Part shown: one piece after another, positions 1 through 64,000 of the stretch
Position numbering within the stretch: position 1 is the stretch's first letter
How the letters are laid out: each line of letters starts with the position of its first letter
NCBI RefSeq assembly: GCF_028561755.1
Contig: NZ_JAQQTD010000006.1
Coordinates: 186,001-250,000, forward strand
Direction of reading: 5' to 3'
Length of the DNA stretch: 64,000 bases
Origin: Altibacter sp. HG106
Lineage (GTDB): Bacteria; Bacteroidota; Bacteroidia; Flavobacteriales; Flavobacteriaceae
The notes under the pieces: model-generated
Told to the model about the DNA's origin: nothing
The model's input: the letters and a program-made list of their open reading frames with translations, nothing else
Database searches by the model: none
Program-made: the position numbers and the translations under genes

Positions 1-457
1 CGATGCTTCGTATAGATCGGGTAAAGAACGGCTGTATATAACGTCTTCCGAGGAACAAAATAAGGATTAACACAAGCAGTACAACATCTTTCCAGAAAGA
101 TTCCCAGGGCGTAAGTTTGAGGGCATCGCCAAAACAACCACAATCGGTTACCTTATTAAAGTAAGCCGAATAGAACGTAAGGAAGGTAAAAAACACGATC
201 ATAAGCAGCAGGCTCCACAGCGTGAATCGTTTGGCATATCCCAAAATGATCATGACCCCAAGCATCACCTCATACACCACGACAAAGATAGCAATGGCGA
301 GGGCGTAGGGCACTAAGAACTCAAGGTTCAACACCTCGGGAGCGAAATAATCCTGAAGCTTAAATCCAAACCCCACCGGATCATTCAGTTTTATGAGTCC
401 GCTGATAATGAATAAAATTCCGACGAATATTCTAGAAATTCCTACGAGTATTTTCAT
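1..457 (-). CDS. DoxX-like membrane protein (BT_3928 type), C-terminus cut by window edge
   Basis: About 152 residues are visible, starting MKILVGISRIFVGILFIISG at an ATG whose complement lies at 455-457; the C-terminus runs off the window. Four hydrophobic segments (about residues 5-22, 47-67, 74-92 and 120-136) and a short cysteine motif TDCGCFGD between the third and fourth match the DoxX-like BT_3928 family of Bacteroidota. That family is thought to be redox or respiration related, but its biochemical role is unknown. The start codon overlaps the TGA of the upstream DUF1599 gene (ATGA, 454-457), so the two are probably translated together. The family call is from memory of the pattern; the function is not established. 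Confidence 0.75.
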   Translation of the reverse strand, partial: MKILVGISRIFVGILFIISGLIKLNDPVGFGFKLQDYFAPEVLNLEFLVPYALAIAIFVVVYEVMLGVMIILGYAKRFTLWSLLLMIVFFTFLTFYSAYFNKVTDCGCFGDALKLTPWESFWKDVVLLVLILILFLGRRYIQPFFTRSIRSI

Positions 458-1005
458 GATGGCTCTTGGTTTTGAGAAAGGTGGATCAAGGCAAAAACAG
501 CGTAATTGATCATATCCTGATAGTTCGCGTCAATTCCTTCACTGACAATAGTTTTCCCTTCGTTATTTTCAATTTGTTTGACGCGTAATAGTTTCTGAAG
601 AATTAGATCGGTCAACGAACTCACCCGCATATCGCGCCAAGCCTCTCCGTAATCGTGATTTTTATCAAGCATCAATTGCTTGGTAACAGCCACTTTCTCA
701 TCGTACAATTGCGTGGCCGCTTCCAGGGAAAGATCGGGTTGTTCTACAACGCCTTTTTCCAGTTGAATCAATGCCATTAGGGCGTAATTAATGATCCCGA
801 CAAATTCACTCGCTTCCCCTTCGTCTACGCGACGTTCGGAATTTTGTTGCAGACCGCGAATGCGCTGTGCCTTAATAAAGATCTGATCGGTAAGGGAAGG
901 CAATCGCAGGATTCGCCATGCACTGCCGTAATCTTTCATTTTCTTCATGAACAGATCGCGGCATTGGGTGATGACGTCATTGTATTGTTTTGAAGTATCA
1001 GGCAT
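454..1005 (-). CDS. DUF1599 (nucleotide modification associated domain 1) protein, two tandem copies
   Basis: A 183-residue soluble protein made of two copies of the same unit. DYGSAWR (25-31) followed by SLTD recurs as DYGEAWR (118-124) followed by SLTD, and INYA (72-75) has a matching INYA about 93 residues later. This repeat is the DUF1599 domain, also called nucleotide modification associated domain 1, often seen near folate and nucleotide genes in Bacteroidota. It lies divergent from folP and overlaps the next membrane-protein gene by four bases (ATGA). The biochemical function is unknown. The two-domain form appears to be the normal form in this phylum, so this is an ancient internal duplication rather than a recent event. 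Confidence 0.8.
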   Translation of the reverse strand: MPDTSKQYNDVITQCRDLFMKKMKDYGSAWRILRLPSLTDQIFIKAQRIRGLQQNSERRVDEGEASEFVGIINYALMALIQLEKGVVEQPDLSLEAATQLYDEKVAVTKQLMLDKNHDYGEAWRDMRVSSLTDLILQKLLRVKQIENNEGKTIVSEGIDANYQDMINYAVFALIHLSQNQEPS

Positions 1006-1057
1006 CCCGTCTTTTAGATTTTGCGTAAATTTCGCTTAAATAAATCACTTTAGAAAA

Positions 1058-1888
1058 TTGTATACACTTAATTGCCGCGGAACGCTAATCGACCTTAGTA
1101 CGCCCAAAGTCATGGGAATTCTCAATGTCACTCCCGATTCATTTTACGACGGTGGAGCGCACGTGGAAACGCGCGAACTTGTCGCGAAGGCGGCCTTATT
1201 ATTAGAAGAGGGCGCTACTTTTTTGGATGTGGGTGGTTACAGTTCACGTCCGGGTGCCGCGGCACTTTCCGAAGCTGAAGAAATCGAGCGTGTTGTTCCG
1301 GCGATTCAGGCCATTTTGGAAGATTTTCCCGAAGCACTCATTTCTATCGACACCTTTCGCAGCTCGGTGGCCCGGAACGCGCTTGAAGTGGGTGCGTGTA
1401 TGGTGAATGATATTTCAGCAGGGGTTCAAGATCATGACATGTTAGACCTTGTGGCCGAATTTCAGGTACCGTATGTGATGATGCACATGAAGGGCACGCC
1501 TCAAACCATGACACAACACACCACCTACGAGCATCTCATTCTAGAGGTCAGGAAGCACCTCTCGGAACGAATGGCCGCAGCTCGAAAAGCCGGTATCAAC
1601 GACCTCATTATCGACCCGGGATTTGGCTTTGCGAAAACAAGAGAACAAAATTTTGAGCTGCTCGCGGGACTCGACTTATTTCAAGAATTCGAAGTTCCTG
1701 TCTTAGTAGGTGTTTCGCGAAAATCGATGATCTACAAAACCCTGGGAATCACTCCTGAAGAGGCGTTAAATGGCACTTCTGTGCTACACAGCTGGGCCTT
1801 ACAAAAGGGTTGCAACCTCCTTCGGGTACACGATGTAAAACCTGCCGTTGAGTGCGTTCAACTCTTTGAAGCTTGGACCCGCGGTTAA
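1058..1888 (+). CDS. folP: Dihydropteroate synthase
   Basis: Makes 7,8-dihydropteroate from 6-hydroxymethyl-dihydropterin diphosphate and p-aminobenzoate in folate synthesis. The 276-residue protein has the full TIM-barrel motif set: ILNVTPDSF near the N-terminus, GGYSSRPGA, SIDTF, NDISAG, MMHMKG, DPGFGFAKT and GVSRKS. The start is TTG at 1058; this gives an N-terminus of the usual family length and no in-frame ATG precedes the NVTPDSF motif at a suitable distance. The length is normal and no key residue appears lost. It is followed after 34 bases by cdaA on the same strand, a pairing common in Flavobacteriia. Confidence 0.95.
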   Translation: MYTLNCRGTLIDLSTPKVMGILNVTPDSFYDGGAHVETRELVAKAALLLEEGATFLDVGGYSSRPGAAALSEAEEIERVVPAIQAILEDFPEALISIDTFRSSVARNALEVGACMVNDISAGVQDHDMLDLVAEFQVPYVMMHMKGTPQTMTQHTTYEHLILEVRKHLSERMAAARKAGINDLIIDPGFGFAKTREQNFELLAGLDLFQEFEVPVLVGVSRKSMIYKTLGITPEEALNGTSVLHSWALQKGCNLLRVHDVKPAVECVQLFEAWTRG

Positions 1889-1922
1889 AAAAAATCTGTT
1901 ACTTTTACACAAACCTTCGCCT

Positions 1923-2708
1923 GTGGAATTTTTAGACCTTTATAAGATCAGGATCATCGACATCATTGATATTGTTTTGGTTGCTTTTCTGCTCTATTAC
2001 CTCTACAAGCTGGTAAAAGGTACCGTCGCCATTAACATATTTGTAGGTATCGTAATTCTCTACGGAGTCTGGAAGCTTACCGAATTGCTTCAGATGGAGC
2101 TCTTCAGTAAAATTCTGGGAGGCTTCTTAGGGGTGGGAATGTTTGCCTTGATTGTGGTTTTTCAGCAGGAGATCAGAAAGTTCTTATTGATGTTAGGGTC
2201 TACTAATTTCAATGCTCGAAAACGATTTTTCAGGCGCTTTAAACTGTCTTCCAAAGAAACTCATACGCTTCACAACACCAAGGCGATCGTGGATGCCTGC
2301 AGAAAGATGTCGAAAACAAAAACCGGAGCGCTTATCGTAATTCAGCGAAACAACAGTCTCGATTTTGTGAAAAACACAGGAGATGTGATGCATGCTGAAG
2401 TGAATCGTCCCATTATAGAAAGTATTTTTTTTAAAAACAGTCCGTTGCACGATGGCGCCATGATCATTGAAGATAACACCATTACAGCGACGCGTGTGAT
2501 CCTACCGGTTTCTAATGACCGTAGAATACCGCAGCGTTTTGGATTGCGACATCGAGCCGCCGTGGGTATTACGGAAAAGACCGACGCGGTATGTTTGGTA
2601 GTTTCCGAAGAAAACGGACAAATTAGCTATTTAAAAGAAGGAGATTTTGTGTTGTTTGAAGATTTGGAAGAATTAAAAAATCAACTGGAAACAGATGTAA
2701 CTCAATAA
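1923..2708 (+). CDS. cdaA: Diadenylate cyclase CdaA (c-di-AMP synthase)
   Basis: Condenses two ATP into the second messenger c-di-AMP at the inner membrane. I chose GTG at 1923 (261 residues) because the protein then begins MEFLDLYKIRIIDIIDIVLV, directly at the first membrane segment, as other CdaA proteins do. Upstream in-frame starts would overlap the end of folP. Three hydrophobic segments fill roughly residues 10-95. The cytosolic DAC domain follows, with the two signature motifs LHDGAMII and GLRHRAAVGI that bind ATP and metal. The CdaR and GlmM partners known from Firmicutes are not next to it. No DNA-binding DisA domain is present. Confidence 0.93.
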   Translation: MEFLDLYKIRIIDIIDIVLVAFLLYYLYKLVKGTVAINIFVGIVILYGVWKLTELLQMELFSKILGGFLGVGMFALIVVFQQEIRKFLLMLGSTNFNARKRFFRRFKLSSKETHTLHNTKAIVDACRKMSKTKTGALIVIQRNNSLDFVKNTGDVMHAEVNRPIIESIFFKNSPLHDGAMIIEDNTITATRVILPVSNDRRIPQRFGLRHRAAVGITEKTDAVCLVVSEENGQISYLKEGDFVLFEDLEELKNQLETDVTQ

Positions 2709-2717
2709 GGGGAAGAC

Positions 2718-3563
2718 ATGAAGCAGTGTAAAAATTGTGAGAAGTCGCTTTCGGAGGCGGCCCTCTATTGTGAAACGTGTGGTGCGCGATATGTAGATCA
2801 CCGACTCACCTTGCGATACCTGGCTGAAGAAGGAAGTCGCTCTTTTTTCAATATTGATGCAAATAAACCGCTACGGACTTTCGTCGATCTATTCAAACGC
2901 CCGGAGCAGGTTATTGATGGATACATTCACGGAGTGCGGAAGCGCTACATTCATGTGATTGGCTATCTTACTATTGCGATCACAGTGAGTGGTTTCTTTA
3001 TGTTTATCCTCCAAAAATGGGCGCCCGATCTATTTAATTCGATCTATGCCGAAATGTATGAAACCGACGTGCAGGCCGAGGCATTTAAAAGCTGGATGAC
3101 CTTTACGTTAGAATACCAAACCCTGATCATCTTCCTGACCATTCCTATCTTAGCGGGGATCTCTAAATTGGTTTTTCTTCAGAATAAAAAATACAATTAT
3201 ACCGAACATCTGGTGCTCAACACCTACGCCTATTCGCATATTTCATTGGTGACCACACTGCTGTTTATCGTAACGTTTTGGGAGCCCTCGATTTTCAAAT
3301 GGATTGCGGTAAGCACACTACCCATCCAGATCCTCTACTTTTCGCATGTACTGAAACGATTGTTCGCTCTCACCTGGACACAGTTGTTGTTGAAAGTACT
3401 CTTATTTCTGGTAGTGCTTCTGGTGGTCTACATTTTCTTGGTGATCGCCGCCATGATTTATATGTTCCTATTCACAGATTTCTTTCAGGACATGATAGAA
3501 TTGGAAAAGGCAAAACGAGCCGTATCTTACGTGGTCTCTTCGGCCATGAACTGGACCTCGTAG
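2718..3563 (+). CDS. DUF3667 membrane protein with N-terminal zinc ribbon
   Basis: A 281-residue protein beginning with a four-cysteine zinc ribbon (CKNC at 4-7, CETC at 18-21), then a cytosolic stretch containing RKRYIHVIGY, then about four or five membrane segments between residue 75 and the C-terminus. This layout is that of DUF3667, a Bacteroidota family without a known role. It starts ten bases after the cdaA stop. Its last 37 bases overlap the 3' end of the convergent ABC transporter gene, so the two proteins share DNA at their C-termini. No function should be assigned beyond a membrane protein with a metal-binding knuckle. Confidence 0.75.
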   Translation: MKQCKNCEKSLSEAALYCETCGARYVDHRLTLRYLAEEGSRSFFNIDANKPLRTFVDLFKRPEQVIDGYIHGVRKRYIHVIGYLTIAITVSGFFMFILQKWAPDLFNSIYAEMYETDVQAEAFKSWMTFTLEYQTLIIFLTIPILAGISKLVFLQNKKYNYTEHLVLNTYAYSHISLVTTLLFIVTFWEPSIFKWIAVSTLPIQILYFSHVLKRLFALTWTQLLLKVLLFLVVLLVVYIFLVIAAMIYMFLFTDFFQDMIELEKAKRAVSYVVSSAMNWTS

Positions 3564-5290
3564 AGGTTTCTGTAGAAGCCGTTTTCTTTTGCCAGTAGTT
3601 CTTTGTGCGTGCCCATTTCCACAATTTGGCCCGCGTCCATCACTAAGATTTTATCTGCTTTTTTGATGGTCGCCAGGCGATGCGCAATAACAATGGAGGT
3701 GCGTCCTTGCGTAATTTTATCGGTGGCATTTTGAATGAGTTCTTCGGAATAGGAGTCTACCGAAGAAGTGGCCTCGTCCAAAACCAGCACTCCCGGATTA
3801 CTTACGTACGCTCGTAAAAAGGATATGAGCTGTCGTTGTCCGGAAGACAGCATGCTACCACGTTCTTTTACATTGTGATCATACCCGTTGGGAAGGGAGG
3901 TGATAAAGCGATGCACGCCAATTTCCTTGGCCGCATTGATCACGGTCTCTCTGGAAATGTCCGGATCGCCCAAGGTGATATTATTATAAATAGTATCGGC
4001 GAATAGAAAAACGTCCTGAAGCACTACGGCGATCTCCTTCCGAAGCGATACCAAGGTATATTCCCGAATTGAATTTCTGTCGATCAAAATATCACCCTCG
4101 TTGATTTCGTAGAAGCGAGACAACAGATTGATGATCGTTGATTTTCCCGCACCGGTCGCACCTACAAGCGCAATCGTTTCACCGGGATGCACGGTGAACG
4201 AAATATTCTTGATCACTCGTTCGTCTTCATTATATCCGAAGGCTACATTCTTAAATTCTATATATCCTTTGGTATCAGTGAGCGCTAAGCTTCCGTCGTC
4301 ATCAATATGAGATTTGGTGTCCAAAATTCCGAAGACACGATTGGCGGCTACCATACCCATTTGTAGGGTATTGAATTTATCGGCGATCTGACGCAAGGGT
4401 CGGAATAACATTTGGGTCAATTCGATAAAAGCCACAATAAGTCCCAGGGTAATCGCGCCATTTTCAGTCACATTGAGTCCGCCATACCACACTAGGAGTC
4501 CAATGGCTACACTCGATGCCATTTCAGCGATGGGAAAGAAAAAAGAGTTATACCAAACCGTTTTGATCCAGGCGCTTTTGTGCTTTTCGTTGATGTCTTT
4601 AAAGATTTCGAATTCCTTCTTTTCTCGTGTAAAAATCTGAACGATCTTCATCCCGGTAATGCGTTCCTGAACGAAAGTATTGAGGTTGGCCACCTGATTT
4701 CGCACGTCCTCAAACGCCGTTTTCATGGCACGTTGGAAGACACGAGTCGCGTAGACAATAAGCGGAAGAATAGCAAAGATAATCAAGGAAAGGCGCCAAC
4801 TTTGATACAGCATATATCCCATAATGACCAGCATTTTTAGCAGATCACTGATAATCATGAATAGCCCCTGACTAAAAATACTGGAGATGGTTTCTATATC
4901 GTTGACAGCACGTGTAGTGAGTCGTCCCACAGCGCTCTTGTCGTAGTATTTCATCTTAAAACTCAGCATCAATTTGAAGAGTTTTACGCGGATGTCTCGA
5001 ATTACATTTTGTCCCAGCCAGTTGGCGTAATAGATGAAGGCAAATTGGAAGAGAACTTCAAACACCAGCACTGCTACCATGAGGGTTATGAATAGGAGAA
5101 GCGCATCGTTGTCTTTCGGCAAAATACCGTCATCGATGGCCTTCTGCAACAAATACGGGCGTAGTACCGATAAGCCCGACATTACTACCGCGGCAAACCC
5201 TACAAAATAGAAGGTCCATTTGTATGCATTGGTAAATTGCAGCAGTCTTTTAAAGAGTTTAAAATCGAATGCCTTTCCGGAGCTCGCCAT
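3527..5290 (-). CDS. ABC transporter, fused permease and ATPase (MsbA/Lip exporter type)
   Basis: A 587-residue half-transporter that would work as a homodimer, using ATP to export a lipid, drug or peptide; the substrate cannot be read from the sequence. Six membrane helices occupy roughly residues 20-320. The nucleotide-binding domain carries Walker A GATGAGKST (377-385), a Q-loop (LQDVFLFADT), the signature LSSGQRQL (from 481), Walker B VLVLDEATSSVD and the switch histidine in IAHRLATI. It has no peptidase or extra domain. The gene sits three bases downstream of truA on the same strand, and its 3' end overlaps the convergent DUF3667 gene by 37 bases. Confidence 0.9.
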   Translation of the reverse strand: MASSGKAFDFKLFKRLLQFTNAYKWTFYFVGFAAVVMSGLSVLRPYLLQKAIDDGILPKDNDALLLFITLMVAVLVFEVLFQFAFIYYANWLGQNVIRDIRVKLFKLMLSFKMKYYDKSAVGRLTTRAVNDIETISSIFSQGLFMIISDLLKMLVIMGYMLYQSWRLSLIIFAILPLIVYATRVFQRAMKTAFEDVRNQVANLNTFVQERITGMKIVQIFTREKKEFEIFKDINEKHKSAWIKTVWYNSFFFPIAEMASSVAIGLLVWYGGLNVTENGAITLGLIVAFIELTQMLFRPLRQIADKFNTLQMGMVAANRVFGILDTKSHIDDDGSLALTDTKGYIEFKNVAFGYNEDERVIKNISFTVHPGETIALVGATGAGKSTIINLLSRFYEINEGDILIDRNSIREYTLVSLRKEIAVVLQDVFLFADTIYNNITLGDPDISRETVINAAKEIGVHRFITSLPNGYDHNVKERGSMLSSGQRQLISFLRAYVSNPGVLVLDEATSSVDSYSEELIQNATDKITQGRTSIVIAHRLATIKKADKILVMDAGQIVEMGTHKELLAKENGFYRNLYEVQFMAEETT

Positions 5291-5292
5291 AG

Positions 5293-6051
5293 TTAATCTG
5301 CGTGTTGTTTGAGAAAAATGTGATCGGGATATTGTACTTCCGTAAGATACAATCCATGTGCCGGTGCCGATGCTCCAGCTTGGGTTCGATCGCCGCTCGC
5401 TAAGATACGGCGAAAATCTTCAACAGCTTGTTTTTGGAGACCAATATCCATCAACGTTCCTACGATAGCGCGTACCATGTTCCGGAGAAACCGATCGGCT
5501 GTGATGGTAAAGATTAGCAGCTGGCCGCGTTGTTGCCAGTGCGCTTTCTGAATGTCACAAAGAAAGGTTTTTACATTCGAATGGGTGCGAGAGAAACACT
5601 CAAAATCCTGGTGTTCCAAGAGGATTGCTGCCGCTGTATTCATTCGGTCGATATCAGGAGTCCGATGTAATTGCCACGCTGTCTCTTGGAGAAACGGATT
5701 CTTATCAAGGGTAATCCAGTATTCATACGTTCGCGAGGTCGCATCAAAGCGAGCATGGGCATCGGGTGTTACGGGAATAATATTTTGAATGGAAATATCC
5801 TTGGGTAAAAATCGGTTGAGCTTAAACCGGGTCGCTTCCCTGTTGGAAATAGCATCGACATCCACATGAAAATACAGTTGTTTTGCATGTACTCCAGTAT
5901 CGGTACGTCCTGCCCCGGTAATCGCAAGGGGCGTTCTAAAAAAGGTAGACATCGTTTGCTGCAAGACTTCCTGTACGGTAATGGCATCCGGCTGAATTTG
6001 CCAGCCGTGATAGTTTTTTCCGTGGTATGATATGTCGAAAAAGTAGCGCAA
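5293..6051 (-). CDS. truA: tRNA pseudouridine synthase A
   Basis: Isomerises uridine to pseudouridine at positions 38-40 in the anticodon arm of tRNAs. The 252-residue protein shows YHGKNYHGWQ near the N-terminus and the catalytic loop GAGRTDTGVHA with nucleophile Asp51, then the RNA-binding stretch NRFLPKDI and FLRNMVRAIVG near the C-terminus. The start is TTG at 6051; the usual MRY-type N-terminus begins exactly there and no in-frame ATG is nearby. It is followed by the ABC exporter gene after three bases and is divergent from the YfcE-type gene. Confidence 0.94.
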   Translation of the reverse strand: MRYFFDISYHGKNYHGWQIQPDAITVQEVLQQTMSTFFRTPLAITGAGRTDTGVHAKQLYFHVDVDAISNREATRFKLNRFLPKDISIQNIIPVTPDAHARFDATSRTYEYWITLDKNPFLQETAWQLHRTPDIDRMNTAAAILLEHQDFECFSRTHSNVKTFLCDIQKAHWQQRGQLLIFTITADRFLRNMVRAIVGTLMDIGLQKQAVEDFRRILASGDRTQAGASAPAHGLYLTEVQYPDHIFLKQHAD

Positions 6052-6071
6052 TTCCGTTATTTTTGAAGGGA

Positions 6072-6079
6072 CAAAAGTA
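6072..6079 (-). promoter_or_regulatory. Candidate -7 box for truA
   Basis: On the minus strand the octamer TACTTTTG fits the Bacteroidota primary-sigma box TAnnTTTG and ends about 20 bases before the truA TTG start. No convincing TTG was seen at the -33 position, so this rests on one element only. Confidence 0.35.
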
Positions 6080-6131
6080 CGAAATAGGTCGGGTCTGCTG
6101 GCATATTTCAGAAAAACAACGCCTAGCGCTC

Positions 6132-6623
6132 ATGACGAATATTCTGTTACTTAGTGATACCCACGGGCATATGGATAACACCATACTGAAACATGTGCAA
6201 CAAGCCGATGAGGTATGGCATGCCGGTGATATTGGCACCTTAGCCGTTACCGATGCGATTGCTGAGCATAAGCCGTTACGTGCGGTCTATGGAAATATCG
6301 ACGGAGCCGAGATACGGGCTAGTTTTCCATTACATCAACGGTTTGATTGTGAAGCGGTGTCGGTGTGGATCACACACATAGGAGGGTATCCCGGACGCTA
6401 TAACCGAGCGTTGCTTTCCGAATTAAATGAACAGCCCCCCCGCCTCTTTATTTGCGGACACTCTCATATTTTAAAAGTGATGCCGGACAAAAAGAGAAAA
6501 CTACTCCATATGAATCCCGGAGCCATCGGAAAACATGGGTTCCATCAGGTGCGAACCATGTTGCGCTTTCAGATTGACGGAAAAGAGATCAGGCAATTAG
6601 AAGTAATTGAAATTTCCCGATAA
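6132..6623 (+). CDS. YfcE/MJ0936-type metallophosphoesterase
   Basis: A 163-residue calcineurin-like phosphodiesterase of the small YfcE group; the physiological substrate is unknown. The start at 6132 gives MTNILLLSDTHG, placing the first metal motif D9-x-H11 at the N-terminus as in the family; an in-frame upstream extension would run into the divergent truA promoter region. Further metal ligands are HAGD (30-33), the YGNID segment and ICGHSH near the C-terminus. The length matches family members of about 160 residues. It stands alone on the plus strand between truA and a minus-strand terminator. Confidence 0.85.
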   Translation: MTNILLLSDTHGHMDNTILKHVQQADEVWHAGDIGTLAVTDAIAEHKPLRAVYGNIDGAEIRASFPLHQRFDCEAVSVWITHIGGYPGRYNRALLSELNEQPPRLFICGHSHILKVMPDKKRKLLHMNPGAIGKHGFHQVRTMLRFQIDGKEIRQLEVIEISR

Positions 6624-6656
6624 AAAAACCCCCGAAGTTGGCATTCTCCAGGGGTT
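6622..6656 (-). terminator. Rho-independent terminator for the DUF4293 gene
   Basis: On the minus strand a six-base stem AACCCC/GGGGTT with a loop of about 18 bases is followed by a run of seven T. It lies 27 bases past the DUF4293 stop. The long loop makes it weaker than the other terminators here. Confidence 0.5.
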
Positions 6657-6683
6657 CGCACTAAAATATACTAAGATGTTGTT

Positions 6684-7094
6684 TTAACGTAATCTATCCA
6701 CAGATTTTACAAGGTCCTCGTCCCTTTTGATGGCCTTATTGGCCAGCACTAAAAAAACGATAGAAATGATGGGTAAAAGCACCCCAATACCCTTCTCTGA
6801 AACCAAGGTTTCTCCGGATAATGTTAGGGATCGATATACGAAAACGCCCAGTAATACAAAGTTTAATATGATGTTCAAGCGATTTAATACAAATTGTAAT
6901 TGTCGCTTCTTAAAACTCAAAATGGTAATAATTGCCAATGCGATTGAAGCAAAGATCAAACCAAAAACAAGCGGTTCCTCTCTGGAAACAACGATGGCTC
7001 CTTCCGCATCTTCAACAACAGGAAACCATAGATACAAAGCGCCCATCGCCAAAATCGCAAGGATCATATATAGGGTTTGAATGCGCTGTAACAT
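6684..7094 (-). CDS. DUF4293 membrane protein
   Basis: A 136-residue protein with four hydrophobic segments (about 7-27, 41-60, 70-90 and 100-118), starting MLQRIQTLYMILAILAMGAL. Opening and topology match DUF4293, a Bacteroidota-only membrane family that is regularly found next to rho, as here, on the opposite strand. Its function is unknown. The C-terminal tail is short, charged and cytosolic. A terminator follows on the minus strand. Confidence 0.78.
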   Translation of the reverse strand: MLQRIQTLYMILAILAMGALYLWFPVVEDAEGAIVVSREEPLVFGLIFASIALAIITILSFKKRQLQFVLNRLNIILNFVLLGVFVYRSLTLSGETLVSEKGIGVLLPIISIVFLVLANKAIKRDEDLVKSVDRLR

Positions 7095-7184
7095 GGTTTC
7101 TTATTTGCAGGCAAAAATACAGCTTCTTTTAAAAAAAATACAAGCACAATATAAATTATTGTTGTATTATTGCAGTAACAATTC

Positions 7185-7207
7185 GTAACCACTTCAACGT
7201 GGGTTAC
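7185..7207 (+). promoter_or_regulatory. Hairpin in the rho 5' leader
   Basis: The leader between the DUF4293 and rho starts (197 bases) contains an imperfect inverted repeat: GTAACCAC (7185-7192) pairs with GTGGGTTAC (7199-7207) leaving one bulged G, with loop TTCAAC. It lies about 85 bases before the rho ATG and downstream of an imperfect -7-like box TATTATTG near 7165. Rho genes are known to control themselves by premature termination in other bacteria, so a regulatory leader is plausible here, but this is inferred from position and structure only. Confidence 0.4.
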
Positions 7208-7291
7208 TTAGTCTTCAAGAGTAAATTCAATCTCAATTACTTCGAGAATTCATTCAAAAAATATCATTAATATATCCTTTAGTATTCTATA

Positions 7292-8953
7292 ATGTTTGAA
7301 ATTTCAGAACTAAAAGCAAAAAAAATGCCTGAGCTTCAGGACATTGCTAAAACCTTAGGCGTTCCAAAATACAGAAGCCTCAAAAAATTAGACCTCGTTT
7401 ATAAAATTTTAGATCACCAAGCCGCAAATCCCGAAGCGGTTAAGGCACTTGCCGCAGCGGAAAAGAAATCTGATACGGCTTCTTCAGACGCATCTAATAA
7501 CAATAATGATTCTAAGAATTCTAACGATTCGAAAAACCAGAATCAAAAACAGAACCAGCGTTCCAACGCTTCAAAAAAGAGCGGTCGAGGCCCGGGAAGG
7601 CCTAAAAAGCAGGAGCAAGACAACAAGGGGCAGTCTCGTGGAAAATCGAATGACAACGCTAAGGACAACTCCAAGGACAATTCGAAGAGCAACGACAACA
7701 ATCAGCGAAAGAATCAGAATAATCAGAATCAAAATCAGAACCGCGGTCGTTCCCATCAGAAGAACAACAACTCTAATGATCACCGAAAGAACGGTAATAA
7801 AGACAATCGCAATCGGTACAAAGAGCCCGATTTTGAATTTGACGGAATTATAGAAAGCGAAGGGGTGCTTGACATCATGCAAGACGGTTATGGTTTCTTG
7901 CGTTCTAGTGACTACAATTACCTTTCTTCTCCTGACGACATTTATGTATCGCAATCTCAAATTCGATTATTCGGACTAAAAACCGGGGATACGGTGCTTG
8001 GGGAAGTACGTCCTCCTAAAGAGGGAGAGAAATATTTCCCATTAATCAAAGTCACGAAAATCAACGGTTTAAACCCAAATGTGGTACGTGACCGCGTGGC
8101 CTTCGAACACCTTACGCCCTTATTTCCGCAGGAAAAATTTAATATCGCCGAGAAGCAGAGTACGATTTCCACTCGAATTATCGATATGTTTGCGCCGCTT
8201 GGGAAAGGACAGCGTGGGATGATCGTAGCACAACCAAAGACTGGTAAAACGATGTTGCTTAAAGACATCGCCAACGCCATTGCTGCCAACCATCCGGAAG
8301 TATACCAAATTATTCTACTGATCGATGAACGTCCGGAAGAGGTTACCGATATGCAACGCAATGTAAGCGGTGAAGTAGTTGCCTCTACCTTTGACAAAGA
8401 AGCGACCGAGCACGTACGCGTGGCCAATTTGGTTATCGATAAAGCGAAGCGTTTGGTAGAATGCGGGCATGACGTTGTGATCTTGCTGGATTCTATTACC
8501 CGACTTGCACGTGCCTATAACACGGTTCAACCTGCCAGTGGTAAAATATTAAGTGGTGGTGTAGATGCCAATGCCCTACACAAACCAAAACGTTTCTTTG
8601 GTGCAGCACGTAACATAGAGAACGGAGGGTCTTTAAGTATTATCGCCACGGCCTTAACGGAAACAGGATCAAAAATGGACGAAGTGATCTTTGAAGAATT
8701 CAAAGGAACCGGTAATATGGAGCTTCAGTTGGATCGTAAGATTTCGAACCGACGTATCTTCCCAGCCATCGATCTCACTTCTTCGAGCACGCGTCGTGAT
8801 GACTTGTTGTTAGACGACAATGTGATCCAACGCATGTGGGTGTTGCGTAAATACCTTGCTGATATGAATCCGGTAGAAGCTATGGAGTTTATTAATGACA
8901 AAGTAAAACAGACCCGCAATAACGAAGAGTTTTTGATCTCTATGAACGGCTAA
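7292..8953 (+). CDS. rho: Transcription termination factor Rho with a disordered insertion
   Basis: An RNA-dependent hexameric helicase that ends transcription. The 553 residues divide into a Rho N-terminal helical domain (about 4-45), a low-complexity stretch (about 58-176) dominated by Asn, Gln, Lys, Ser and Asp and including an AT-hook-like RGPGRPKK, an RNA-binding cold-shock domain (about 185-255), and the ATPase core. The core shows Walker A AQPKTGKT, Walker [17 protein letters not shown] and the Q/R-loop region [21 protein letters not shown]. coli Rho is about 419 residues, so the excess is almost all the insertion. Large insertions of this sort are normal in Bacteroidota Rho. A strong terminator follows the stop. 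Confidence 0.97.
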
Positions 8954-8977
8954 GTTTCTAAACTTTCAACAAATAAA

Positions 8978-9010
8978 AACCCCTGACTCATCTCAGGGGT
9001 TTCTTTTTAT
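8978..9010. terminator. Bidirectional terminator between rho and the T9SS gene
   Basis: A perfect nine-base stem AACCCCTGA/TCAGGGGTT (8978-8986 with 8993-9001) with a six-base loop is followed by TTCTTTTTAT on the plus strand and preceded by an A-rich run that gives T on the minus strand. It serves rho and the convergent T9SS gene. Confidence 0.85.
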
Positions 9011-9031
9011 CTGTACATTTTTACACGTTTC

Positions 9032-9821
9032 TTAGCGCTTGACGACTGTTTTGGTTAAGGCACCATTGGTTGTATTTATATGTACCACGTACATCCCACT
9101 TCTCAATTGTGATACATCCATTTGATAGTTGTCTGAAATATCAACATCCAAACGTTTGCCTTGAATATCATACAATTCAATAGACGCTATTGTGATAGTT
9201 ATGGGAATTTCTATTTGAATAAATTCTTCTGAAGGATTCGGATAGATGGAGACTGGAACATCAAGAGTATCATCAGCACCAAAATTCACTTTATCAAATC
9301 TTAATTCGGTATATGTTATGGGCCTGTCACAGCTGTTATAATAATCATCTCTGAAATAAACGGTGAAGGTTGAATCATCCGAAGTATTATAATCGCCCCC
9401 TACTGCAAAGCCCACATGAATGGAATTTGACCCGGAACAAATAAGACCGGTATTATTTGAAATGACATCTTCAATAGGAAACGTTACGTGGCATTCTGGC
9501 GAGAAGGCAAGTAGAAAAGACCGTGAGCCTTGCCCTATTCCCGGCCTCCGGCAGATAAACGGCATCAAAGCTACGTTGGTTTGAAGCGATAGAGACGTCT
9601 GGAGAATCTTGCGAACTATCGGTTACTTCAGAATATAGTGTCAAGATAACACCTCCACCGTCGGGATCGAAGGTATCAAGATACGGTCCAAAAATCCCAG
9701 GCGTCACTTGAGTGACCATGAAATCTCCGGTAAAGAGTTCCGGGTCGTTGAGTTCACATTGAGAATTGAGGTTACAGCAATAGGCAACCGCAAAAAGCAG
9801 CATTATTTTTTTCCATAACAA
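9032..9821 (-). pseudogene. T9SS-sorted secreted protein, interrupted by a +1 frameshift
   Basis: Two overlapping minus-strand reading frames together make one secreted protein of about 260 residues. The upstream part (to about 9540) starts with a short signal peptide (LLFAVAYCCNLNSQ) and a domain including GGGVILTLYS and FDAVYLPEAG. The downstream part continues GIGQGSRSFLLAF and ends with a type A T9SS sorting domain (SIYPNPSEEFIQIEIP ... LRSGMYVVHI ... KTVVKR). Removing one G from the GGG triplet (plus-strand CCC at 9540-9542) joins the frames as EAGIGQG. The first ATG in frame is at 9803; a TTG at 9821 gives a better signal peptide, and one base fewer in the A7 run nearby would allow an ATG at 9816. 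This is either a real lesion or homopolymer sequencing error. Confidence 0.75.
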
Positions 9822-9904
9822 AAATTTTTTATTTAAAAATACATAAAAACTATGTTATGTGTTGATGCTACAAGAATGTAACAAAGAAGTCTTGAAGTTA
9901 TTTA

Positions 9905-9932
9905 CAAAAAAACCCCGCCAATAGGCAGGGTT
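9905..9932 (-). terminator. Terminator for the 9956-10882 gene
   Basis: On the minus strand the stem AACCCTGCC/GGCGGGGTT has one mismatch, loop TATT, and is followed by a run of eight T. It lies 24 bases past the stop codon of the T9SS protein. Confidence 0.8.
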
Positions 9933-9955
9933 TGAAATGGTAAGAAAAATTTTTC

Positions 9956-10882
9956 TTATTGCTTTACAACCTTCTGAGTAAGGCTTCCGGCAGACGTATT
10001 CAAGTTAAGGATGTATACACCACGAGCAAGTTGGCTCACGTTGATCTGTCCGTTGATTACTTGAACGTTTGTAGACTTTCCTAATACATCATAAATCACA
10101 GCATTCTGAATCTGGATGTTTGATGGAGCTTTGATGTTGATTACATCATTCGCTGGGTTAGGATATACAGAAATAACATCTGCTAAGTTGTCTTCCACGC
10201 TGAAAGACTCTTCACCTACTAAGTTCATGATCAAAGACTGAGTCAATCCTAAATCAAGGAAGTTTGTTGGAGAAGATGCCCCACAATCAGCAGCTTGAAT
10301 GAAGTTGATTCCACTAGGCCCATCTTGGTTAGCACCAAAACGCATAAAGTTAGTATCTGTTCCATCATCTACTAAAACGGCTTCGAAAACGATATTATCT
10401 CCAGCAGGAATGCTTGCTGTTAACGGCACAGAAACAATTGTTTCAGCATCAGCATTAGTGATGGTTACGGTAGCTGTTCCTTGCAAGGTTTGAGTTCCTC
10501 CTGGAAAAGCACCACCATTGCTAGAGTAAACATTGAATGTTAAGTCAAATCCAGCAGGAGTAGTTACTGGTCCTATTGCCATTTCAGCATCCGTTACATC
10601 AAACTGACCCGTGATACCAAAATCACCATCAAGATCAAATTCTGTAAAGATGTTGTTATTACGGAAACTGGTTGGACTTGCACAAGCAATTTCCTCACCT
10701 GTTACAATCGTTTGAGAGTTGTTGTTAGTGATAACAACGGCACCGCCTCTAACGCCTGTAGCTGTACCTGCAGGGCCATTAGCCACTACATTACCGGTAG
10801 CGCCAGGACCTGCCATAGACGTTTGTGCTTGCATTGCAAAACCTGCAGCGACAGCAGCAATGAATAAAGTAATTTTTTTCAT
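9956..10882 (-). CDS. Secreted protein with T9SS type A sorting domain
   Basis: A 308-residue exported protein. It starts with a clear signal peptide (MKKITLFIAAVAAGFAMQAQ, cleavage after AQA or AMQAQ), continues with a Gly/Ala/Thr/Asn-rich beta-type region without an enzyme motif I recognise, and ends with a type A T9SS sorting domain: VYPNPANDVINI, QNAVIYDVLGK, INVSQLARGVYILNL and terminal KVVKQ. The C-terminal domain would be removed on export through the type IX system and the protein released or anchored to the surface. The central region is low in charge and resembles adhesin-like or structural repeats. The neighbour at 9032-9821 has a related C-terminal domain. Confidence 0.82.
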   Translation of the reverse strand: MKKITLFIAAVAAGFAMQAQTSMAGPGATGNVVANGPAGTATGVRGGAVVITNNNSQTIVTGEEIACASPTSFRNNNIFTEFDLDGDFGITGQFDVTDAEMAIGPVTTPAGFDLTFNVYSSNGGAFPGGTQTLQGTATVTITNADAETIVSVPLTASIPAGDNIVFEAVLVDDGTDTNFMRFGANQDGPSGINFIQAADCGASSPTNFLDLGLTQSLIMNLVGEESFSVEDNLADVISVYPNPANDVINIKAPSNIQIQNAVIYDVLGKSTNVQVINGQINVSQLARGVYILNLNTSAGSLTQKVVKQ

Positions 10883-10915
10883 AATTGTTAGATTTAAAGT
10901 TTAATATATCACTAA

Positions 10916-10923
10916 CAAATATA
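10916..10923 (-). promoter_or_regulatory. Candidate -7 box for the 10882 T9SS gene
   Basis: TATATTTG on the minus strand fits TAnnTTTG and lies about 34 bases before the ATG. No -33 TTG was found at the usual distance. Confidence 0.35.
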
Positions 10924-10992
10924 TAAAAGCATTTGGAATATTGTTTTATTTTAACCAATATTTCTAACAGTCGATACAGAATCCTATAATTT

Positions 10993-12747
10993 ATGCGGAC
11001 CTCCACCAGTTACCTTTTCGTCATTTTTGCGGCTCTATTGTTGAGTTGTGAGTCAAAAAAAAACACTAATACGTACGATTTTACCATTCCTTTTGAAACT
11101 TCTGAAGGAACAGAAACGTCCACCTATCAAGAAGTCATTACCTTCTACGAAAACCTGGCAGACACCCACACCTCAGTTGCCATGTACAAAATGGATAACA
11201 CCGATAGTGGACACCCGCTACACCTTATCACCTTCAACCCCAACCGCAGTTTTGAATCGGAATTCTCAGGCACCGACGAAAAAGCGTTACTCCTAATCAA
11301 TAATGGGATACACCCCGGTGAAAGTGATGGGATTGATGCCAGTATGATGTTGATGCGTAATCTGGCGGAAGGAACAATTGAAGCGCCAAATAATACCATC
11401 ATCGCCGTGATACCAGTCTATAACATAGGAGGCGCTCTCAATCGTAATAGCACCTCCAGAACCAATCAAAATGGACCCGAAGCGTACGGATTCCGTGGAA
11501 ATGCTAGAAATTATGACCTCAATCGCGATTTTATCAAAGCTGATACCCGCAATGCACACGCCTTCGCCCGATTGTTCCACACCGTCAATCCAGATGTATT
11601 CATCGACACCCATGTAAGCAATGGGGCCGATTATCAATACGTGCTTACACACCTTTTTACACAACACAATAAATTAGGAGGGGATCTGGGTACGTTTTTA
11701 CACGAAAAAATGATGCCGGCGCTGGAAGACTCACTGACTTTGAAATCATGGGACATCACTCCCTATGTAAACGTTTTTAACCGCACTCCCGAAACTGGGT
11801 TTTCTCAATTTATGGACTACCCCAGATATTCTACAGGGTACACCACCCTATTTAATTGCCTCGGAATGATGGTCGAAACGCATATGTTGAAACCCTATAA
11901 ACAACGGGTGGAAGGAACCTACGAACTGCTGCGTTCCATGATCGCTATTACCGATGCCAACGCTTCCGAAATCAAAGCGCTACGCGCCAAAGCCACCGAA
12001 GCCTACGCTGTAGGAAACCACTATCCTACGCAATGGACCATCGATTCAAGTAACACCAGCACCCTATCGTTTAAAGGATATGAAGCAACAACCATGATCA
12101 GCGAAGTAACGGGGCAAAACCGACTCAAATACGACCGGAATCGTCCCTTTACAAAGGAGGTTCGTTATGAGAATTACTACAAAGCATCAGACAGTGTGAC
12201 CATACCCGAGTACTATGTGGTTCCGAAAGGCTGGTGGGAGGTTATTAGACGATTACGCGATAATGATATCGCCATGATCCCTTTCTCAAAAGACACCACG
12301 CTGCGAGCAACAGTGTACCGCATTGCCTCCTACCCCACTGCGCAACGCCCGTTTGAAGGACATTATATGCACTACAATACAGAAGTAACGGCTCAAACAG
12401 AAGTGGTCACCGTACATAAAGGAGATTTTCGTATTTCCACCCAGCAAAACGGCGTTCGTTATCTTATGGAAACCTTAGAGCCGCAGGCGCCAGATTCATT
12501 TTTCAATTGGAATTTCTTTGATACCATCTTACAGCAAAAAGAAGGCTTTTCCCCCTATGTGTGGGAAGACAAAGCAACCGCATTCCTACTGGAGAATCCC
12601 GAGCTTAAACAGGAATTTGAAAATAAAAAGGCAGCCGATGCCGAATTTGCCCAAAACTGGTACGCGCAATTGGATTGGATTCATAAGAAATCACCCAATT
12701 ATGAAGCTTCACACCTGCGTTACCCGATCGTTCGGGTGGGTGGTTAA
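10993..12747 (+). CDS. M14-family zinc carboxypeptidase-like lipoprotein
   Basis: A 584-residue peptidase of the zinc carboxypeptidase (M14) type, exported as a lipoprotein (signal LFVIFAALLLSC, lipid cysteine Cys19). The first zinc motif is HPGESDG (His107, Glu110); a later DTHVSNGADYQY supplies the likely third ligand, and the FRGNARNYDLNRDF segment matches the substrate-binding Asn-Arg region of the family. The C-terminal third (from about residue 370) is a beta-rich region often found in these large Bacteroidota members. The natural substrate is unknown. The gene overlaps the convergent NUDIX gene by 39 bases. Confidence 0.85.
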   Translation: MRTSTSYLFVIFAALLLSCESKKNTNTYDFTIPFETSEGTETSTYQEVITFYENLADTHTSVAMYKMDNTDSGHPLHLITFNPNRSFESEFSGTDEKALLLINNGIHPGESDGIDASMMLMRNLAEGTIEAPNNTIIAVIPVYNIGGALNRNSTSRTNQNGPEAYGFRGNARNYDLNRDFIKADTRNAHAFARLFHTVNPDVFIDTHVSNGADYQYVLTHLFTQHNKLGGDLGTFLHEKMMPALEDSLTLKSWDITPYVNVFNRTPETGFSQFMDYPRYSTGYTTLFNCLGMMVETHMLKPYKQRVEGTYELLRSMIAITDANASEIKALRAKATEAYAVGNHYPTQWTIDSSNTSTLSFKGYEATTMISEVTGQNRLKYDRNRPFTKEVRYENYYKASDSVTIPEYYVVPKGWWEVIRRLRDNDIAMIPFSKDTTLRATVYRIASYPTAQRPFEGHYMHYNTEVTAQTEVVTVHKGDFRISTQQNGVRYLMETLEPQAPDSFFNWNFFDTILQQKEGFSPYVWEDKATAFLLENPELKQEFENKKAADAEFAQNWYAQLDWIHKKSPNYEASHLRYPIVRVGG

Positions 12748-13338
12748 ATATTCCTTCGGGAAGAGTAGTTTGATGTTTTCGTAAGAATCTTGAAGCGCCT
12801 TTTGGCTTTTTTCAAAGTTCTTCCATTTGGCTTTTTTAATGCCCTCACTTTTCTCAGGTCGCAATTCGCCATCGTAATCGGTGTACATTTCGTACCAATA
12901 CGTTACTTTCAGCTTAAAACGCCCGTTCCGTTTAAAAACATGGTATGTTTTGGTAATAAAACGTCGAATCTCTAAGCCTTCCACACCGGTTTCTTCTTCT
13001 ACCTCACGGATTGCGGCCTCCTCATACCCCTCTTTCTTTTCGATCTTTCCCTTCGGAAGATCCCACCGATCATTTCGATGAATAAAGAGAATTTCCTTGT
13101 TGGAATTATACACCATACCTCCCGCAGCCTCAACCACCGGTAGTTTTTTCCGAAGAAATCGCTCTAACTTCTCGGGATTCTTGTGGTATAAATTCACATA
13201 CGTAAGCTTTCCCTTATTGATTTTTTTAATCAATTTTTTAAATCGTGCCAGCTTTAAAGGAATGGCGGTATACTGACCTCCTATATGCTTTTCCGTGGAA
13301 AGAATTATTGGAATATCTTTTACAAAAACTTTATACAT
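12709..13338 (-). CDS. NUDIX hydrolase
   Basis: A 209-residue protein with a full NUDIX box (from GKIEKKEGYEEAAIREVEEE onward), preceded by AAGGMVYNSNKEILFIHRNDRWDLPKG and by an N-terminal extension of about 60 residues with basic helices. NUDIX proteins cleave nucleoside diphosphates linked to another moiety; the substrate is not evident. I chose ATG at 13338 because it gives MYKVFVKDIPIILS; the in-frame extension upstream runs into pyrE. The start codon lies seven bases from the pyrE start on the other strand, and the 3' end overlaps the M14 gene. Confidence 0.88.
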   Translation of the reverse strand: MYKVFVKDIPIILSTEKHIGGQYTAIPLKLARFKKLIKKINKGKLTYVNLYHKNPEKLERFLRKKLPVVEAAGGMVYNSNKEILFIHRNDRWDLPKGKIEKKEGYEEAAIREVEEETGVEGLEIRRFITKTYHVFKRNGRFKLKVTYWYEMYTDYDGELRPEKSEGIKKAKWKNFEKSQKALQDSYENIKLLFPKEYLTTHPNDRVTQV

Positions 13339-13341
13339 TTG
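13334..13341 (+). promoter_or_regulatory. Candidate pyrE promoter overlapping the NUDIX start codon
   Basis: TACATTTG at 13334-13341 fits the -7 consensus TAnnTTTG, with TTG at 13308-13310 and a 23-base spacer. The box contains the complement of the NUDIX ATG (13336-13338). The pyrE ATG begins only five bases after the box, so the pyrE transcript would be leaderless or nearly so. Confidence 0.5.
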
Positions 13342-13345
13342 CAGT

Positions 13346-13990
13346 ATGGTGTTACACAAAGAAACCGCCCAAAAAACGGCCGAGTTACTGTTGCAAATTA
13401 ATGCAATAAAATTGCAACCACAAAACCCATTTACATGGGCGTCTGGATGGAAATCGCCTATCTACTGCGATAATCGAATTACACTCTCCTACCCGCCCAT
13501 TAGAAATTACTTACGGGAAAACCTCGCCAAGCAATTGGAAGGGCTGTACGGCAAACCCGACGTTATTGTGGGGGTGGCGACCGGGGCTATTGGTATTGGA
13601 ATGTTGGTCGCGGATTATATGAATCTTCCGTTTTGCTATGTGCGACCGGAAGCAAAAAAACACGGGCGACAAAATAAGATCGAAGGACATATTGAGGCAC
13701 ATCAATCTGCTGTAGTAGTAGAAGACCTGGTAAGTACCGGAAAGAGCAGTTTGCAAGCGGTGGCCGCGTTACGCGATGCAAATATCAATGTAAAGGGAAT
13801 GATTGCTATCTTTTCGTACGGGTTTGATATCGCGGAAGACAATTTTAAAAAAGCGGAGGTCGGCCTACATACCTTAAGTAATTACGAAAGTTTGCTTCAG
13901 GAAGCAGAGCGTTCTCAATACATCTCAGCTTCGGAAGCCAAAACACTTTCCCATTGGCGGGAAGCCCCCCAGGATTGGAACCCTTCATAA
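13346..13990 (+). CDS. pyrE: Orotate phosphoribosyltransferase
   Basis: Transfers phosphoribose from PRPP to orotate, giving OMP in pyrimidine synthesis. ATG at 13346 gives a 214-residue protein beginning MVLHKETAQKTAELLLQINA. It has FTWASGWKSPIYCDNR, the catalytic-loop region RPEAKKHGRQNKIEG and the PRPP-binding motif VVVEDLVSTGKSS. The length is normal and no lesion is seen. It is followed after twelve bases by an SRPBCC protein on the same strand, probably in one transcript. Its start region is shared with the divergent NUDIX gene. Confidence 0.95.
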   Translation: MVLHKETAQKTAELLLQINAIKLQPQNPFTWASGWKSPIYCDNRITLSYPPIRNYLRENLAKQLEGLYGKPDVIVGVATGAIGIGMLVADYMNLPFCYVRPEAKKHGRQNKIEGHIEAHQSAVVVEDLVSTGKSSLQAVAALRDANINVKGMIAIFSYGFDIAEDNFKKAEVGLHTLSNYESLLQEAERSQYISASEAKTLSHWREAPQDWNPS

Positions 13991-14002
13991 ATTATTCATG
14001 CT

Positions 14003-14395
14003 ATGGAATTAACAAGTAAACAAGTAACCGTCAACAAATCGGCGGAAGCACTCTGCGATTTTCTCGCGGATGTAAAGAATTTTGAACAACTCATGCCCGA
14101 AAACATCTCGAAATTCGAAGTGATTCGCGAGGATGCCTTTATTTTTGCATTGAAAGGTATGCCCGAGATCGCCCTGGAAGTAAAAGAGATTCAAAAACCA
14201 AACAAAATTGTGTTGGGAGCGATGAGTGATAAAATTCCTTTTACGCTCACCGGAAACATCACGCCCGTCTCGGAAACGACCTCGACGATCGAATTACTTT
14301 TTTCAGGTGAGTTCAACGCCATGATGGCGATGATGATCAAGGGCCCTATCAAAACCTTCTTAGGTACTCTTACCGACAATTTGCAGAAGCTCTAG
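14003..14395 (+). CDS. SRPBCC (START-like) superfamily protein
   Basis: A 130-residue protein with the helix-grip pattern of SRPBCC/polyketide-cyclase-like proteins: an N-terminal strand (LTSKQVTVNKSAEALCDFLADVKN region), a helix with FEQLMPENI, central strands, and a long C-terminal helix ending FLGTLTDNLQKL. Such proteins bind hydrophobic ligands, but no ligand can be named. The gene follows pyrE closely and is co-directional. Its stop overlaps the stop of the convergent birA gene by four bases. Confidence 0.75.
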   Translation: MELTSKQVTVNKSAEALCDFLADVKNFEQLMPENISKFEVIREDAFIFALKGMPEIALEVKEIQKPNKIVLGAMSDKIPFTLTGNITPVSETTSTIELLFSGEFNAMMAMMIKGPIKTFLGTLTDNLQKL

Positions 14396-15123
14396 TACCG
14401 CAGCGCGATTTCTTTATGCTGAAAGGTTTCAACCGCGCCCGTATCTTTTGCTACCTGTAAGGCACCAGTTTCCGAGATTCCGAGAATGACCCCTTGAAAT
14501 ACAGCTCCGGTAGGAGATTCAAAAGTGCCACGCTCACCTAGTCTAAAAAGCGTAGCCTCATAGGCCTTCCTTAACTCGTCAAACGAACGCTTTTCGAGCG
14601 TTTGAAGAATGGTCATGACCGAAACACTCACTGCCTGAAATACCTCAGCGATTTCATAGGTTCGTCCGCTTTCCAAATACATGGAGGTCGCCTTGGGCAA
14701 ATTTATAAAGGCGTTTTGATTAACATTCACTCCAATTCCAACAATACTCGTAAGTTCGCGAGAAGCCTGCCATCGGTTTTCTATCAGGATCCCGCCAAGT
14801 TTTTTGGCATCTGACAGAATGTCGTTAGGCCATTTCAATTCTAGCCGTTTTACACCTACCGCTTCAAGGGCTTCTTTTACTGCTAATGCGACTCCTATTT
14901 GTAGCTTGGGAAGCATGGCCATATCGGTATCAGAAAAGCGCTTCAGCACACTACAGGCAAGGCCTTCCCCGGCACTTGAATCCCAGGAAGTTCCTTGCTG
15001 CCCACGACCCGCAGTTTGATGTTTTGCCCATACTGCCACCTCTGTTGCTGTCGCATTTTTTAACGCCCATTCTTTTAAATAAGAGTTGGTGGAGGCGGTG
15101 GCATTAAGTTTGATAACTTTCAA
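14392..15123 (-). CDS. birA: Biotin--[acetyl-CoA-carboxylase] ligase, monofunctional
   Basis: Activates biotin to biotinyl-AMP and attaches it to the carboxyl carrier lysine of acetyl-CoA carboxylase. The 243-residue protein has the biotin/ATP loop GRGQQGTSWDS, the motif LKWPNDILSDAKKLGGILIE and a small C-terminal SH3-like domain. It has no N-terminal helix-turn-helix, so it is the class I enzyme without repressor activity. It is convergent with the SRPBCC gene and divergent from rsfS. Confidence 0.92.
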   Translation of the reverse strand: MKVIKLNATASTNSYLKEWALKNATATEVAVWAKHQTAGRGQQGTSWDSSAGEGLACSVLKRFSDTDMAMLPKLQIGVALAVKEALEAVGVKRLELKWPNDILSDAKKLGGILIENRWQASRELTSIVGIGVNVNQNAFINLPKATSMYLESGRTYEIAEVFQAVSVSVMTILQTLEKRSFDELRKAYEATLFRLGERGTFESPTGAVFQGVILGISETGALQVAKDTGAVETFQHKEIALRY

Positions 15124-15181
15124 TGGATTATAATTGTGTTAATCTTACGGGCTGGAAACGATTCAGCAAGTAAAAAAATAA

Positions 15182-15189
15182 TAACTTTG
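15182..15189 (+). promoter_or_regulatory. Candidate -7 box for rsfS-ftsH
   Basis: TAACTTTG fits TAnnTTTG and lies 18 bases before the rsfS ATG at 15208. No -33 TTG stands at the usual spacing. Confidence 0.35.
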
Positions 15190-15207
15190 TGAAAATAATC
15201 ATTTTTA

Positions 15208-15579
15208 ATGTCTGAAGAGAAAATAGGAACAGATCAACTGATCACACATATCATTAAAGGAATTGAAGAGGTAAAGGGACAGGATATTCAAATCTTAGAC
15301 CTGAGAGAGATTGAAAATACAGTTTGTGACTATTTTATCATCTGCAATGGTACGTCAAACACACAAGTAAACGCCATTGTCAATTCCATTCAGAAAATCG
15401 TAAGTAAATCCTTAAAAGAAAAACCTTGGCACGTGGAAGGTAGCGATAATGCCGAGTGGGTGCTTATTGATTACGTGCACGTGGTGGTTCATGTCTTTCA
15501 AAGACACATCCGTGAATTCTACGATATTGAAGGGCTCTGGGGAGATGCTAAAGTGGTAACCATTGAAACAACGTACTAA
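15208..15579 (+). CDS. rsfS: Ribosome silencing factor RsfS
   Basis: Binds uL14 on the large ribosomal subunit and blocks subunit joining when nutrients are short. The 123-residue protein has the family core: DLREIENTVCDYFIICNGTSNTQVNAI, then PWHVEG, WVLIDY and VVVHVFQRHIREFYDIEGLW. Length and order are normal. It precedes ftsH by 15 bases on the same strand, an arrangement widely seen in Bacteroidota. Confidence 0.93.
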   Translation: MSEEKIGTDQLITHIIKGIEEVKGQDIQILDLREIENTVCDYFIICNGTSNTQVNAIVNSIQKIVSKSLKEKPWHVEGSDNAEWVLIDYVHVVVHVFQRHIREFYDIEGLWGDAKVVTIETTY

Positions 15580-15594
15580 AAACAATACTGCCCC

Positions 15595-17628
15595 ATGGCA
15601 AAAGAGAATAAAAAACCTGAAAATAAACGACCCAAATTTAATGCTTACTGGATTTATGCGGCCATTATCCTCATATTCCTAGGCATCCAGTTTTTCGGCG
15701 GAAGCAGTCTCACACAGCCTGCCAAAACCACCTTAGCTGATTTTAAAGGCTACTTACGAAATGGCGATGTCGAAAAAATTGAAGTAGTTAATAAAAAGAT
15801 CGCCAAAGTATACCTCACACCAGAGGCGCGCAAGAAAGAGGTACACGCTAGTAAAAATTCAAATTCATTCCTGACACCGGGCGCAAATGACCCAACCTAT
15901 CAATTTGAATTTGGAGATCTACAGAATTTCGAGAACAGCATCAATCAAATAAAGGAGGAGAACAATCTTGATACCAAGATCGTGTGGGATACCGACAGCA
16001 ACATGCTGGGTGAATTATTTCTCACCTTATTGCCCTTTATCGTGATTATCGCGATCTGGATTTTTATCATGCGACGAATGTCATCGGGTGCTGGTGGCGG
16101 TGCCGGGGGACAGATCTTCAACATAGGAAAATCCAAAGCCAAGTTGTTCGATGAAAAAACGGATGTAAAGACGTCTTTTAAAGATGTTGCCGGTCTCGAA
16201 GGCGCCAAGGAAGAAGTTCAGGAAATCGTAGACTTTCTTAAAAACCCAAAAAAATATACCGCCTTAGGCGGAAAAATCCCTAAAGGTGCCTTGCTAGTAG
16301 GCCCTCCGGGAACAGGTAAGACCTTGCTAGCAAAAGCAGTGGCTGGAGAAGCTAAAGTTCCCTTCTTTTCACTGTCTGGATCAGACTTTGTAGAAATGTT
16401 CGTTGGGGTTGGTGCTTCTCGTGTTCGCGACCTCTTTAAGCAGGCCAAAGAAAAATCACCTTCTATCATCTTTATTGATGAGATTGATGCTATCGGGCGC
16501 GCTCGTGGTAAAAGTAATTTCTCCGGAAGTAATGACGAGCGTGAAAACACCCTCAACCAATTACTTACCGAAATGGACGGTTTTGGAACCAACACGAATG
16601 TTATTGTCATTGCCGCCACCAACCGTGCGGATGTGCTCGACAAAGCCCTGATGCGTGCCGGACGATTTGATCGTCAGATCTATGTTGACCTACCCGACGT
16701 TCGGGAACGAAAAGAGATCTTTGAAGTACATCTTCGTCCGCTGAAAAAAGATGATTCCCTCGATACTGAATTTTTAGCGAAACAAACTCCGGGATTTTCG
16801 GGAGCAGATATTGCTAATGTTTGTAACGAAGCAGCCTTGATCGCAGCGCGGAAAGAAAAGAGCGCGGTGAACCGACAAGACTTCTTAGATGCGGTAGATC
16901 GTATTGTAGGCGGACTCGAAAAGAAGAATAAAATTATTACCCCGGAAGAGAAAAAGGCCATCGCTTTCCACGAAGCCGGACATGCCACAGTCAGTTGGAT
17001 GTTAGAACATGCGGCTCCGCTTGTAAAGGTGACCATCGTACCACGCGGACAATCCCTGGGGGCTGCCTGGTATCTGCCGGAAGAACGGTTAATAGTTCGC
17101 CCAGAACAAATGTTGGACGAAATGTGTGCAACCATGGGGGGACGTGCCGCCGAGAAGGTCATCTTCGATAAGATTTCCACAGGGGCCCTAAGCGACCTCG
17201 AAAAGGTCACCAAACAAGCCCGAGCCATGGTCACCATTTATGGCTTGAATGACAAAATTGGAAATCTAACATACTATGATTCTTCAGGACAAAGTGACTA
17301 CAATTTCAGCAAGCCCTACAGCGAATCAACAGCCGAACTGATCGATAAAGAAATTTCGAATATTATTGAAGCGCAATATCAGCGAGCAGTGGCCTTACTT
17401 GAAAAGAACAAGGATAAATTGACCGAACTGGCCAATGAATTGCTCGAGAAGGAAGTAATTTTCAAAGAAAGCTTGGAGCGCATCTTTGGAAAGCGACCGT
17501 TTCAGAAGGACACCGATGAGCCCAGTTCCACAACTTCGGAATCCTCAGAACCCGTTACTTCAACAACGGTTTCCTCATCAAATGAGTCAGATGACGATGC
17601 TTCCGAAAATGAAGCAGCAGCTTCCTAA
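15595..17628 (+). CDS. ftsH: ATP-dependent zinc metalloprotease FtsH
   Basis: A membrane-bound AAA+ protease that degrades misfolded or regulated membrane and cytosolic proteins. The 677 residues contain two membrane segments (about 20-36 and 138-156) flanking a periplasmic domain, Walker A GPPGTGKT (236-243), Walker [12 protein letters not shown], the second region of homology around [21 protein letters not shown], and the zinc motif HEAGH (459-463). The C-terminal tail is rich in Ser, Thr, Asp and Glu and looks disordered. It is preceded by rsfS and followed by a strong terminator. Confidence 0.97.
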
Positions 17629-17637
17629 AAACTTTTC

Positions 17638-17671
17638 AGCGCCCTTTTTTCAAAGGGCGCTATTTTCTCTT
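17638..17671 (+). terminator. Terminator after ftsH
   Basis: A perfect ten-base stem AGCGCCCTTT/AAAGGGCGCT (17638-17647 with 17652-17661), loop TTTC, followed by ATTTTCTCTT. It lies ten bases after the ftsH stop. Confidence 0.85.
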
Positions 17672-17702
17672 CCCCTACAAAGCTTACTTGTTTCTATTTT
17701 TA

Positions 17703-17710
17703 TATCTTTG
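17703..17710 (+). promoter_or_regulatory. Candidate -7 box for the LUD-cdsA-psd block
   Basis: TATCTTTG fits TAnnTTTG, downstream of the ftsH terminator and 35 bases before the LUD gene ATG. A TTG at 17688-17690 is only 12 bases upstream, too close for the usual spacing. Confidence 0.35.
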
Positions 17711-17745
17711 AATGAAACCGTAAAATTCCTCAATTAAAATTACTT

Positions 17746-18357
17746 ATGAGTCTGTTCAAAAGACTTCTAAACCCCAATTACAAATCAGACGAGAAGGCGA
17801 AGAAAGGTCAGAAATCTGATACCAGTAAATATTTCCCCGAAGAGAAACTTCCGGTGGATGAGCGGTTTACGTATAATTTTAAAAAGAATGGAGGAAAGTT
17901 CTTATACTGTGAAGATCTTGAGGAAGTGTTAGAAGCCTTCGATAACATACTGATGGAAAACGATTGGTACGAAAAAGAAGTTTTCTGTCTGGATGAGCAA
18001 CTTCAGCAGCGATTTGACGGATACAATCTCACCTTCAACAAACGCATGTCATCCACCTTCTTTTTATCCAAATGTGAGTCGTTAGTAGCTAACAATGGGT
18101 CGATCTTATTAAGTTCACACCAAATCAAAGAAAAAAAGCTTCAGGAACTTCCCTCAAACTTCATCATTTTCGCAACCACTAGCCAGTTAGTGGAAAACAT
18201 CAGTGAGGGCTTGCGAAACATTAAGAATCAGAATAAACGACAAATTCCGAGCAACATTACCACCATTCAAGACTTTGAAACCGACAGGGAAAAAGACTTT
18301 ATGAGTTATGGAAGTAGCACAAAAAACTTATATTTGCTGCTACTCGAAGACCTCTAA
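17746..18357 (+). CDS. LUD-domain protein (LutC/YkgG-like)
   Basis: A 203-residue protein with the LUD (lactate utilisation) fold pattern: CDEQLQQRFDGYNLTFN, then the conserved CESLVANNGSILLSS segment and LPSNFIIFATTSQLVENISEGL, and a C-terminal region ending STKNLYLLLLEDL. LUD proteins in Firmicutes act with LutA and LutB in lactate oxidation, but neither partner is in this window. In Flavobacteriia this gene habitually lies between ftsH and cdsA, which suggests a role unrelated to lactate. Its stop is three bases before the cdsA start. Confidence 0.72.
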   Translation: MSLFKRLLNPNYKSDEKAKKGQKSDTSKYFPEEKLPVDERFTYNFKKNGGKFLYCEDLEEVLEAFDNILMENDWYEKEVFCLDEQLQQRFDGYNLTFNKRMSSTFFLSKCESLVANNGSILLSSHQIKEKKLQELPSNFIIFATTSQLVENISEGLRNIKNQNKRQIPSNITTIQDFETDREKDFMSYGSSTKNLYLLLLEDL

Positions 18358-18360
18358 CCT

Positions 18361-19164
18361 ATGAAGGAAGTTATCGTGCGCTCTTTGTCGGGGGCACTCT
18401 ATATCTCATTAATCCTTGTCACCATGTTTACTACGCGTGAATGGTTTATGGGACTCTTCCTGATCTTAGGATTACTTACCGTTCGAGAATTTCAACGTTT
18501 AGTACACTTGCGAAGCTATGTGGTGTATCCGCTCTTTTTTCTGCTGCTCTATTTTTTAAGCTACGATATTTTCGACATCAATGCAATGTACCTTTATTTA
18601 ATTCTGGCCTGTTTTGTTAATCTCTTCTTGCTAAAAGACCTGTTAGTTGTCTCTAAAATTCCGATGTTCGAAAAGAAGAAATACATTAGCCTGATCTTTT
18701 ACCTCATCGCCGGCTTCGTTTTTCTCACCTTAATTCCCTTTCGGAAAGAACAATTTGTGCCGCTTATCGTAATAGGCGTGTTTATCTTGGTATGGTCTAA
18801 CGATACTATGGCGTATGTTATTGGTAAAAGCTTCGGAAAACACAAGCTCCTGGAACGCATTTCTCCCAAAAAAACAATCGAAGGATTTTTAGGAGGACTG
18901 GCAGGCGCCATCTTGGCGAGTTTCTTTATCTTTAAGTATATCGGATATTTCCCCTGGAGCGTTTGGATCGCTTTGGCGATATTAGTAAGTATAATGGGCA
19001 CTGTTGGCGACCTGATACAGTCTAAATTCAAGCGTCAGGCAGGCGTGAAGGACAGCGGACTCATACTTCCGGGACATGGGGGGATTTACGATCGTTTAGA
19101 CAGCATGGTATTTGCCAGCCCCTTTGTTTTCGCATTTTTAGAACTCTACGAATATGTTTCATAA
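18361..19164 (+). CDS. cdsA: Phosphatidate cytidylyltransferase
   Basis: Makes CDP-diacylglycerol from CTP and phosphatidate, the branch-point step of phospholipid synthesis. The 267-residue integral membrane protein has about eight hydrophobic segments and ends with the complete family signature, running from SKFKRQAGVKDSG to LPGHGGIYDRLDS. The end overlaps the psd gene by 11 bases, so the two are probably co-translated. The length is typical. Confidence 0.95.
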   Translation: MKEVIVRSLSGALYISLILVTMFTTREWFMGLFLILGLLTVREFQRLVHLRSYVVYPLFFLLLYFLSYDIFDINAMYLYLILACFVNLFLLKDLLVVSKIPMFEKKKYISLIFYLIAGFVFLTLIPFRKEQFVPLIVIGVFILVWSNDTMAYVIGKSFGKHKLLERISPKKTIEGFLGGLAGAILASFFIFKYIGYFPWSVWIALAILVSIMGTVGDLIQSKFKRQAGVKDSGLILPGHGGIYDRLDSMVFASPFVFAFLELYEYVS

Positions 19165-19804
19165 AGAAGGTTATAAGATCATCATCATCTCATTAGCGAT
19201 CTGCATCGTACTGAGCCTTGCAGCCGACTATTTTGTGGCGAACTCGGTGATACGCGGAGGAATTATCATAGCACTGATTGTGTTACTGGTGCTCATACTG
19301 CAGTTTTTTAGAAATCCCAAGCGCTCGTTTTCGCTGGAAGATACGCATGTATTATCGCCGGTAGATGGAAAGGTTGTGGTGATCGAAGAAGTTTTTGAAA
19401 AAGAATATTTCAACGAAAAACGGTTGCAAATTTCCGTTTTTATGTCGCCCCTAAACGTTCACGTTACCCGATATCCGGTGGGTGGGAAGGTAGTGTATAG
19501 CAAGTATCACCCCGGAAAGTATTTGGTTGCCTGGCATCCAAAATCTTCCGAAGAAAACGAAAGAACCACTGTGGTCGTAACTTCAAATTCTTTTGGAGAA
19601 GTATTGCACCGTCAAATCGCTGGGGCCCTCGCGAAACGGATCGTGAACTATGCCAAAGAAGGCCAAAACGTGACGCAAGCAGACGATAGCGGATTTATAA
19701 AGTTTGGGTCTCGCGTGGATGTCTTTCTACCCCTAGATGCGAAGGTAACTGTTGCCCTGAACCAAAAAGTTAAAGGCGGTATGACCGTGCTGGCCGAAAA
19801 ATAA
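19154..19804 (+). CDS. psd: Phosphatidylserine decarboxylase family protein
   Basis: Converts phosphatidylserine to phosphatidylethanolamine at the inner membrane, using a pyruvoyl group made by self-cleavage. The 216-residue protein is the short form. It has two N-terminal membrane segments (about 8-25 and 33-50), SPVDGKVV, FMSPLNVHVTR with the likely catalytic His, and the self-cleavage site FGSRVDVFLP at Gly185-Ser186. The gene overlaps the end of cdsA. A phosphatidylserine synthase gene is not in this window. Confidence 0.92.
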   Translation: MFHKEGYKIIIISLAICIVLSLAADYFVANSVIRGGIIIALIVLLVLILQFFRNPKRSFSLEDTHVLSPVDGKVVVIEEVFEKEYFNEKRLQISVFMSPLNVHVTRYPVGGKVVYSKYHPGKYLVAWHPKSSEENERTTVVVTSNSFGEVLHRQIAGALAKRIVNYAKEGQNVTQADDSGFIKFGSRVDVFLPLDAKVTVALNQKVKGGMTVLAEK

Positions 19805-19812
19805 ATGACCTC

Positions 19813-20079
19813 ATGACGTCGGAAGAACTCGATAGTGCGTTTCAGAAAGCGGTACAGAGTATTAACGAACACACCGAACCCTTTCCAGCCGATGTGCTCT
19901 TAAAATTATACGCCTACTACAAGCGTGCGACCAATAACGACGATCTCACTTCCGGAAGCAAACCGCTCATCACCGCGTTTAAAGCTAATGCCCTCTTTCA
20001 AGCCAAAGACCTTTCTAAAGAGGAGGCCAAACAACGCTACATAGAAACGGTGAATCATTATTTCTTATATCGAAAATAA
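19813..20079 (+). CDS. Acyl-CoA-binding protein
   Basis: An 88-residue four-helix acyl-CoA carrier. The family core is clear: LDSAFQKAVQSI, then PADVLLKLYAYYKRATNND, which contains the conserved Tyr and Lys that bind the CoA phosphate, and a C-terminal AKQRYIETVNHYFLY. Such proteins hold and shuttle long-chain acyl-CoA. It starts nine bases after psd, so a role in lipid supply is consistent with its neighbours. The ATG at 19804 belongs to an immediately closed frame; 19813 is the real start. Confidence 0.88.
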   Translation: MTSEELDSAFQKAVQSINEHTEPFPADVLLKLYAYYKRATNNDDLTSGSKPLITAFKANALFQAKDLSKEEAKQRYIETVNHYFLYRK

Positions 20080-20107
20080 AAAAGGCACTCTCTCGAATGC
20101 CTTTTTA
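20079..20107. terminator. Bidirectional terminator between the ACBP and 80-residue genes
   Basis: Stem AAAAAGGCA/TGCCTTTTT (20079-20087 with 20098-20106), ten-base loop. A on one side and T on the other make it work on both strands. Confidence 0.8.
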
Positions 20108-20128
20108 GTGTTATCGTTGAGCGTTGCG

Positions 20129-20371
20129 CTACGCTTGTTGTGCTTTGTTGAACTTAATTTCGTAGGCATCCATGGCATCACGGATGTGCTCTACGTTATT
20201 GGATGCCTTCTCATGTGCAATTTCCATGGCCTTTTCCAGGTCGGCATCCGGCTCCTGAAACAGGTCTGTGATCACATGATTGATCTTGTCTAAGATGCTT
20301 TCCTGACTGTTTTTAATATCTTCCAGTTTGTTGAGCATCCCTTGCATTTGGTCATACTTTGCTTGATCCAT
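20129..20371 (-). CDS. Small helical protein of unknown function
   Basis: An 80-residue soluble protein, highly charged and almost entirely helical by composition (MDQAKYDQMQGMLNKLEDIK, then further amphipathic stretches), with no cysteine, signal or membrane segment. It may form a coiled coil. I do not recognise a family. It stands alone on the minus strand between the bidirectional terminator and valS and has a normal ATG start; base composition is like that of its neighbours. Confidence 0.65.
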   Translation of the reverse strand: MDQAKYDQMQGMLNKLEDIKNSQESILDKINHVITDLFQEPDADLEKAMEIAHEKASNNVEHIRDAMDAYEIKFNKAQQA

Positions 20372-20466
20372 AATATTTGGTTTTGTAGCAAAGTACTTAG
20401 GAATGACCCTCGTTCCTAGAGAATTAACGCTATTTTAATGGAAATTAAGGGCCTTTAACAGACTTC

Positions 20467-23100
20467 TTAGGCACCAAGCGATTGTAAACTCGACTTCAAG
20501 GTGTCTATTTTTGCCAAGGCATCTGACTCTTTATTTCGCTCCATTTCGACCACTTTTTCGGGAGCATTATTGACAAAACGATCATTGCTCAGTTTTTTCT
20601 GAACCGATTTTAAGAATCCTTCGGTATACGAAAGCTCTTCTTTCAACTTAGCGATCTCGTCTTCCACATTAATGGCACCCCCCATTGGCACAAAATATTC
20701 ATTGCTTTTTACGCGAAAAGTCAACGCTCCTTCAAGAGCACTGTCAATCGTTGTTAGTTTTGAAATGTTTCCTAGCTTCTGAATGATAGGATCCATCGCT
20801 TCGGAAACTTTTTCTGTATTGATCACAGACATTTCAATGGCGTCCTTAAAGGAAATATTTTTGTCTTTCCGAAGGGTGCGAATGCCCGAAACTACTTCCG
20901 AAGCAAAGGAAAAATCGGCTATCAGCTGTTCGTTGTACGACCGCGTTTTAGGCCAGGAGGCGACAATCAACGCCTCTTTCGGACTTCGTTTCTTGATGTG
21001 TTGCCAAATCTCTTCAGATACAAACGGAACAAAAGGATGCAGTACGACCAAATTTCCTTCCAGTAACGTGATAATACGATCAAAGGTTGCTTTAGCGATG
21101 GGCGCCCCATAGGCAGGTTTCACCACTTCAAGGAGCCATGAACAGAAATCATCCCAAACGAGTTTATAGGTAGTCATCAACGCATCACTAATGCGGTACT
21201 TGCTGTAATGATCTTCCATTTCGATCAGGGCCTTCTGAAATTTCGCCTCGTACCAATCTAAGGCAATAGTAGCGCTGTCTGCCACAGCTTCGCTATCCGA
21301 AACTTCCCAGCCTTCAATAAGGCGGTAGGCATTCCATATTTTATTGACAAATCCGCTGCCTTGCTTGCAGAGATCTTCATCGAACATAAGATCGTTTCCG
21401 GCCGGAGAACTCAATAGCATTCCTACACGTACCCCATCGGCTCCGTATTTCTCCATCAGCTCAATGGGATCGGGAGAATTTCCAAGCGACTTGCTCATTT
21501 TTCTACGTTGCTTATCGCGAACGATCCCTGTGAGATACACATTTTGAAACGGCTTTTCCCCTCGATATTCGTAGCCTGCAATAATCATTCGGGCTACCCA
21601 AAAGAAGAGAATCTCTGGGGCCGTTACCAAATCGTTTGTGGGATAGTAATAATTGATCTCCGGATTGTCAGGCTCCAAAATACCGTTAAAGATACTCATG
21701 GGCCACAACCAGGAAGAAAACCAGGTATCCAAGACGTCTGGGTCCTGCGTTAAATCGGCTGCCGACAATTGGTCGTTATTCGTGGCCTGCTTTGCCAGTC
21801 GTAATGCTTCTTCCCGGGTTTCAGCTACCACAAAATCTTCTTTTCCGTCGCCGTAATAGTACGCTGGAATCTGCTGCCCCCACCAGAGCTGTCTACTAAT
21901 GTTCCAATCGCGAACGTTCTCCATCCAGTGGCGATAGGTGTTGATAAATTTTTCGGGAACCAGCTGTACTTCCTTCTCCAGCACCGCATCTAGTGCAGGT
22001 TGGGCCAATTCCTTCATTTTTAGAAACCACTGATCACTCAACTTCGGCTCGATCACGGCGCCAGTGCGCTCACTGGTGCCCACTTTATGCAGGTGCTGCT
22101 CGACTTTCTCAAGTACGCCTTTTTCTTTGAGTTCCTTAACGATCTCTTTTCGAACCACAAAGCGATCCTTTCCTTCGTAATGCATTCCGAAGCTATTGAG
22201 CGTAGCATCCTCATTAAAGATATCTATCACCTCCAATTGATGCTTTTCTCCCAGCATTTTATCATTTTCATCGTGTGCCGGCGTAACTTTCAAACAACCG
22301 GTACCAAATTCCACATCCACATAGTCATCTTCTATGATGGGGATCACGCGACCACAAATGGGCACCATCGCCTTCTTCCCTTTTAGATGCGTGAAGCGCT
22401 CGTCTTCGGGGTTAATACATATGGCAGTATCCCCTAAGATCGTTTCCGGACGCGTTGTAGCAATCGTTAAGGTATCGTCAGAATCTTCAATTTGATACCT
22501 AAGATAATACAGGTTCCCTTGTTGTTCTTTGTAAATCACTTCTTCATCGGAAAGCGTGGTCTTTGCCTGAGGATCCCAGTTAACCATGCGGTATCCGCGA
22601 TAGATGTTCCCTTTTTTGTAAAGATCCACAAAGACCTTGATCACGGAAGCCGAAAGGGCATCATCCATGGTAAATCGCGTTCGTTTCCAATCGCAGGACG
22701 CCCCTAGTTTTTTTAGTTGCTCTAAAATGATTCCTCCGTGGGTGTGGGTCCAGTCCCAGGCATGCTCTAAAAACGCTTCTCGTGACAACTCCGATTTTGA
22801 AATTCCGGACTCCATGAGTTTCGCAACGACTTTCGCTTCAGTGGCAATAGAGGCATGGTCGGTTCCGGGAACCCAGCAAGCGTTAAAACCTTGTAATCTA
22901 GCCCGACGAATAAGCACATCTTGAAGGGTGTTATTAAGCATGTGCCCCATATGCAAGACACCCGTCACGTTGGGAGGTGGAATTACAATGGTATAGGGTG
23001 TTCTTTCGTCTACTTCAGAATCGAAATATCCGTGCTCCATCCAGTAGCTATACCACTTATTTTCAATGTCTTGAGCTAAATATTTTGCCGCTAGCGCCAT
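20467..23100 (-). CDS. valS: Valyl-tRNA synthetase
   Basis: Charges tRNA-Val. The 877-residue class I enzyme has the HIGH-type motif in PNVTGVLHMGHMLNN, the editing domain around TTRPETILGDTAICIN, and the KMSKS motif in RRKMSKSLGN. An anticodon-binding domain and a C-terminal coiled-coil tRNA-binding arm follow (last 70 residues, rich in Lys, Glu and Leu). The length is standard. It is an isolated gene; the gap before the ATG holds a candidate promoter. Confidence 0.97.
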   Translation of the reverse strand: MALAAKYLAQDIENKWYSYWMEHGYFDSEVDERTPYTIVIPPPNVTGVLHMGHMLNNTLQDVLIRRARLQGFNACWVPGTDHASIATEAKVVAKLMESGISKSELSREAFLEHAWDWTHTHGGIILEQLKKLGASCDWKRTRFTMDDALSASVIKVFVDLYKKGNIYRGYRMVNWDPQAKTTLSDEEVIYKEQQGNLYYLRYQIEDSDDTLTIATTRPETILGDTAICINPEDERFTHLKGKKAMVPICGRVIPIIEDDYVDVEFGTGCLKVTPAHDENDKMLGEKHQLEVIDIFNEDATLNSFGMHYEGKDRFVVRKEIVKELKEKGVLEKVEQHLHKVGTSERTGAVIEPKLSDQWFLKMKELAQPALDAVLEKEVQLVPEKFINTYRHWMENVRDWNISRQLWWGQQIPAYYYGDGKEDFVVAETREEALRLAKQATNNDQLSAADLTQDPDVLDTWFSSWLWPMSIFNGILEPDNPEINYYYPTNDLVTAPEILFFWVARMIIAGYEYRGEKPFQNVYLTGIVRDKQRRKMSKSLGNSPDPIELMEKYGADGVRVGMLLSSPAGNDLMFDEDLCKQGSGFVNKIWNAYRLIEGWEVSDSEAVADSATIALDWYEAKFQKALIEMEDHYSKYRISDALMTTYKLVWDDFCSWLLEVVKPAYGAPIAKATFDRIITLLEGNLVVLHPFVPFVSEEIWQHIKKRSPKEALIVASWPKTRSYNEQLIADFSFASEVVSGIRTLRKDKNISFKDAIEMSVINTEKVSEAMDPIIQKLGNISKLTTIDSALEGALTFRVKSNEYFVPMGGAINVEDEIAKLKEELSYTEGFLKSVQKKLSNDRFVNNAPEKVVEMERNKESDALAKIDTLKSSLQSLGA

Positions 23101-23131
23101 GTTTGGTCTGATTTTTGAAACCTATAGAGTG

Positions 23132-23139
23132 CAAAAGTA
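23132..23139 (-). promoter_or_regulatory. Candidate -7 box for valS
   Basis: Minus-strand TACTTTTG matches TAnnTTTG, about 31 bases before the ATG. No -33 TTG was seen. Confidence 0.35.
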
Positions 23140-23176
23140 GGGATAACCGCATGATTATAAAAGTGGATAACTTATT

Positions 23177-23207
23177 TTGCGCGTTGTATAAAAGTTGCCT
23201 ACTTTTA
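23177..23207 (+). promoter_or_regulatory. Candidate promoter for the DUF1573 gene
   Basis: TTG at 23177-23179 and TACTTTTA at 23200-23207 are 20 bases apart, close to TTG-N17-23-TAnnTTTG with a final A instead of G. The start codon follows 20 bases later. Confidence 0.4.
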
Positions 23208-23227
23208 CTAACCCTAAATAAAACAAT

Positions 23228-23623
23228 ATGAAAAAAGTAGTTTTAGTTGCTATCGCCCTATTTATGGGAATAGCAGTACAAGCACAAGCGAAAATCGATT
23301 TCAAAAGCGAAACCATCGATTATGGTACTATCGCTAAAGGAAGCGACGGTGTTCGCGTGTTTGAATTCACCAATACAGGAGATGAACCTCTAATCATTAG
23401 TGATGTTAAATCCAGCTGCGGGTGTACCGTACCTAAAAAACCAAGTGGGGCTGTGGCTCCAGGGGCATCGAACACGATCGAGGTGAAGTACGATACCAAC
23501 CGCGTTGGGCCTATTCGAAAAACAGTAACTGTGTATTCGAATGCCTCTGAACCGGTAAAAGCACTTAAAATCAAAGGGGAAGTAGTCGCCGATGGTAAAA
23601 GTGTCATGGAAAAAACACAGTAA
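23228..23623 (+). CDS. DUF1573 exported protein
   Basis: A 131-residue exported protein with a signal peptide (MKKVVLVAIALFMGIAVQAQ) and one DUF1573 Ig-like beta domain. It shows FKSETIDYGTIAKGSDGVRVFEFTN, the conserved SSCGCTVP cysteine segment, and TVYSNASEPV. DUF1573 proteins are common and abundant in Bacteroidota, with no settled function. It is monocistronic, with a candidate promoter and a strong terminator. Confidence 0.85.
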   Translation: MKKVVLVAIALFMGIAVQAQAKIDFKSETIDYGTIAKGSDGVRVFEFTNTGDEPLIISDVKSSCGCTVPKKPSGAVAPGASNTIEVKYDTNRVGPIRKTVTVYSNASEPVKALKIKGEVVADGKSVMEKTQ

Positions 23624-23642
23624 GTTAAATTGCTTACTATTC

Positions 23643-23671
23643 AAGCCGCACGATCGTGCGGCTTTTTTTTT
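23643..23671 (+). terminator. Terminator after the DUF1573 gene
   Basis: A perfect 22-base palindrome (23643-23664, centre GATC) followed by T up to 23671. It lies 20 bases after the stop codon. Confidence 0.88.
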
Positions 23672-23750
23672 GGGTAATTCCGTTAGCAATTGCATTGACT
23701 GAGTCCATTTTTAACCATTTTTTTCGCACCTTTGTTAAAACTGTTAGCGC

Positions 23751-24941
23751 ATGCCGAAAGTATCTAAAAAAGGGCAAGAAATGCCCGCATCGCCCATCCG
23801 AAAACTAGTGCCATTCGCCGAAAAAGCGTATCAACAAAATAAGACGGTATATCACCTCAACATCGGACAACCCGATATCAAATCCCCGCAAATCGCGATG
23901 GATGCCGTGGCACACCACTCCCTTAGCGTACTAGCCTACACCCGATCGGAAGGGTCTCAACCTTACCGTGAAAAAATCGCGGCCTATTATCAAAGTAAAG
24001 ATATTCCTGCGGAGGCGAACGATATTATTGTTACTACCGGAGGAAGTGAGGCGCTACTTTTTGCCATGGGAAGTATTGCCGATATTGGAGATGAGATCAT
24101 CATCCCAGAACCATTTTATGCGAACTACAACGGTTTTGCCACCGCTTCAGGCGTATCCATTGTTCCGGTAATTTCAAAAATCGAAGAGAATTTTGCCCTG
24201 CCTCCCATTTCAGAATTCGAAAAACTAATTACCGATAAAACACGGGCGATCTTGATCTGCAACCCCGGCAACCCTACAGGATATTTGTACACCCCAGAAG
24301 AGATCAACCAATTGGCGGCGCTGGTCAAAAAACACGATCTGTTTTTGATCGCCGATGAGGTGTATCGAGAGTTTACCTATGAGGGCTTGAAGCACTACTC
24401 CATTCTGGAAGCAGAAGGCATGGAGAACTACGGAATAATTGTTGACTCGGTATCGAAACGCTACAGCATGTGTGGCGCTCGCATCGGATGTTTGGTTTCA
24501 AAGAACAAGGAAGTTATTGATACGGCTCTCAAATTCGCGCAAGCACGCTTGAGTCCGCCTACCTTTGCTCAAATCGCAAGCGAAGCCGCGCTACAAACAC
24601 CCCAATCGTACTTCGATGAAGTAATTTCAGAATACGAAGATCGACGCAATACACTTATCAAACTGCTGGAGGCGATTCCGGGTTTAAAGGTGGGGCATCC
24701 CAAAGGAGCCTTTTATTGTATCGCCGAACTTCCCATCGAAAATAGCGACCATTTTGCACAATGGTTGTTGGAGGATTTCGATCTCGATGGCGAAACTGTG
24801 ATGGTGGCACCGGCTGCCGGATTCTACTCAACAGAAGGTGTGGGTACCAATCAAATTAGAATCGCCTATGTGCTTCAGAAGGAAAGTCTTATTAAAGCCG
24901 TTAATATCCTTAAAGTAGCACTGGAACAATACCCAGGCTAA
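23751..24941 (+). CDS. Class I/II pyridoxal-phosphate aminotransferase
   Basis: A 396-residue aminotransferase of the aspartate/aromatic type. It has LNIGQPDI, TTGGSEALLFAMGS, CNPGNPTGYLYT, ADEVYREFTYEG and the PLP-lysine region SVSKRYSMCGARIG with Lys236; NQIRIAYV holds the substrate-carboxylate Arg. The exact substrate cannot be fixed from sequence. The stop shares a base with the murB start (TAATG), so the two are translationally linked. Confidence 0.88.
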   Translation: MPKVSKKGQEMPASPIRKLVPFAEKAYQQNKTVYHLNIGQPDIKSPQIAMDAVAHHSLSVLAYTRSEGSQPYREKIAAYYQSKDIPAEANDIIVTTGGSEALLFAMGSIADIGDEIIIPEPFYANYNGFATASGVSIVPVISKIEENFALPPISEFEKLITDKTRAILICNPGNPTGYLYTPEEINQLAALVKKHDLFLIADEVYREFTYEGLKHYSILEAEGMENYGIIVDSVSKRYSMCGARIGCLVSKNKEVIDTALKFAQARLSPPTFAQIASEAALQTPQSYFDEVISEYEDRRNTLIKLLEAIPGLKVGHPKGAFYCIAELPIENSDHFAQWLLEDFDLDGETVMVAPAAGFYSTEGVGTNQIRIAYVLQKESLIKAVNILKVALEQYPG

Positions 24942-25954
24942 TGCAAATTGAAGAACATTATTCCTTGCGAAATCACAATACCTTCGGCATTGCGGTGGAA
25001 GCACGTTTTTTTGTGTCCGTTAACTCCGTATCCGAATTAAAAGAGGCGCTGGCTTCACCCATTCATCCTAAAAAATTCATACTAGGAGGCGGTAGTAATA
25101 TGTTGCTTACCCAGGATGTGGATGCGTTGGTTATTCATGTAAATATTCGTGGAATAGAAACGTGTTCTGAAGACGAAACCACTGTAACCGTCAAAGCAAT
25201 GGCGGGTGAAAATTGGCATGAATTTGTGCTGTATACACTGGATCAAGGTTGGGGCGGACTAGAAAACCTTTCGCTCATTCCTGGAAACGTGGGCACAGCG
25301 CCCATTCAAAATATTGGAGCGTATGGCGTAGAATTGAAAGACCGTATGGTATCCTGCAACGCGGTAGCTGTTATTGATGGAACCGAGCGCGAATTTTCCG
25401 TCTCCGATTGCGAATTTGGATATCGTAATTCAATTTTCAAAAACCGTCTGAAGGGGCGTTATGTGATTACAGAAGTGGTTTTTCGCCTGACCAAAACCGC
25501 ACACGAACTTCACACCGAATACGGAGCTATCCGAGAACAGTTGGCAACAAACAAGGTTAGCAACATAGCACCCAAACATATTTCTGAAGCAGTGATTGCC
25601 ATCCGCCGACAAAAATTACCCGACCCGAAAGAGCTGGGAAACAGCGGTAGCTTTTTTAAGAATCCAGTCATCTCCAAGGCCGCATTCGACCGTTTCCAAC
25701 GGCTCTTTCCGGAAGCTCCTTATTATAATGTATCCGACACAGAAGTAAAAATTCCCGCGGGTTGGCTGATCGAACAAGCTGGATTTAAAGGAAAACGGTT
25801 CGGCGATGCTGGAGTACACAAACATCAAGCCCTGGTACTTGTAAATCACGGAAACGCTACGGGAGAACAACTTTGGACGCTAGCGGAGAACATACAAGCT
25901 GCCGTCAAAGAACAGTTTGGGATTGAAATTGTTCCAGAGGTAAACGTACTTTAG
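24941..25954 (+). CDS. murB: UDP-N-acetylmuramate dehydrogenase
   Basis: Reduces enolpyruvyl-UDP-GlcNAc to UDP-N-acetylmuramate with FAD and NADPH in peptidoglycan synthesis. The 337-residue type I enzyme shows the FAD-binding LGGGSNMLLTQDVDALVIH, GNVGTAPIQNIGAYGVELKD, and the proton-donor region LGNSGSFFKNPV; the end IVPEVNVL carries the catalytic Glu. Its ATG overlaps the aminotransferase stop, and its end overlaps the convergent fasciclin gene by four bases. Confidence 0.95.
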   Translation: MQIEEHYSLRNHNTFGIAVEARFFVSVNSVSELKEALASPIHPKKFILGGGSNMLLTQDVDALVIHVNIRGIETCSEDETTVTVKAMAGENWHEFVLYTLDQGWGGLENLSLIPGNVGTAPIQNIGAYGVELKDRMVSCNAVAVIDGTEREFSVSDCEFGYRNSIFKNRLKGRYVITEVVFRLTKTAHELHTEYGAIREQLATNKVSNIAPKHISEAVIAIRRQKLPDPKELGNSGSFFKNPVISKAAFDRFQRLFPEAPYYNVSDTEVKIPAGWLIEQAGFKGKRFGDAGVHKHQALVLVNHGNATGEQLWTLAENIQAAVKEQFGIEIVPEVNVL

Positions 25955-26547
25955 TAGGATAAAAGTACCGTATCTAAAATATGAACGGTGGCATTATCTC
26001 CTTCAATATCGGTCTTTCCAAGAACGGCCGTGACTCCATCTTCATTAGTTAGTTGTAACTCACTTCCCACTAGCTTCAGGGTAAGTGCAGTATCTTCTAA
26101 GGTGGTTAGTTGAACACTGCCCTTGGCTTTGGCTTCTTGAAATAATTCAGAAGAACTTTTCTTTCCTTCCACCATATGACGTTGCAAGAACTTCTTTAAT
26201 TCTTCCTTGTTTTTTTGCTGTAACAGATTGTCTTTGACTTCTAACGGAACCTTGGCAAAGGCTTCGTTACTGGGCACAAATAACGTAAAAGGTTCGGTTC
26301 GCGTGCGAAGCATGTCGGCCATTTCGGCACTCACTAACATGCCCATAAACATCTTTGCCTCTTGGGTGTTCATTAACTTGGGAAGCACACTGTTCAAGGT
26401 TTGTTCGTCAGATTCGCTGGTGACACTGCGCGCAGGAGCGTTGGTAGGTGTTTCTTCAGCATCGAAGTTTTCTTCTTTCGGATCGTCTTTACAACTAAAG
26501 AGCGATAGAGTAGTAGCAAGCAGCACTAGGGTAAAAATTCGCATCAT
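25951..26547 (-). CDS. Fasciclin-domain lipoprotein
   Basis: About 198 residues from ATG at 26547 (26544 is equally possible). The start MMRIFTLVLLATTLSLFSC is a lipoprotein signal, and the cysteine is followed by KDD, which resembles the surface-export signal known for Capnocytophaga lipoproteins. One FAS1 domain follows, with TPTNAPAR linker, LFVPSNEAFAKVP and the H2-type segment VHILDTVLLSY. FAS1 domains mediate cell-surface adhesion or binding. An in-frame upstream extension (to 26580) is rejected because it would precede the signal. Confidence 0.85.
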   Translation of the reverse strand: MMRIFTLVLLATTLSLFSCKDDPKEENFDAEETPTNAPARSVTSESDEQTLNSVLPKLMNTQEAKMFMGMLVSAEMADMLRTRTEPFTLFVPSNEAFAKVPLEVKDNLLQQKNKEELKKFLQRHMVEGKKSSSELFQEAKAKGSVQLTTLEDTALTLKLVGSELQLTNEDGVTAVLGKTDIEGDNATVHILDTVLLSY

Positions 26548-26608
26548 GTATGGCTTATTTAAGGGGTTAAAATTAACCAAATTACGAGCATATCACAAAG
26601 AAAGATTG

Positions 26609-26616
26609 TATTTTTG
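26609..26616 (+). promoter_or_regulatory. Candidate -7 box for the 26634 gene
   Basis: TATTTTTG fits TAnnTTTG, 17 bases before the ATG. No clear -33 element. Confidence 0.35.
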
Positions 26617-26633
26617 CCCTTTAAAATCAACGC

Positions 26634-26837
26634 ATGGGACTACTTTTAATCACATTAGCGCTTTTATTGTTGGCGGTCGCCGGAATCGCCATAAAAATAT
26701 GGGGTAAAAAAGACGGAAAGTTTGCCGGAACCTGTGCTAGCCAGAGTCCTTTTCTCAATAAAGAGGGAGAAGCCTGCGGTTTTTGCGGAAAAACTCCAGA
26801 TGAATTCGAAAACTGTACCGAACAAGCCCATCAATAA
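26634..26837 (+). CDS. Small cysteine-rich membrane-anchored protein
   Basis: A 67-residue protein with one N-terminal membrane helix (MGLLLITLALLLLAVAGIAI) followed by a short hydrophilic part with four cysteines (C34, CGFCG and C62). The spaced CxxC-type pair could bind a metal or form disulphides. The pattern recalls small flavobacterial 'membrane or secreted' proteins of unknown role. It is followed directly by a glycosyltransferase gene on the same strand. Confidence 0.7.
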   Translation: MGLLLITLALLLLAVAGIAIKIWGKKDGKFAGTCASQSPFLNKEGEACGFCGKTPDEFENCTEQAHQ

Positions 26838-26855
26838 GTGTTGTTATTGGGCCCC

Positions 26856-27953
26856 ATGACACTCGTATTCTTACTTGCTGTCTTGGCAGGCAGTAGCCTT
26901 CTCTACTATCTATTCTTTTCAGCTTATTCTTTTTACGCTTCGGAAAAACCTTCCCGTTTCGAAACCGACCTTCCTGTTTCACTCATTGTATGTGCCAAAA
27001 ATGAGGTGGAGAATTTGCGTAAGAATATTCCGTTATGGCTCCAGCAAGAATATTCCAACTTTGAATTGATATTAGTAAACGACGCTTCTCGAGATGAAAC
27101 CTTGGAAGTGATGGAATCTTTTGCTGAAAGTGACCGTCGCGTGAAAGTTGTGAACGTTAAGAATATTGAAGCGTTCTGGGCCAATAAGAAGTACGCCCTT
27201 ACTTTGGGAATCAAAAAAGCCATACATACGAGACTGCTTTTTACCGATGCCGACTGCCAACCGGCAAGCACTCAATGGCTACGCTTGATGACCCACTCTT
27301 TTTCAGAAGAAAAACAATTAATTTTAGGCTATGGTGCCTACCAAAAAAAATCGGGAATTTTAAATAAGCTCATCCGGTATGAGACCGCACTCACTGCCTT
27401 GCAATATTTGTCTTATACGCTACGCGGAATTCCTTATATGGGTGTGGGAAGAAATCTGGCCTATACAAGCCATTTATTCTACGAAACCAAAGGCTTCATG
27501 TCGCATGTTAAAATTCCATCAGGAGATGACGACCTTTTTGTCAATGAAGCTGCCACGGCAAAAAATGTGAGTATTTGTACCACTCCCGATGCGTTTACTT
27601 ACTCCCATCCAAAAACTACTTGGTACGGCTGGTGGCTACAGAAACGAAGACATATCACCACCGCGTCACACTACAAAGGCAAACACAAAGTACTCCTTGG
27701 ATTCTTTTTTATCACCTCGCTGTTATTTTGGCCGGTCGCAATTGCGTCGCTGTGCACGGCACTGTGGATGTGGGCACTCGCCTTGATTTCGCTAAGAATT
27801 GTCGCACAATATCTGGTGTATGGTAAAGCATTTCAGAAACTGAAAGAAGCAGACCTTATTCCTTGGATTCCGTTCTTGGAGATTTTTCTAGTATCCTTTC
27901 AATTAAGTATCTTTATTTCCAATACCTTCTCAAAACCTCCACGTTGGAAATAG
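26856..27953 (+). CDS. Membrane glycosyltransferase, family 2
   Basis: About 365 residues. An N-terminal hydrophobic segment leads into a GT-A domain with SLIVCAKNEVENLRKNIPLW, VNDASRDETLEVM, the metal-binding TDADCQPAST and an acceptor motif SGDDDLFVNEAA, then KRRH. Two or three hydrophobic segments follow from about residue 280. The product is unknown; such enzymes build polysaccharides or lipid-linked sugars. I preferred ATG at 26856; a GTG at 26838 abutting the upstream stop is possible. The end overlaps the sigma factor start by ten bases. Confidence 0.85.
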   Translation: MTLVFLLAVLAGSSLLYYLFFSAYSFYASEKPSRFETDLPVSLIVCAKNEVENLRKNIPLWLQQEYSNFELILVNDASRDETLEVMESFAESDRRVKVVNVKNIEAFWANKKYALTLGIKKAIHTRLLFTDADCQPASTQWLRLMTHSFSEEKQLILGYGAYQKKSGILNKLIRYETALTALQYLSYTLRGIPYMGVGRNLAYTSHLFYETKGFMSHVKIPSGDDDLFVNEAATAKNVSICTTPDAFTYSHPKTTWYGWWLQKRRHITTASHYKGKHKVLLGFFFITSLLFWPVAIASLCTALWMWALALISLRIVAQYLVYGKAFQKLKEADLIPWIPFLEIFLVSFQLSIFISNTFSKPPRWK

Positions 27954-28516
27954 ACGAACAAACCATTCTGAAGCATATTCACAAAGCAAAAAAAGGGGAA
28001 GCTTCTGGTTTTACGTTTCTTCTAGACCATTATTGGAATCAAGTCTACGGCTTTCAAATAAAACGCGTGAACAATGAGTATGAGGCGGAAGATATTACGA
28101 TTGAGACATTTTCTAAGGCATTCGATCGCATTGAAACGTTCGATGAGAACTACGCCTTTGCTACCTGGTTGATCGCTATTTCTAAAAATATACAAATTGA
28201 TCGCAGTCGCAGAAAAAATGCTGGCGTTTACGAGAACACCACAGACACTAGCGATGAACAAGTGCAACGCATCCCCGATCAAGCCCCTACCCCGGAAGAC
28301 ATACTCATTCGTGAACAAAATTTGGCACAGCTACTTCGGTATATCAAACAATTGAAACCGCAGTATCAAGATGTGATAAATTTGCGGTATTTTCAGGAGC
28401 GAAGTTATAAAGAAATGGCTGAGATTCTGGAAGAGCCGCTCAACAACGTAAAGGTTCGCCTGCTACGCGCCAAAAAGCTGCTCGCGGAAATTATTCAGGA
28501 AAATGATTCGCGGTGA
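27944..28516 (+). CDS. ECF-type RNA polymerase sigma factor
   Basis: A 190-residue sigma-70 family protein of the ECF size. Region 2 shows NEYEAEDITIETFSKAFDRIETF and TWLIAISKNIQIDRSRR; region 4 shows LKPQYQDVINLRYFQERSYKEMAEIL and a final KVRLLRAKKLLAE. The start is a TTG at 27944 inside the last codons of the glycosyltransferase; no in-frame ATG is available before region 2. The stop overlaps the Nramp-like start as GTGA. No anti-sigma factor gene lies next to it. Confidence 0.87.
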   Translation: MEIDEQTILKHIHKAKKGEASGFTFLLDHYWNQVYGFQIKRVNNEYEAEDITIETFSKAFDRIETFDENYAFATWLIAISKNIQIDRSRRKNAGVYENTTDTSDEQVQRIPDQAPTPEDILIREQNLAQLLRYIKQLKPQYQDVINLRYFQERSYKEMAEILEEPLNNVKVRLLRAKKLLAEIIQENDSR

Positions 28517-29724
28517 TTACTATTTTTAAGAAACTCGGACCCGGATTCGTGTTCGCCGGGGCAGCCATCGGGGTATCGCATTTAGTTCAGTCTACCCGTG
28601 CCGGAGCCGACTTCGGGTTTGGACTACTCTGGGCGCTACTGTTAATTAATGCCATTAAGTACCCGTTCTTCGAGTTTGGCCCACGATATGCCAGCGCTAC
28701 GGGAACGAGCCTCATTGAAGGGTATCGAAAGCTGGGAAAAGGAATGCTAATCTTGTACTACGGTGTAACCTTTGCCTCGATGTTTACTATTCAAACAGCC
28801 GTTACCATCGTGACTGCCGGGATTGCATCTTCCCTATTTGGGAGCGGATCAGTTGTGTTTTGGACGGCGGTGATTACAGGAGTCTGCACGCTCATTCTTC
28901 TTCTAGGACGGTATAAGGCATTAGATCATTTGATGAAGCTCATCGTGTTGTGTCTTACCGTAAGTACCGTTTTCGCTGTACTCCTTGTTAGTCCGAATAC
29001 CAGTAGCACCTCATTTGAGCAAGTTCTTCCTACCGATGCCATCTCCATTGCATTTTTAATTGCCTTTATGGGATGGATGCCGGCACCGCTTGATATTTCT
29101 ATCTGGCATTCTACGTGGACGCTGGAGAAAAAGAAAATGGACACATCTATTGATGCCAAGCAGTCTCGCTTCGATTTCAATGTAGGCTACCTCACAACCA
29201 CCCTACTCGCTGTAGGCTTTCTGGCGCTTGGCGCACTAGTAATGTATCAATCTGGGGCATCGTTTTCAAGTAACGGAACACAGTTTGCCAATCAGTTGAT
29301 CGATATGTATGCCTTTAGTCTTGGAGACTGGGCCCGACTCATTATCGGGATTGCTGCACTCACTACCATGTTTAGCACCACCCTTACCACCTTAGACGCC
29401 TCCCCCCGGGTCATGCATCGAGCTTCCGAAATACTTTTTAAGAAAACCTGGAAGCGTGGTTATTTGTTGTGGTTGTTTGTGTTGGTAGCAGGTACCTTGG
29501 CTATATTCTTGTTTTTCATTGCTGAAATGGGAACGTTAATCCAAATCGCCACGGTCCTATCCTTCTTAACAGCGCCCTTCTACGCTATTGGGAATTATGT
29601 ACTACTAACCGGAAAACATACCCCGGAAGCGGCACGTCCTTCCAAAGGATATCGCAGGTATGCCCTCTTTGGAATTTTGCTACTTCTCGCCTTTAGTGGT
29701 TGGTACATTACTACCCTATTCTAA
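28513..29724 (+). CDS. Nramp-family transporter with altered metal site
   Basis: A 403-residue integral membrane protein with 11 hydrophobic segments. The N-terminus LGPGFVFAGAAIGVSHLVQS followed by TRAGADFGFGLLWALLL aligns with the first helix of Nramp/MntH transporters, but where MntH has DPGN this protein has GVSH. The sixth helix shows WMPAPLDISIWHS where MntH has MPHNLYLHS. Both lost residues are metal ligands in characterised Nramps, so the ion may be other than manganese or iron, or transport may be lost. The start is GTG at 28513, overlapping the sigma factor. Confidence 0.78.
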   Translation: MITIFKKLGPGFVFAGAAIGVSHLVQSTRAGADFGFGLLWALLLINAIKYPFFEFGPRYASATGTSLIEGYRKLGKGMLILYYGVTFASMFTIQTAVTIVTAGIASSLFGSGSVVFWTAVITGVCTLILLLGRYKALDHLMKLIVLCLTVSTVFAVLLVSPNTSSTSFEQVLPTDAISIAFLIAFMGWMPAPLDISIWHSTWTLEKKKMDTSIDAKQSRFDFNVGYLTTTLLAVGFLALGALVMYQSGASFSSNGTQFANQLIDMYAFSLGDWARLIIGIAALTTMFSTTLTTLDASPRVMHRASEILFKKTWKRGYLLWLFVLVAGTLAIFLFFIAEMGTLIQIATVLSFLTAPFYAIGNYVLLTGKHTPEAARPSKGYRRYALFGILLLLAFSGWYITTLF

Positions 29725-29748
29725 GCTGGCTATGGCGTAATTTCTTTG

Positions 29749-29756
29749 TATCTTTG
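29749..29756 (+). promoter_or_regulatory. Candidate -7 box for lipA
   Basis: TATCTTTG fits TAnnTTTG and ends ten bases before the lipA ATG, giving a very short leader. No -33 TTG at the normal distance. Confidence 0.4.
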
Positions 29757-29766
29757 TACCCATACT

Positions 29767-30639
29767 ATGAGCACAGAAACCTTAGCACCTACAAAACCGG
29801 CTCCAAAGCCCAAGTGGCTTCGGGTCAAGTTACCTACGGGAAAAAAATATTCTGAACTTCGGGGACTGGTAGATAAATACGATCTGCACACTATTTGCAC
29901 CTCGGGAAGCTGCCCCAATATGGGGGAATGTTGGACCGAAGGAACCGCCACTTTCATGATTCTGGGGAACGTATGTACCCGCTCATGTGGTTTTTGTGGC
30001 GTTAAAACAGGAAGACCGGATACCGTTGCCTGGGATGAACCTGAAAAAGTAGCGCGCTCTATCAAGCTCATGGAAATCAAACATGCCGTGATCACCTCGG
30101 TAGATAGAGATGACCTGAAAGATATGGGATCGATCATTTGGGCCGAAACCGTACAGGCCATTCGCCGAATGAATCCTGAAACTACGCTAGAAACCTTGAT
30201 TCCTGACTTCCAAGGCGTCACTCGAAATATCGATCGTATCATCGCCGTGGCTCCCGAAGTGGTGTCGCACAATATGGAAACAGTAAAACGATTGACACGG
30301 GAAGTGCGTATTCAAGCAAAGTATGAACGCAGCCTGGAAGTTTTGCGATACCTTAAGGAGCAAGGCATAACAAGAACCAAAAGTGGTATCATGCTGGGAC
30401 TGGGGGAAACAGAGGAAGAAGTCATTCAAACCTTGAAAGACCTTCGCAGCGTCGATCTCGATATAGTGACCATCGGCCAATACCTTCAGCCTTCAAAAAA
30501 ACACCTACCCGTAAAAGAATTCATCACGCCCGAGCAGTTCAAAAAATATGAGACTATCGGACTCGAGATGGGCTTCAGACATGTGGAAAGCGGAGCGTTG
30601 GTTCGTTCTTCCTACAAAGCTCAAAAACACTTAACATAA
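29767..30639 (+). CDS. lipA: Lipoyl synthase
   Basis: A radical SAM enzyme that inserts two sulphur atoms into octanoyl groups on lipoyl-dependent proteins. The 290-residue protein has the auxiliary-cluster motif [12 protein letters not shown] and the radical SAM motif CTRSCGFC, then [13 protein letters not shown] and [19 protein letters not shown] at 29767 was chosen; an upstream start at 29746 would lie inside the candidate promoter. The gap gene begins four bases after the stop. The length is standard. Confidence 0.96.
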
Positions 30640-30642
30640 TCG

Positions 30643-31650
30643 GTGCGTAGCAATCGTCCCATACGGGTTGGCATCAATGGTTTCGGACGCATCGGAAGAA
30701 CCTTATGCCGGTTATTATTGAACGAAGCAGACATCGAAGTGGTTCAGGTAAACGATATCACTTCCGCGGAGACCCTTGCCCATCTACTCAAATACGACAG
30801 TGTACACGGCACACTTGCCCTACCGGTACAAGCTCCTGAAAAGGATAGGATTATCGTTGGGGATCACACTATTACTTTTTCTTCCGAAGCAAACATTGCA
30901 GCCATTCCGTGGAAAGACCTTGATGTTGTTGTAGAATGCACCGGAAAATTCAAGACAAGAAGTCAGTTGCAAGCGCATCTAAGCAAGGAAGTCCCACGCG
31001 TGATTTTATCGGTGCCACCGGAAGATGACGATATCAAAACCATAGTAGTAGGCGTCAATGATCATTTAATAACTTCGGAAGACGCTATCCTCTCGAATGC
31101 ATCTTGTACCACCAACAATGCCGCTCCGATGCTTCAGGTGATTCAAGAGCTCTGCGGAATCGATCAGGCCTATATTACCACCGTACATAGCTACACCACA
31201 GACCAGAGCCTCCACGATCAACCTCATCGCGACCTGAGGAGAGCACGGGCGGCCGGACAGTCCATCGTTCCTACTACTACAGGAGCCGCCAAGGCACTCA
31301 CTAAGATTTTCCCAGAGCTCTCTGAGGTGATTGGGGGCTGCGGAATTCGTGTTCCCGTGATTAATGGATCATTGACCGATATAACGCTTAACGTTCAGAG
31401 AGATACCTCTATTGCTTCTGTGAATGAAGCGTTTAAAAAGGCCTCGCAGCAACAGTTACGAGGTATTCTTCAGTATACCGAAGACCCCATTGTTTCGGTA
31501 GACATTAAAGATAATCGGCATTCCTGTATTTTCGATGCCGGGATGACTTCCGTAATCGGACGCCTGGTAAAAATCATTGGATGGTATGATAATGAGGTGG
31601 GCTACAGCACAAGAATTATGGATTTAATCCGCCTAATATCGAGGAAATAA
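30643..31650 (+). CDS. gap: Glyceraldehyde-3-phosphate dehydrogenase, type I
   Basis: Oxidises glyceraldehyde-3-phosphate in glycolysis, or the reverse in gluconeogenesis. The 335-residue protein has the NAD-binding VGINGFGRIGRTLCRLL, SNASCTTNNAAP with catalytic Cys155, and the catalytic His in TTVHSYTTDQ. WYDNEVGYSTRI at the C-terminus is complete. The start is GTG at 30643, four bases after lipA, so the two are probably one transcript. Flavobacteria often carry a second gap; which one this is cannot be told from the window. Confidence 0.93.
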   Translation: MRSNRPIRVGINGFGRIGRTLCRLLLNEADIEVVQVNDITSAETLAHLLKYDSVHGTLALPVQAPEKDRIIVGDHTITFSSEANIAAIPWKDLDVVVECTGKFKTRSQLQAHLSKEVPRVILSVPPEDDDIKTIVVGVNDHLITSEDAILSNASCTTNNAAPMLQVIQELCGIDQAYITTVHSYTTDQSLHDQPHRDLRRARAAGQSIVPTTTGAAKALTKIFPELSEVIGGCGIRVPVINGSLTDITLNVQRDTSIASVNEAFKKASQQQLRGILQYTEDPIVSVDIKDNRHSCIFDAGMTSVIGRLVKIIGWYDNEVGYSTRIMDLIRLISRK

Positions 31651-31680
31651 CTATATTTATCGCCGAAGTACACAATCTGT

Positions 31681-33930
31681 ATGCAACTTTGCAAACGAAG
31701 CAGTAGGTGGGTTTGTTGCCTCCTTTTCTTAATCCTAGCCCCTGGAGTGTCCCTTGCGATGCAGACCAGCAAGGATACGTTGGCCATAGTAAAAAGGTAT
31801 CAACAAGAGGCAGAAACCGCAACCAAAGCAAAACAATACGACAAGGCGATTGAAAAGTTGACAAACGCCAACACCCTAGTATCGTTTACGCAAGACCCAC
31901 TTGCCAAAGGCAAAGTTAAGCTAGATCGTGGTAGCTTATTCTATGATCTGCATCATTTCGATAAAGCTAATTCTGAGATTATTCAGGCCATTATTTATCT
32001 GAAAGAAAGTAAGAACGATAGTCTACTGGCGCAATCCTTCATCCTTCAAAGTTTCATCTTAAGCAATATTGGCAAGTTCGAGGAAGCCAATAGTTTTGCG
32101 AAAGATGCGAATACACTCTACGCGCAACAAAATAATGAAAATGGTCAGGCGCAGGTGTTGGTCGCGCAGGGATTCCTAGAATATAAGATGAACAACTTTA
32201 ATAAAGCGATCAACTATTTTGACGCTGCCTTGCCCACCCTCGAAGAAAACGACGCATTCCAGCTACTCGCCTTCTCCAAGCTAAAAATCGCCGATTCCTA
32301 TCTCAATTTAGAAAATGAGACCTCTCAGAATAAATTACAACAGGCCAAATTAGCACTGGCTGATGCAACGAATTTGGTAGAGACCCATGGTTTTGACAAG
32401 TTGCGTATTGAAAGTTATAAGACACGCGCCTATATCGCGTTACGAGAAAACAACATGGCCATTGCCGAAGAGAATCTAACGCGCTATGAATTTCAAAACG
32501 ATTCCTTACAACAAATATACCTTTCGGCGGTAGCCAAAAGTGTAGACACCGAGAGCAATGTTGGCGATTTGAACGAGATTATCGCCACCCAACAAGACGA
32601 TATCGATAAAAAACAAAAATCGATCAATTTCAGTAGAATGACCACCGGGCTCAGTATCGCCTTAATCGTTATCCTATCGCTACTTACCTTATCACTCTAT
32701 AAAAACAACAACTTACGGGCCAAAGCGAACGAATTATTACAAGACAAAAATAACGAGCTGCAACTCGCCAAAGAAAAGGCCGAAAAAGCATCGTTGGCAA
32801 AAGCACAATTTCTCTCTACCATTACTCATGAGTTGCGTACGCCGCTATATGCCGTTACCGGGTTAACGCACTTATTATTGGAGGAAAACCCCAAACCCGG
32901 CCAGAAAGACCATCTAAACTCATTGAAGTTCTCGGGAGAATATCTGCTCTCTCTCATCAATAACATCCTGGATCTGAACAAGCTTGAAGCCAACAAAGTG
33001 GAAATTGAGAAAACCACCTTTAATCTGAAAAAACGTCTTAATGATGTTTTGGTTGCCTTGCGGAAATCGGCTGAAGATCGCAAAAATAATCTCCACTTCG
33101 AGTTCGACGAGCGTATCCCTAACAAACTGGTGGGAGACCCACTGAAGCTCTCGCAGATTTTGATCAACTTGATAGGAAATTCGGTTAAATTCACACAAAA
33201 CGGAGATGTTACGGTTCGTGTGCGACTGGTGGAACAGACCGGAAAAAACAAAGTGAAGCTTCATTTTGAAATCGAAGACAACGGCGTCGGTATTTCCAGA
33301 AAGAAACAAAAAAGCATCTTCGAAACCTTCTCTCAAGCCTCCCTTCAGATCAATAGAAAATTTGGAGGTACAGGTCTCGGACTTTCCATCGTAAAGAACT
33401 TATTAGAGTTGATGGGTAGTAAAATCCATTTGGAAAGTCAGTTAGGCAAAGGCTCTAAGTTCTGGTTTGATCTTTCGTTAGGAGTTTCTGAAGAATATCA
33501 AGAAGATGCAAATCCGCGGAACATTATCGCAGAGGTAGATTATGGCATGTTAGAAGACAAATCGGTCCTGGTGGTAGAAGACAACAAGATCAACCAGATG
33601 ATCACCAAGAAAATCTTGGAGAAGAATAATATGGTCTGTAAGGTTGCCGATAATGGAATTGATGCCATTGAAATGATTAAGGCTGAAAACTTCGATGTTA
33701 TCCTAATGGATATCCATATGCCTGGAATCAGTGGAATTGAGGCGACACAAAAGATCCGGGAGTTCGACAAACAACTTCCCATCATTGCATTAACGGCCGT
33801 GACCATTGACGAAAACTTGGATGATTTCTACCGTGCCGGATTTAATGAAATCATTCCGAAGCCCTTCAAAACAGAAGAGTTTTTTGAAAAAATATACCGA
33901 ACCCTCGATAACAAAAAGATCCCTGTGTAG
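31681..33930 (+). CDS. TPR-containing hybrid histidine kinase
   Basis: A 749-residue sensor. It begins with a signal peptide (about 1-28) and a helical TPR region (about 30-290), followed by a membrane helix (about 320-342) and a coiled coil. The kinase core has the H-box ITHELRTPL with His383, the N-box NLIGNSVKFT and GTGLGLSIVKNLLELMGS. A C-terminal receiver domain carries the phospho-acceptor Asp677 in DVILMDIHMPG. There is no HPt or DNA-binding output domain, so the signal must go to another protein. The ligand, sensed in the periplasm by the TPRs, is unknown. Confidence 0.93.
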   Translation: MQLCKRSSRWVCCLLFLILAPGVSLAMQTSKDTLAIVKRYQQEAETATKAKQYDKAIEKLTNANTLVSFTQDPLAKGKVKLDRGSLFYDLHHFDKANSEIIQAIIYLKESKNDSLLAQSFILQSFILSNIGKFEEANSFAKDANTLYAQQNNENGQAQVLVAQGFLEYKMNNFNKAINYFDAALPTLEENDAFQLLAFSKLKIADSYLNLENETSQNKLQQAKLALADATNLVETHGFDKLRIESYKTRAYIALRENNMAIAEENLTRYEFQNDSLQQIYLSAVAKSVDTESNVGDLNEIIATQQDDIDKKQKSINFSRMTTGLSIALIVILSLLTLSLYKNNNLRAKANELLQDKNNELQLAKEKAEKASLAKAQFLSTITHELRTPLYAVTGLTHLLLEENPKPGQKDHLNSLKFSGEYLLSLINNILDLNKLEANKVEIEKTTFNLKKRLNDVLVALRKSAEDRKNNLHFEFDERIPNKLVGDPLKLSQILINLIGNSVKFTQNGDVTVRVRLVEQTGKNKVKLHFEIEDNGVGISRKKQKSIFETFSQASLQINRKFGGTGLGLSIVKNLLELMGSKIHLESQLGKGSKFWFDLSLGVSEEYQEDANPRNIIAEVDYGMLEDKSVLVVEDNKINQMITKKILEKNNMVCKVADNGIDAIEMIKAENFDVILMDIHMPGISGIEATQKIREFDKQLPIIALTAVTIDENLDDFYRAGFNEIIPKPFKTEEFFEKIYRTLDNKKIPV

Positions 33931-33932
33931 CG

Positions 33933-34937
33933 CTAAAGATTACGCATCTTCTGCAGCACCGTATTCTGGAAGTTTGTTTCCTGATCGTTTAAAATCACCG
34001 TTTTTATGGGAAGGTAATACAAGGCAAACTTTGTCACTTTTCCCTGCAACCGCATAAAGTCTTTTTCAGTGGTTAGCACGATATCTTCCTCTTGAATTTT
34101 TTTGATTTCAGCCGCTGAAAAAGTGTGATGGTCTGGAAATTTCCAATGATCAAATGAAAATTCATGTTGTTGTAGAAAGACGACCAAAGGTTCGGGCTTC
34201 GCAATACCCGTCACTAGGGTGAATTTTTTCTGCCGCAAATACTGAAGAGGTTGTGTTTCGGTGCTGCCGTAGATCGTTTGATCGTATCCTATAGCAGCAA
34301 AAAACAGCGATTGCTCTCGCGCTAAGCCAAGTCGAAATTGAAGCTCCTGAAGTGTTGCATACGGCACCTTTGGCGGGCATTTAGTGACCACCACAATATC
34401 GGCTCTGCGAATACCGGAAGTTGGCTCTCTGAGGTTACCCGTTGGCAGCATACTATCCTCAATATAGAGGTCGTCATACGACGTTAATACTATATTTAAA
34501 GACGCCTGAACCCTTCTGTGTTGAAATGCGTCATCCAGCAAGATCACGTCTGTGTTTGGACGAAGCATGGAAATCCCCTTGCGTCGGTCGGCGCACACTG
34601 CTACGGTAGTCTCAGGGAAATTTTGCTTGCATTGTAAAGGCTCGTCGCCCACTTCTTCGGCCGTACTTTCTAAGGTTACCTCTACATACCCTTTGGTTTT
34701 TCTACCATACCCCCTACTTAAAACAGCAACCTCAAAATCCTCTTGTAAAAAAGATAGCAAATATGCTATCATGGGCGATTTTCCCGTGCCACCAACCGAT
34801 AGATTTCCAACGCAAACCACCGGAAACTGGTACGAGCTGCTGGAAAACCAGCCCCAATCATAGGCCTTATTTCGAAGCCAAATCACTCCTCCGTATACGA
34901 GTGAAAATGGAAAAAGCAATTGGCGCAGCAACTTCAT
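33933..34937 (-). CDS. lpxK: Tetraacyldisaccharide 4'-kinase
   Basis: Phosphorylates lipid A disaccharide at the 4' position at the inner membrane. The 334-residue protein starts with a hydrophobic helix and has the P-loop VGNLSVGGTGKSPMIAYLL, RGYGRKTKGYV, and the conserved DVILLDDAFQHRRV. The C-terminus LTTEKDFMRL is typical. Convergent with the hybrid kinase gene, it is divergent from the Nif3-like gene at its start. No other lpx gene is in the window. Confidence 0.93.
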   Translation of the reverse strand: MKLLRQLLFPFSLVYGGVIWLRNKAYDWGWFSSSSYQFPVVCVGNLSVGGTGKSPMIAYLLSFLQEDFEVAVLSRGYGRKTKGYVEVTLESTAEEVGDEPLQCKQNFPETTVAVCADRRKGISMLRPNTDVILLDDAFQHRRVQASLNIVLTSYDDLYIEDSMLPTGNLREPTSGIRRADIVVVTKCPPKVPYATLQELQFRLGLAREQSLFFAAIGYDQTIYGSTETQPLQYLRQKKFTLVTGIAKPEPLVVFLQQHEFSFDHWKFPDHHTFSAAEIKKIQEEDIVLTTEKDFMRLQGKVTKFALYYLPIKTVILNDQETNFQNTVLQKMRNL

Positions 34938-34984
34938 GAATACGAAGATATACTTTTTCTATCTTTACCTTAAAATAGACAAGC

Positions 34985-36079
34985 ATGAAGATACAAGAGG
35001 CGATACGCCATCTTCAGGAATTAGCTCCGCTATCCTATGCCGAAGATTTTGATAATACCGGACTTTTAGTAGGAAATTCGGGAGCGGACCTCACCGGGAT
35101 ATTGGTTACTCTGGATACGCTGGAAACGGTGGTTGAGGAAGCTATTGAAAAAAAGTGCAATCTGATCGTGAGCTTCCATCCCATTATTTTTTCGGGATTG
35201 AAAAAAATAACCGGCAGAACGTATGTAGAAAGGGTGGTTCAAATGGCAATAAAAAATGACATTGCGATCTATGCCATTCATACCGCATTAGACAATCACT
35301 GGAATGGTGTAAACGCGAAGATTTGTGAGAAATTAAGGCTTAGCAACCGACAGGTATTAGTACCTAAAAGCCAGACGCTTCAAAAGTTGGTCACTTATGT
35401 TCCCCAAGCGGAAGCAGGGTCACTAAAAAAAGCATTGTTTGCTGCAGGCGCCGGGAATATTGGAAACTATGACCATTGCAGCTTTGCGCTAGAGGGGGTG
35501 GGAAGTTTCCGCGGAAACGAAGATGCCAATCCTACCCTTGGGGAGCGGGGAAGTATTCATTACGAAAACGAAACACAACTTGGAGTAATCTTTCCGAAGC
35601 ACATCAAAAACACCTTGTTAGCCGCTTTGAAAGAAGCACACCCGTACGAAGAAGTAGCCTACGAAATTTATACCCTTGAGAATACCCATCAGCATCTTGG
35701 TATGGGGATGATTGCTTCGTGGGACCAAGGCATCACCGAACAGCAATTTCTACAACAACTGAAAGATACCTTTCATTGCGGGTGCATCAAACACTCCAAG
35801 TTGCTTGGTATGTCGATCAAAAAGGTGGCGGTTTTGGGAGGAAGCGGAAGTTTCGCAATTGACGCTGCCAAAGCCGCCGGAGCCGATGCCTTCGTTACGG
35901 CAGATCTAAAATATCACGACTATTTTACAGCGGAAGACCAAATTTTATTAGTCGATATTGGCCATTATGAAAGCGAACAGTACACAAAAGAGCTGTTAGT
36001 CGATGCCCTTAAGGAAAAAATCACTAATTTTGCAGTCGTTTTATCGCAAATAAACACCAATCCTATTACTTGTTTTTAA
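34985..36079 (+). CDS. Nif3-like dinuclear metal centre protein
   Basis: A 364-residue member of the Nif3/YbgI/YqfO family, which forms hexameric rings with two metal ions per subunit; the physiological reaction is unsettled. Metal motifs are VSFHPIIF and AIHTALDNHWNGVN near the N-terminus and ILLVDIGHYESEQ at the C-terminus. The middle (about 130-230) carries the extra PII-like domain of the longer YqfO type. It is followed at once (three bases) by the coiled-coil gene, a conserved pairing. Confidence 0.9.
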   Translation: MKIQEAIRHLQELAPLSYAEDFDNTGLLVGNSGADLTGILVTLDTLETVVEEAIEKKCNLIVSFHPIIFSGLKKITGRTYVERVVQMAIKNDIAIYAIHTALDNHWNGVNAKICEKLRLSNRQVLVPKSQTLQKLVTYVPQAEAGSLKKALFAAGAGNIGNYDHCSFALEGVGSFRGNEDANPTLGERGSIHYENETQLGVIFPKHIKNTLLAALKEAHPYEEVAYEIYTLENTHQHLGMGMIASWDQGITEQQFLQQLKDTFHCGCIKHSKLLGMSIKKVAVLGGSGSFAIDAAKAAGADAFVTADLKYHDYFTAEDQILLVDIGHYESEQYTKELLVDALKEKITNFAVVLSQINTNPITCF

Positions 36080-36082
36080 ACT

Positions 36083-36865
36083 ATGGCAAAGAAAACCGAA
36101 ATCACTGTAGAAGAGAAGTTAAGAGCCCTGTACGATTTGCAATTGATCGATTCTCGTATTGATGAGATTCGAAACGTGCGCGGTGAGCTTCCCCTGGAAG
36201 TTGAAGATTTGGAAGATGAAGTGGCCGGTATGAATACCCGCTTAGATAAATTAAAAGGCGACTTAGAGGTCATCGAAGATCAAATCAAGGACAAAAAGAA
36301 TTTGATCGAAGAGGCAAAATCGCTTATCAAAAAATACTCCTCACAACAAGACAACGTTCGCAATAACCGGGAATATAACTCCTTGAGCAAAGAGATTGAA
36401 TTTCAAGAGTTAGAAATTCAACTCGCCGAAAAGCACATCAAAGAATTCAAAGCGCAGATCGAACAAAAAAATCAGGTAATCGAGGAAACCAAAGAGCGTT
36501 TGAACGAGCGCGAAGAGCATTTGAAGCACAAAAAGGATGAGCTTAACGAGATCCTTGCAGAGACCGAGAAGGAGGAAAAGTCGCTTATCAAAGAATCAGA
36601 ATCGTACGAAAAGAAGATAGAAGAACGATTGGTGAATGCCTACAAGAGAATTCGTACCAATGTGAAAAACGGACTTGCGGTAGTTCCTGTGGAGCGTGGC
36701 GCGTCTGGAGGTTCTTTCTTTACGATACCCCCGCAAGTGCAAATGGAGATCGCATCCAGAAAAAAAATCATCACCGACGAACACAGTGGTCGTATTTTAG
36801 TAGACCCGGCCTTGGCACAAGAGGAACAAGAAAAAATGGAAGCGCTTTTTGACAAGGTCAAGTAA
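36083..36865 (+). CDS. Coiled-coil 'zinc ribbon' protein lacking its cysteines
   Basis: A 260-residue protein with long charged helices (about 30-190), highly coiled-coil forming, and a C-terminal region homologous to the C4 zinc ribbon of the CT398/ribbon family. In family members two cysteine pairs bind zinc (consensus around CGGC and CPNCGRIL). Here the corresponding positions read GASGGSFF and TDEHSGRIL, so all four metal cysteines are replaced (A, S, D, S). The surrounding fold residues, including IPPQ and GRIL, remain. It probably acts with the adjacent Nif3-like protein. Confidence 0.8.
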   Translation: MAKKTEITVEEKLRALYDLQLIDSRIDEIRNVRGELPLEVEDLEDEVAGMNTRLDKLKGDLEVIEDQIKDKKNLIEEAKSLIKKYSSQQDNVRNNREYNSLSKEIEFQELEIQLAEKHIKEFKAQIEQKNQVIEETKERLNEREEHLKHKKDELNEILAETEKEEKSLIKESESYEKKIEERLVNAYKRIRTNVKNGLAVVPVERGASGGSFFTIPPQVQMEIASRKKIITDEHSGRILVDPALAQEEQEKMEALFDKVK

Positions 36866-36887
36866 GCATTGCTCATAGAATTATAAC

Positions 36888-36918
36888 AAAGCCTTCACAA
36901 TACGTGAAGGCTTTTTTT
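36888..36918 (+). terminator. Terminator after the coiled-coil gene
   Basis: A perfect eleven-base stem AAAGCCTTCAC/GTGAAGGCTTT (36888-36898 with 36904-36914), loop AATAC, followed by T. It ends the Nif3 and coiled-coil transcript. Confidence 0.88.
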
Positions 36919-36975
36919 ATTACATTCTCCCTGTAAGGTTATCGGTTGAAGCCGACTTACCCCTTAAAATAATTC

Positions 36976-37662
36976 ATGATGAAAAAAGCCACACTCTTAC
37001 TCCTGTCATTTCTCTGGCTAGCGCTTCCTGCGGCCTGTCAGTCTACCAACGAACAAAACAAGCAAAAGGAAGCCGAAATGCAGGCCAACATGACACCGGT
37101 TGAGGTTCCTGCCGAAAACGGCTATGAAAAAGCCTATTTTGCCAGCGGCTGCTTTTGGTGCGTGGAAGCCATTTATGAAAGCGTAAAAGGAGTGAAAGAA
37201 TCGATTTCTGGGTACAGTGGAGGACATACGGAAAATCCCACCTACGAATCCAGCAATACCGGAACCACAGGACATGCCGAAGCGGTTGAGGTCATTTACG
37301 ATCCTAAAGTAGTTTCGTTTGAGACCCTGGTAGATGTATATTTTGGATCTCAAAACATAACTCAGGTGAATGGTCAAGGACCCGATCGCGGTTCACAATA
37401 CCGATCCATCATCTTTTATCAAAACGATGCGCAAAAGAAGATCATCGATGCTAAGATTGCGGCCTTAGAAGAAGACCTTGGAGCAGGCCAAGTAGCGGCA
37501 CAGGTGCTGCCCTTCCAAAAATTTTGGGTCGCTGAAGGATATCATCAGGATTACGAGAAAAACAATCCTGGAAACCCTTACATCCAGAATGTATCTATTC
37601 CCAGACTAAAAAGATTTCAGAAGAAATTTCCAGATATTCTGAAAGAAGACGCCGTTCACTAG
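36976..37662 (+). CDS. msrA: Peptide-methionine (S)-S-oxide reductase, lipoprotein form
   Basis: Repairs methionine sulphoxide in proteins. The 228-residue protein begins with a lipoprotein signal (LSFLWLALPAAC; lipid Cys21), so it acts outside the cytoplasm. The catalytic core has ASGCFWCVEAIYESV with nucleophile Cys59, GYSGGHTENPTYE, GTTGHAEAVEV and the FYQNDAQKKI region. ATG at 36976 or 36979 is equivalent. It is convergent with a methyltransferase gene, overlapping by four bases. Confidence 0.93.
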   Translation: MMKKATLLLLSFLWLALPAACQSTNEQNKQKEAEMQANMTPVEVPAENGYEKAYFASGCFWCVEAIYESVKGVKESISGYSGGHTENPTYESSNTGTTGHAEAVEVIYDPKVVSFETLVDVYFGSQNITQVNGQGPDRGSQYRSIIFYQNDAQKKIIDAKIAALEEDLGAGQVAAQVLPFQKFWVAEGYHQDYEKNNPGNPYIQNVSIPRLKRFQKKFPDILKEDAVH

Positions 37663-38459
37663 GTCGGTTTTCGCATCCCAATATCATACACCAACGGGAA
37701 CAAGGCATCAGGCCGGGCGTACATTCCGTTCGAATGTCTCACTAAGTTGGGAAATACATTATACGGACTGGCCTCAAATTCGTTGAAACGCTCTAGTGTG
37801 AGCCCAGCCTTTAGTAAGGCGCCAATCACCTCTGCCAGACCGTGATTCCAACTGTATTCTTCGCTAACAATAGGCGCGCTTTCATCGGCATAGGTACCCT
37901 CGTAGCGCTCATAAATAGCGTCTTTTTGCTGATATCCGTACGCTAATTGCGGTGGATTCTTCAAATAATTAAACATCCATGGGATGGGGTGAAACTCGAC
38001 CATGTAAAAATATCCGCCCGGTTCTAATCGTTCAGCGATCATTTCGGCCCAAGGGTTGAGCTCCGGAATCCAACCCACCACTCCATAGCTGGTAAACACT
38101 ATATCGAACCGATTGCTCACATGACGCGAAACGTCCATAACATTGCAACACACAAAGGTGGCCTGCAACGCAAGTTCAGTGGCCAGCGCCTTTGCCATCT
38201 CAATGGCCTTATCGGAAATATCAATTCCCGTACAACGCGCGCCTTTTCTCGCCCAGCTCAAGGTGTCCTGTCCAAAGTGGCATTGCAGGTGCAAGAGCGA
38301 CTTCCCAGAAACATTTCCCAACGCTTCTTTCTCATAAAATTGCAAAGAACACGCGCCTTTCTTAAACGCTTCCAATCGATAAAAGTCGCTGTTAGCATGC
38401 ACTGAAACCTTGCGATTCCACGTCTGCTTATTCGTTTCAAAAGCCCTCTTTACGTCCAT
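37659..38459 (-). CDS. Class I SAM-dependent methyltransferase
   Basis: A 266-residue methyltransferase. Motif I is LLHLQCHFGQDTLSWARKGARCTGIDIS; later motifs include FDIVFTSYGVVGWIPEL and LEPGGYFYMVEFHP. The C-terminal third has no extra domain. The substrate cannot be assigned. The gene stands alone, convergent with msrA and divergent from the small membrane-protein cassette. Confidence 0.82.
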   Translation of the reverse strand: MDVKRAFETNKQTWNRKVSVHANSDFYRLEAFKKGACSLQFYEKEALGNVSGKSLLHLQCHFGQDTLSWARKGARCTGIDISDKAIEMAKALATELALQATFVCCNVMDVSRHVSNRFDIVFTSYGVVGWIPELNPWAEMIAERLEPGGYFYMVEFHPIPWMFNYLKNPPQLAYGYQQKDAIYERYEGTYADESAPIVSEEYSWNHGLAEVIGALLKAGLTLERFNEFEASPYNVFPNLVRHSNGMYARPDALFPLVYDIGMRKPT

Positions 38460-38489
38460 ATCACAAAGATGCGCAATAATTCAAAAAGA

Positions 38490-38520
38490 TTTAACACCCT
38501 ACGTTAAACTAGGTTAAACT
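38490..38520 (+). promoter_or_regulatory. Operator-like repeats upstream of the small-gene cassette
   Basis: TTTAAC (38490-38495) is followed by GTTAAACT at 38503-38510 and again at 38513-38520. The last two are direct repeats ten bases apart, about one helical turn, and the first is inverted to them. They abut the candidate -33 element at 38521. Confidence 0.35.
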
Positions 38521-38552
38521 TTGCCATTCAATCGTGCTTTGAACTAACTTTA
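38521..38552 (+). promoter_or_regulatory. Candidate promoter of the small membrane protein/lipoprotein cassette
   Basis: TTG at 38521-38523 and TAACTTTA at 38545-38552, spacer 21 bases, close to TTG-N17-23-TAnnTTTG with a final A. The ATG follows 28 bases later. Confidence 0.5.
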
Positions 38553-38580
38553 GAATATTAACCATAAACAATCAACCGTT

Positions 38581-38739
38581 ATGAGAGACATAATTTGGCT
38601 TATCGTAGTACTATTAATAATTGGATGGCTCGTTGGGTATTTTGGCTTCGGAGATGCCGTAGGCAGCCTGATTCACATCTTGCTTGTATTAGCGATTATT
38701 GGTATTTTATACCGTTTAGCAACCGGTAGAAGACCCTAA
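38581..38739 (+). CDS. Small lmo0937-like membrane protein
   Basis: A 52-residue protein with two hydrophobic helices (about 4-18 and 28-44), a glycine-rich turn (WLVGYFGFGDAVGSL) between them and a basic end RLATGRRP. This is the pattern of the lmo0937 family, small membrane proteins common in Bacteroidota and often induced by stress. The function is unknown. A candidate promoter with repeated elements lies just upstream, and a tiny lipoprotein gene follows 49 bases later. Confidence 0.75.
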   Translation: MRDIIWLIVVLLIIGWLVGYFGFGDAVGSLIHILLVLAIIGILYRLATGRRP

Positions 38740-38788
38740 TTAGGAAGCAAAATTAATTTTTACAAACCAACCTTTAAAACCTTTTATT

Positions 38789-38920
38789 ATGAAAAAATGG
38801 ATGTTAATGCTTTTCGCAGCCGGAATCTTAAGTACCGGTTTTATAAGCTGTAGAGAAAATAAAACAGTAGGCGATGAAATTGAAGATGTTGCCGATGATG
38901 TTGAAGACGCAGTAGATTAA
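38789..38920 (+). CDS. Tiny acidic lipoprotein
   Basis: A 43-residue product: a signal (MKKWMLMLFAAGILSTGFIS), lipobox cysteine at residue 21, then RENKTVGDEIEDVADDVEDAVD. The mature peptide is about 23 residues and strongly acidic, made of heptad-like D/E-V-A units that could form a short amphipathic helix. Such small lipoproteins are found beside lmo0937-type genes in Flavobacteriia. The role is unknown. A terminator follows. Confidence 0.7.
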   Translation: MKKWMLMLFAAGILSTGFISCRENKTVGDEIEDVADDVEDAVD

Positions 38921-38942
38921 TTTCTATCGCGTACTGAGAAGG

Positions 38943-38975
38943 AGCCCTGTTGAAAGAATTCAGCAGGGCTTTTTT
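38943..38975 (+). terminator. Terminator after the small lipoprotein gene
   Basis: Stem AGCCCTG/CAGGGCT (38943-38949 with 38964-38970), extended inwards by TGAA/TTCA, followed by T to 38975. Confidence 0.85.
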
Positions 38976-39025
38976 AGTTCGCCACCGCAGAAATGATTAA
39001 TTTTGAGAGAACCAAAATCAGCGAA

Positions 39026-39709
39026 ATGAAAATCTTTAGCGCCTTTCTGCTTACTTTCCTTGTCCTTTTAAGTTGTAAAAACGAAACCACCCAAATTGAA
39101 ACCAATGAAGCTCCCGCTGATCCTGCGGAAGAAGCCGCCATGCAAATTGCCCAGGCCCATGGCTTGAATAACTGGGAAGAGGTTACTGAAATCTCCTTCA
39201 CCTTTAACGTAGATCGGGGAACACAACACTTTGAACGGAGCTATGTGTGGCGCCCCAAAGAACAAGAAGTGACCTCATTCACCGCAAACGATACGCTTAC
39301 CTATATACAGAGCAGGAACCTAGACAGTCTTCAACAACAGCGCGACCAGGCTTTCGTGAATGATTCGTATTGGTTACTTGCACCACTAAAAATGATTTGG
39401 GATGATGGAACCACACGTGCTGTAGAACAAGCGGTAGTCGCTCCCATCTCTCAAGACACCCTGAATAAAATTACCTTGACCTACACCGGGGAAGGAGGCT
39501 ATACTCCGGGTGATGCCTACGACTTCTACTACGAACCTGATTTTACTATCAAAGAATGGGTCTTTCGCAAAGGAAATGACTCGGTTCCTACCATGGCCAC
39601 TACTTATGAGGATTATAAGAATATCAATGGCATGAACATCCCTACCATGCATCAAGATTCTACCGGTGCTTTTAAATTGTATTTTACCAATCTATCCATC
39701 AAGAAATAA
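39026..39709 (+). CDS. Uncharacterised lipoprotein heading the kynurenine operon
   Basis: A 227-residue lipoprotein: signal MKIFSAFLLTFLVLLSC, then an acidic linker and a beta-rich domain with EVTEISFTFNVDRG, WRPKEQEVTSF, YWLLAPLKMIWDDG and a final MHQDSTGAFKLYFTNLSIKK. It may belong to the DUF6503 group, but I am not certain. ATG at 39026 was chosen because it places the signal at the N-terminus. Its stop directly abuts the kynU start, which suggests one transcript, though no link to tryptophan breakdown is shown. Confidence 0.68.
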   Translation: MKIFSAFLLTFLVLLSCKNETTQIETNEAPADPAEEAAMQIAQAHGLNNWEEVTEISFTFNVDRGTQHFERSYVWRPKEQEVTSFTANDTLTYIQSRNLDSLQQQRDQAFVNDSYWLLAPLKMIWDDGTTRAVEQAVVAPISQDTLNKITLTYTGEGGYTPGDAYDFYYEPDFTIKEWVFRKGNDSVPTMATTYEDYKNINGMNIPTMHQDSTGAFKLYFTNLSIKK

Positions 39710-40975
39710 ATGGAGAATAGCCTCTCGTACGCACAAGAACAAGATACATTAGACCCGCTTCGCTCCTATCGGGAACGTTTTTTATTTCCGAAGAATGAAC
39801 AGGGTGATCCTTTGTTGTATTTCTGCGGAAACTCTCTGGGGCTCCAACCTAAAAGTACTCGTGAGTATGTCTCGAAAGAGCTCGAGGATTGGGCGAAATA
39901 TGGTGTTGAAGGCCATACCGATGCCCGCCACCCCTGGATGCCCTATCACGAGTTCTTAACAGAACAAATGGCCCAAATAGTGGGCGCCAAACCCGAGGAG
40001 GTGATCATTATGAATACGCTGTCAGTGAACCTTCACCTCATGATGGTGTCTTTTTACCGCCCCACTTCTCAATGCTATAAAATTATCATCGAACGCGATG
40101 CCTTCCCTAGTGACAAATACGCTGTGGAAAGTCAATTGCAATTTCACGGACACTCCCCTGAAGACGGATTAATTTTATGGGAACCTCCCGAAGGGGAAGA
40201 ACTCTGCAGGTTTGAAGACCTGGAAGAACTCATGAAAACCCATGCCGATGAGGTAGCGTTGCTACTCATTGGCAGTACCAACTACTATTCTGGACAGGCG
40301 TTTCCGCTTAAGAAAATTACTTCGCTAGGGCATGCGCAGGGAGCGATGGTTGGATTTGACCTGGCGCACGGTGCCGGAAATATTCAGCCCGACCTGCACG
40401 AGGTGGGAGCCGACTTTGCTATTTGGTGCACCTATAAGTACCTCAATAGCGGCCCCGGAAGTTTAGGTGGCTGTTTTATTCACGAACGACATTTGGCCCG
40501 CACCGACCTGCCTCGATTTACGGGTTGGTGGGGACATGATAAGTCCACGCGGTTTAATATGCGCCACGATTTTAAGCCCATTCCAACCGCAGAGGGATGG
40601 CAGCTAAGCAACCCTCCCATATTATCCATGGCTGCCATTCGCGCGTCACTCGATATTTTTGCGGAGGCTGGAATGGAAGCGCTTCGGAAAAAATCAGTTC
40701 AGCTCACGGGCTATTTAGAATTTCTTCTGAATTCGCTCAACAATCAACATGTTACCATCATTACACCAAGACAGCCGGAAGCACGCGGCTGCCAACTTTC
40801 GATTCAGGTTCAGGACGCAAACCGAAGCTTGCACGAACAACTCACTGATGCTGGCGTCATTAGTGATTGGCGAGAACCCGACGTCATACGCGTCGCTCCC
40901 ACCCCGCTTTACAATAGTTTCGTAGATGTATTTCAATTTGTTGATCGCTTAAAAAAAGTTCTACATGAAAGATAG
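39710..40975 (+). CDS. kynU: Kynureninase
   Basis: Cleaves kynurenine (or 3-hydroxykynurenine) to anthranilate (or 3-hydroxyanthranilate) and alanine, PLP dependent. The 421-residue protein has FCGNSLGLQPKSTREYV, EVIIMNTLSVNLH, VGFDLAHGAGNI, CTYKYLNSGPGSLGG with PLP Lys243, and RFTGWWGHD. The ATG abuts the preceding stop; the end overlaps kmo by 11 bases. The operon order (kynU, kmo, deaminase, dehydrogenase, SDR, ACMSD) is consistent with complete oxidation of tryptophan-derived kynurenine. Confidence 0.95.
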   Translation: MENSLSYAQEQDTLDPLRSYRERFLFPKNEQGDPLLYFCGNSLGLQPKSTREYVSKELEDWAKYGVEGHTDARHPWMPYHEFLTEQMAQIVGAKPEEVIIMNTLSVNLHLMMVSFYRPTSQCYKIIIERDAFPSDKYAVESQLQFHGHSPEDGLILWEPPEGEELCRFEDLEELMKTHADEVALLLIGSTNYYSGQAFPLKKITSLGHAQGAMVGFDLAHGAGNIQPDLHEVGADFAIWCTYKYLNSGPGSLGGCFIHERHLARTDLPRFTGWWGHDKSTRFNMRHDFKPIPTAEGWQLSNPPILSMAAIRASLDIFAEAGMEALRKKSVQLTGYLEFLLNSLNNQHVTIITPRQPEARGCQLSIQVQDANRSLHEQLTDAGVISDWREPDVIRVAPTPLYNSFVDVFQFVDRLKKVLHER

Positions 40976-42359
40976 AGTTCTCATCGTTGGTGCCGGTCTC
41001 TGCGGAAGTTTATTAGCCCTGCGCATGGCGCAACGGGGCTACCGGGTGACCTTGGTAGAAAAACGACCTGATTTGCGGAAGGTATCTCAGGATGCTGGCC
41101 GCTCCATTAATTTAGCTTTAAGCGACCGTGGACTGAAGGGGTTGCGACTGGCCGGAGTTGAAGAAGCGGCTAAGAAACTGTGCATTCCGATGCATGGTCG
41201 GATGATCCATGACGCGCAACAACACAAGTTTATGAGTCCGTATAGCGGTCGAGAAGAAGAATTCATCAATTCGGTTTCCAGACCGGGCTTGAACAAACTC
41301 CTGTTAGATGCGGCCGAAGCCATGCCCAATGTGCGGTTGCTATTCAATCACGGTTGCCGCAGTGTAAACCTTCAGGAAGCCACAGCAACCTTCAAAAATT
41401 ACGATTCGGGAGAAGAAGTAAAAATTAATGGGGATGTGCTGCTGGGAACCGATGGTGCCGGTTCGGCAGTACGAAAAAGCATGTTTCTTCACAAGAAATT
41501 TCTATTCAGCTTTTCGCAACAGTGGCTCACACATGGCTACAAAGAAATATCTATTCCTCCTGCGGAAGATGGAGGCTATCGCGCCCATCAAAATTCCCTG
41601 CACATTTGGCCAAGAGGAGAAGACATGTTAATCGCTTTGCCCAATCTCGACGGAAGCTTTACCGTAACACTTTTTCTTCCGTATAAAAACTCAGACTACT
41701 GTTTCGAAAATCTTACGACGCCAGAACGTGTGGAAGCGTACTTTAAAAAAGAATTTCCTGACGCCGTAGCCTTAATGCCCAATTTGGCAGAAGAATTTTT
41801 TGAAAATCCAACAGGGCCGCTCGGAACCATCAAGTGCGCTCCTTGGAGTAGCTACGGAAAAACCTTGTTACTCGGGGATGCGGCGCACGCTATTGTTCCT
41901 TTCTACGGCCAGGGAATGAATGCTTCTTTTGAAGACGTGGTTGTTTTTGACACCATGCTCGATGCCCACGAAGGCAATTGGCAGAAGGTATTTGAAGCAT
42001 ACGAAGCTGCTCGAAAAGAAGATACCGACGCCATCGCAGATCTTGCCGTAGATAATTTTCATGAAATGAAAGAACACACGGCAAGTGACCTCTTCCAACA
42101 AAAACGAAAATTGGAGATAGCCTTCGAGCAGGAATTTCCAAAGCAGTATCATTCAAAATATTCGCTTGTTACCTTCAACGAAGACATTCCCTATTCGGAA
42201 GCCATGCGGCGCGGTAGAGCACAAGATAAAGCGATTCTAAACCTCTTGAGCGACGGTAAAATTACCGACGTAATGAGTTTAAAACAAAGCTTAGAATTAG
42301 TACTAAAAGAAACCGAAGACATTCTGCACGATGATGCCGTTGCAGGAAACCTAACATAA
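40965..42359 (+). CDS. kmo: Kynurenine 3-monooxygenase
   Basis: Hydroxylates kynurenine to 3-hydroxykynurenine using FAD and NADPH. The 464-residue flavoprotein has the FAD motif [19 protein letters not shown], the DQ-type [18 protein letters not shown], and [21 protein letters not shown]. The C-terminus has a mild hydrophobic helix as in bacterial KMO. The start overlaps kynU. The next gene, a RidA-type protein, begins five bases after the stop. Confidence 0.94.
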
Positions 42360-42364
42360 CACCT

Positions 42365-42790
42365 ATGAAACAGTCTAGTAGATTAGTTGATGGAAAAGCC
42401 ACACCTCGTGGCGCCTATCCACATATCAAACGCGTTGGAGATTTTTTATTTATCTCAGGAACGAGTTCTCGCCTTCCCGATAACACCTTTGCTGGCGTTC
42501 AGCAGGTGGATGAGATGGGTAGCGTGGAGATTGATATCAAAGAACAAACCCGAGCGGTTCTCGAAAACATGAAGGATTATCTCGCTACGGAAGGAGCAAC
42601 ATTAGCGGATGTAGTGGATGTCACCACCTTTCTCGTCAATATGAATGATTTTGCCGGATATAACCAAGTTTACGGGGAGTTCTTTAAGAAAGAAAGTGGC
42701 CCCGCACGAACCACCGTTGCGGTGCATCAGTTACCGCATCCTCATTTGGTCGTAGAGATTAAAGCCATGGCGTACAAACCGCTTTCGTGA
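42365..42790 (+). CDS. RidA-family protein, probable 2-aminomuconate deaminase
   Basis: A 141-residue RidA/YjgF trimer-type protein with [34 protein letters not shown] and [27 protein letters not shown]. RidA proteins hydrolyse enamines and imines. In the 3-hydroxyanthranilate pathway of Pseudomonas (NbaF) a member of this family deaminates 2-aminomuconate; its position between kmo and the semialdehyde dehydrogenase supports the same role here. That is an inference from context. The end overlaps the dehydrogenase start (TGATG). Confidence 0.82.
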
Positions 42791-44250
42791 TGTTGGAAAT
42801 TCGAAATTACATTAATGGTGTTGAGACCGGTCCCGGAAACGGAACATGGCTGGATGTCATCAACCCGGCACTGGGAGAAGTATATGCCAAGTTGCCCCGT
42901 TCTGGCGAGGCCGACATAGAAACGGCATATAAAGCGGCCGCGGCCGCCTTTCCAACCTGGAGTGACACCACGCTACCAGAACGAAGTCGAATTCTTAGCA
43001 GCATCGCCGATATGATCGAGGAACAATTGATTCCCCTGGCAGAAGCCGAGAGTAAAGACAACGGCAAGCCCCTTTCATTAGCCCTATCTGTAGATATTCC
43101 CAGGGCCTCGGCTAATTTTCGATTTTTCGCGCATGCTATCACGCAGTTTGCTTCGGAAGCACACGAAAGCGTTGGGACACAAACTATGAATTTCACCTTG
43201 CGACAGCCGCTGGGAGTGGTAGGCTGTATTTCTCCCTGGAATCTACCATTATACCTTTTCACATGGAAAATTGCCCCAGCCCTCGCCGCAGGAAATACGG
43301 TGGTAGCGAAACCGAGTGAGGTGACACCGCTTACCAGTTACCTATTAGGAAAAATTTGCACGGAAGCCGGACTTCCAAAAGGGGTGTTAAATATCGTTCA
43401 CGGTCTGGGTAATGAAGCCGGTGAAGCCATTGTGACGCATCCCCAGATCAAAGCGATCTCCTTTACCGGGGGAACAAAAACCGGCGCGCATATTGCCCGC
43501 ACAGCAGCGCCTATGTTCAAAAAATTGTCATTAGAATTAGGCGGCAAAAACCCCAATCTTATTTTTGCCGATTGCGACTATCAAAAGATGCTGGCCACTA
43601 CCGTGCGGTCGTCGTTTGCGAATCAAGGACAAATATGCTTATGTGGGAGTCGGATTTTCGTTCAAGCATCTGTTTACGAACAATTCAAAAAAGATTTTGT
43701 GCAACGGGTTCAACAGTTGGTGGTGGGTGCACCCGAAGCATCGACAACTCAGGTGGGCGCCGTGGTATCGGAAGCCCATCGCGATAAGATCGAAGCGTAC
43801 ATCAAACTTGCGCAAGAAGAAGGAGGCATCCTGCTATGTGGAGGCAACCGGGTATCGGTACCTGATTTTGAGCAGGGGTATTATTTAGAACCTACCGTTA
43901 TCGAGGTAAAGGACAATCAATGTCGCGTGAATCAGGAAGAGATATTTGGTCCCGTTGTCACCTTGATGCCTTTTACCGATGAAGCAGACGCTCTTGAAAA
44001 AGCCAACGCGGTTCGCTACGGTCTATCGGCCACGGTTTGGACACAAAATATTGATACCGCTATGCGCCTCAGCAAAAATCTTGAAGCGGGTGTCGTTTGG
44101 ATCAACACTTGGCTCAATCGCGATCTTCGAACACCGTTTGGCGGCACCAAAGATAGTGGAGTTGGCCGTGAGGGGGGATTTGAAGCCCTCCGGTTTTTTA
44201 CAGAGGCGAAGAATGTGTGCATTCAATATGGGAACGGCAAAACACCTTAA
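42790..44250 (+). CDS. Aldehyde dehydrogenase, probable 2-aminomuconic semialdehyde dehydrogenase
   Basis: A 486-residue NAD-dependent ALDH. It has GCISPWNLPLYLFTWKIAPA, LSLELGGKNPN with the general-base Glu, and NQGQICLCGSRIFV with catalytic Cys283. The C-terminus RTPFGGTKDSGVGREGGFEA is standard. The GQICLCGSR pattern and the operon position fit the AMSDH/NbaE group that oxidises 2-aminomuconate 6-semialdehyde. ATG at 42790 is preferred over the overlapping GTG at 42787. The next gene starts 50 bases later. Confidence 0.85.
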   Translation: MLEIRNYINGVETGPGNGTWLDVINPALGEVYAKLPRSGEADIETAYKAAAAAFPTWSDTTLPERSRILSSIADMIEEQLIPLAEAESKDNGKPLSLALSVDIPRASANFRFFAHAITQFASEAHESVGTQTMNFTLRQPLGVVGCISPWNLPLYLFTWKIAPALAAGNTVVAKPSEVTPLTSYLLGKICTEAGLPKGVLNIVHGLGNEAGEAIVTHPQIKAISFTGGTKTGAHIARTAAPMFKKLSLELGGKNPNLIFADCDYQKMLATTVRSSFANQGQICLCGSRIFVQASVYEQFKKDFVQRVQQLVVGAPEASTTQVGAVVSEAHRDKIEAYIKLAQEEGGILLCGGNRVSVPDFEQGYYLEPTVIEVKDNQCRVNQEEIFGPVVTLMPFTDEADALEKANAVRYGLSATVWTQNIDTAMRLSKNLEAGVVWINTWLNRDLRTPFGGTKDSGVGREGGFEALRFFTEAKNVCIQYGNGKTP

Positions 44251-44300
44251 CTTGTACAATGCTGAGAAAAATAATATCTTAAGGAAAACAAAGAATTGAC

Positions 44301-45086
44301 ATGAATATAGACCTCACTAATAAGAATGCCCTAGTCTGCGGAAGTACCGCAGGTATTGGAAAAGCCACGGCGAAACTCTTCGCAAAACTGGGAGCTACCG
44401 TAACCTTGGTTGCCCGAGACGAAGCGAAGCTGAAAGAAACACTGATTGAATTGCCGCATGAGCAGGGGCAAAAACACAACTATTTTGTGGCTGATTTTTC
44501 AAAGCCGGAAGAAGTCAAAGAGAAGGTTGGAATCGCGGTTGAAAATAAAATTTTTCATATCCTTCTAAACAATACGGGCGGTCCCAAAGGCGGTCCTATT
44601 TTTTCTGCGGAAACCGATGAATTTACAAGGGCCTTTTCACAACACTTAGTCTGTAATCAGATCCTAGTGCAGGCGGTGGTTCCTGGAATGAAAAAAGCCG
44701 ATTACGGTAGAATCATTAATATTATTTCAACCTCGGTGAAACAACCCATTGATGGATTAGGCGTAAGTAATACTATTCGAGGAGCCGTTGCGAATTGGAG
44801 TAAAACCCTGGCCAATGAACTGGGCCCATTTGGAATTACGGTGAACAATGTGCTTCCCGGATTTACAGCGACCGATCGCTTAAAAGATATTGTCGCGGGT
44901 GCTTCCAAGCGTTTTGACAAAACAGAAGAAGAAGCCGCAACGTTTATGAAAAGTCTGGTGCCGGCGCGACGTTTTGCGCAACCCGGGGAAATTGCCAATG
45001 CGGTTGCCTTTCTGGCCAGCGAGGCAGCTAGTTATATCAATGGTATCAATCTTCCGGTGGACGGCGGAAGGACCAAAAGTTTGTAA
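44301..45086 (+). CDS. SDR oxidoreductase with SNxxR in place of YxxxK
   Basis: A 261-residue short-chain dehydrogenase/reductase-like protein. The cofactor motif GSTAGIGKATAKLFAKLGATV is intact, as are NNTGGPKGG and GRIINIIS. The usual catalytic YxxxK is replaced: GLGVSNTIRGAVANWSKTLA has Ser-Asn-x-x-Arg at that position. I recall that a subfamily with this change exists. A function in the lower kynurenine pathway is inferred from position only. It is followed by the structured intergenic element and then by the decarboxylase gene. Confidence 0.82.
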   Translation: MNIDLTNKNALVCGSTAGIGKATAKLFAKLGATVTLVARDEAKLKETLIELPHEQGQKHNYFVADFSKPEEVKEKVGIAVENKIFHILLNNTGGPKGGPIFSAETDEFTRAFSQHLVCNQILVQAVVPGMKKADYGRIINIISTSVKQPIDGLGVSNTIRGAVANWSKTLANELGPFGITVNNVLPGFTATDRLKDIVAGASKRFDKTEEEAATFMKSLVPARRFAQPGEIANAVAFLASEAASYINGINLPVDGGRTKSL

Positions 45087-45091
45087 AAGCA

Positions 45092-45185
45092 GCTGCGTGA
45101 GGGAGTGAAGCGACATCCTTTTTCTGCGGAAAAAGATATAGCGAAACGCCCGACCGCACCGTGACAAAACGGTGGGGGCACGCCC
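45092..45185 (+). ncRNA. Candidate structured RNA/repeat element in the kynurenine operon
   Basis: A compact 94-base element fills the gap between the SDR and ACMSD-like genes. An outer stem GCGTG (45095-45099) pairs with CACGC (45179-45183). Inside are two perfect hairpins: CTTTTTC/GAAAAAG with loop TGCG (45118-45135) and CACCGT/ACGGTG with a six-base loop (45157-45174). Linkers include GAAGCGACATCC and GATATAGCG. The architecture and linker words recall an element I associate with flavobacterial intergenic regions, but I cannot verify its identity. It could be a riboregulator, a processing site or a mobile repeat. Confidence 0.5.
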
Positions 45186-45201
45186 AAAAAAGAACTCATA
45201 T

Positions 45202-46284
45202 ATGAAACGTAAACTACGCATCAACGGGCATTCGCACCTGCTGCCCTATCCAGAAGAGATTCCGCAATTTATGAAAGATAAAGGCATCTTTTGGGTAGAT
45301 AAAGATCGAAAGTTTATGCTTCAGAAAAATTGGAGCAGGCCCGTAACGGATTCCAGTTTTTTTCTTGACGAGAAACTCGCCTGGATGGACCGTTTCAACA
45401 TAGATCACGCGGTCGTGTTAAACCTGTCGCAATTGTACGGAAACGGATTGCGTGTGGAAGAAATGAAACAGGCATTGCGATTTCAGAATGATTTTAATGC
45501 CAAGGTGCAACAAGACAATCCCTCCAAATTTACCTGTGGATTTGTAGTACACCCCGGCTTTGTTCGCGGGGCGCTTTGGGAGATAGAGCGCTGTGTGGAG
45601 GAGTTGGACATGCGCTTGTTGTGTTTGCCTACCCATTATATGGATACCATTGGAACTTGGCGCTGTATTTTCGATGAAGAAAATGAACCTATTTTTGAGC
45701 TTGCCAGCAAGTACAATCTGGCGGTGGAAATTCATCCCTACGACGGCGAGAAATTTATCAAACTGGAAAATACGGCCTGGCGCTTTCACCTTATTTGGAT
45801 GCTCGCCCAATGTGCTGATGCCTATCATTTTTTAACCCTGAACGGTTATGCCGATAAATTCCCCAACATGCGCACCTGCTTTGCCCATGGTGGGCAATTG
45901 GCGCAAATTAACCTGGGAAGACGGATTCAAGGTTTTGATGGCAGGCCCGATCTGTTTGAAGGGAAAGTACACCCGCGTAAATCGGTTGGACATAAAAACA
46001 TCTTCTTCGACACTTTGGTGCACGATACTGGTTCGTTGAAATTATTGGTTGAAAACCAAGGCTCTAAACAAGTTTTGGTAGGATTGGACGACCCGTATCC
46101 CCTGGGTGAAATGGAAAGCGCTCCGCAGTCTTCGTACCCCGGAAAAATCTTAGATCTGGCCAAACAACGCAACATAGTGACTCAAGAAGAAGCCGATGCC
46201 ATGTGGGAAGACAATGTCATCCAGTGGTTGTGCGGTGATGATCAGGATGCCAAGGACTCCTTGGTAAAACGCATATTGTCGTAA
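45202..46284 (+). CDS. Amidohydrolase, probable 2-amino-3-carboxymuconate semialdehyde decarboxylase
   Basis: A 360-residue zinc hydrolase-fold protein matching ACMSD/NbaD. Metal and catalytic residues are the HxH-type NGHSHLLPYP near the start, LPTHYMDTIG, EIHPYDGEKF, TCFAHGGQLAQ and the late aspartate in VLVGLDDPYPLGE. ACMSD turns the ring-opening product of 3-hydroxyanthranilate into 2-aminomuconate semialdehyde. ATG at 45202 places the metal motif at the usual distance; an upstream in-frame GTG at 45172 would start inside the structured element. The end overlaps the next gene by one base (TAATG). Confidence 0.88.
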   Translation: MKRKLRINGHSHLLPYPEEIPQFMKDKGIFWVDKDRKFMLQKNWSRPVTDSSFFLDEKLAWMDRFNIDHAVVLNLSQLYGNGLRVEEMKQALRFQNDFNAKVQQDNPSKFTCGFVVHPGFVRGALWEIERCVEELDMRLLCLPTHYMDTIGTWRCIFDEENEPIFELASKYNLAVEIHPYDGEKFIKLENTAWRFHLIWMLAQCADAYHFLTLNGYADKFPNMRTCFAHGGQLAQINLGRRIQGFDGRPDLFEGKVHPRKSVGHKNIFFDTLVHDTGSLKLLVENQGSKQVLVGLDDPYPLGEMESAPQSSYPGKILDLAKQRNIVTQEEADAMWEDNVIQWLCGDDQDAKDSLVKRILS

Positions 46285-46925
46285 TGGATTTTATCCCGGA
46301 AAATATTAGCAACTATGCCGAGGCACACAGTGCAAAAGAGCCGGAACTCTTACAGGAATTACAGCGAGAGACCTGGTTGAAGGTACTAGCACCACGCATG
46401 CTAAGTGGGCATCTACAAGGTCGGTTTTTAAGCCTCCTTGCTAAACTTATTCGGCCGCGTCATATACTTGAAATTGGGACATATACGGGGTATTCGGCGC
46501 TCTGCCTGGCGGAAGGCATGACGCGTGATGGCAGCCTTCATACTATTGACCACAACGAAGAACTGTACGATTTTCAGCGACGGTATTTCGATCGATCGGC
46601 CTATGGAGATCGCATCATACAACATGTGGGCAATGCTTTGGACATCATCCCCACCTTGTCTGTGGCTTTCGATTTGGTCTTTATTGATGCCGACAAACAC
46701 AATTACCCAAACTATCTTGAACTCTTAGTGCCAGCATTACCAAGTGGAGCGGTGATTTTATCAGACAATGTATTGTGGAGCGGGAAAGTGACCCAAAGGG
46801 TGAAAGAAGACGACCGAGATACACAGGCCTTAATTGCCTATAATAAACTTCTTAACGAACATCCTAAGCTGGAAACGGTGCTACTTCCGATTCGAGACGG
46901 ACTAAGTATCGCCAGAGTGCGCTAA
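46284..46925 (+). CDS. O-methyltransferase family protein (CCoAOMT type)
   Basis: A 213-residue SAM-dependent O-methyltransferase of the cation-dependent catechol/CCoA type. It has ILEIGTYTGYSALCLAEG, TIDHNEE, FDLVFIDADKHNYPNYLEL with the metal aspartate, and ILSDNVLWSGKV. Its acceptor is not known; such enzymes act on catechols and related aromatics, so catabolic intermediates or a stress-related catechol are possible. It ends the operon, abutting the convergent response regulator gene. Confidence 0.85.
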   Translation: MDFIPENISNYAEAHSAKEPELLQELQRETWLKVLAPRMLSGHLQGRFLSLLAKLIRPRHILEIGTYTGYSALCLAEGMTRDGSLHTIDHNEELYDFQRRYFDRSAYGDRIIQHVGNALDIIPTLSVAFDLVFIDADKHNYPNYLELLVPALPSGAVILSDNVLWSGKVTQRVKEDDRDTQALIAYNKLLNEHPKLETVLLPIRDGLSIARVR

Positions 46926-47567
46926 TCAGGGAATGAATAATTTGTGTTTAATGGCGTAAATCACCAGCCCGGTTCGGTTGCGTAGATTCAGTTTTTCGAA
47001 GATAGAATTTCGGTATCCCTCAATGGTTTTTGGGCTAAGACACATCACATCGGCAATTTCTTTATACGTCATTTCGGTACAGGCATGCTTGATGAATTCT
47101 AGTTCTCGTTCCTTTAATAAGGTTTCCGGAGATTGCTTTTCTGAAAGTGAATCCACGAGAATTTTCGCCACCGTATTGGTGTGATAGTAGCCTTTTTGAA
47201 TGACTTCGGTAAGTGCCTGTTTTAATTCTCCCTTTCTAACATCCTTCAACAAATAACCCTTGGCACCCGATCGCAACATTTTGAGTATGGTGGCTTCATC
47301 TTCTTCTATGGAAAGCGCCAACACATGTACTTGCGAGAAATTTTGGTGAAGATGCTGGGTCGTTTCAATCCCGTTCATGATGGGCATATTGACATCCATT
47401 AAGACCACATCGGGTATGTTCTTTGGAGCTTTGAACTTTTCGATCAGCTCAGTTCCGTTGCGACAGGTGTATAGGACCGAAAAGTTCTCAAATTCATTGA
47501 CCAAACTTCCCAGTGCCTGCGATAAGAGTTGATGATCATCTACAATGACAACCGAATAATTCATCAC
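46926..47567 (-). CDS. Response regulator, NarL/FixJ type
   Basis: A 213-residue regulator with a receiver domain (Asp58 in DVVLMDVNMP; DD at 10-11; Lys in KGYLLKDV) and a LuxR-type helix-turn-helix at the C-terminus (EMTYKEIADVMCLSPKTIEGYRNSIFEKL). The partner histidine kinase gene overlaps upstream by four bases (ATGA). Targets are not visible in this window. It is convergent with the O-methyltransferase gene with no spacer. Confidence 0.93.
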   Translation of the reverse strand: MMNYSVVIVDDHQLLSQALGSLVNEFENFSVLYTCRNGTELIEKFKAPKNIPDVVLMDVNMPIMNGIETTQHLHQNFSQVHVLALSIEEDEATILKMLRSGAKGYLLKDVRKGELKQALTEVIQKGYYHTNTVAKILVDSLSEKQSPETLLKERELEFIKHACTEMTYKEIADVMCLSPKTIEGYRNSIFEKLNLRNRTGLVIYAIKHKLFIP

Positions 47568-48328
47568 GTTTTGTTTAAGGTTAGGTAAAATTGTGTTCCC
47601 CTTCCCTTAGCGGATTCAATACGCGTTTCAGCACCAATAAGTGCTGCCCGATGCTGAATGTTAGAAAGCCCGATGCCTCGATTGGCTTTTTTTTCATCTG
47701 GATCGAAACCAACGCCATTATCTCTCGCTTCTATTACAAGCGCTTCTTCCTGATATTCGACTTTAACATCTAAGGTAGACGCCTTTGAATGTTTTACGGT
47801 ATTGGTAAAAAATTCCTGCAACATCCTAAAGATAATAACTTCCACCTTAGCATCCATTGTAAATTTATGATTTGATGTGTGTAATGTAGCTTCCAAGTAT
47901 TGCATTCTGTTAAATCGATCTATTTCCTGAGACAGCGCATCTACTAATGACAGCCCTTTTATGGTATCAGGATTAATCGATTTGGAAAGACTACGTAACT
48001 CTGCAAGGCTTTTTGCTATGGTGTCGCAGGCCTCCTTTACGTAGGGAGATGCACTGCTTTCGCGTTGCAGTTGAATTCGAGCCAGCGTTAGCAACTGCCC
48101 GATATTATCGTGTAGTTCCCAACTTACATTTCGTAGCGTTTCTTCTCGTATTTCATTTTGAATGGTGATCAACGCTTCCCGAAACCTACTCTCGGCCGCT
48201 TCCTGCTCGCGTAAGAGTCGGTTTTTTCGCTTCTGAAAGAGCACAAATAGCAGGATCATCGTAAGCGCTAAGCTAAACGCAACGATAGAGAAGATGATGA
48301 GAAATGATGTTATTTGTTTTTCATCCAT
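47564..48328 (-). CDS. Sensor histidine kinase of the HisKA_3 (NarX/DesK) type
   Basis: A 254-residue kinase with one N-terminal membrane helix (about 8-31), a short coiled coil, the dimerisation H-box WELHDNIGQLLTLARIQL (phospho-acceptor His73) and an ATPase domain with VIFRMLQEFFTNTVKHS and GVGFDPDEKKANRGIGLSNIQHRA. No periplasmic sensor domain is present. Its first 19 bases overlap the upstream membrane-protein gene, which could supply the sensing part. It is coupled to the response regulator by a four-base overlap. Confidence 0.9.
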   Translation of the reverse strand: MDEKQITSFLIIFSIVAFSLALTMILLFVLFQKRKNRLLREQEAAESRFREALITIQNEIREETLRNVSWELHDNIGQLLTLARIQLQRESSASPYVKEACDTIAKSLAELRSLSKSINPDTIKGLSLVDALSQEIDRFNRMQYLEATLHTSNHKFTMDAKVEVIIFRMLQEFFTNTVKHSKASTLDVKVEYQEEALVIEARDNGVGFDPDEKKANRGIGLSNIQHRAALIGAETRIESAKGRGTQFYLTLNKT

Positions 48329-48924
48329 ATAAAACCAATGCTATAACAACCATACATGATGATAATTAAACTTACGAGTATGATGAAATATCCGAGGTCT
48401 TCCACGCCCAGATATTCCGATAATAACATTAAGGGCAAGATACCAATGTAGAAGAGCAGTAAGGCCGTAGATACCCAAAATTCGAGTCGGTGTTTCACCA
48501 CCAGCACCCATTCGGCGCGCAGCAACTCATAGAAATGCCAACAGGCCATACTCAAAATCCCGATGGAAGCAAATACAAACGCGTATCCCTTACCTCCGTA
48601 TAATGCTTTGTGATATTCTATCCAGAGGGTTAGGGCCAGATAGCAAATAGCTACTATCCAAACGTAGCGTTTTGCTAACTTGGTTCTTAATACCGTATGG
48701 TACCAGTAAAAATAAAACAGAAAACTAAAGATAGTAAACGTAGTATACAACCAGGGAATCTCAATTCTCGCAATATCGTATAGCAAGGGTTGCACTAATT
48801 CGACCGCAAAGGTAAGCCACAGTAATCCTAAGAATAATTTCTCGTGTGTACGAGATAATTTGTGTGCATACCACGTGCCGATGAGTGCTGCAATAAATTC
48901 AATACCTGGAAATATATACGACAT
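48310..48924 (-). CDS. Multi-pass membrane protein, possible sensor partner of the kinase
   Basis: A 204-residue protein with about six or seven hydrophobic helices across its length (about 5-20, 30-50, 60-76, 88-104, 114-130, 145-164, 174-198) and no soluble domain. I do not recognise a family. It begins MSYIFPGIEFIAALIG. It overlaps the kinase gene by 19 bases in another frame, so it is probably co-translated. A sensory role is a guess from this coupling and the absence of a sensor domain in the kinase. Confidence 0.6.
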   Translation of the reverse strand: MSYIFPGIEFIAALIGTWYAHKLSRTHEKLFLGLLWLTFAVELVQPLLYDIARIEIPWLYTTFTIFSFLFYFYWYHTVLRTKLAKRYVWIVAICYLALTLWIEYHKALYGGKGYAFVFASIGILSMACWHFYELLRAEWVLVVKHRLEFWVSTALLLFYIGILPLMLLSEYLGVEDLGYFIILVSLIIIMYGCYSIGFIWMKNK

Positions 48925-48932
48925 CTACATGC

Positions 48933-49427
48933 TTATTCCAAATCATTCGGGGGACGCCCACCATTCCCGAAATTGAGGGCTTTTAAGGAGTCAATGACTT
49001 CCAAATCATCTTGAACAGGAAGAATGCCTTGCGGCTTAACCTGACCCTGTACGCTGGCCGTAGGAACCAAAATAACGGTCGCATACCCCGGATCGGGATA
49101 TTGTGATCGCTCTGGGTAGGCCGCAAAGTGAATACGGATCCCCAAATTCTCTCTTCCCAGCCTTTTGCCTTCTGTTTCTACGTAATCGATATACTGTTTT
49201 AAGGTTTCCAACGAGAACTGAAAATCTCTTGTATCGGTAATATTCAGGGAATCGTTGATGATTTCGGCGCGTGTTCTAATAAACTCATTTGCTAGCTTTT
49301 GAGCTTCTTCTAAAGGAATCGCCTGACGAGGCGGGTCTGCGGGACGTTCTTTATGTTCTTCACATCCTACAAACGCAATAGCAACCACCATGAGGGTTGC
49401 GAGAAAGGGGAGCACTACTTTTTTCAT
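48933..49427 (-). CDS. Lipoprotein of unknown function
   Basis: A 164-residue lipoprotein: signal MKKVVLPFLATLMVVAIAFVGC, then EEHKERPADPPRQ and a mixed alpha/beta region with AQKLANEFIRTRAEIIND, FQFSLETLKQYIDYVETEGKRLG, and VILVPTASVQGQVKP. No family is recognised. It starts before the kinase cassette on the same strand and ends eight bases upstream of the membrane-protein gene, so it may share the transcript. Confidence 0.6.
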   Translation of the reverse strand: MKKVVLPFLATLMVVAIAFVGCEEHKERPADPPRQAIPLEEAQKLANEFIRTRAEIINDSLNITDTRDFQFSLETLKQYIDYVETEGKRLGRENLGIRIHFAAYPERSQYPDPGYATVILVPTASVQGQVKPQGILPVQDDLEVIDSLKALNFGNGGRPPNDLE

Positions 49428-49630
49428 AATATGTTGATTTTTAGGTTATCGTAAAGCTACAACAATAACTTAAAGCGAAATAGCTCTTTAGAAGACTCAA
49501 CCCCAACAAAAATGTATCTACTTGTTTTACAGTGTTTTAAAAAATAGAAGCTAAAAAAAATAGGAAAAATCCTGTTTTTGCACCCTGTTTTTTCTGAAAG
49601 AGCGCTAGGGTATTTTGTTTCTTATTTGAT

Positions 49631-49660
49631 AAAAAAAAGGATCGATATTCATCGACCCTT
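49631..49660 (-). terminator. Terminator after the S8 peptidase gene
   Basis: On the minus strand AAGGGTCGAT pairs with ATCGATCCTT (one G-U pair), loop GAAT, followed by a run of T. It lies 22 bases past the stop codon. Confidence 0.82.
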
Positions 49661-49682
49661 TTCATTGTAGATTTTAAAAGAA

Positions 49683-51203
49683 CTACTGAACCGCTTGCAA
49701 GGCATTGATGTTGCCGTAGCCTTTGGTACTATCCCGGTTCGGATAAAATTCTGCACTCTGCTTCAGTTTATTAAAGACCTGATCTCGAGACCAACCCGGA
49801 TGACGTGCCCAGATAAGGGCTGCAATCCCAGCGGTGGTAGCCGTAGCCACAGAAGACCCCCCTACATAATCGGTGTCACCATTATAAAAGCCCAATACCG
49901 TTCCGGTACGGCCATTATTGTTATCCCGTTCCATCACAATGGTAAAGTCAATTTCGCTTCCATCGTGGCAGGTATCGCATTGCTGATAGGTTCCATCATC
50001 GGTAATACCCGTCACAGCAACCGTTTCGCTCATACTCGCCGGGAAGATCACAGGATACCAGTTGGTAAAATCTAAGGAGGTTCCCCCGGCGGCAAAAATT
50101 AACTTTCCGCGGGCGTGGGCGTAACGAACAGCATCTCGCACATTTCCAATGGACCATGGATACCCGATAGACATCGAAATGATTTTCACATCACTTCGGT
50201 TTCCTAATTGGATCAAAGCGTTTTTTACGCCTTTCCGTTCATGATAATCGTTTAACACTACGTCTTCGGTAGCCCGATACGAAACCAGATTACAATTGTA
50301 GGCCACTCCCACAGGAACATTGTTATTATTTCTAGGCGCCGCAATGGTTGAACCCATACTGGTTCCGTGGCCGCATTTATCATGCGGACCGTCATAATTG
50401 CTGGACCAGGGCCAAACAGAGTCGATAAAGGTGCCGTACTTCTGAATGGTTCTTCCGTTGCTGTAGCCATCGTTAAATTGATTTCCCAATAGTGGCTGGC
50501 TCTGCGAAACGCCTGTGTCTATGAGACCAACAGTAATACCCGCTCCCGTGCTATACGCCCAGGCTTGCTCGATTTGATGTTCGTCATATGTCCAACTTAC
50601 CAATGCTCCAGGCGCCACCGTACGATAATCGGCGGGATTTAGGGTTTGCCCATTCTTGTCACAGCCGCTAGAAGAACGCTGATTTTGCGGATACGCGGCA
50701 TTCGAAAAATACGAATAACCGTTGGGTTCCAGATAGCGAATATCGCTTCGTTCGCGCAGGGCTGTAATGGTTTTTAATTGGGTGACGCGTAGGTCCACCA
50801 CGTTTAATACTGCATCGTCTTCCACGACCGCATCTTTAGCGCGGATGGCTTCGGAAGCAATCACCTCATTGATGAGGGCCGTTTTCGTAGCAGTGAGTTG
50901 GGGAGATTCACTGGTGCGGAAACTCTGTTGTGGTTCGCCGTAACCAATAGTAAGCAATTCATTACCATGCACGGTGGCACTCCATAGCACTTGATCGGTA
51001 ACATCTGCCCAATCGAAGGTACCAGTAGCTTTTAGGCGCTCGTGAATAATGGTATTGATTTGATCAATACTTAAGAGCTCTTGGGAAATTTCCGCTTTTA
51101 AATCGGTCTGGGGAGTGACCTCGGGCGTTAGGGTTTCTTCGGAACAAGAAGATACGAAAAGAAGCACGGCACTTACGGCCATGATACGTTGAAATACTTT
51201 CAT
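49683..51203 (-). CDS. Subtilisin-like (S8) serine peptidase lipoprotein
   Basis: A 506-residue lipoprotein peptidase. The signal ends at Cys20 (LLFVSSCSEETL). Residues 30-165 form a prodomain-like region; the catalytic domain has Asp229 (VGLIDTGVS), His279 (KCGHGTS) and Ser451 (GGSSVATATTAG, in place of GTSMA). A cysteine-rich loop SSSGCDKNGQTL lies just before the catalytic core. It is a typical surface-attached or periplasmic protease; the substrate is unknown. A terminator follows on the minus strand. Confidence 0.92.
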   Translation of the reverse strand: MKVFQRIMAVSAVLLFVSSCSEETLTPEVTPQTDLKAEISQELLSIDQINTIIHERLKATGTFDWADVTDQVLWSATVHGNELLTIGYGEPQQSFRTSESPQLTATKTALINEVIASEAIRAKDAVVEDDAVLNVVDLRVTQLKTITALRERSDIRYLEPNGYSYFSNAAYPQNQRSSSGCDKNGQTLNPADYRTVAPGALVSWTYDEHQIEQAWAYSTGAGITVGLIDTGVSQSQPLLGNQFNDGYSNGRTIQKYGTFIDSVWPWSSNYDGPHDKCGHGTSMGSTIAAPRNNNNVPVGVAYNCNLVSYRATEDVVLNDYHERKGVKNALIQLGNRSDVKIISMSIGYPWSIGNVRDAVRYAHARGKLIFAAGGTSLDFTNWYPVIFPASMSETVAVTGITDDGTYQQCDTCHDGSEIDFTIVMERDNNNGRTGTVLGFYNGDTDYVGGSSVATATTAGIAALIWARHPGWSRDQVFNKLKQSAEFYPNRDSTKGYGNINALQAVQ

Positions 51204-51235
51204 ATTAGTGAATTTTAGGTTAATGCCCCCTCAAA

Positions 51236-51799
51236 TTACAAAAAATTCACTTCCCCTAACGATTTTTTACACAGTTGATAGCTTCCGTAGGCCATTAACG
51301 AACCCACCACCGAACCTACCAACAAATCGCTGGGATAATGTACTCCAACGTAAATTCGACTTAACACAAAAAGAAGCGGCCAAAGAAACGCGATAACTAT
51401 CCATTTCGTATGCTTCCGAAGCGCTAATGCGACAAAAACAGTAATGGAAAAACTAGAGGCGGCATGCCCTGAAAAGAAACTATAATTGGAAGGTGTTTGT
51501 AGTACCTGAATCAACTCACTTAGAGCTTCCACATTATTGGGGCGAAGTCGGGCGACACTTTCTTTAACAATATCCACAGACAAGATGGTTATTCCGAAGG
51601 AAAACAATAGAAAATAAATAACACCTAAGCCAATCCTCATCTTGTAATAATAGAGCAGCAACACAAAGAAAAGAATGAAAAGCGGCGTCCAGGTTTCAAT
51701 TTGAGTCACGAACAACCAAAACCCGTCAAACTCTTCGATACGTAAATTATTGAGGAAAATAAAGAGTTCGCGATCCCACTGTTTTAGGGTATCCCACAT
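51236..51799 (-). CDS. PAP2-family phosphatase
   Basis: A 187-residue integral membrane acid phosphatase of the PAP2 type. The three signature motifs are present: KESVARLRP, FFSGHAASS, and SRIYVGVHYPSDLLVG. About five membrane helices. Members remove phosphate from undecaprenyl diphosphate, phosphatidate or lipid A. Which substrate applies is not clear. It starts directly after the tatA stop codon on the same strand. Confidence 0.88.
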   Translation of the reverse strand: MWDTLKQWDRELFIFLNNLRIEEFDGFWLFVTQIETWTPLFILFFVLLLYYYKMRIGLGVIYFLLFSFGITILSVDIVKESVARLRPNNVEALSELIQVLQTPSNYSFFSGHAASSFSITVFVALALRKHTKWIVIAFLWPLLFVLSRIYVGVHYPSDLLVGSVVGSLMAYGSYQLCKKSLGEVNFL

Positions 51800-52087
51800 C
51801 TAGAGATCGCGTTTTACAGAACCGGCCACATCGTTAATATCTTCCTTTACTTTATCGATCTCCTTTCGCACATCTTTGGTAATATCGACATCCACTCCGT
51901 GCTTCTCAGCACTCTTAGTGATCTCCGATTTGATATCGTTGGTCGCATCCTTAATCTGACGCATGCCCTTGCCCAGACCACGAGCAATTTCCGGCACCTT
52001 ATCGGCTCCAAATACCATGAGGACGATAAAGAGAATAAAGGCAATTTCGGCGCCACTAATAAAAAGAGGAAGGCTTGTACCTATCAT
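51800..52087 (-). CDS. tatA: Twin-arginine translocase subunit TatA/TatB-like
   Basis: A 95-residue protein with one N-terminal membrane helix, the conserved turn FGADKVPEIARGLGKGMRQIKD and an amphipathic helix, then a charged tail. It fits the pore-forming TatA/E-type component of the Sec-independent export system for folded proteins. The start was set at 52087 (MIGTSLPLFISG); five residues upstream in-frame are unlikely to belong. It is followed without a gap by the PAP2 gene. No tatC is in the window. Confidence 0.88.
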   Translation of the reverse strand: MIGTSLPLFISGAEIAFILFIVLMVFGADKVPEIARGLGKGMRQIKDATNDIKSEITKSAEKHGVDVDITKDVRKEIDKVKEDINDVAGSVKRDL

Positions 52088-52143
52088 ACTACAAATATAC
52101 AATTCCTTCTGATTCGTAGCAGGCTTCTACCCTATTATCCCAT

Positions 52144-52174
52144 AAAAAAGCCCCACATTGCTGTGAGGCTTTTT
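52144..52174 (-). terminator. Terminator after the M1 peptidase gene
   Basis: Stem AAAAAGCC/GGCTTTTT (52145-52152 with 52167-52174), extended inside by CACA/TGTG, four-base loop. On the minus strand it ends in T. The shape is symmetrical enough to work in both directions. Confidence 0.78.
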
Positions 52175-52189
52175 GGGATGAGTGCATGC

Positions 52190-54496
52190 TTAGTCACCCT
52201 TTACTTCTTCCTTGAATTTATTAAACTCACCTAAGGTTTTACGCTTTGGCCAGGTATTATTTGTTGTATCGATATCAGCCGTTTCTTCATCAGGGTCAAC
52301 GACGATCTTGGTAATTTCCTTATCGGAAGCAATTACCTTTCCAACGGTCTTATCGTTTTTTCTCCAGATTTGCGCCGGATAGGTGATGCGTTCCGTGGAA
52401 CCATCACTATAGGTATATTCGGCAATGATTGGCATCGGGATACCACCCGGTTTTTCGAAGACCACTTCATAGAAGAATTTAGGCTTCTTCAGTTTAGAAC
52501 GCTCGGAAGCATCCACATTATCCATAATGTATTCCTGAAGCGTGGTCACCTCATCGAGAGAGGCCGTTTTCATGCTTTCTTCATAATCTTCACTTCCTTC
52601 TTCTACCAAATATACTAGTGGCGGAAGATCGCTTTCCTTCATACCGCGAGCCTCCATCATTTCTCGTACTTGCTGATTCATTTTTGAGGTCACATAGAAT
52701 TTCTTTACGTCCTGAACTCCAATATCGGTATAGTCGGTAGTGTAAAACCAGGCTCTCCAGAACCAGTCCAAATCAACTGCCGAAGCATCTTCCATCGTTC
52801 GGAAGAAATCCTCAGGTGTAGGATGTTTGAACATCCAACGTTGCGAATAGGTTCTAAAAGCATAGTCAAATAAATCACGCCCCATAATTGTTTCCCGTAG
52901 GATATTTAATCCCGTAGCGGGCTTCGCATAGGCATTGGCTCCAAAACTATAGGTATTAAGTCCTTTGGTCATAATAGGAGCAATATTATCTTGGTCGCTC
53001 GCCATATAATCTACAATATTCTTGGCAGGACCACGTCGTGAAGGATACGCCTGATTTGGTGCAACTGCTTCCGGGTATTCTTCTCCAAAATCTTGTTCTG
53101 CAACATACTGTACAAAGGTGTTGATCCCTTCGTCCATCCAGGTCCATTGACGCTCATCACTATTTACGATCATTGGGAAGAAGTTGTGCCCCACCTCGTG
53201 GATAATCACACTCATCATTCCGTATTTGGTACGTTCGCTATAGTTTCCATCTTCATCGGGACGACCGTAGTTCCAGCAGATCATTGGGTATTCCATTCCC
53301 TGATTTTTCGCATGAACCGAAATCGCCTTATGATAAGGATAATCAAAAGTCATTCGTGAATACGATTTCAAGGTGCTGGCGACTACGCGAGTGGACCAAT
53401 CTTCCCAGAGCGGGTTTCCTTCCGGAGGATATACCGAAACGGCCATGACATCGCGATTTCCGATCTTAACAGCCATCATGTCCCAAATATATCGTCTCGA
53501 CGTTGCGAATCCGTAATCACGCACGTTTTCAGCCTTGAATTTCCACGTTTTCTTCTGCGTTGAAAAGCCTTTCGAGGCTGCCTCTGCTTCTTCTTGAGTT
53601 ACAATGATTACTGGCTTGTCGTATGACTTCTTAGCGCGTTCGTAGCGATCCATCATGGTTTTGGAAAACACCTCTTTTCGGTTCAAAAGCTTTCCAGTAG
53701 CATCTAAGGTATGATCGGCCGGTACCGTGATATTCACTTCAAAATCACCAAACGGTAGCGCAAACTCATCGCGCCCCCAAAACTGACTATTTTGCCATCC
53801 TTCCACATCGCTGTAAACAGCCATTCGTGGATAGAATTGAGCAATTACATAACCTCTGTTTCCATCGGCAAAGGTTTCAAAACCACTACGAGCTCTGTCA
53901 ATAGTATGCTCGGGAATGTTGTACCACCACTTGATGGAAAAAGAAAAAGACGCACCGGTTTCTAACGCTTTCGGCATCTCCACGCGCATCATGGTTCGGT
54001 TAATGGTATACGGTAACGGGTTTCCTTTTTCGTTCTTTACCTCCTGAATTTTGAATCCACCATCAAATCCGGCGCCCATGTATTTACCTACAAACGAACT
54101 TGCCAGTTCTGCCGGAGCGGCACCGCTGGGTTCAATTAAGGGCGACTTAGAATCTTGGGCACGCACGTTCTGATCGAGCTGCACCCAAAGATATTCAAGA
54201 GCATCAGGTGAATTATTGGTATAGGTGATGGTCTCATTTCCGTAGATACGAGCCTTTTCATCATCGAGTTCGATGTCCATCACATAATCTGCCTGTTGTT
54301 GATAGTAGTTGGGTCCCGGAGCTCCGTTGGGAGATCGGTACATATTGGGAGTAGAAAACTCTTCGTACAATTGCTTAAAGCGGTTGTTATTGTAGTGCCC
54401 CGGTTTGCGGGCTTCTGTTTCCCCTTCTTCTTGTGCCTGTGCCCATCCGGCCATCAAGATCACAAAAAAGAGGGTTAAAAATCTTTTGAAATTCAT
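52190..54496 (-). CDS. M1-family metallopeptidase
   Basis: A 768-residue exported peptidase. Signal peptide MNFKRFLTLFFVILMAGWAQ. The zinc motif HEVGHNFFPMIVNSDERQWT followed by WMDEG gives HExxH with the Glu 18 residues on, as in M1. Upstream, the substrate-binding GxMEN is changed to QGMEYP. The C-terminal part (from about 640) has a beta-type region. The function is probably periplasmic or surface peptide processing. A DUF6702 protein and two carboxypeptidase-regulatory-domain proteins follow upstream on the same strand, a conserved neighbourhood. Confidence 0.9.
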   Translation of the reverse strand: MNFKRFLTLFFVILMAGWAQAQEEGETEARKPGHYNNNRFKQLYEEFSTPNMYRSPNGAPGPNYYQQQADYVMDIELDDEKARIYGNETITYTNNSPDALEYLWVQLDQNVRAQDSKSPLIEPSGAAPAELASSFVGKYMGAGFDGGFKIQEVKNEKGNPLPYTINRTMMRVEMPKALETGASFSFSIKWWYNIPEHTIDRARSGFETFADGNRGYVIAQFYPRMAVYSDVEGWQNSQFWGRDEFALPFGDFEVNITVPADHTLDATGKLLNRKEVFSKTMMDRYERAKKSYDKPVIIVTQEEAEAASKGFSTQKKTWKFKAENVRDYGFATSRRYIWDMMAVKIGNRDVMAVSVYPPEGNPLWEDWSTRVVASTLKSYSRMTFDYPYHKAISVHAKNQGMEYPMICWNYGRPDEDGNYSERTKYGMMSVIIHEVGHNFFPMIVNSDERQWTWMDEGINTFVQYVAEQDFGEEYPEAVAPNQAYPSRRGPAKNIVDYMASDQDNIAPIMTKGLNTYSFGANAYAKPATGLNILRETIMGRDLFDYAFRTYSQRWMFKHPTPEDFFRTMEDASAVDLDWFWRAWFYTTDYTDIGVQDVKKFYVTSKMNQQVREMMEARGMKESDLPPLVYLVEEGSEDYEESMKTASLDEVTTLQEYIMDNVDASERSKLKKPKFFYEVVFEKPGGIPMPIIAEYTYSDGSTERITYPAQIWRKNDKTVGKVIASDKEITKIVVDPDEETADIDTTNNTWPKRKTLGEFNKFKEEVKGD

Positions 54497-54561
54497 ACGT
54501 ATGTTATTCTGGGTTTAGTAAACTGGTTAAAAATAATTGTTCTCGCAGGCTCTTTCGGAAT

Positions 54562-55068
54562 TCATTTAAATTTTAACATTCCTTTAGGATTTTCAGCCGT
54601 CAGAATCATGCTCTTTCGGTCTTTTCCCTTTTTGACATGAACAATATTCTGCTGCTCTTCAAAAAGATCTTGTAGTATCGCATTCTCAATGGTAATAGAC
54701 TCAAAATTTGAAACCGCTTCTACTTCAATATACACCTTTACCATATCAACGTCGTACTCCCTTCCGATATACGTCAATTTTACGGGTAAATCATCTACCT
54801 GTATCGATACTTTCTGAAGGATATATTGTTGAAGCAAGGTCTCATCCGCTTCCGTCTCCTTCGTCGTTGCCAGGGATACATCCTCCCGATATCGCTGCTG
54901 AAGAACGTCTTCTAAATCATCAATAAAAATGTTCGAAATGATCTGTAGGGAACCTGCCTTTGGCGCGTATTCAATTTTGGTAACACTTACATAAAACTTA
55001 TGCTCGGTTTTAGCGCCGAGAAGTACAGGAAATACAGCAAGTAAGATAAGGGTAGAAAGAAACTTCAT
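54562..55068 (-). CDS. DUF6702 exported protein
   Basis: A 168-residue protein with a signal peptide (MKFLSTLILLAVFPVLLGAK) and a beta-rich region beginning HKFYVSVTKIEYAPKAGSLQ, ending IVHVKKGKDRKSMILTAENPK. It fits DUF6702, a Bacteroidota family usually placed next to M1 peptidases and to proteins with carboxypeptidase regulatory domains. The exact role is unknown. It lies on the same strand 65 bases upstream of the M1 gene start. Confidence 0.75.
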   Translation of the reverse strand: MKFLSTLILLAVFPVLLGAKTEHKFYVSVTKIEYAPKAGSLQIISNIFIDDLEDVLQQRYREDVSLATTKETEADETLLQQYILQKVSIQVDDLPVKLTYIGREYDVDMVKVYIEVEAVSNFESITIENAILQDLFEEQQNIVHVKKGKDRKSMILTAENPKGMLKFK

Positions 55069-55124
55069 TTTCGTTAAGGTTTCAAAATGTATAGGACGTT
55101 ACGTAGTGTAGAATGTTACAAATA

Positions 55125-55913
55125 TTATTCCTCTTTTTCGGGCAGTCTGCTTCGGTATTCCAACGCCGAACGCGTCAAGGCTTCCCAAACTCCGTTGTAA
55201 TTCTCAATACGAAAGTCGCGCTCTATTTCTGTGGTCTCTAAACAGAAGAGCAAGAACTCTTGTAATCGCTCTTCGGGTATTTGGAAGGCATCCCAAAAAA
55301 AGGCTGTTCCGTAACTCGCTTTCAGATTTTCTAGGGTGGTGTTTTCGGCATCCCATTTTCGACGTAATTTCAATTTTCGATAATACCCACTGATGTATTT
55401 GTAAAGCCCTTCTAAATTCACCGCCGTAGGAGCGATAACCTGCCCCATTAAATTAGGAATCTTTTCTTCCTGCACCCCTTGAAACCCCGGAATACCTACA
55501 TCGTAGAAGTTAATAGTGTCAATAATCTCGATGCGTCGCAGGTCGCGCTCTACATCACCAGACAATCGTGGAAAAAGCAGCACCTCATCCAATTCATTGA
55601 CGAGTTCGTCTAAGATTATTTTGAGCGTTCCACGCTCGTATAGTTCCGAAGAAATCACGATTGTTTGAGGTTGGTACTTAAGGGAAGAAAAAAACAGGGT
55701 GTCATTTTTACGAACAGGAATCCGAAAACTTCCATCTTCATTTGTGATCGTGCGTTGTTCTAAGCTTATGTTGATCACATGAATGCCTTCAACATCTGTG
55801 GTATTCTGCAACGTCCCTTCCAGTGTTTTTTGTTGTCCCCAGCTGATCAGGTAGCTGCTAAAACAACAAAGGATACAGATTTTAATTTTGAGCGCGCGAC
55901 TTATACAATTCAC
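55125..55913 (-). CDS. Exported protein with carboxypeptidase-regulatory-like domain, copy 1
   Basis: A 262-residue exported protein: signal (about 1-27), then a CarboxypepD_reg-type beta sandwich (about 30-110; TLQNTTDVEGIHVINISLEQ, TNEDGSFRIPV, ELDEVLLF). The rest (about 110-262) has LRRIEIIDTINFYDVGI and an alpha-rich end, without a peptidase motif. Such domains serve as docking or plug regions of outer-membrane proteins. Its start overlaps the previous gene's end by 32 bases. It is a paralogue of the protein at 55882-56694. Confidence 0.72.
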   Translation of the reverse strand: MNCISRALKIKICILCCFSSYLISWGQQKTLEGTLQNTTDVEGIHVINISLEQRTITNEDGSFRIPVRKNDTLFFSSLKYQPQTIVISSELYERGTLKIILDELVNELDEVLLFPRLSGDVERDLRRIEIIDTINFYDVGIPGFQGVQEEKIPNLMGQVIAPTAVNLEGLYKYISGYYRKLKLRRKWDAENTTLENLKASYGTAFFWDAFQIPEERLQEFLLFCLETTEIERDFRIENYNGVWEALTRSALEYRSRLPEKEE

Positions 55914-56694
55914 TTTGTTGGTGTAAATGTTCGAGCAAACGAATTTCGTTCGTCTCCTTCAACAATTCAGGTTTGAGTCCGTTTTCCTCCACAAAATAGA
56001 TAAAGTCATTCACACGCGAACCCTCAATTTGAAATGTTTCGGTGATGTAGGCATTGCTGAAACGTTGTCGTAAGGCAACCGTTAAGGCCTCCTTGGTCGC
56101 AACCACCTCTTTAGACGATTGTTTTTTCTGCGGAAATAAGACGCCTACCAACCCTAGTAAGTTGGCACCCGCTTGATTGGCACCCTGATTCAAAGCTTCG
56201 GCTGCCGCATTCCCCTGAATTCGACTTTGACGGTCGGGCCGGAAATCCATATTAAACTCTAGATTCTCGTAAGACAGATCGAATCCCGTTCCTACGGTAG
56301 AAACCTTTATTCGGTTTACATCGGCGATCACATTTCCGCTAAGATCATAGGGACGCACAATCACCTCTTCTAATTCATTGACCGCAGGATTCAAATAAAT
56401 ACGCAAGCGCTTAGTATCTATTACGCCAGCATCTACGATAACTTTGAATGATTGAAATTGAATCGCGGAAACCAAAATGCGATCCTGCGCTGCTACCTCC
56501 AACGAAAAAGAACCGTCGGCATCAGTCACCGCCCCCTTTTGAGACGAGATGTTGTATAAATTGATTCCTTCAACATCTTCTCCCTGTGGCGCCGTTACTT
56601 GCCCGTTAATTAGGATCCGCTCCACTTCCTGAGCCTGCACTCCTAGTTGACCAAACAACAAAACAACACATATGACGATACGAAGAGGATTCAT
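55882..56694 (-). CDS. Exported protein with carboxypeptidase-regulatory-like domain, copy 2
   Basis: A 270-residue exported protein with a signal peptide (MNPLRIVICVVLLFGQLGVQ) and the same order of parts as its neighbour: VEGINLYNISSQKGAVTDAD, then NELEEVIVRPYDLSGNVI, then an alpha-rich half with ASKEV-type charged segments. The two proteins share residues such as NELxEV and DVEGI. The overlap of 32 bases with the next gene suggests translational coupling. The role is unknown; a function in the peptidase cluster is inferred from gene order. Confidence 0.72.
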   Translation of the reverse strand: MNPLRIVICVVLLFGQLGVQAQEVERILINGQVTAPQGEDVEGINLYNISSQKGAVTDADGSFSLEVAAQDRILVSAIQFQSFKVIVDAGVIDTKRLRIYLNPAVNELEEVIVRPYDLSGNVIADVNRIKVSTVGTGFDLSYENLEFNMDFRPDRQSRIQGNAAAEALNQGANQAGANLLGLVGVLFPQKKQSSKEVVATKEALTVALRQRFSNAYITETFQIEGSRVNDFIYFVEENGLKPELLKETNEIRLLEHLHQQSELYKSRAQN

Positions 56695-56752
56695 ATTTTA
56701 AAAATACGCATCATTTCCTAATAAATATCATAAGAAGGCTGTGAAGGTTTGT

Positions 56753-56760
56753 TAAATTTG
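56753..56760 (+). promoter_or_regulatory. Candidate -7 box for pepE
   Basis: TAAATTTG matches TAnnTTTG, 20 bases before the pepE ATG. No -33 TTG at the usual place. Confidence 0.35.
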
Positions 56761-56780
56761 TCTTTCTCAAGTCGAAATTC

Positions 56781-57485
56781 ATGAAAAATCTTCTTCTGGC
56801 AAGTACTTCAACGCTGTACAAAGGCGCCTATCTCGAGTATCTAATGACAGCATTGAAGGAGTTATATTCGGAAGCAGAAACAATTTGTTTTGTACCGTAT
56901 GCCCGCCCCGGAGGTATCTCTTTTGATGAGTACACCAAAAATGTTTCCGAAGCTTTTCAACAAATCGACAAAAATGTGAACGGTATTCATACGTTTGAAG
57001 ACCCCGAGGAAGCGATTGTGACGGCCGAAGCATTGTTCGTAGGGGGCGGCAATACTTTTGTTCTGCTGAACAGCTTATATCAGCTCAATCTATTGCCCCT
57101 GCTGCGCGACCGGATTTTTGAAGGACTACCCTATCTGGGTACGAGTGCCGGCTCGAACCTCTGCGGAATCACCATGCAAACCACCAATGACATGCCTATT
57201 GTGTATCCCCCTTCGTTCAAAACCTTGGGCGCTGTGCCGTTTAATATCAATCCGCATTACCTGGACCCTCCAACCCATTCGGAACATATGGGGGAAACCC
57301 GCGAAACTCGAATTCGCGAATTTCACACCTATCACAACATACCCGTTGTGGGGCTGCGCGAAGGCAGCTGGCTTCGGGTGAAGGACGAAGACATCACACT
57401 TCACGGCGTACCCAAGGCACGGATTTTTGAGCAAGGGAAAGCGGCCGTTGAAATTGAATCCGGCACCAAAATTGACTACCTTTAA
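56781..57485 (+). CDS. pepE: Dipeptidase E (peptidase S51)
   Basis: Hydrolyses dipeptides with an N-terminal aspartate. The 234-residue cytosolic serine peptidase has VGGGNTFVLLNSLY, the nucleophile elbow GTSAGSNLCG with Ser122, and NINPHYLDPP with the catalytic His. The length is standard. It precedes the M15-type gene by two bases on the same strand. No signal peptide is present, as expected for this family. Confidence 0.92.
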   Translation: MKNLLLASTSTLYKGAYLEYLMTALKELYSEAETICFVPYARPGGISFDEYTKNVSEAFQQIDKNVNGIHTFEDPEEAIVTAEALFVGGGNTFVLLNSLYQLNLLPLLRDRIFEGLPYLGTSAGSNLCGITMQTTNDMPIVYPPSFKTLGAVPFNINPHYLDPPTHSEHMGETRETRIREFHTYHNIPVVGLREGSWLRVKDEDITLHGVPKARIFEQGKAAVEIESGTKIDYL

Positions 57486-57487
57486 AC

Positions 57488-58231
57488 ATGAATAGAAAAC
57501 AATTCATTACCACTACCCTTTGTGCGTCTGCCGGAATTGCACTTATCCCTCATATTACCATGGCTGCAACATCTAATGACTACACCCGCAATCAACTTAT
57601 TGGCAAAGGCAATCCAGAACTCACCGGTTCGACCTATCTAACTACCATGCATCAAGAGACCGCCGCGGCTTTTGCCAAAATGAAAGCGGCAGCGGCTCAA
57701 GACAATATTGCGATTGAGGTAGTTTCGGCCTATCGCAGCTTTCAGCGTCAAAAGGAAATCTTCGAAAGAAAATATACCGAGTTTACGAACAACGGACTCG
57801 ACCCTCTAGACACCATCGAAAAGATTATCGAATACTCCACCCTACCCGGCACTTCCAGACATCATTGGGGGACCGATCTCGATATCATCGATGCCAACGG
57901 TCGCCCGCGCCCGCGAAGCGTACTTCAAGCCAAACACTTTCACGGCAACGGCCCTTTTTGTAAGTTGAAGGAATGGCTTAATGTTTATGCTTCCGATTTT
58001 GGCTTTTATGAGGTCTATACGAACAATGCACAGCGCAAAGGCTTTAATTATGAACCCTGGCATATGAGCTATGCGCCGGTCTCCAAACCAATGCTGCAGG
58101 GGTACAAAGCTTTGGATGTCGGTGAAATCTTGAGAGAAGAACAGGTGCTTGGCAACGCCTATTTTACCGCAGATTTTATAGAACGCTACCGAAGAGAGCA
58201 CATTCTGGATATTAATCCGGAACTACTATAA
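57488..58231 (+). CDS. M15-family D-Ala-D-Ala carboxypeptidase-like protein
   Basis: A 247-residue exported peptidase of the VanY type. The N-terminus MNRKQFITTTLCASAGIALI is a signal-like sequence; it has N-R-K rather than the twin-arginine R-R. The zinc motif is SRHHWGTDLDI and the second half EPWHMSY; VVSAYRSFQRQKEIF precedes. Such enzymes trim peptidoglycan stem peptides. The gene follows pepE closely. Confidence 0.87.
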   Translation: MNRKQFITTTLCASAGIALIPHITMAATSNDYTRNQLIGKGNPELTGSTYLTTMHQETAAAFAKMKAAAAQDNIAIEVVSAYRSFQRQKEIFERKYTEFTNNGLDPLDTIEKIIEYSTLPGTSRHHWGTDLDIIDANGRPRPRSVLQAKHFHGNGPFCKLKEWLNVYASDFGFYEVYTNNAQRKGFNYEPWHMSYAPVSKPMLQGYKALDVGEILREEQVLGNAYFTADFIERYRREHILDINPELL

Positions 58232-58305
58232 CGTGCTTTTTCTGAAACCGAGGTAAGGTCTCATTGCATCCGCTTTCGTATCTTTAAGGCATCAAATACG
58301 GAACT

Positions 58306-59070
58306 ATGAGACGCAGTAGTTGGAAAATCCGAATCTTTATTGGCTTGGCCATTGTAGCCTTCGCTTTCTTCAAGAAATGCGCCAATACTGAAGAAAACCC
58401 GTATACGGGCAAAACACAGGTAATTTCCATGGATCCACAGGAAGAGATTGCTATCGGACTCCAAAGTGCGCCGCAACTTGCAGAACAATACGGCGGACTC
58501 TATCCAGACGATCGTATGCAAAACTATGTTGACATGGTGGGAAAGAAGCTCGTAGACAATACCATGGCTCGAGAAACACCCTATCAATATGAATTCCACT
58601 TGTTAGCCGACCCTCAAACCGTTAATGCATTTGCCCTACCTGGCGGACAAGTGTTTATTACTTACGCCTTGTATTCCAAACTTGAAAACGAAGACCAGTT
58701 AGCCGGTGTTCTGGGACACGAAATAGGACATGTTCTGGGGCGTCATTCCGCCGAACGTATTGCCAATACCGAATTTTGGCAGACTATTTCACAAGGCGCA
58801 AACGTTGGAGCGGATGCAGGCGGACTCGTAGCCGGAATTGGTCAAAATGTGTTGCTAGGCAACGGACGAGAAGATGAGTTGGAAAGTGATGACCTGGGCG
58901 TCCGATTTATGATCCGAGCCGGGTACGATCCTCGGGAAATGATTACCGTAATGCAAATTCTTAAGGCGGCAGCAGGCCCCAATCGAGCGCCGGAATTTAA
59001 AAGTACGCATCCCGATCCCGACAATCGAATTGAACAAATTGAAGCGGCCATTGAAAAATATGGCGGATAA
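58306..59070 (+). CDS. M48-family metallopeptidase
   Basis: A 254-residue membrane-associated zinc peptidase. One N-terminal hydrophobic segment (about 8-22) precedes Lys-Lys-Cys. The zinc motif VLGHEIGHVLGRHSAE has His138, Glu139 and His142, and the third ligand is the Glu in DELESDDLG. It fits the BepA/Ste24-like group that works on misfolded outer-membrane or exported proteins. A weak promoter-like TATCTTTA (58279-58286) lies upstream. It stands alone between the M15 gene and gpmI. Confidence 0.88.
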   Translation: MRRSSWKIRIFIGLAIVAFAFFKKCANTEENPYTGKTQVISMDPQEEIAIGLQSAPQLAEQYGGLYPDDRMQNYVDMVGKKLVDNTMARETPYQYEFHLLADPQTVNAFALPGGQVFITYALYSKLENEDQLAGVLGHEIGHVLGRHSAERIANTEFWQTISQGANVGADAGGLVAGIGQNVLLGNGREDELESDDLGVRFMIRAGYDPREMITVMQILKAAAGPNRAPEFKSTHPDPDNRIEQIEAAIEKYGG

Positions 59071-59121
59071 TTGAGAACCGCTTCCGGTTAATTTCCTACA
59101 TCCTTCCCTTTTTTTTGTTCG

Positions 59122-59129
59122 TATCTTTG
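59122..59129 (+). promoter_or_regulatory. Candidate -7 box for gpmI
   Basis: TATCTTTG, exact TAnnTTTG, ends four bases before the gpmI ATG at 59134, which would give a leaderless or nearly leaderless mRNA. No -33 TTG at normal spacing. Confidence 0.4.
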
Positions 59130-59133
59130 TGTT

Positions 59134-60648
59134 ATGCATAAAAAGACCATCCTACTTATTCTAGACGGTTGGGGCATCTCTCAAAACAAAGATGTTTCTG
59201 CCATTGCTCAAGCGCAAACCCCTTTTATCGACAGCCTCTACGGCATCTACCCGAACGCCCAACTATGGACTCACGGAGAACATGTAGGCTTACCAGAAGG
59301 CCAAATGGGGAATAGTGAAGTAGGACACATGAATTTAGGTGCGGGTCGTATCGTATACCAGGACCTGGCGAAAATTAATCGAGCGGTGGCCCAAGGAACC
59401 CTTAAGGAGGAGGCAGTGCTTCAAGAAGCCTTTCAATATGCCAAGCGTCATCAAAAAAAGATCCATTTCTTAGGACTGGTTTCGGATGGCGGGGTTCATT
59501 CTCACATTGATCACCTCAAAGGATTGCTGGAGGCTGCAACAGACGAAGGTCTTCACGAAGTGTACGTACATGCCTTTACCGACGGCCGGGATGTGGATCC
59601 TAAGTCGGGTGCCGGGTTTATCGCCCAGTTAGAATCGATTTTAAAGCAAACGACCGGAAAACTCGCAACGGTGACAGGTCGGTATTTTGCCATGGATCGC
59701 GATAAACGTTGGGAACGGGTCAAAAAGGCCTATGACGCCATTTGCTTCGGAAAAGGCACTGCCACCACGAATGCTTCGGAGAGCATCAAAAAGCGATATG
59801 AAGAAGGAATGACAGACGAGTTTATGGAGCCTTTAATTGTCACCGAAAATGAGCATCCGGTGGGGACGCTTTCCGAAGACGATGTGGTGATCTTCTTCAA
59901 TTTCAGAACCGATCGCGGACGCCAGCTTACGGAAGTATTAACGCAGCAGGACCATACTGAGTACGACATGAAAAAAGGAACATACCATTATGTTACGCTT
60001 ACCAATTACGACGACTCTTTTGAAAACATTCACGTGATTTTCAATAAAGAAAATATCAAACAAACGTTAGGAGAAGTAGTAGCGGCCCACGGGAAGAAAC
60101 AGGTTCGTATTGCCGAAACAGAAAAATATCCGCACGTTACCTTCTTTTTTAACGGCGGAAATGAAACGCCTTTTGAAGGAGAAGAGCGCATCTTATGTCC
60201 TTCCCCCAAGGTAGCAACCTACGATCTCAAGCCCGAAATGAGCGCGTTTGAAATACGCGATAAAATTCTTCCTGTCATCCAGGCGGAAGCGGCCGATTTT
60301 ATTTGCTTGAATTTTGCAAATCCGGACATGGTAGGACATACCGGTGTTTTTGAAGCTGCCATTAAAGCGTGTGAAACGGTAGATAGTTGCACTCAAAGTA
60401 TTGTGGAAGCTGCGCTGGAACACGGCTACGCGACACTCATTATTGCAGATCATGGAAACAGCGAGATGATGCGTAACCCAGACGGCTCTCCCAATACGGC
60501 CCATACCACCAATCCGGTTCCATTGATTGTGGTGGACCCAGACGTTAAAGAAGTTAAAAACGGCGTTCTAGGTGACATAGCTCCTACGCTACTATCGCTT
60601 ATGGGAATTCCGCAGCCAGAAGCCATGACAGGACAGAGCTTGTTATAA
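59134..60648 (+). CDS. gpmI: 2,3-bisphosphoglycerate-independent phosphoglycerate mutase
   Basis: Interconverts 3- and 2-phosphoglycerate in glycolysis, with two Mn ions. The 504-residue enzyme has LLILDGWGIS (Asp11), GNSEVGHMN with the phosphorylated Ser61, and later the metal motifs NFRTDRGRQL, NFANPDMVGHTG and IIADHGNSEMM. It is of standard length and complete. It stands in a transcription unit with its own candidate promoter; the next gene has a separate one. Confidence 0.96.
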   Translation: MHKKTILLILDGWGISQNKDVSAIAQAQTPFIDSLYGIYPNAQLWTHGEHVGLPEGQMGNSEVGHMNLGAGRIVYQDLAKINRAVAQGTLKEEAVLQEAFQYAKRHQKKIHFLGLVSDGGVHSHIDHLKGLLEAATDEGLHEVYVHAFTDGRDVDPKSGAGFIAQLESILKQTTGKLATVTGRYFAMDRDKRWERVKKAYDAICFGKGTATTNASESIKKRYEEGMTDEFMEPLIVTENEHPVGTLSEDDVVIFFNFRTDRGRQLTEVLTQQDHTEYDMKKGTYHYVTLTNYDDSFENIHVIFNKENIKQTLGEVVAAHGKKQVRIAETEKYPHVTFFFNGGNETPFEGEERILCPSPKVATYDLKPEMSAFEIRDKILPVIQAEAADFICLNFANPDMVGHTGVFEAAIKACETVDSCTQSIVEAALEHGYATLIIADHGNSEMMRNPDGSPNTAHTTNPVPLIVVDPDVKEVKNGVLGDIAPTLLSLMGIPQPEAMTGQSLL

Positions 60649-60693
60649 GATTTCCTTCTTCCGATAAAACTTTATCCCTGCTATAATTCTTTG

Positions 60694-60701
60694 TAATTTT
60701 G
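60694..60701 (+). promoter_or_regulatory. Candidate -7 box for the HAD gene
   Basis: TAATTTTG fits TAnnTTTG, 18 bases before the ATG at 60720. No -33 TTG seen. Confidence 0.4.
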
Positions 60702-60719
60702 CAGTCGATTGTTACCCCT

Positions 60720-61118
60720 ATGAACGAGACATATACCATAGCAGTTGATTTTGACGGTACCATTGTAGAAGATGCCTTTCCAGATATAGGAAAGCCACAG
60801 CTTTTTGCCTTCGACACCTTGAAAGCGCTACAAGAGAAGGGGCATCGACTCATTCTTTGGACGTACCGCTATGGAAAACAACTAGATGCCGCCGTAGCCT
60901 TTTGTGAAGAACATGGAATTGAATTCTATGCCGTCAATAAAAGTTTTCCCGAAGAAACCTTCGATCCAAAATACAGTAGGAAGATCAATGCAGATTATTT
61001 CATCGATGATCGTAATATAGGCGGACTCGTAGGTTGGGGAGAAATCTACCAACATTTTTTAGGAGAAGCCGGTGTTCCCTCCGCTAAGAAGAAGAAAAAG
61101 AATTGGTTCGGACTTTAA
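60720..61118 (+). CDS. Small HAD-type hydrolase (BT0820-like)
   Basis: A 132-residue HAD-fold protein. Motif I is VDFDGTIVEDAFP with the nucleophile Asp10, motif II LILWTYR, and motif III/IV INADYFIDDRNIGG. There is no cap domain. The size and sequence match a group typified by BT0820 from Bacteroides whose substrate is unknown. The end is basic (AKKKKKNWFGL). ATG at 60720 was chosen; an upstream start at 60699 would lie in the promoter region. Map follows after nine bases. Confidence 0.82.
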   Translation: MNETYTIAVDFDGTIVEDAFPDIGKPQLFAFDTLKALQEKGHRLILWTYRYGKQLDAAVAFCEEHGIEFYAVNKSFPEETFDPKYSRKINADYFIDDRNIGGLVGWGEIYQHFLGEAGVPSAKKKKKNWFGL

Positions 61119-61127
61119 ACCATTAGT

Positions 61128-61946
61128 ATGATCATTCCAAAAACAGCAGAACAGATAGAATTGATGCGAGAGGCTGCTCTTGTCGTTTCCAAAACCCTTG
61201 GAATGCTCGCCAAAGAAGTTGCGCCCGGCGTCACGACCAATCAGCTAAATGCCAAGGCAGAAACCTTCATCCGCGATATGGGCGCTACCCCCGGATTTCT
61301 AGGGTTGTATGATTGTCCGTCTACACTCTTAACGAGTGTAAACGAAGCCGTTGTTCATGGCCTGCCAAACGACACACCCTTGGAAGACGGTGATGTGGTG
61401 GCCATCGACTGCGGAGCGATTCTGCATGGTTACTACGGCGACCATGCCTACACCTTTGAAGTGGGTACCGTAGCTCCAGAAACTAAGAAACTACTGGATG
61501 TGACCAAGGAATCCTTGTATCGAGGCATTCGTGCCTTTAAAAAAGGAAATCGTATAGGCGATATTGGCTATGCCATTCAAAATTATTGTGAATCCTTTGG
61601 ATACGGCGTGGTTCGAGAATTAGTAGGACATGGTCTTGGTGAAAAACTACACGAAGATCCCGAAGTACCCAATTATGGAAAACGAGGCCGTGGTAAAAAA
61701 TTTATCGAAGGTATGACCATAGCCATCGAGCCCATGATCAACCAGGGTACGCACCGGGTCAAGCAACTAAAAGATGGGTGGACAATTGTAACACGAGACG
61801 GGCTGCCCAGCGCTCACTTCGAGCACGATGTAGCCTTGGTCAATGGAAAGCCCGAACTGCTCTCTACCTTCGGGTATGTGTATGAAGCCCTTGGCATTGA
61901 AAGTGACGAAGAGGCTGAATTTCGACAAAACAAATTGGTATTGTAA
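61128..61946 (+). CDS. map: Type I methionine aminopeptidase
   Basis: Removes the initiator methionine from new proteins, using two metal ions. The 272-residue enzyme shows the metal ligands in VAIDCGAILHGYYGDHAYTF, VGHGLGEKLHEDPEVPNYG, AIEPMIN and SAHFEHDVALV. The length is within the family range. It is followed by a methyltransferase gene nine bases downstream. Many Bacteroidota carry more than one map; the others are not here. Confidence 0.95.
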   Translation: MIIPKTAEQIELMREAALVVSKTLGMLAKEVAPGVTTNQLNAKAETFIRDMGATPGFLGLYDCPSTLLTSVNEAVVHGLPNDTPLEDGDVVAIDCGAILHGYYGDHAYTFEVGTVAPETKKLLDVTKESLYRGIRAFKKGNRIGDIGYAIQNYCESFGYGVVRELVGHGLGEKLHEDPEVPNYGKRGRGKKFIEGMTIAIEPMINQGTHRVKQLKDGWTIVTRDGLPSAHFEHDVALVNGKPELLSTFGYVYEALGIESDEEAEFRQNKLVL

Positions 61947-61955
61947 TACATTTTC

Positions 61956-62717
61956 ATGTTTCGCTTTCTTCTGAACGCCATTCCAAGACCCCTACTCATC
62001 CGCATTAGCTATTGGATACGACCCATTGTAGCTTTTTTTCTGCGTGGAGACCGATACGAAGATCCTATAGAAGGAAAGTCGTACCGAAAATTTTTGTCGT
62101 ACGGCTATGAGAAAGTACGTCCTAATGTATTGGCACCGGGTACACTCTCTTTAGAAAGACATCGTTTGCTTTGGCTGTATTTACAGCGTGAAACCGACTT
62201 TTTCACTGCCACTCACAGGGTGCTGCATTTTGCACCCGAGCAAGCCTTTCTGAATCGCTTTCGGAAACTAAAAAACATCCAATATACCACCACCGATTTG
62301 AACTCCCCTATTGCGGATGTGAAAGCCGATATTTGTGCGCTTCCGTTTGAAGATAATGCTTACGATATCATCATCTGTAATCATGTGTTGGAGCACATTC
62401 CCGATGATCTGCAAGCCATGCGCGAGCTGTACCGCGTACTCGCACCGGGAGGTATGGCCATTCTTCAGGTTCCTTATGACGAAGATCGAAGCACGACCTT
62501 TGAAGATGATAGCATTACCGATCCGAAAGAGCGCGCACGCGTTTTTGGGCAGTACGATCATGTGCGTATCTACGGAATGGACTACTTTACAACTTTAGCA
62601 TCTGTCGGGTTTTCGGTGGAAGCCGTAGACTATACCACCCAACTTTCCGAAGAAGAGATCCAACGATTCCGATTGGCCAAAGGGGAGCTACTTCCGATCG
62701 GAAGAAAACTCGTCTAA
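61956..62717 (+). CDS. Class I SAM-dependent methyltransferase
   Basis: A 253-residue methyltransferase. It has HFAPEQAFLNRF (a variant of motif I), ALPFEDNAYDIIICNHVLEHIPDDLQAM, LYRVLAPGGMAILQVPYDED, and a C-terminal end SEEEIQRFRLAKGELLP. This resembles the group that modifies sugars or lipids at the membrane, but no substrate can be named. It overlaps the end of the convergent apbE gene by 30 bases. It follows map. Confidence 0.82.
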   Translation: MFRFLLNAIPRPLLIRISYWIRPIVAFFLRGDRYEDPIEGKSYRKFLSYGYEKVRPNVLAPGTLSLERHRLLWLYLQRETDFFTATHRVLHFAPEQAFLNRFRKLKNIQYTTTDLNSPIADVKADICALPFEDNAYDIIICNHVLEHIPDDLQAMRELYRVLAPGGMAILQVPYDEDRSTTFEDDSITDPKERARVFGQYDHVRIYGMDYFTTLASVGFSVEAVDYTTQLSEEEIQRFRLAKGELLPIGRKLV

Positions 62718-63719
62718 AAGCATCGGTTGAAACACTTCTGAAACATAGACCTCTTCATTACCGCTAGCGTCGACATACGTTAGATAAGCGCCTACGTCAG
62801 ACAACAAAGAGAGTACGTTTTTAGAACGTTCGAGGCCCATCGCCATAAAAGCGGTTGCATAAGCATCGGCCTCTGCACAGGTGTTGGCTATCACCGTTGC
62901 ACTGGTAACATCGCTTTGTTCGGCCTTGCCGGTAAGTGGATTGATAGTATGCACATATTTTTGCCCCGTGATGGAGTCGATTCTAAATTTTCGGTAATTT
63001 CCGGAGGAAGCCATACCTACGTCTCGCAAGCTAACGGTAGCCCTGTAACTTCGGTCTTCCAGAGGAGAATCTACAGCTTCGATACCCGCAACCCAAGCCT
63101 GTTGCTTTTCCAGATTCTTTCCACGGCTCAGCAATTCACCGCCTAGTTCAATTAAATAATTCTGAATGTTTTGATCAGAAAGATATACGCCTATTCGATC
63201 GATACCATAGCCTTTAGCCACCGCATTGAAGTCGAAGTAAATTGCAGGGTGTGCCTTAGTAATCGTTCCGTTTTCATTTAAGGCTACTTTGGAGAACCCC
63301 ACAAAAGTACGTAGCGAATCCAGCACAGTGCTGTCGATATGCTTCAGCGGACGCTCTTCTCCAAATCCGTAGGCATTCCGAAGGACGCCCACAGTCGGGT
63401 CAAAATAGCCATTGGTGGTTTGATATACGGTTTCTGAAAGGGTATAAACCTCCTGAAATATACGGTCGGTTTGCAGGCTATCATTTCCCGCATTAATTTT
63501 TGAGATATCACTATCAGGGAGGTACGTACTAACCGATTGATTGATGGCCTGCACCACGGAATCGACACCAGATTGTACTGATACCGGAGATTCCGAATAG
63601 TATTGAATAGTATAGGTAGTTCCAAAGGCTTCTCCCTGAAGCACCTTTTTTTGGGGCTCATTTGAAGTGCAACCACTCAAAAGCCAGAAACTGGCTAACA
63701 AAAATCCAAACGCTCTCAT
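62688..63719 (-). CDS. apbE: FAD:protein FMN transferase (ApbE)
   Basis: Attaches FMN covalently to threonine or serine in subunits such as NqrB, NqrC or RnfG, using FAD. The 343-residue lipoprotein (Cys17 after LLASFWLLSG) has the family motifs YFDFNAVAKGYGIDRIG, LIELGGELLSRG, GNYRKFRIDSITGQKYVHTINP and the metal-binding CAEADAYATAFMAMG. The end overlaps the convergent methyltransferase gene; the start overlaps the partial upstream gene (ATGA). Confidence 0.92.
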   Translation of the reverse strand: MRAFGFLLASFWLLSGCTSNEPQKKVLQGEAFGTTYTIQYYSESPVSVQSGVDSVVQAINQSVSTYLPDSDISKINAGNDSLQTDRIFQEVYTLSETVYQTTNGYFDPTVGVLRNAYGFGEERPLKHIDSTVLDSLRTFVGFSKVALNENGTITKAHPAIYFDFNAVAKGYGIDRIGVYLSDQNIQNYLIELGGELLSRGKNLEKQQAWVAGIEAVDSPLEDRSYRATVSLRDVGMASSGNYRKFRIDSITGQKYVHTINPLTGKAEQSDVTSATVIANTCAEADAYATAFMAMGLERSKNVLSLLSDVGAYLTYVDASGNEEVYVSEVFQPMLLDEFSSDRK

Positions 63720-64000
63720 ATTTGCTGCAATCCGTTATAAATCATGGTATAGTCCTCGTCTTTGACGACCGGTTTCCCGTAGTCGGAACCATGCCCCAGT
63801 CCTACTCCGGCATAATAGGTTTTGGCCTCAAATTTTTCGGCATGGTCTTTTATCTTTTTCAGCAGGATGGGATCATAGATGTTTGCATCATCCGGATATG
63901 ACACGGCCCGTACCACCACAAAATGCAGGTTTTTATCTTTTAATGCTACAAATTGTGGGTTTTTATTCAGTTTAGAGTTGACCCCTAAAAATTCATAGCC
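63716..64000 (-). CDS. Unidentified protein, N-terminus beyond the window
   Basis: The C-terminal 94 residues of a soluble protein, ending HAEKFEAKTYYAGVGLGHGS, then DYTMIYNGLQQI. The visible part begins GYEFLGVNSKLNKNPQFVAL and its N-terminus lies past the window edge. I do not recognise the family. Its stop overlaps the apbE start by four bases (ATGA). In other flavobacteria apbE is near the Na+-NADH dehydrogenase genes, so a link to that complex is a guess. Confidence 0.55.
   Translation of the reverse strand, partial: GYEFLGVNSKLNKNPQFVALKDKNLHFVVVRAVSYPDDANIYDPILLKKIKDHAEKFEAKTYYAGVGLGHGSDYGKPVVKDEDYTMIYNGLQQI

Follow-up and report, generated by a model that had tools for sequence, protein, structure and literature searches.

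Flavo-1 was listed for Bacteroidetes by Weinberg et al. (2010), being entered in Table 1 of that study (PMC2864571) with 'y' as an RNA and 'n' both as a cis-regulatory element and as a switch. Rfam holds the family as RF01705, under the type 'Gene; sRNA'. In the transcriptome of Flavobacterium psychrophilum, several transcribed 5' regions overlap Flavo-1 matches, while matches lie sense or antisense alike and many fall beyond transcribed regions; no functional clue for the family was derived in that study (PMC9723704). Flavo-1 is also included in a table of abundant sRNA families, in which its function column is blank (PMC9029176), and is one of the test families in PMC3765529.

A scan of the whole 64,000-nucleotide stretch analyzed here (the window) with cmscan returned a single family at its gathering threshold, RF01705 Flavo-1, with 44.3 bits against a threshold of 42. 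The match covers positions 45087 to 45159 on the plus strand, corresponding to the core P2 arm and its flanks. The conserved core arm with its internal loops is present, as judged from the Rfam alignment and covariation, and the host belongs to the Bacteroidota. The element is therefore a member of the known Flavo-1 family, in a fuller architecture than that of the library model. With a probability of roughly one half, we read this full-length, three-way-junction form of Flavo-1 as a dispersed intergenic repeat of Bacteroidota, similar to REP/BIME or BOX elements, that is read as a folded single strand.

Structure and position of the window copy

The element is located in a gene cluster containing a kynureninase (TIGR01814, 1.9e-137), together with a FAD-binding protein, a Ribonuc_L-PSP (RidA-type) protein, an aldehyde dehydrogenase, an SDR and an O-methyltransferase. 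Upstream lies the SDR-family gene (44301 to 45086, plus strand; PF13561, 1e-41). Downstream lies a gene (45202 to 46284, plus strand, ATG at 45202) named ACMSD-like in the original prediction, for which neither Pfam (at 1e-10) nor NCBIfam (at 1e-30) gave a match. The 115 non-coding bases between the end of the SDR gene and this ATG stand out as predicted, since the remaining junctions between 39709 and 46284 measure at most 50 bases or overlap. The element begins 6 bases past the SDR gene, stops 14 bases short of the ATG and is co-directional with both genes.

The ACMSD-like gene is present in 23 of the 60 genomes searched, this genome (G000) counted. By eye, the SDR-ACMSD-like order occurs among these 23 loci only in G000, its congener G012 and G027, a genome of another genus in the same family. 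In many of the loci (L042, L045, L051 and others) the ACMSD-like gene is preceded by another gene, whose C-terminus we take to resemble that of 3-hydroxyanthranilate dioxygenase.

The whole element, of the architecture designated type B below, extends from 45093 to 45187 on the plus strand, where it matches positions 1-88 of 88 of R1 with 96.4 bits. R1 is a covariance model representing the entire unit, for which five copies from G000 and G012 were used; these five match by construction, and the score of the window copy, being one of the sequences from which R1 was built, is partly circular. The ends at 45093 and 45187 coincide with a drop in copy-to-copy identity, which also marks the terminus CCCAA (45183-45187). 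RNA folding of the strand from 45085 to 45200 yields -37.3 kcal/mol (z -2.94), a value that 3 of 200 dinucleotide shuffles equal or undercut. The predicted fold is a three-way junction in which the outer stem, P1, encloses a long arm, P2, interrupted by two 3x3 internal loops, and a hairpin, P3.

The outer GCGTG/CACGC stem had been predicted correctly, both words being found at 45095-45099 (P1 5' strand) and 45179-45183 (P1 3' strand) in mutual pairing; all five P1 pairs show double changes in an alignment of 104 matches described below. Likewise, the two inner hairpins CTTTTTCTGCGGAAAAAG and CACCGTGACAAAACGGTG and the quoted linkers are all found between the P1 strands. While the letters of these linkers are right, their designation is not: they lie in both strands of the lower P2 arm, and because they pair, the element takes the shape of a three-way junction. 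The P2 arm (45101 to 45151), supported by folding, covariation and RNAalifold, comprises in its lower part GGG/CCC, GU/AC, a 3x3 loop GAA/GAA, GC/GC, a 3x3 loop GAC/AUA and AUC/GAU. Folding and covariation also support the upper P2 stem (45119-45124 with 45129-45134, closing the loop 45125-45128) and the P3 hairpin (45154 to 45177), whose letters are rewritten with pairing kept in the G012 ortholog. All of these features lie on the plus strand.

Distribution and covariation

The original prediction supposed that other flavobacteria contain similar words, and the Rfam model bears this out. Flavo-1 was detected in 123 of 199 genomes of the same family at E ≤ 0.001, G000 included, and above the cut-off in 116 of them, with the per-genome copy numbers of this survey being lower bounds, since scoring stopped at 22 candidates. 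None of 14 control genomes exceeded the cut-off, and five had sub-cut-off matches at E ≤ 1. Using R1 at E ≤ 1, 13 matches were found in G000, 14 in G012, one in G027, 75 in G033 (another genome of the family) and 30 in G175; 59 (58 distinct) of the 70-75 matches in G033 and 23 of the 30 in G175 were examined. At E ≤ 0.001, R1 matched 70 times in G033 and 29 times in its congener G222. At E ≤ 1 in G000, the Rfam model gave 6 matches as against the 13 of R1. False R1 matches do occur: four with 22.6-34.0 bits (best E 1.2e-4), all on the GC-rich viral contig L311, were judged to be due to chance. The single G027 match (31.9 bits) is therefore uncertain, and the low-scoring G000 copies (31-45 bits) are backed additionally by G012 orthologs.

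Beyond the family, R1 matched at E ≤ 1e-6, under strict filters and with scoring limited to 22 candidates in each genome, in at least 21 of 198 genomes across the phylum, comprising 12 of the same family, one other of the order, seven others of the class and one outside the class. The core pattern AGGGATNGNAGCGGCATCC occurs in at least 118 stretches of named genomes, 100 of which were carried forward. Among the matches listed, the titles name Flavobacteriales, Bacteroidales, Chitinophagaceae, Sphingobacteriales, Cytophagales and other Bacteroidota, with one exception, a MAG labelled Bellilinea (L215), which by eye is a chance pattern match containing no element. Copies are many in some genomes and none was detected in others.

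Two architectures can be distinguished: type A, lacking P3 (TTTAGCC...GGGAAATAGCT), and type B, with P3 (TTGCGTT...AACGCCCAA), to which the window copy belongs. In G000 and G012, one outer frame is combined with several inner arms. The type-B frame was seen with other inner arms (e.g. GAGGCATTGTGGGAGCTC or AGCTACCGTGTA) at L240, L243, L116 and their orthologs in G000 and G012, as well as in the viral locus L445.

The three-way-junction fold is conserved, with covariation in all three arms, P1, P2 and P3, as a covariance check proposed with the original prediction was to determine. In the alignment of 104 matches from named genomes, 97.0% of cells are paired versus 80.3% after shuffling (0 of 500 shuffles reach the observed value) and double changes occur in 25 of 28 pairs, while shifting the partner reduces pairing to 33-52%. 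Pair P2e (columns 14/147), for instance, is found as AU 43, UA 37, GC 15 and CG 5 times. The 27 copies of G000 and G012 are 96.5% paired, again with double changes in 25 of 28 pairs. Both alignments were fitted to the covariance model and hence lean toward it; RNAalifold, run on an unfitted MAFFT alignment of 34 copies, returned the same three-way junction with double changes in 17 of 24 pairs. Many rows of the 104-match and 34-copy alignments were obtained through a pattern fixing AGGGAT-G-AGCGGCATCC, so that constancy there is by construction; the fixed letters do not affect P1, pair P2e, the upper P2 stem or P3. Similar elements were found elsewhere, their base pairs covary, and a purely coding explanation, also considered, was not borne out.

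Paired changes are also seen at orthologous sites. The window copies of G000 and G012 differ in their P3 hairpins, each of which still pairs, and two G033 sites differ from their G222 counterparts in core pairs, with G-C versus A-T and T-A versus C-G. Such retention of the fold speaks for a function under selection and against a passive repeat, although gene conversion among copies could be an alternative source of the paired changes.

The distribution of non-canonical pairs bears on which strand folds. In core pairs with little alignment doubt, 3160 cells are Watson-Crick, 36 G-U, 10 A-C and 32 other, after removal of the outermost P1 pair of alignment A3 (29 G-U, 1 A-C) and of viral rows L311, L315, L316, L324, L326 and L333. 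The predominance of G-U over A-C among changed pairs suggests that the annotated strand folds, and not its complement; the size of the excess is uncertain, since the model favours G-U and the copies are related. Divided by orientation, G-U and A-C pairs number 21 and 1 in sense copies and 35 and 11 in antisense copies.

A fold of this kind could in principle be kept without any reader, if quasi-palindromic repeats were held in pairing by template-switch correction. The complete rewriting of P3 and of the loops between orthologous copies, with pairing still good, would fit such a process, as would the rarity of G-U pairs (about 1-2% of cells). On the other hand, the 3x3 loops stay unpaired, whereas template switching would be expected to erase them, and on their 3' side A46, A48 and A53 are invariant in 34 copies, the 5' loop letters being uninformative, since many of these copies were retrieved with a pattern that included them. 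Strand asymmetry would also be unexpected, and we consider this explanation highly improbable.

Gene direction, spread and persistence

Among 212 distinct copies, the 121 in tandem gaps comprise 57 in sense and 64 in antisense orientation (p 0.59), as based on ORFs called by a simple script rather than a gene finder; the others lie in convergent (31) or divergent (23) gaps, inside an ORF (2) or at locus edges (35). An earlier, looser tandem count gave 48 sense and 58 antisense copies. The proportions of the gap types are no different from those of a G175 background (p 0.23). Copies tend toward gene 3' ends, lying within 30 bases of a 3' end in 71 of 183 cases and of a 5' end in 33 of 167. Fold conservation is as indifferent to gene direction as location is, pairing being 0.976 in sense and 0.974 in antisense copies (p 0.30), and 0.973 in both the 23 sense and the 28 antisense copies in short, probably operonic gaps. 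In G175, a hand count assigned about 10 copies to the leading and 13 to the lagging strand; as the GC-skew sample was noisy and the start of the contig was taken for the origin, these figures say nothing about a replichore bias. The equal pairing of sense and antisense copies argues against a function in read-through mRNA, as sense copies should otherwise be better kept, and points to single-stranded DNA, or a transcript from the element's own promoter, as the working form.

The original prediction had proposed either a conserved riboregulator or a mobile repeat. The element is indeed conserved, structured and dispersed, with fairly precise ends, but a role as cis-riboregulator of the operon is unsupported, because the copies ignore orientation, antisense copies are equally well paired, and in G027, where the ACMSD-like protein is 92% identical and the SDR gene also lies upstream, the junction is free of the element. 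Cis-regulation of the kynurenine operon was rejected on these grounds; copies are not predominantly sense and upstream of regulated genes, as those of a leader or riboswitch would be. Nothing points to specificity for kynurenine genes, and the context looks incidental.

A related possibility is that the three-way junction acts within the polycistronic mRNA, stabilizing it or setting a processing point between the SDR and ACMSD-like parts. Co-direction with both genes, the placement within 6 and 14 bases of them, the G-U over A-C asymmetry, which fits RNA, and the retention of the G012 orthologous copy with paired changes would all agree with such a role. Given the frequency and equal pairing of antisense copies, the element-free G027 junction and the F. 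psychrophilum matches, which lie sense and antisense alike and in many cases beyond transcribed regions (PMC9723704), we nevertheless consider it unlikely. A family of independent, trans-acting small RNA genes would match the Rfam type and the inclusion of Flavo-1 among abundant sRNA families in the table of PMC9029176. Yet the 12 bases 5' of the element are T-rich and share no motif, one genome (G033) carries at least 70 copies, occurrence is patchy between relatives and transcription is inconsistent (PMC9723704), making this interpretation very unlikely.

Evidence on how copies spread comes mainly from G033, in which 32 copy pairs are at least 90% identical with flanks that are unlike on at least one side (25 of the 32 were inspected; one pair resembling each other on both sides was excluded). 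Just outside TTG and CCCAA, mean identity drops to 0.3-0.7, reaching 0.3-0.4 farther out, and A is preferred at position +1 outside the element (80-96% in four sets). As in MITEs, ends are precise, flanks unrelated and empty sites present, except that at least four of the 25 pairs share an upstream flank (e.g. L256/L269), which indicates a contribution of segmental duplication. When four G033 sites were examined in G222, the element was present at three and absent from the fourth, where the stretch lacking, about 200 bases, exceeds the length of the element. Together with the shared flanks in G033, this gap indicates that larger pieces are also duplicated or deleted. No target-site duplication was readable at the G027 junction or the G222 site, where empty and filled flanks are too diverged. 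All 13 G000 copies have a G012 ortholog, accounting for 13 of the 14 G012 copies, which indicates that no recent movement took place there. The coexistence of filled and empty sites with copies shared at orthologous positions implies that the family rarely spreads or is lost and persists long at its sites.

As a possible source of mobility, Y1 transposases (PF01797) were searched; this was the only transposase type covered and no partner was found. At E ≤ 1e-5, 62 of 199 family genomes contain a match, with none in G000 or G012. Across genomes, 50 have both Flavo-1 and Y1, 73 Flavo-1 only, 12 Y1 only and 64 neither (Fisher p 2.6e-4), and more scored Flavo-1 copies occur in Y1 genomes (p 0.005), an association that makes a Y1 link possible. 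However, 17 of 27 genomes with at least 15 counted Flavo-1 matches have no Y1, and only one of 30 Y1 loci (1.5 kb flanks where the contig allows) contains the element, by R1 and by Rfam alike. The family does not display the REP/RAYT arrangement of a Y1 TnpA_REP gene flanked by the element, and with no Y1 match in G000 as well, a Y1/RAYT partner was rejected. At L078 (1290-1400), a Y1 locus has CCCGTAGGGA-type repeats of its own, plausibly a REP/RAYT pair unrelated to Flavo-1.

Under the preferred reading, a dispersed repeat read as a folded single strand, the fold would be recognized in its single-stranded form by a putative reader protein; ssDNA arising in replication, recombination or transfer is a more probable substrate than read-through mRNA. 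The family would spread when, on rare occasions, the unit bounded by TTG(CGTT) and (AACG)CCCAA is copied. The window copy would have entered before the split of this species and its congener, or else have been lost in the neighbouring genus. At present it would serve as a structured spacer, inherited vertically, and would influence expression of the downstream gene only incidentally, if at all.

Viral copies and comparison with known repeats

When viral contigs were first scanned with a pattern, 21 stretches were obtained, of which by eye 17 are elements and four chance matches. R1 at E ≤ 1 recognizes 13 of the 17, three of them weakly (22-26 bits), leaving L309, L310, L318 and L321 unmatched. 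Two more contigs came from a second viral pattern, L383 with a full copy and L380 with a partial one. Over both scans, L308, L311, L317, L323, L381, L382 and L384 were set aside by eye as chance pattern matches. The Rfam model exceeds its gathering score in 8 of 15 viral loci.

The viral elements form about 13 non-redundant groups, L322 and L328 being kept separate despite 90%-identical neighbours. In 10 of the 13 groups, two of which (L309, L310, L318, L321) rest on judgement by eye, the element lies antisense just 3' of a terminase-large-like gene of 527-579 aa, starting about 0-72 bases past its stop where R1 gives a position. L312, L320 and L383 are the exceptions. Against PHROG 2 (terminase large subunit), three of nine neighbour proteins gave matches at E ≤ 0.01 (2e-4, 7e-16 and 8e-8), none has a Pfam match at that threshold, and ten such proteins are mutually homologous with 22-90% identity. 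The antisense element at the terminase-like 3' end was observed in L313, L314, L318, L319, L322, L325, L327, L309 and L331; in L313, L314, L318, L325 and L327, 440-640 bases separate the element from the next ORF called upstream of it.

Among 81 loci with relatives of the terminase-like gene, five have an R1 match (E ≤ 1), all antisense at the 3' end. Three of these were known before; the two new ones, L445 (55.9 bits) and L428 (29.9 bits), both showed the frame on reading. An earlier set of relatives had R1 matches in 3 of 49 loci, all known before, and further relatives retrieved with single-protein queries were few or mostly without the element. The viral element is thus patchy among terminase relatives, yet fixed in side and direction. 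Short viral contigs are often recognized through their terminase, a bias that inflates the adjacency; it leaves the constancy of side and direction unexplained.

By eye, a CATATA/CATATT-type motif, with a GC-rich word such as AGGGCGGTGCGGG some tens of bases after it, is seen repeatedly 3' of the terminase-like gene (L313, L322, L331, several of L348-L378 and of L431-L507), in phages both with and without the element. This zone is possibly a packaging site. L312, a viral contig of 4750 bases with Flavo-1 above the gathering score, is presumably, by its pilot protein, a microvirus-like (single-stranded DNA) genome. A full-text search of the literature for a terminase-linked structured RNA in Bacteroides phages found none.

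These observations raise the question whether the terminase-linked copies are the primary ones, the fold being an ssDNA or RNA site for a process common to phages and hosts, such as packaging, strand initiation or recombination. The recurrent antisense position in 10 of 13 groups, the above-threshold Rfam scores, the probable packaging zone that follows the element and the copy in a presumably microvirus-like contig are in favour. Patchiness among terminase relatives (5 of 81 and 3 of 49 loci), the recognition bias toward terminases, two groups judged by eye without an R1 match at E ≤ 1 and the lack of a match to INPHARED phages or PLSDB plasmids for one 85-base consensus query weigh against it, and we regard it as doubtful. 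Positions 43000-47000 of the window likewise gave no plasmid match. Still more speculative is the idea that Flavo-1 is a single-strand recognition site of Bacteroidota chromosomes and phages on which one and the same protein acts, in packaging, transfer or a new form of ssDNA transposition; were this so, phages would keep one antisense copy at the terminase 3' end beside a probable packaging zone.

Among the structured elements of Bacteroidota, Flavo-1 is a frequent orphan that carries an sRNA annotation. To this, the present analysis adds the full three-way-junction unit with its fairly precise ends, a single folding strand, the irrelevance of gene direction even to conservation of the fold, and a fixed place in some phages, which together shift the search for a function from sRNA biology toward a reader of single strands.

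The window copy shares with RF01705 the core arm, the internal-loop sequence (GAAGCGGCATCC / GATATAGCGGA type), the Bacteroidota host and a score above gathering. The Rfam model, with 76 positions covering the core arm and flanks, lacks P3 and the closing stem P1, both of which are present here, and, unlike that core model, the outer frame in G000 is joined to several different inner arms. The likeness to REP/BIME elements with their RAYT (Y1) transposases lies in being dispersed, intergenic, near gene 3' ends, folded as one strand and orientation-neutral. In contrast, Flavo-1 forms a larger three-way junction, this genome has no Y1 match, and the sole Y1 locus carrying a Flavo-1 element has separate CCCGTAGGGA-type repeats. 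With MITEs, such as that of P. gingivalis, Flavo-1 has in common that it is a short, non-autonomous repeat with imperfect terminal inverted repeats (TTG-CGTT / AACG-CCCAA), whereas no target duplication or parental transposon is visible. BOX/ERIC-type repeats are similarly modular and structured, combining variable inner with constant outer parts.
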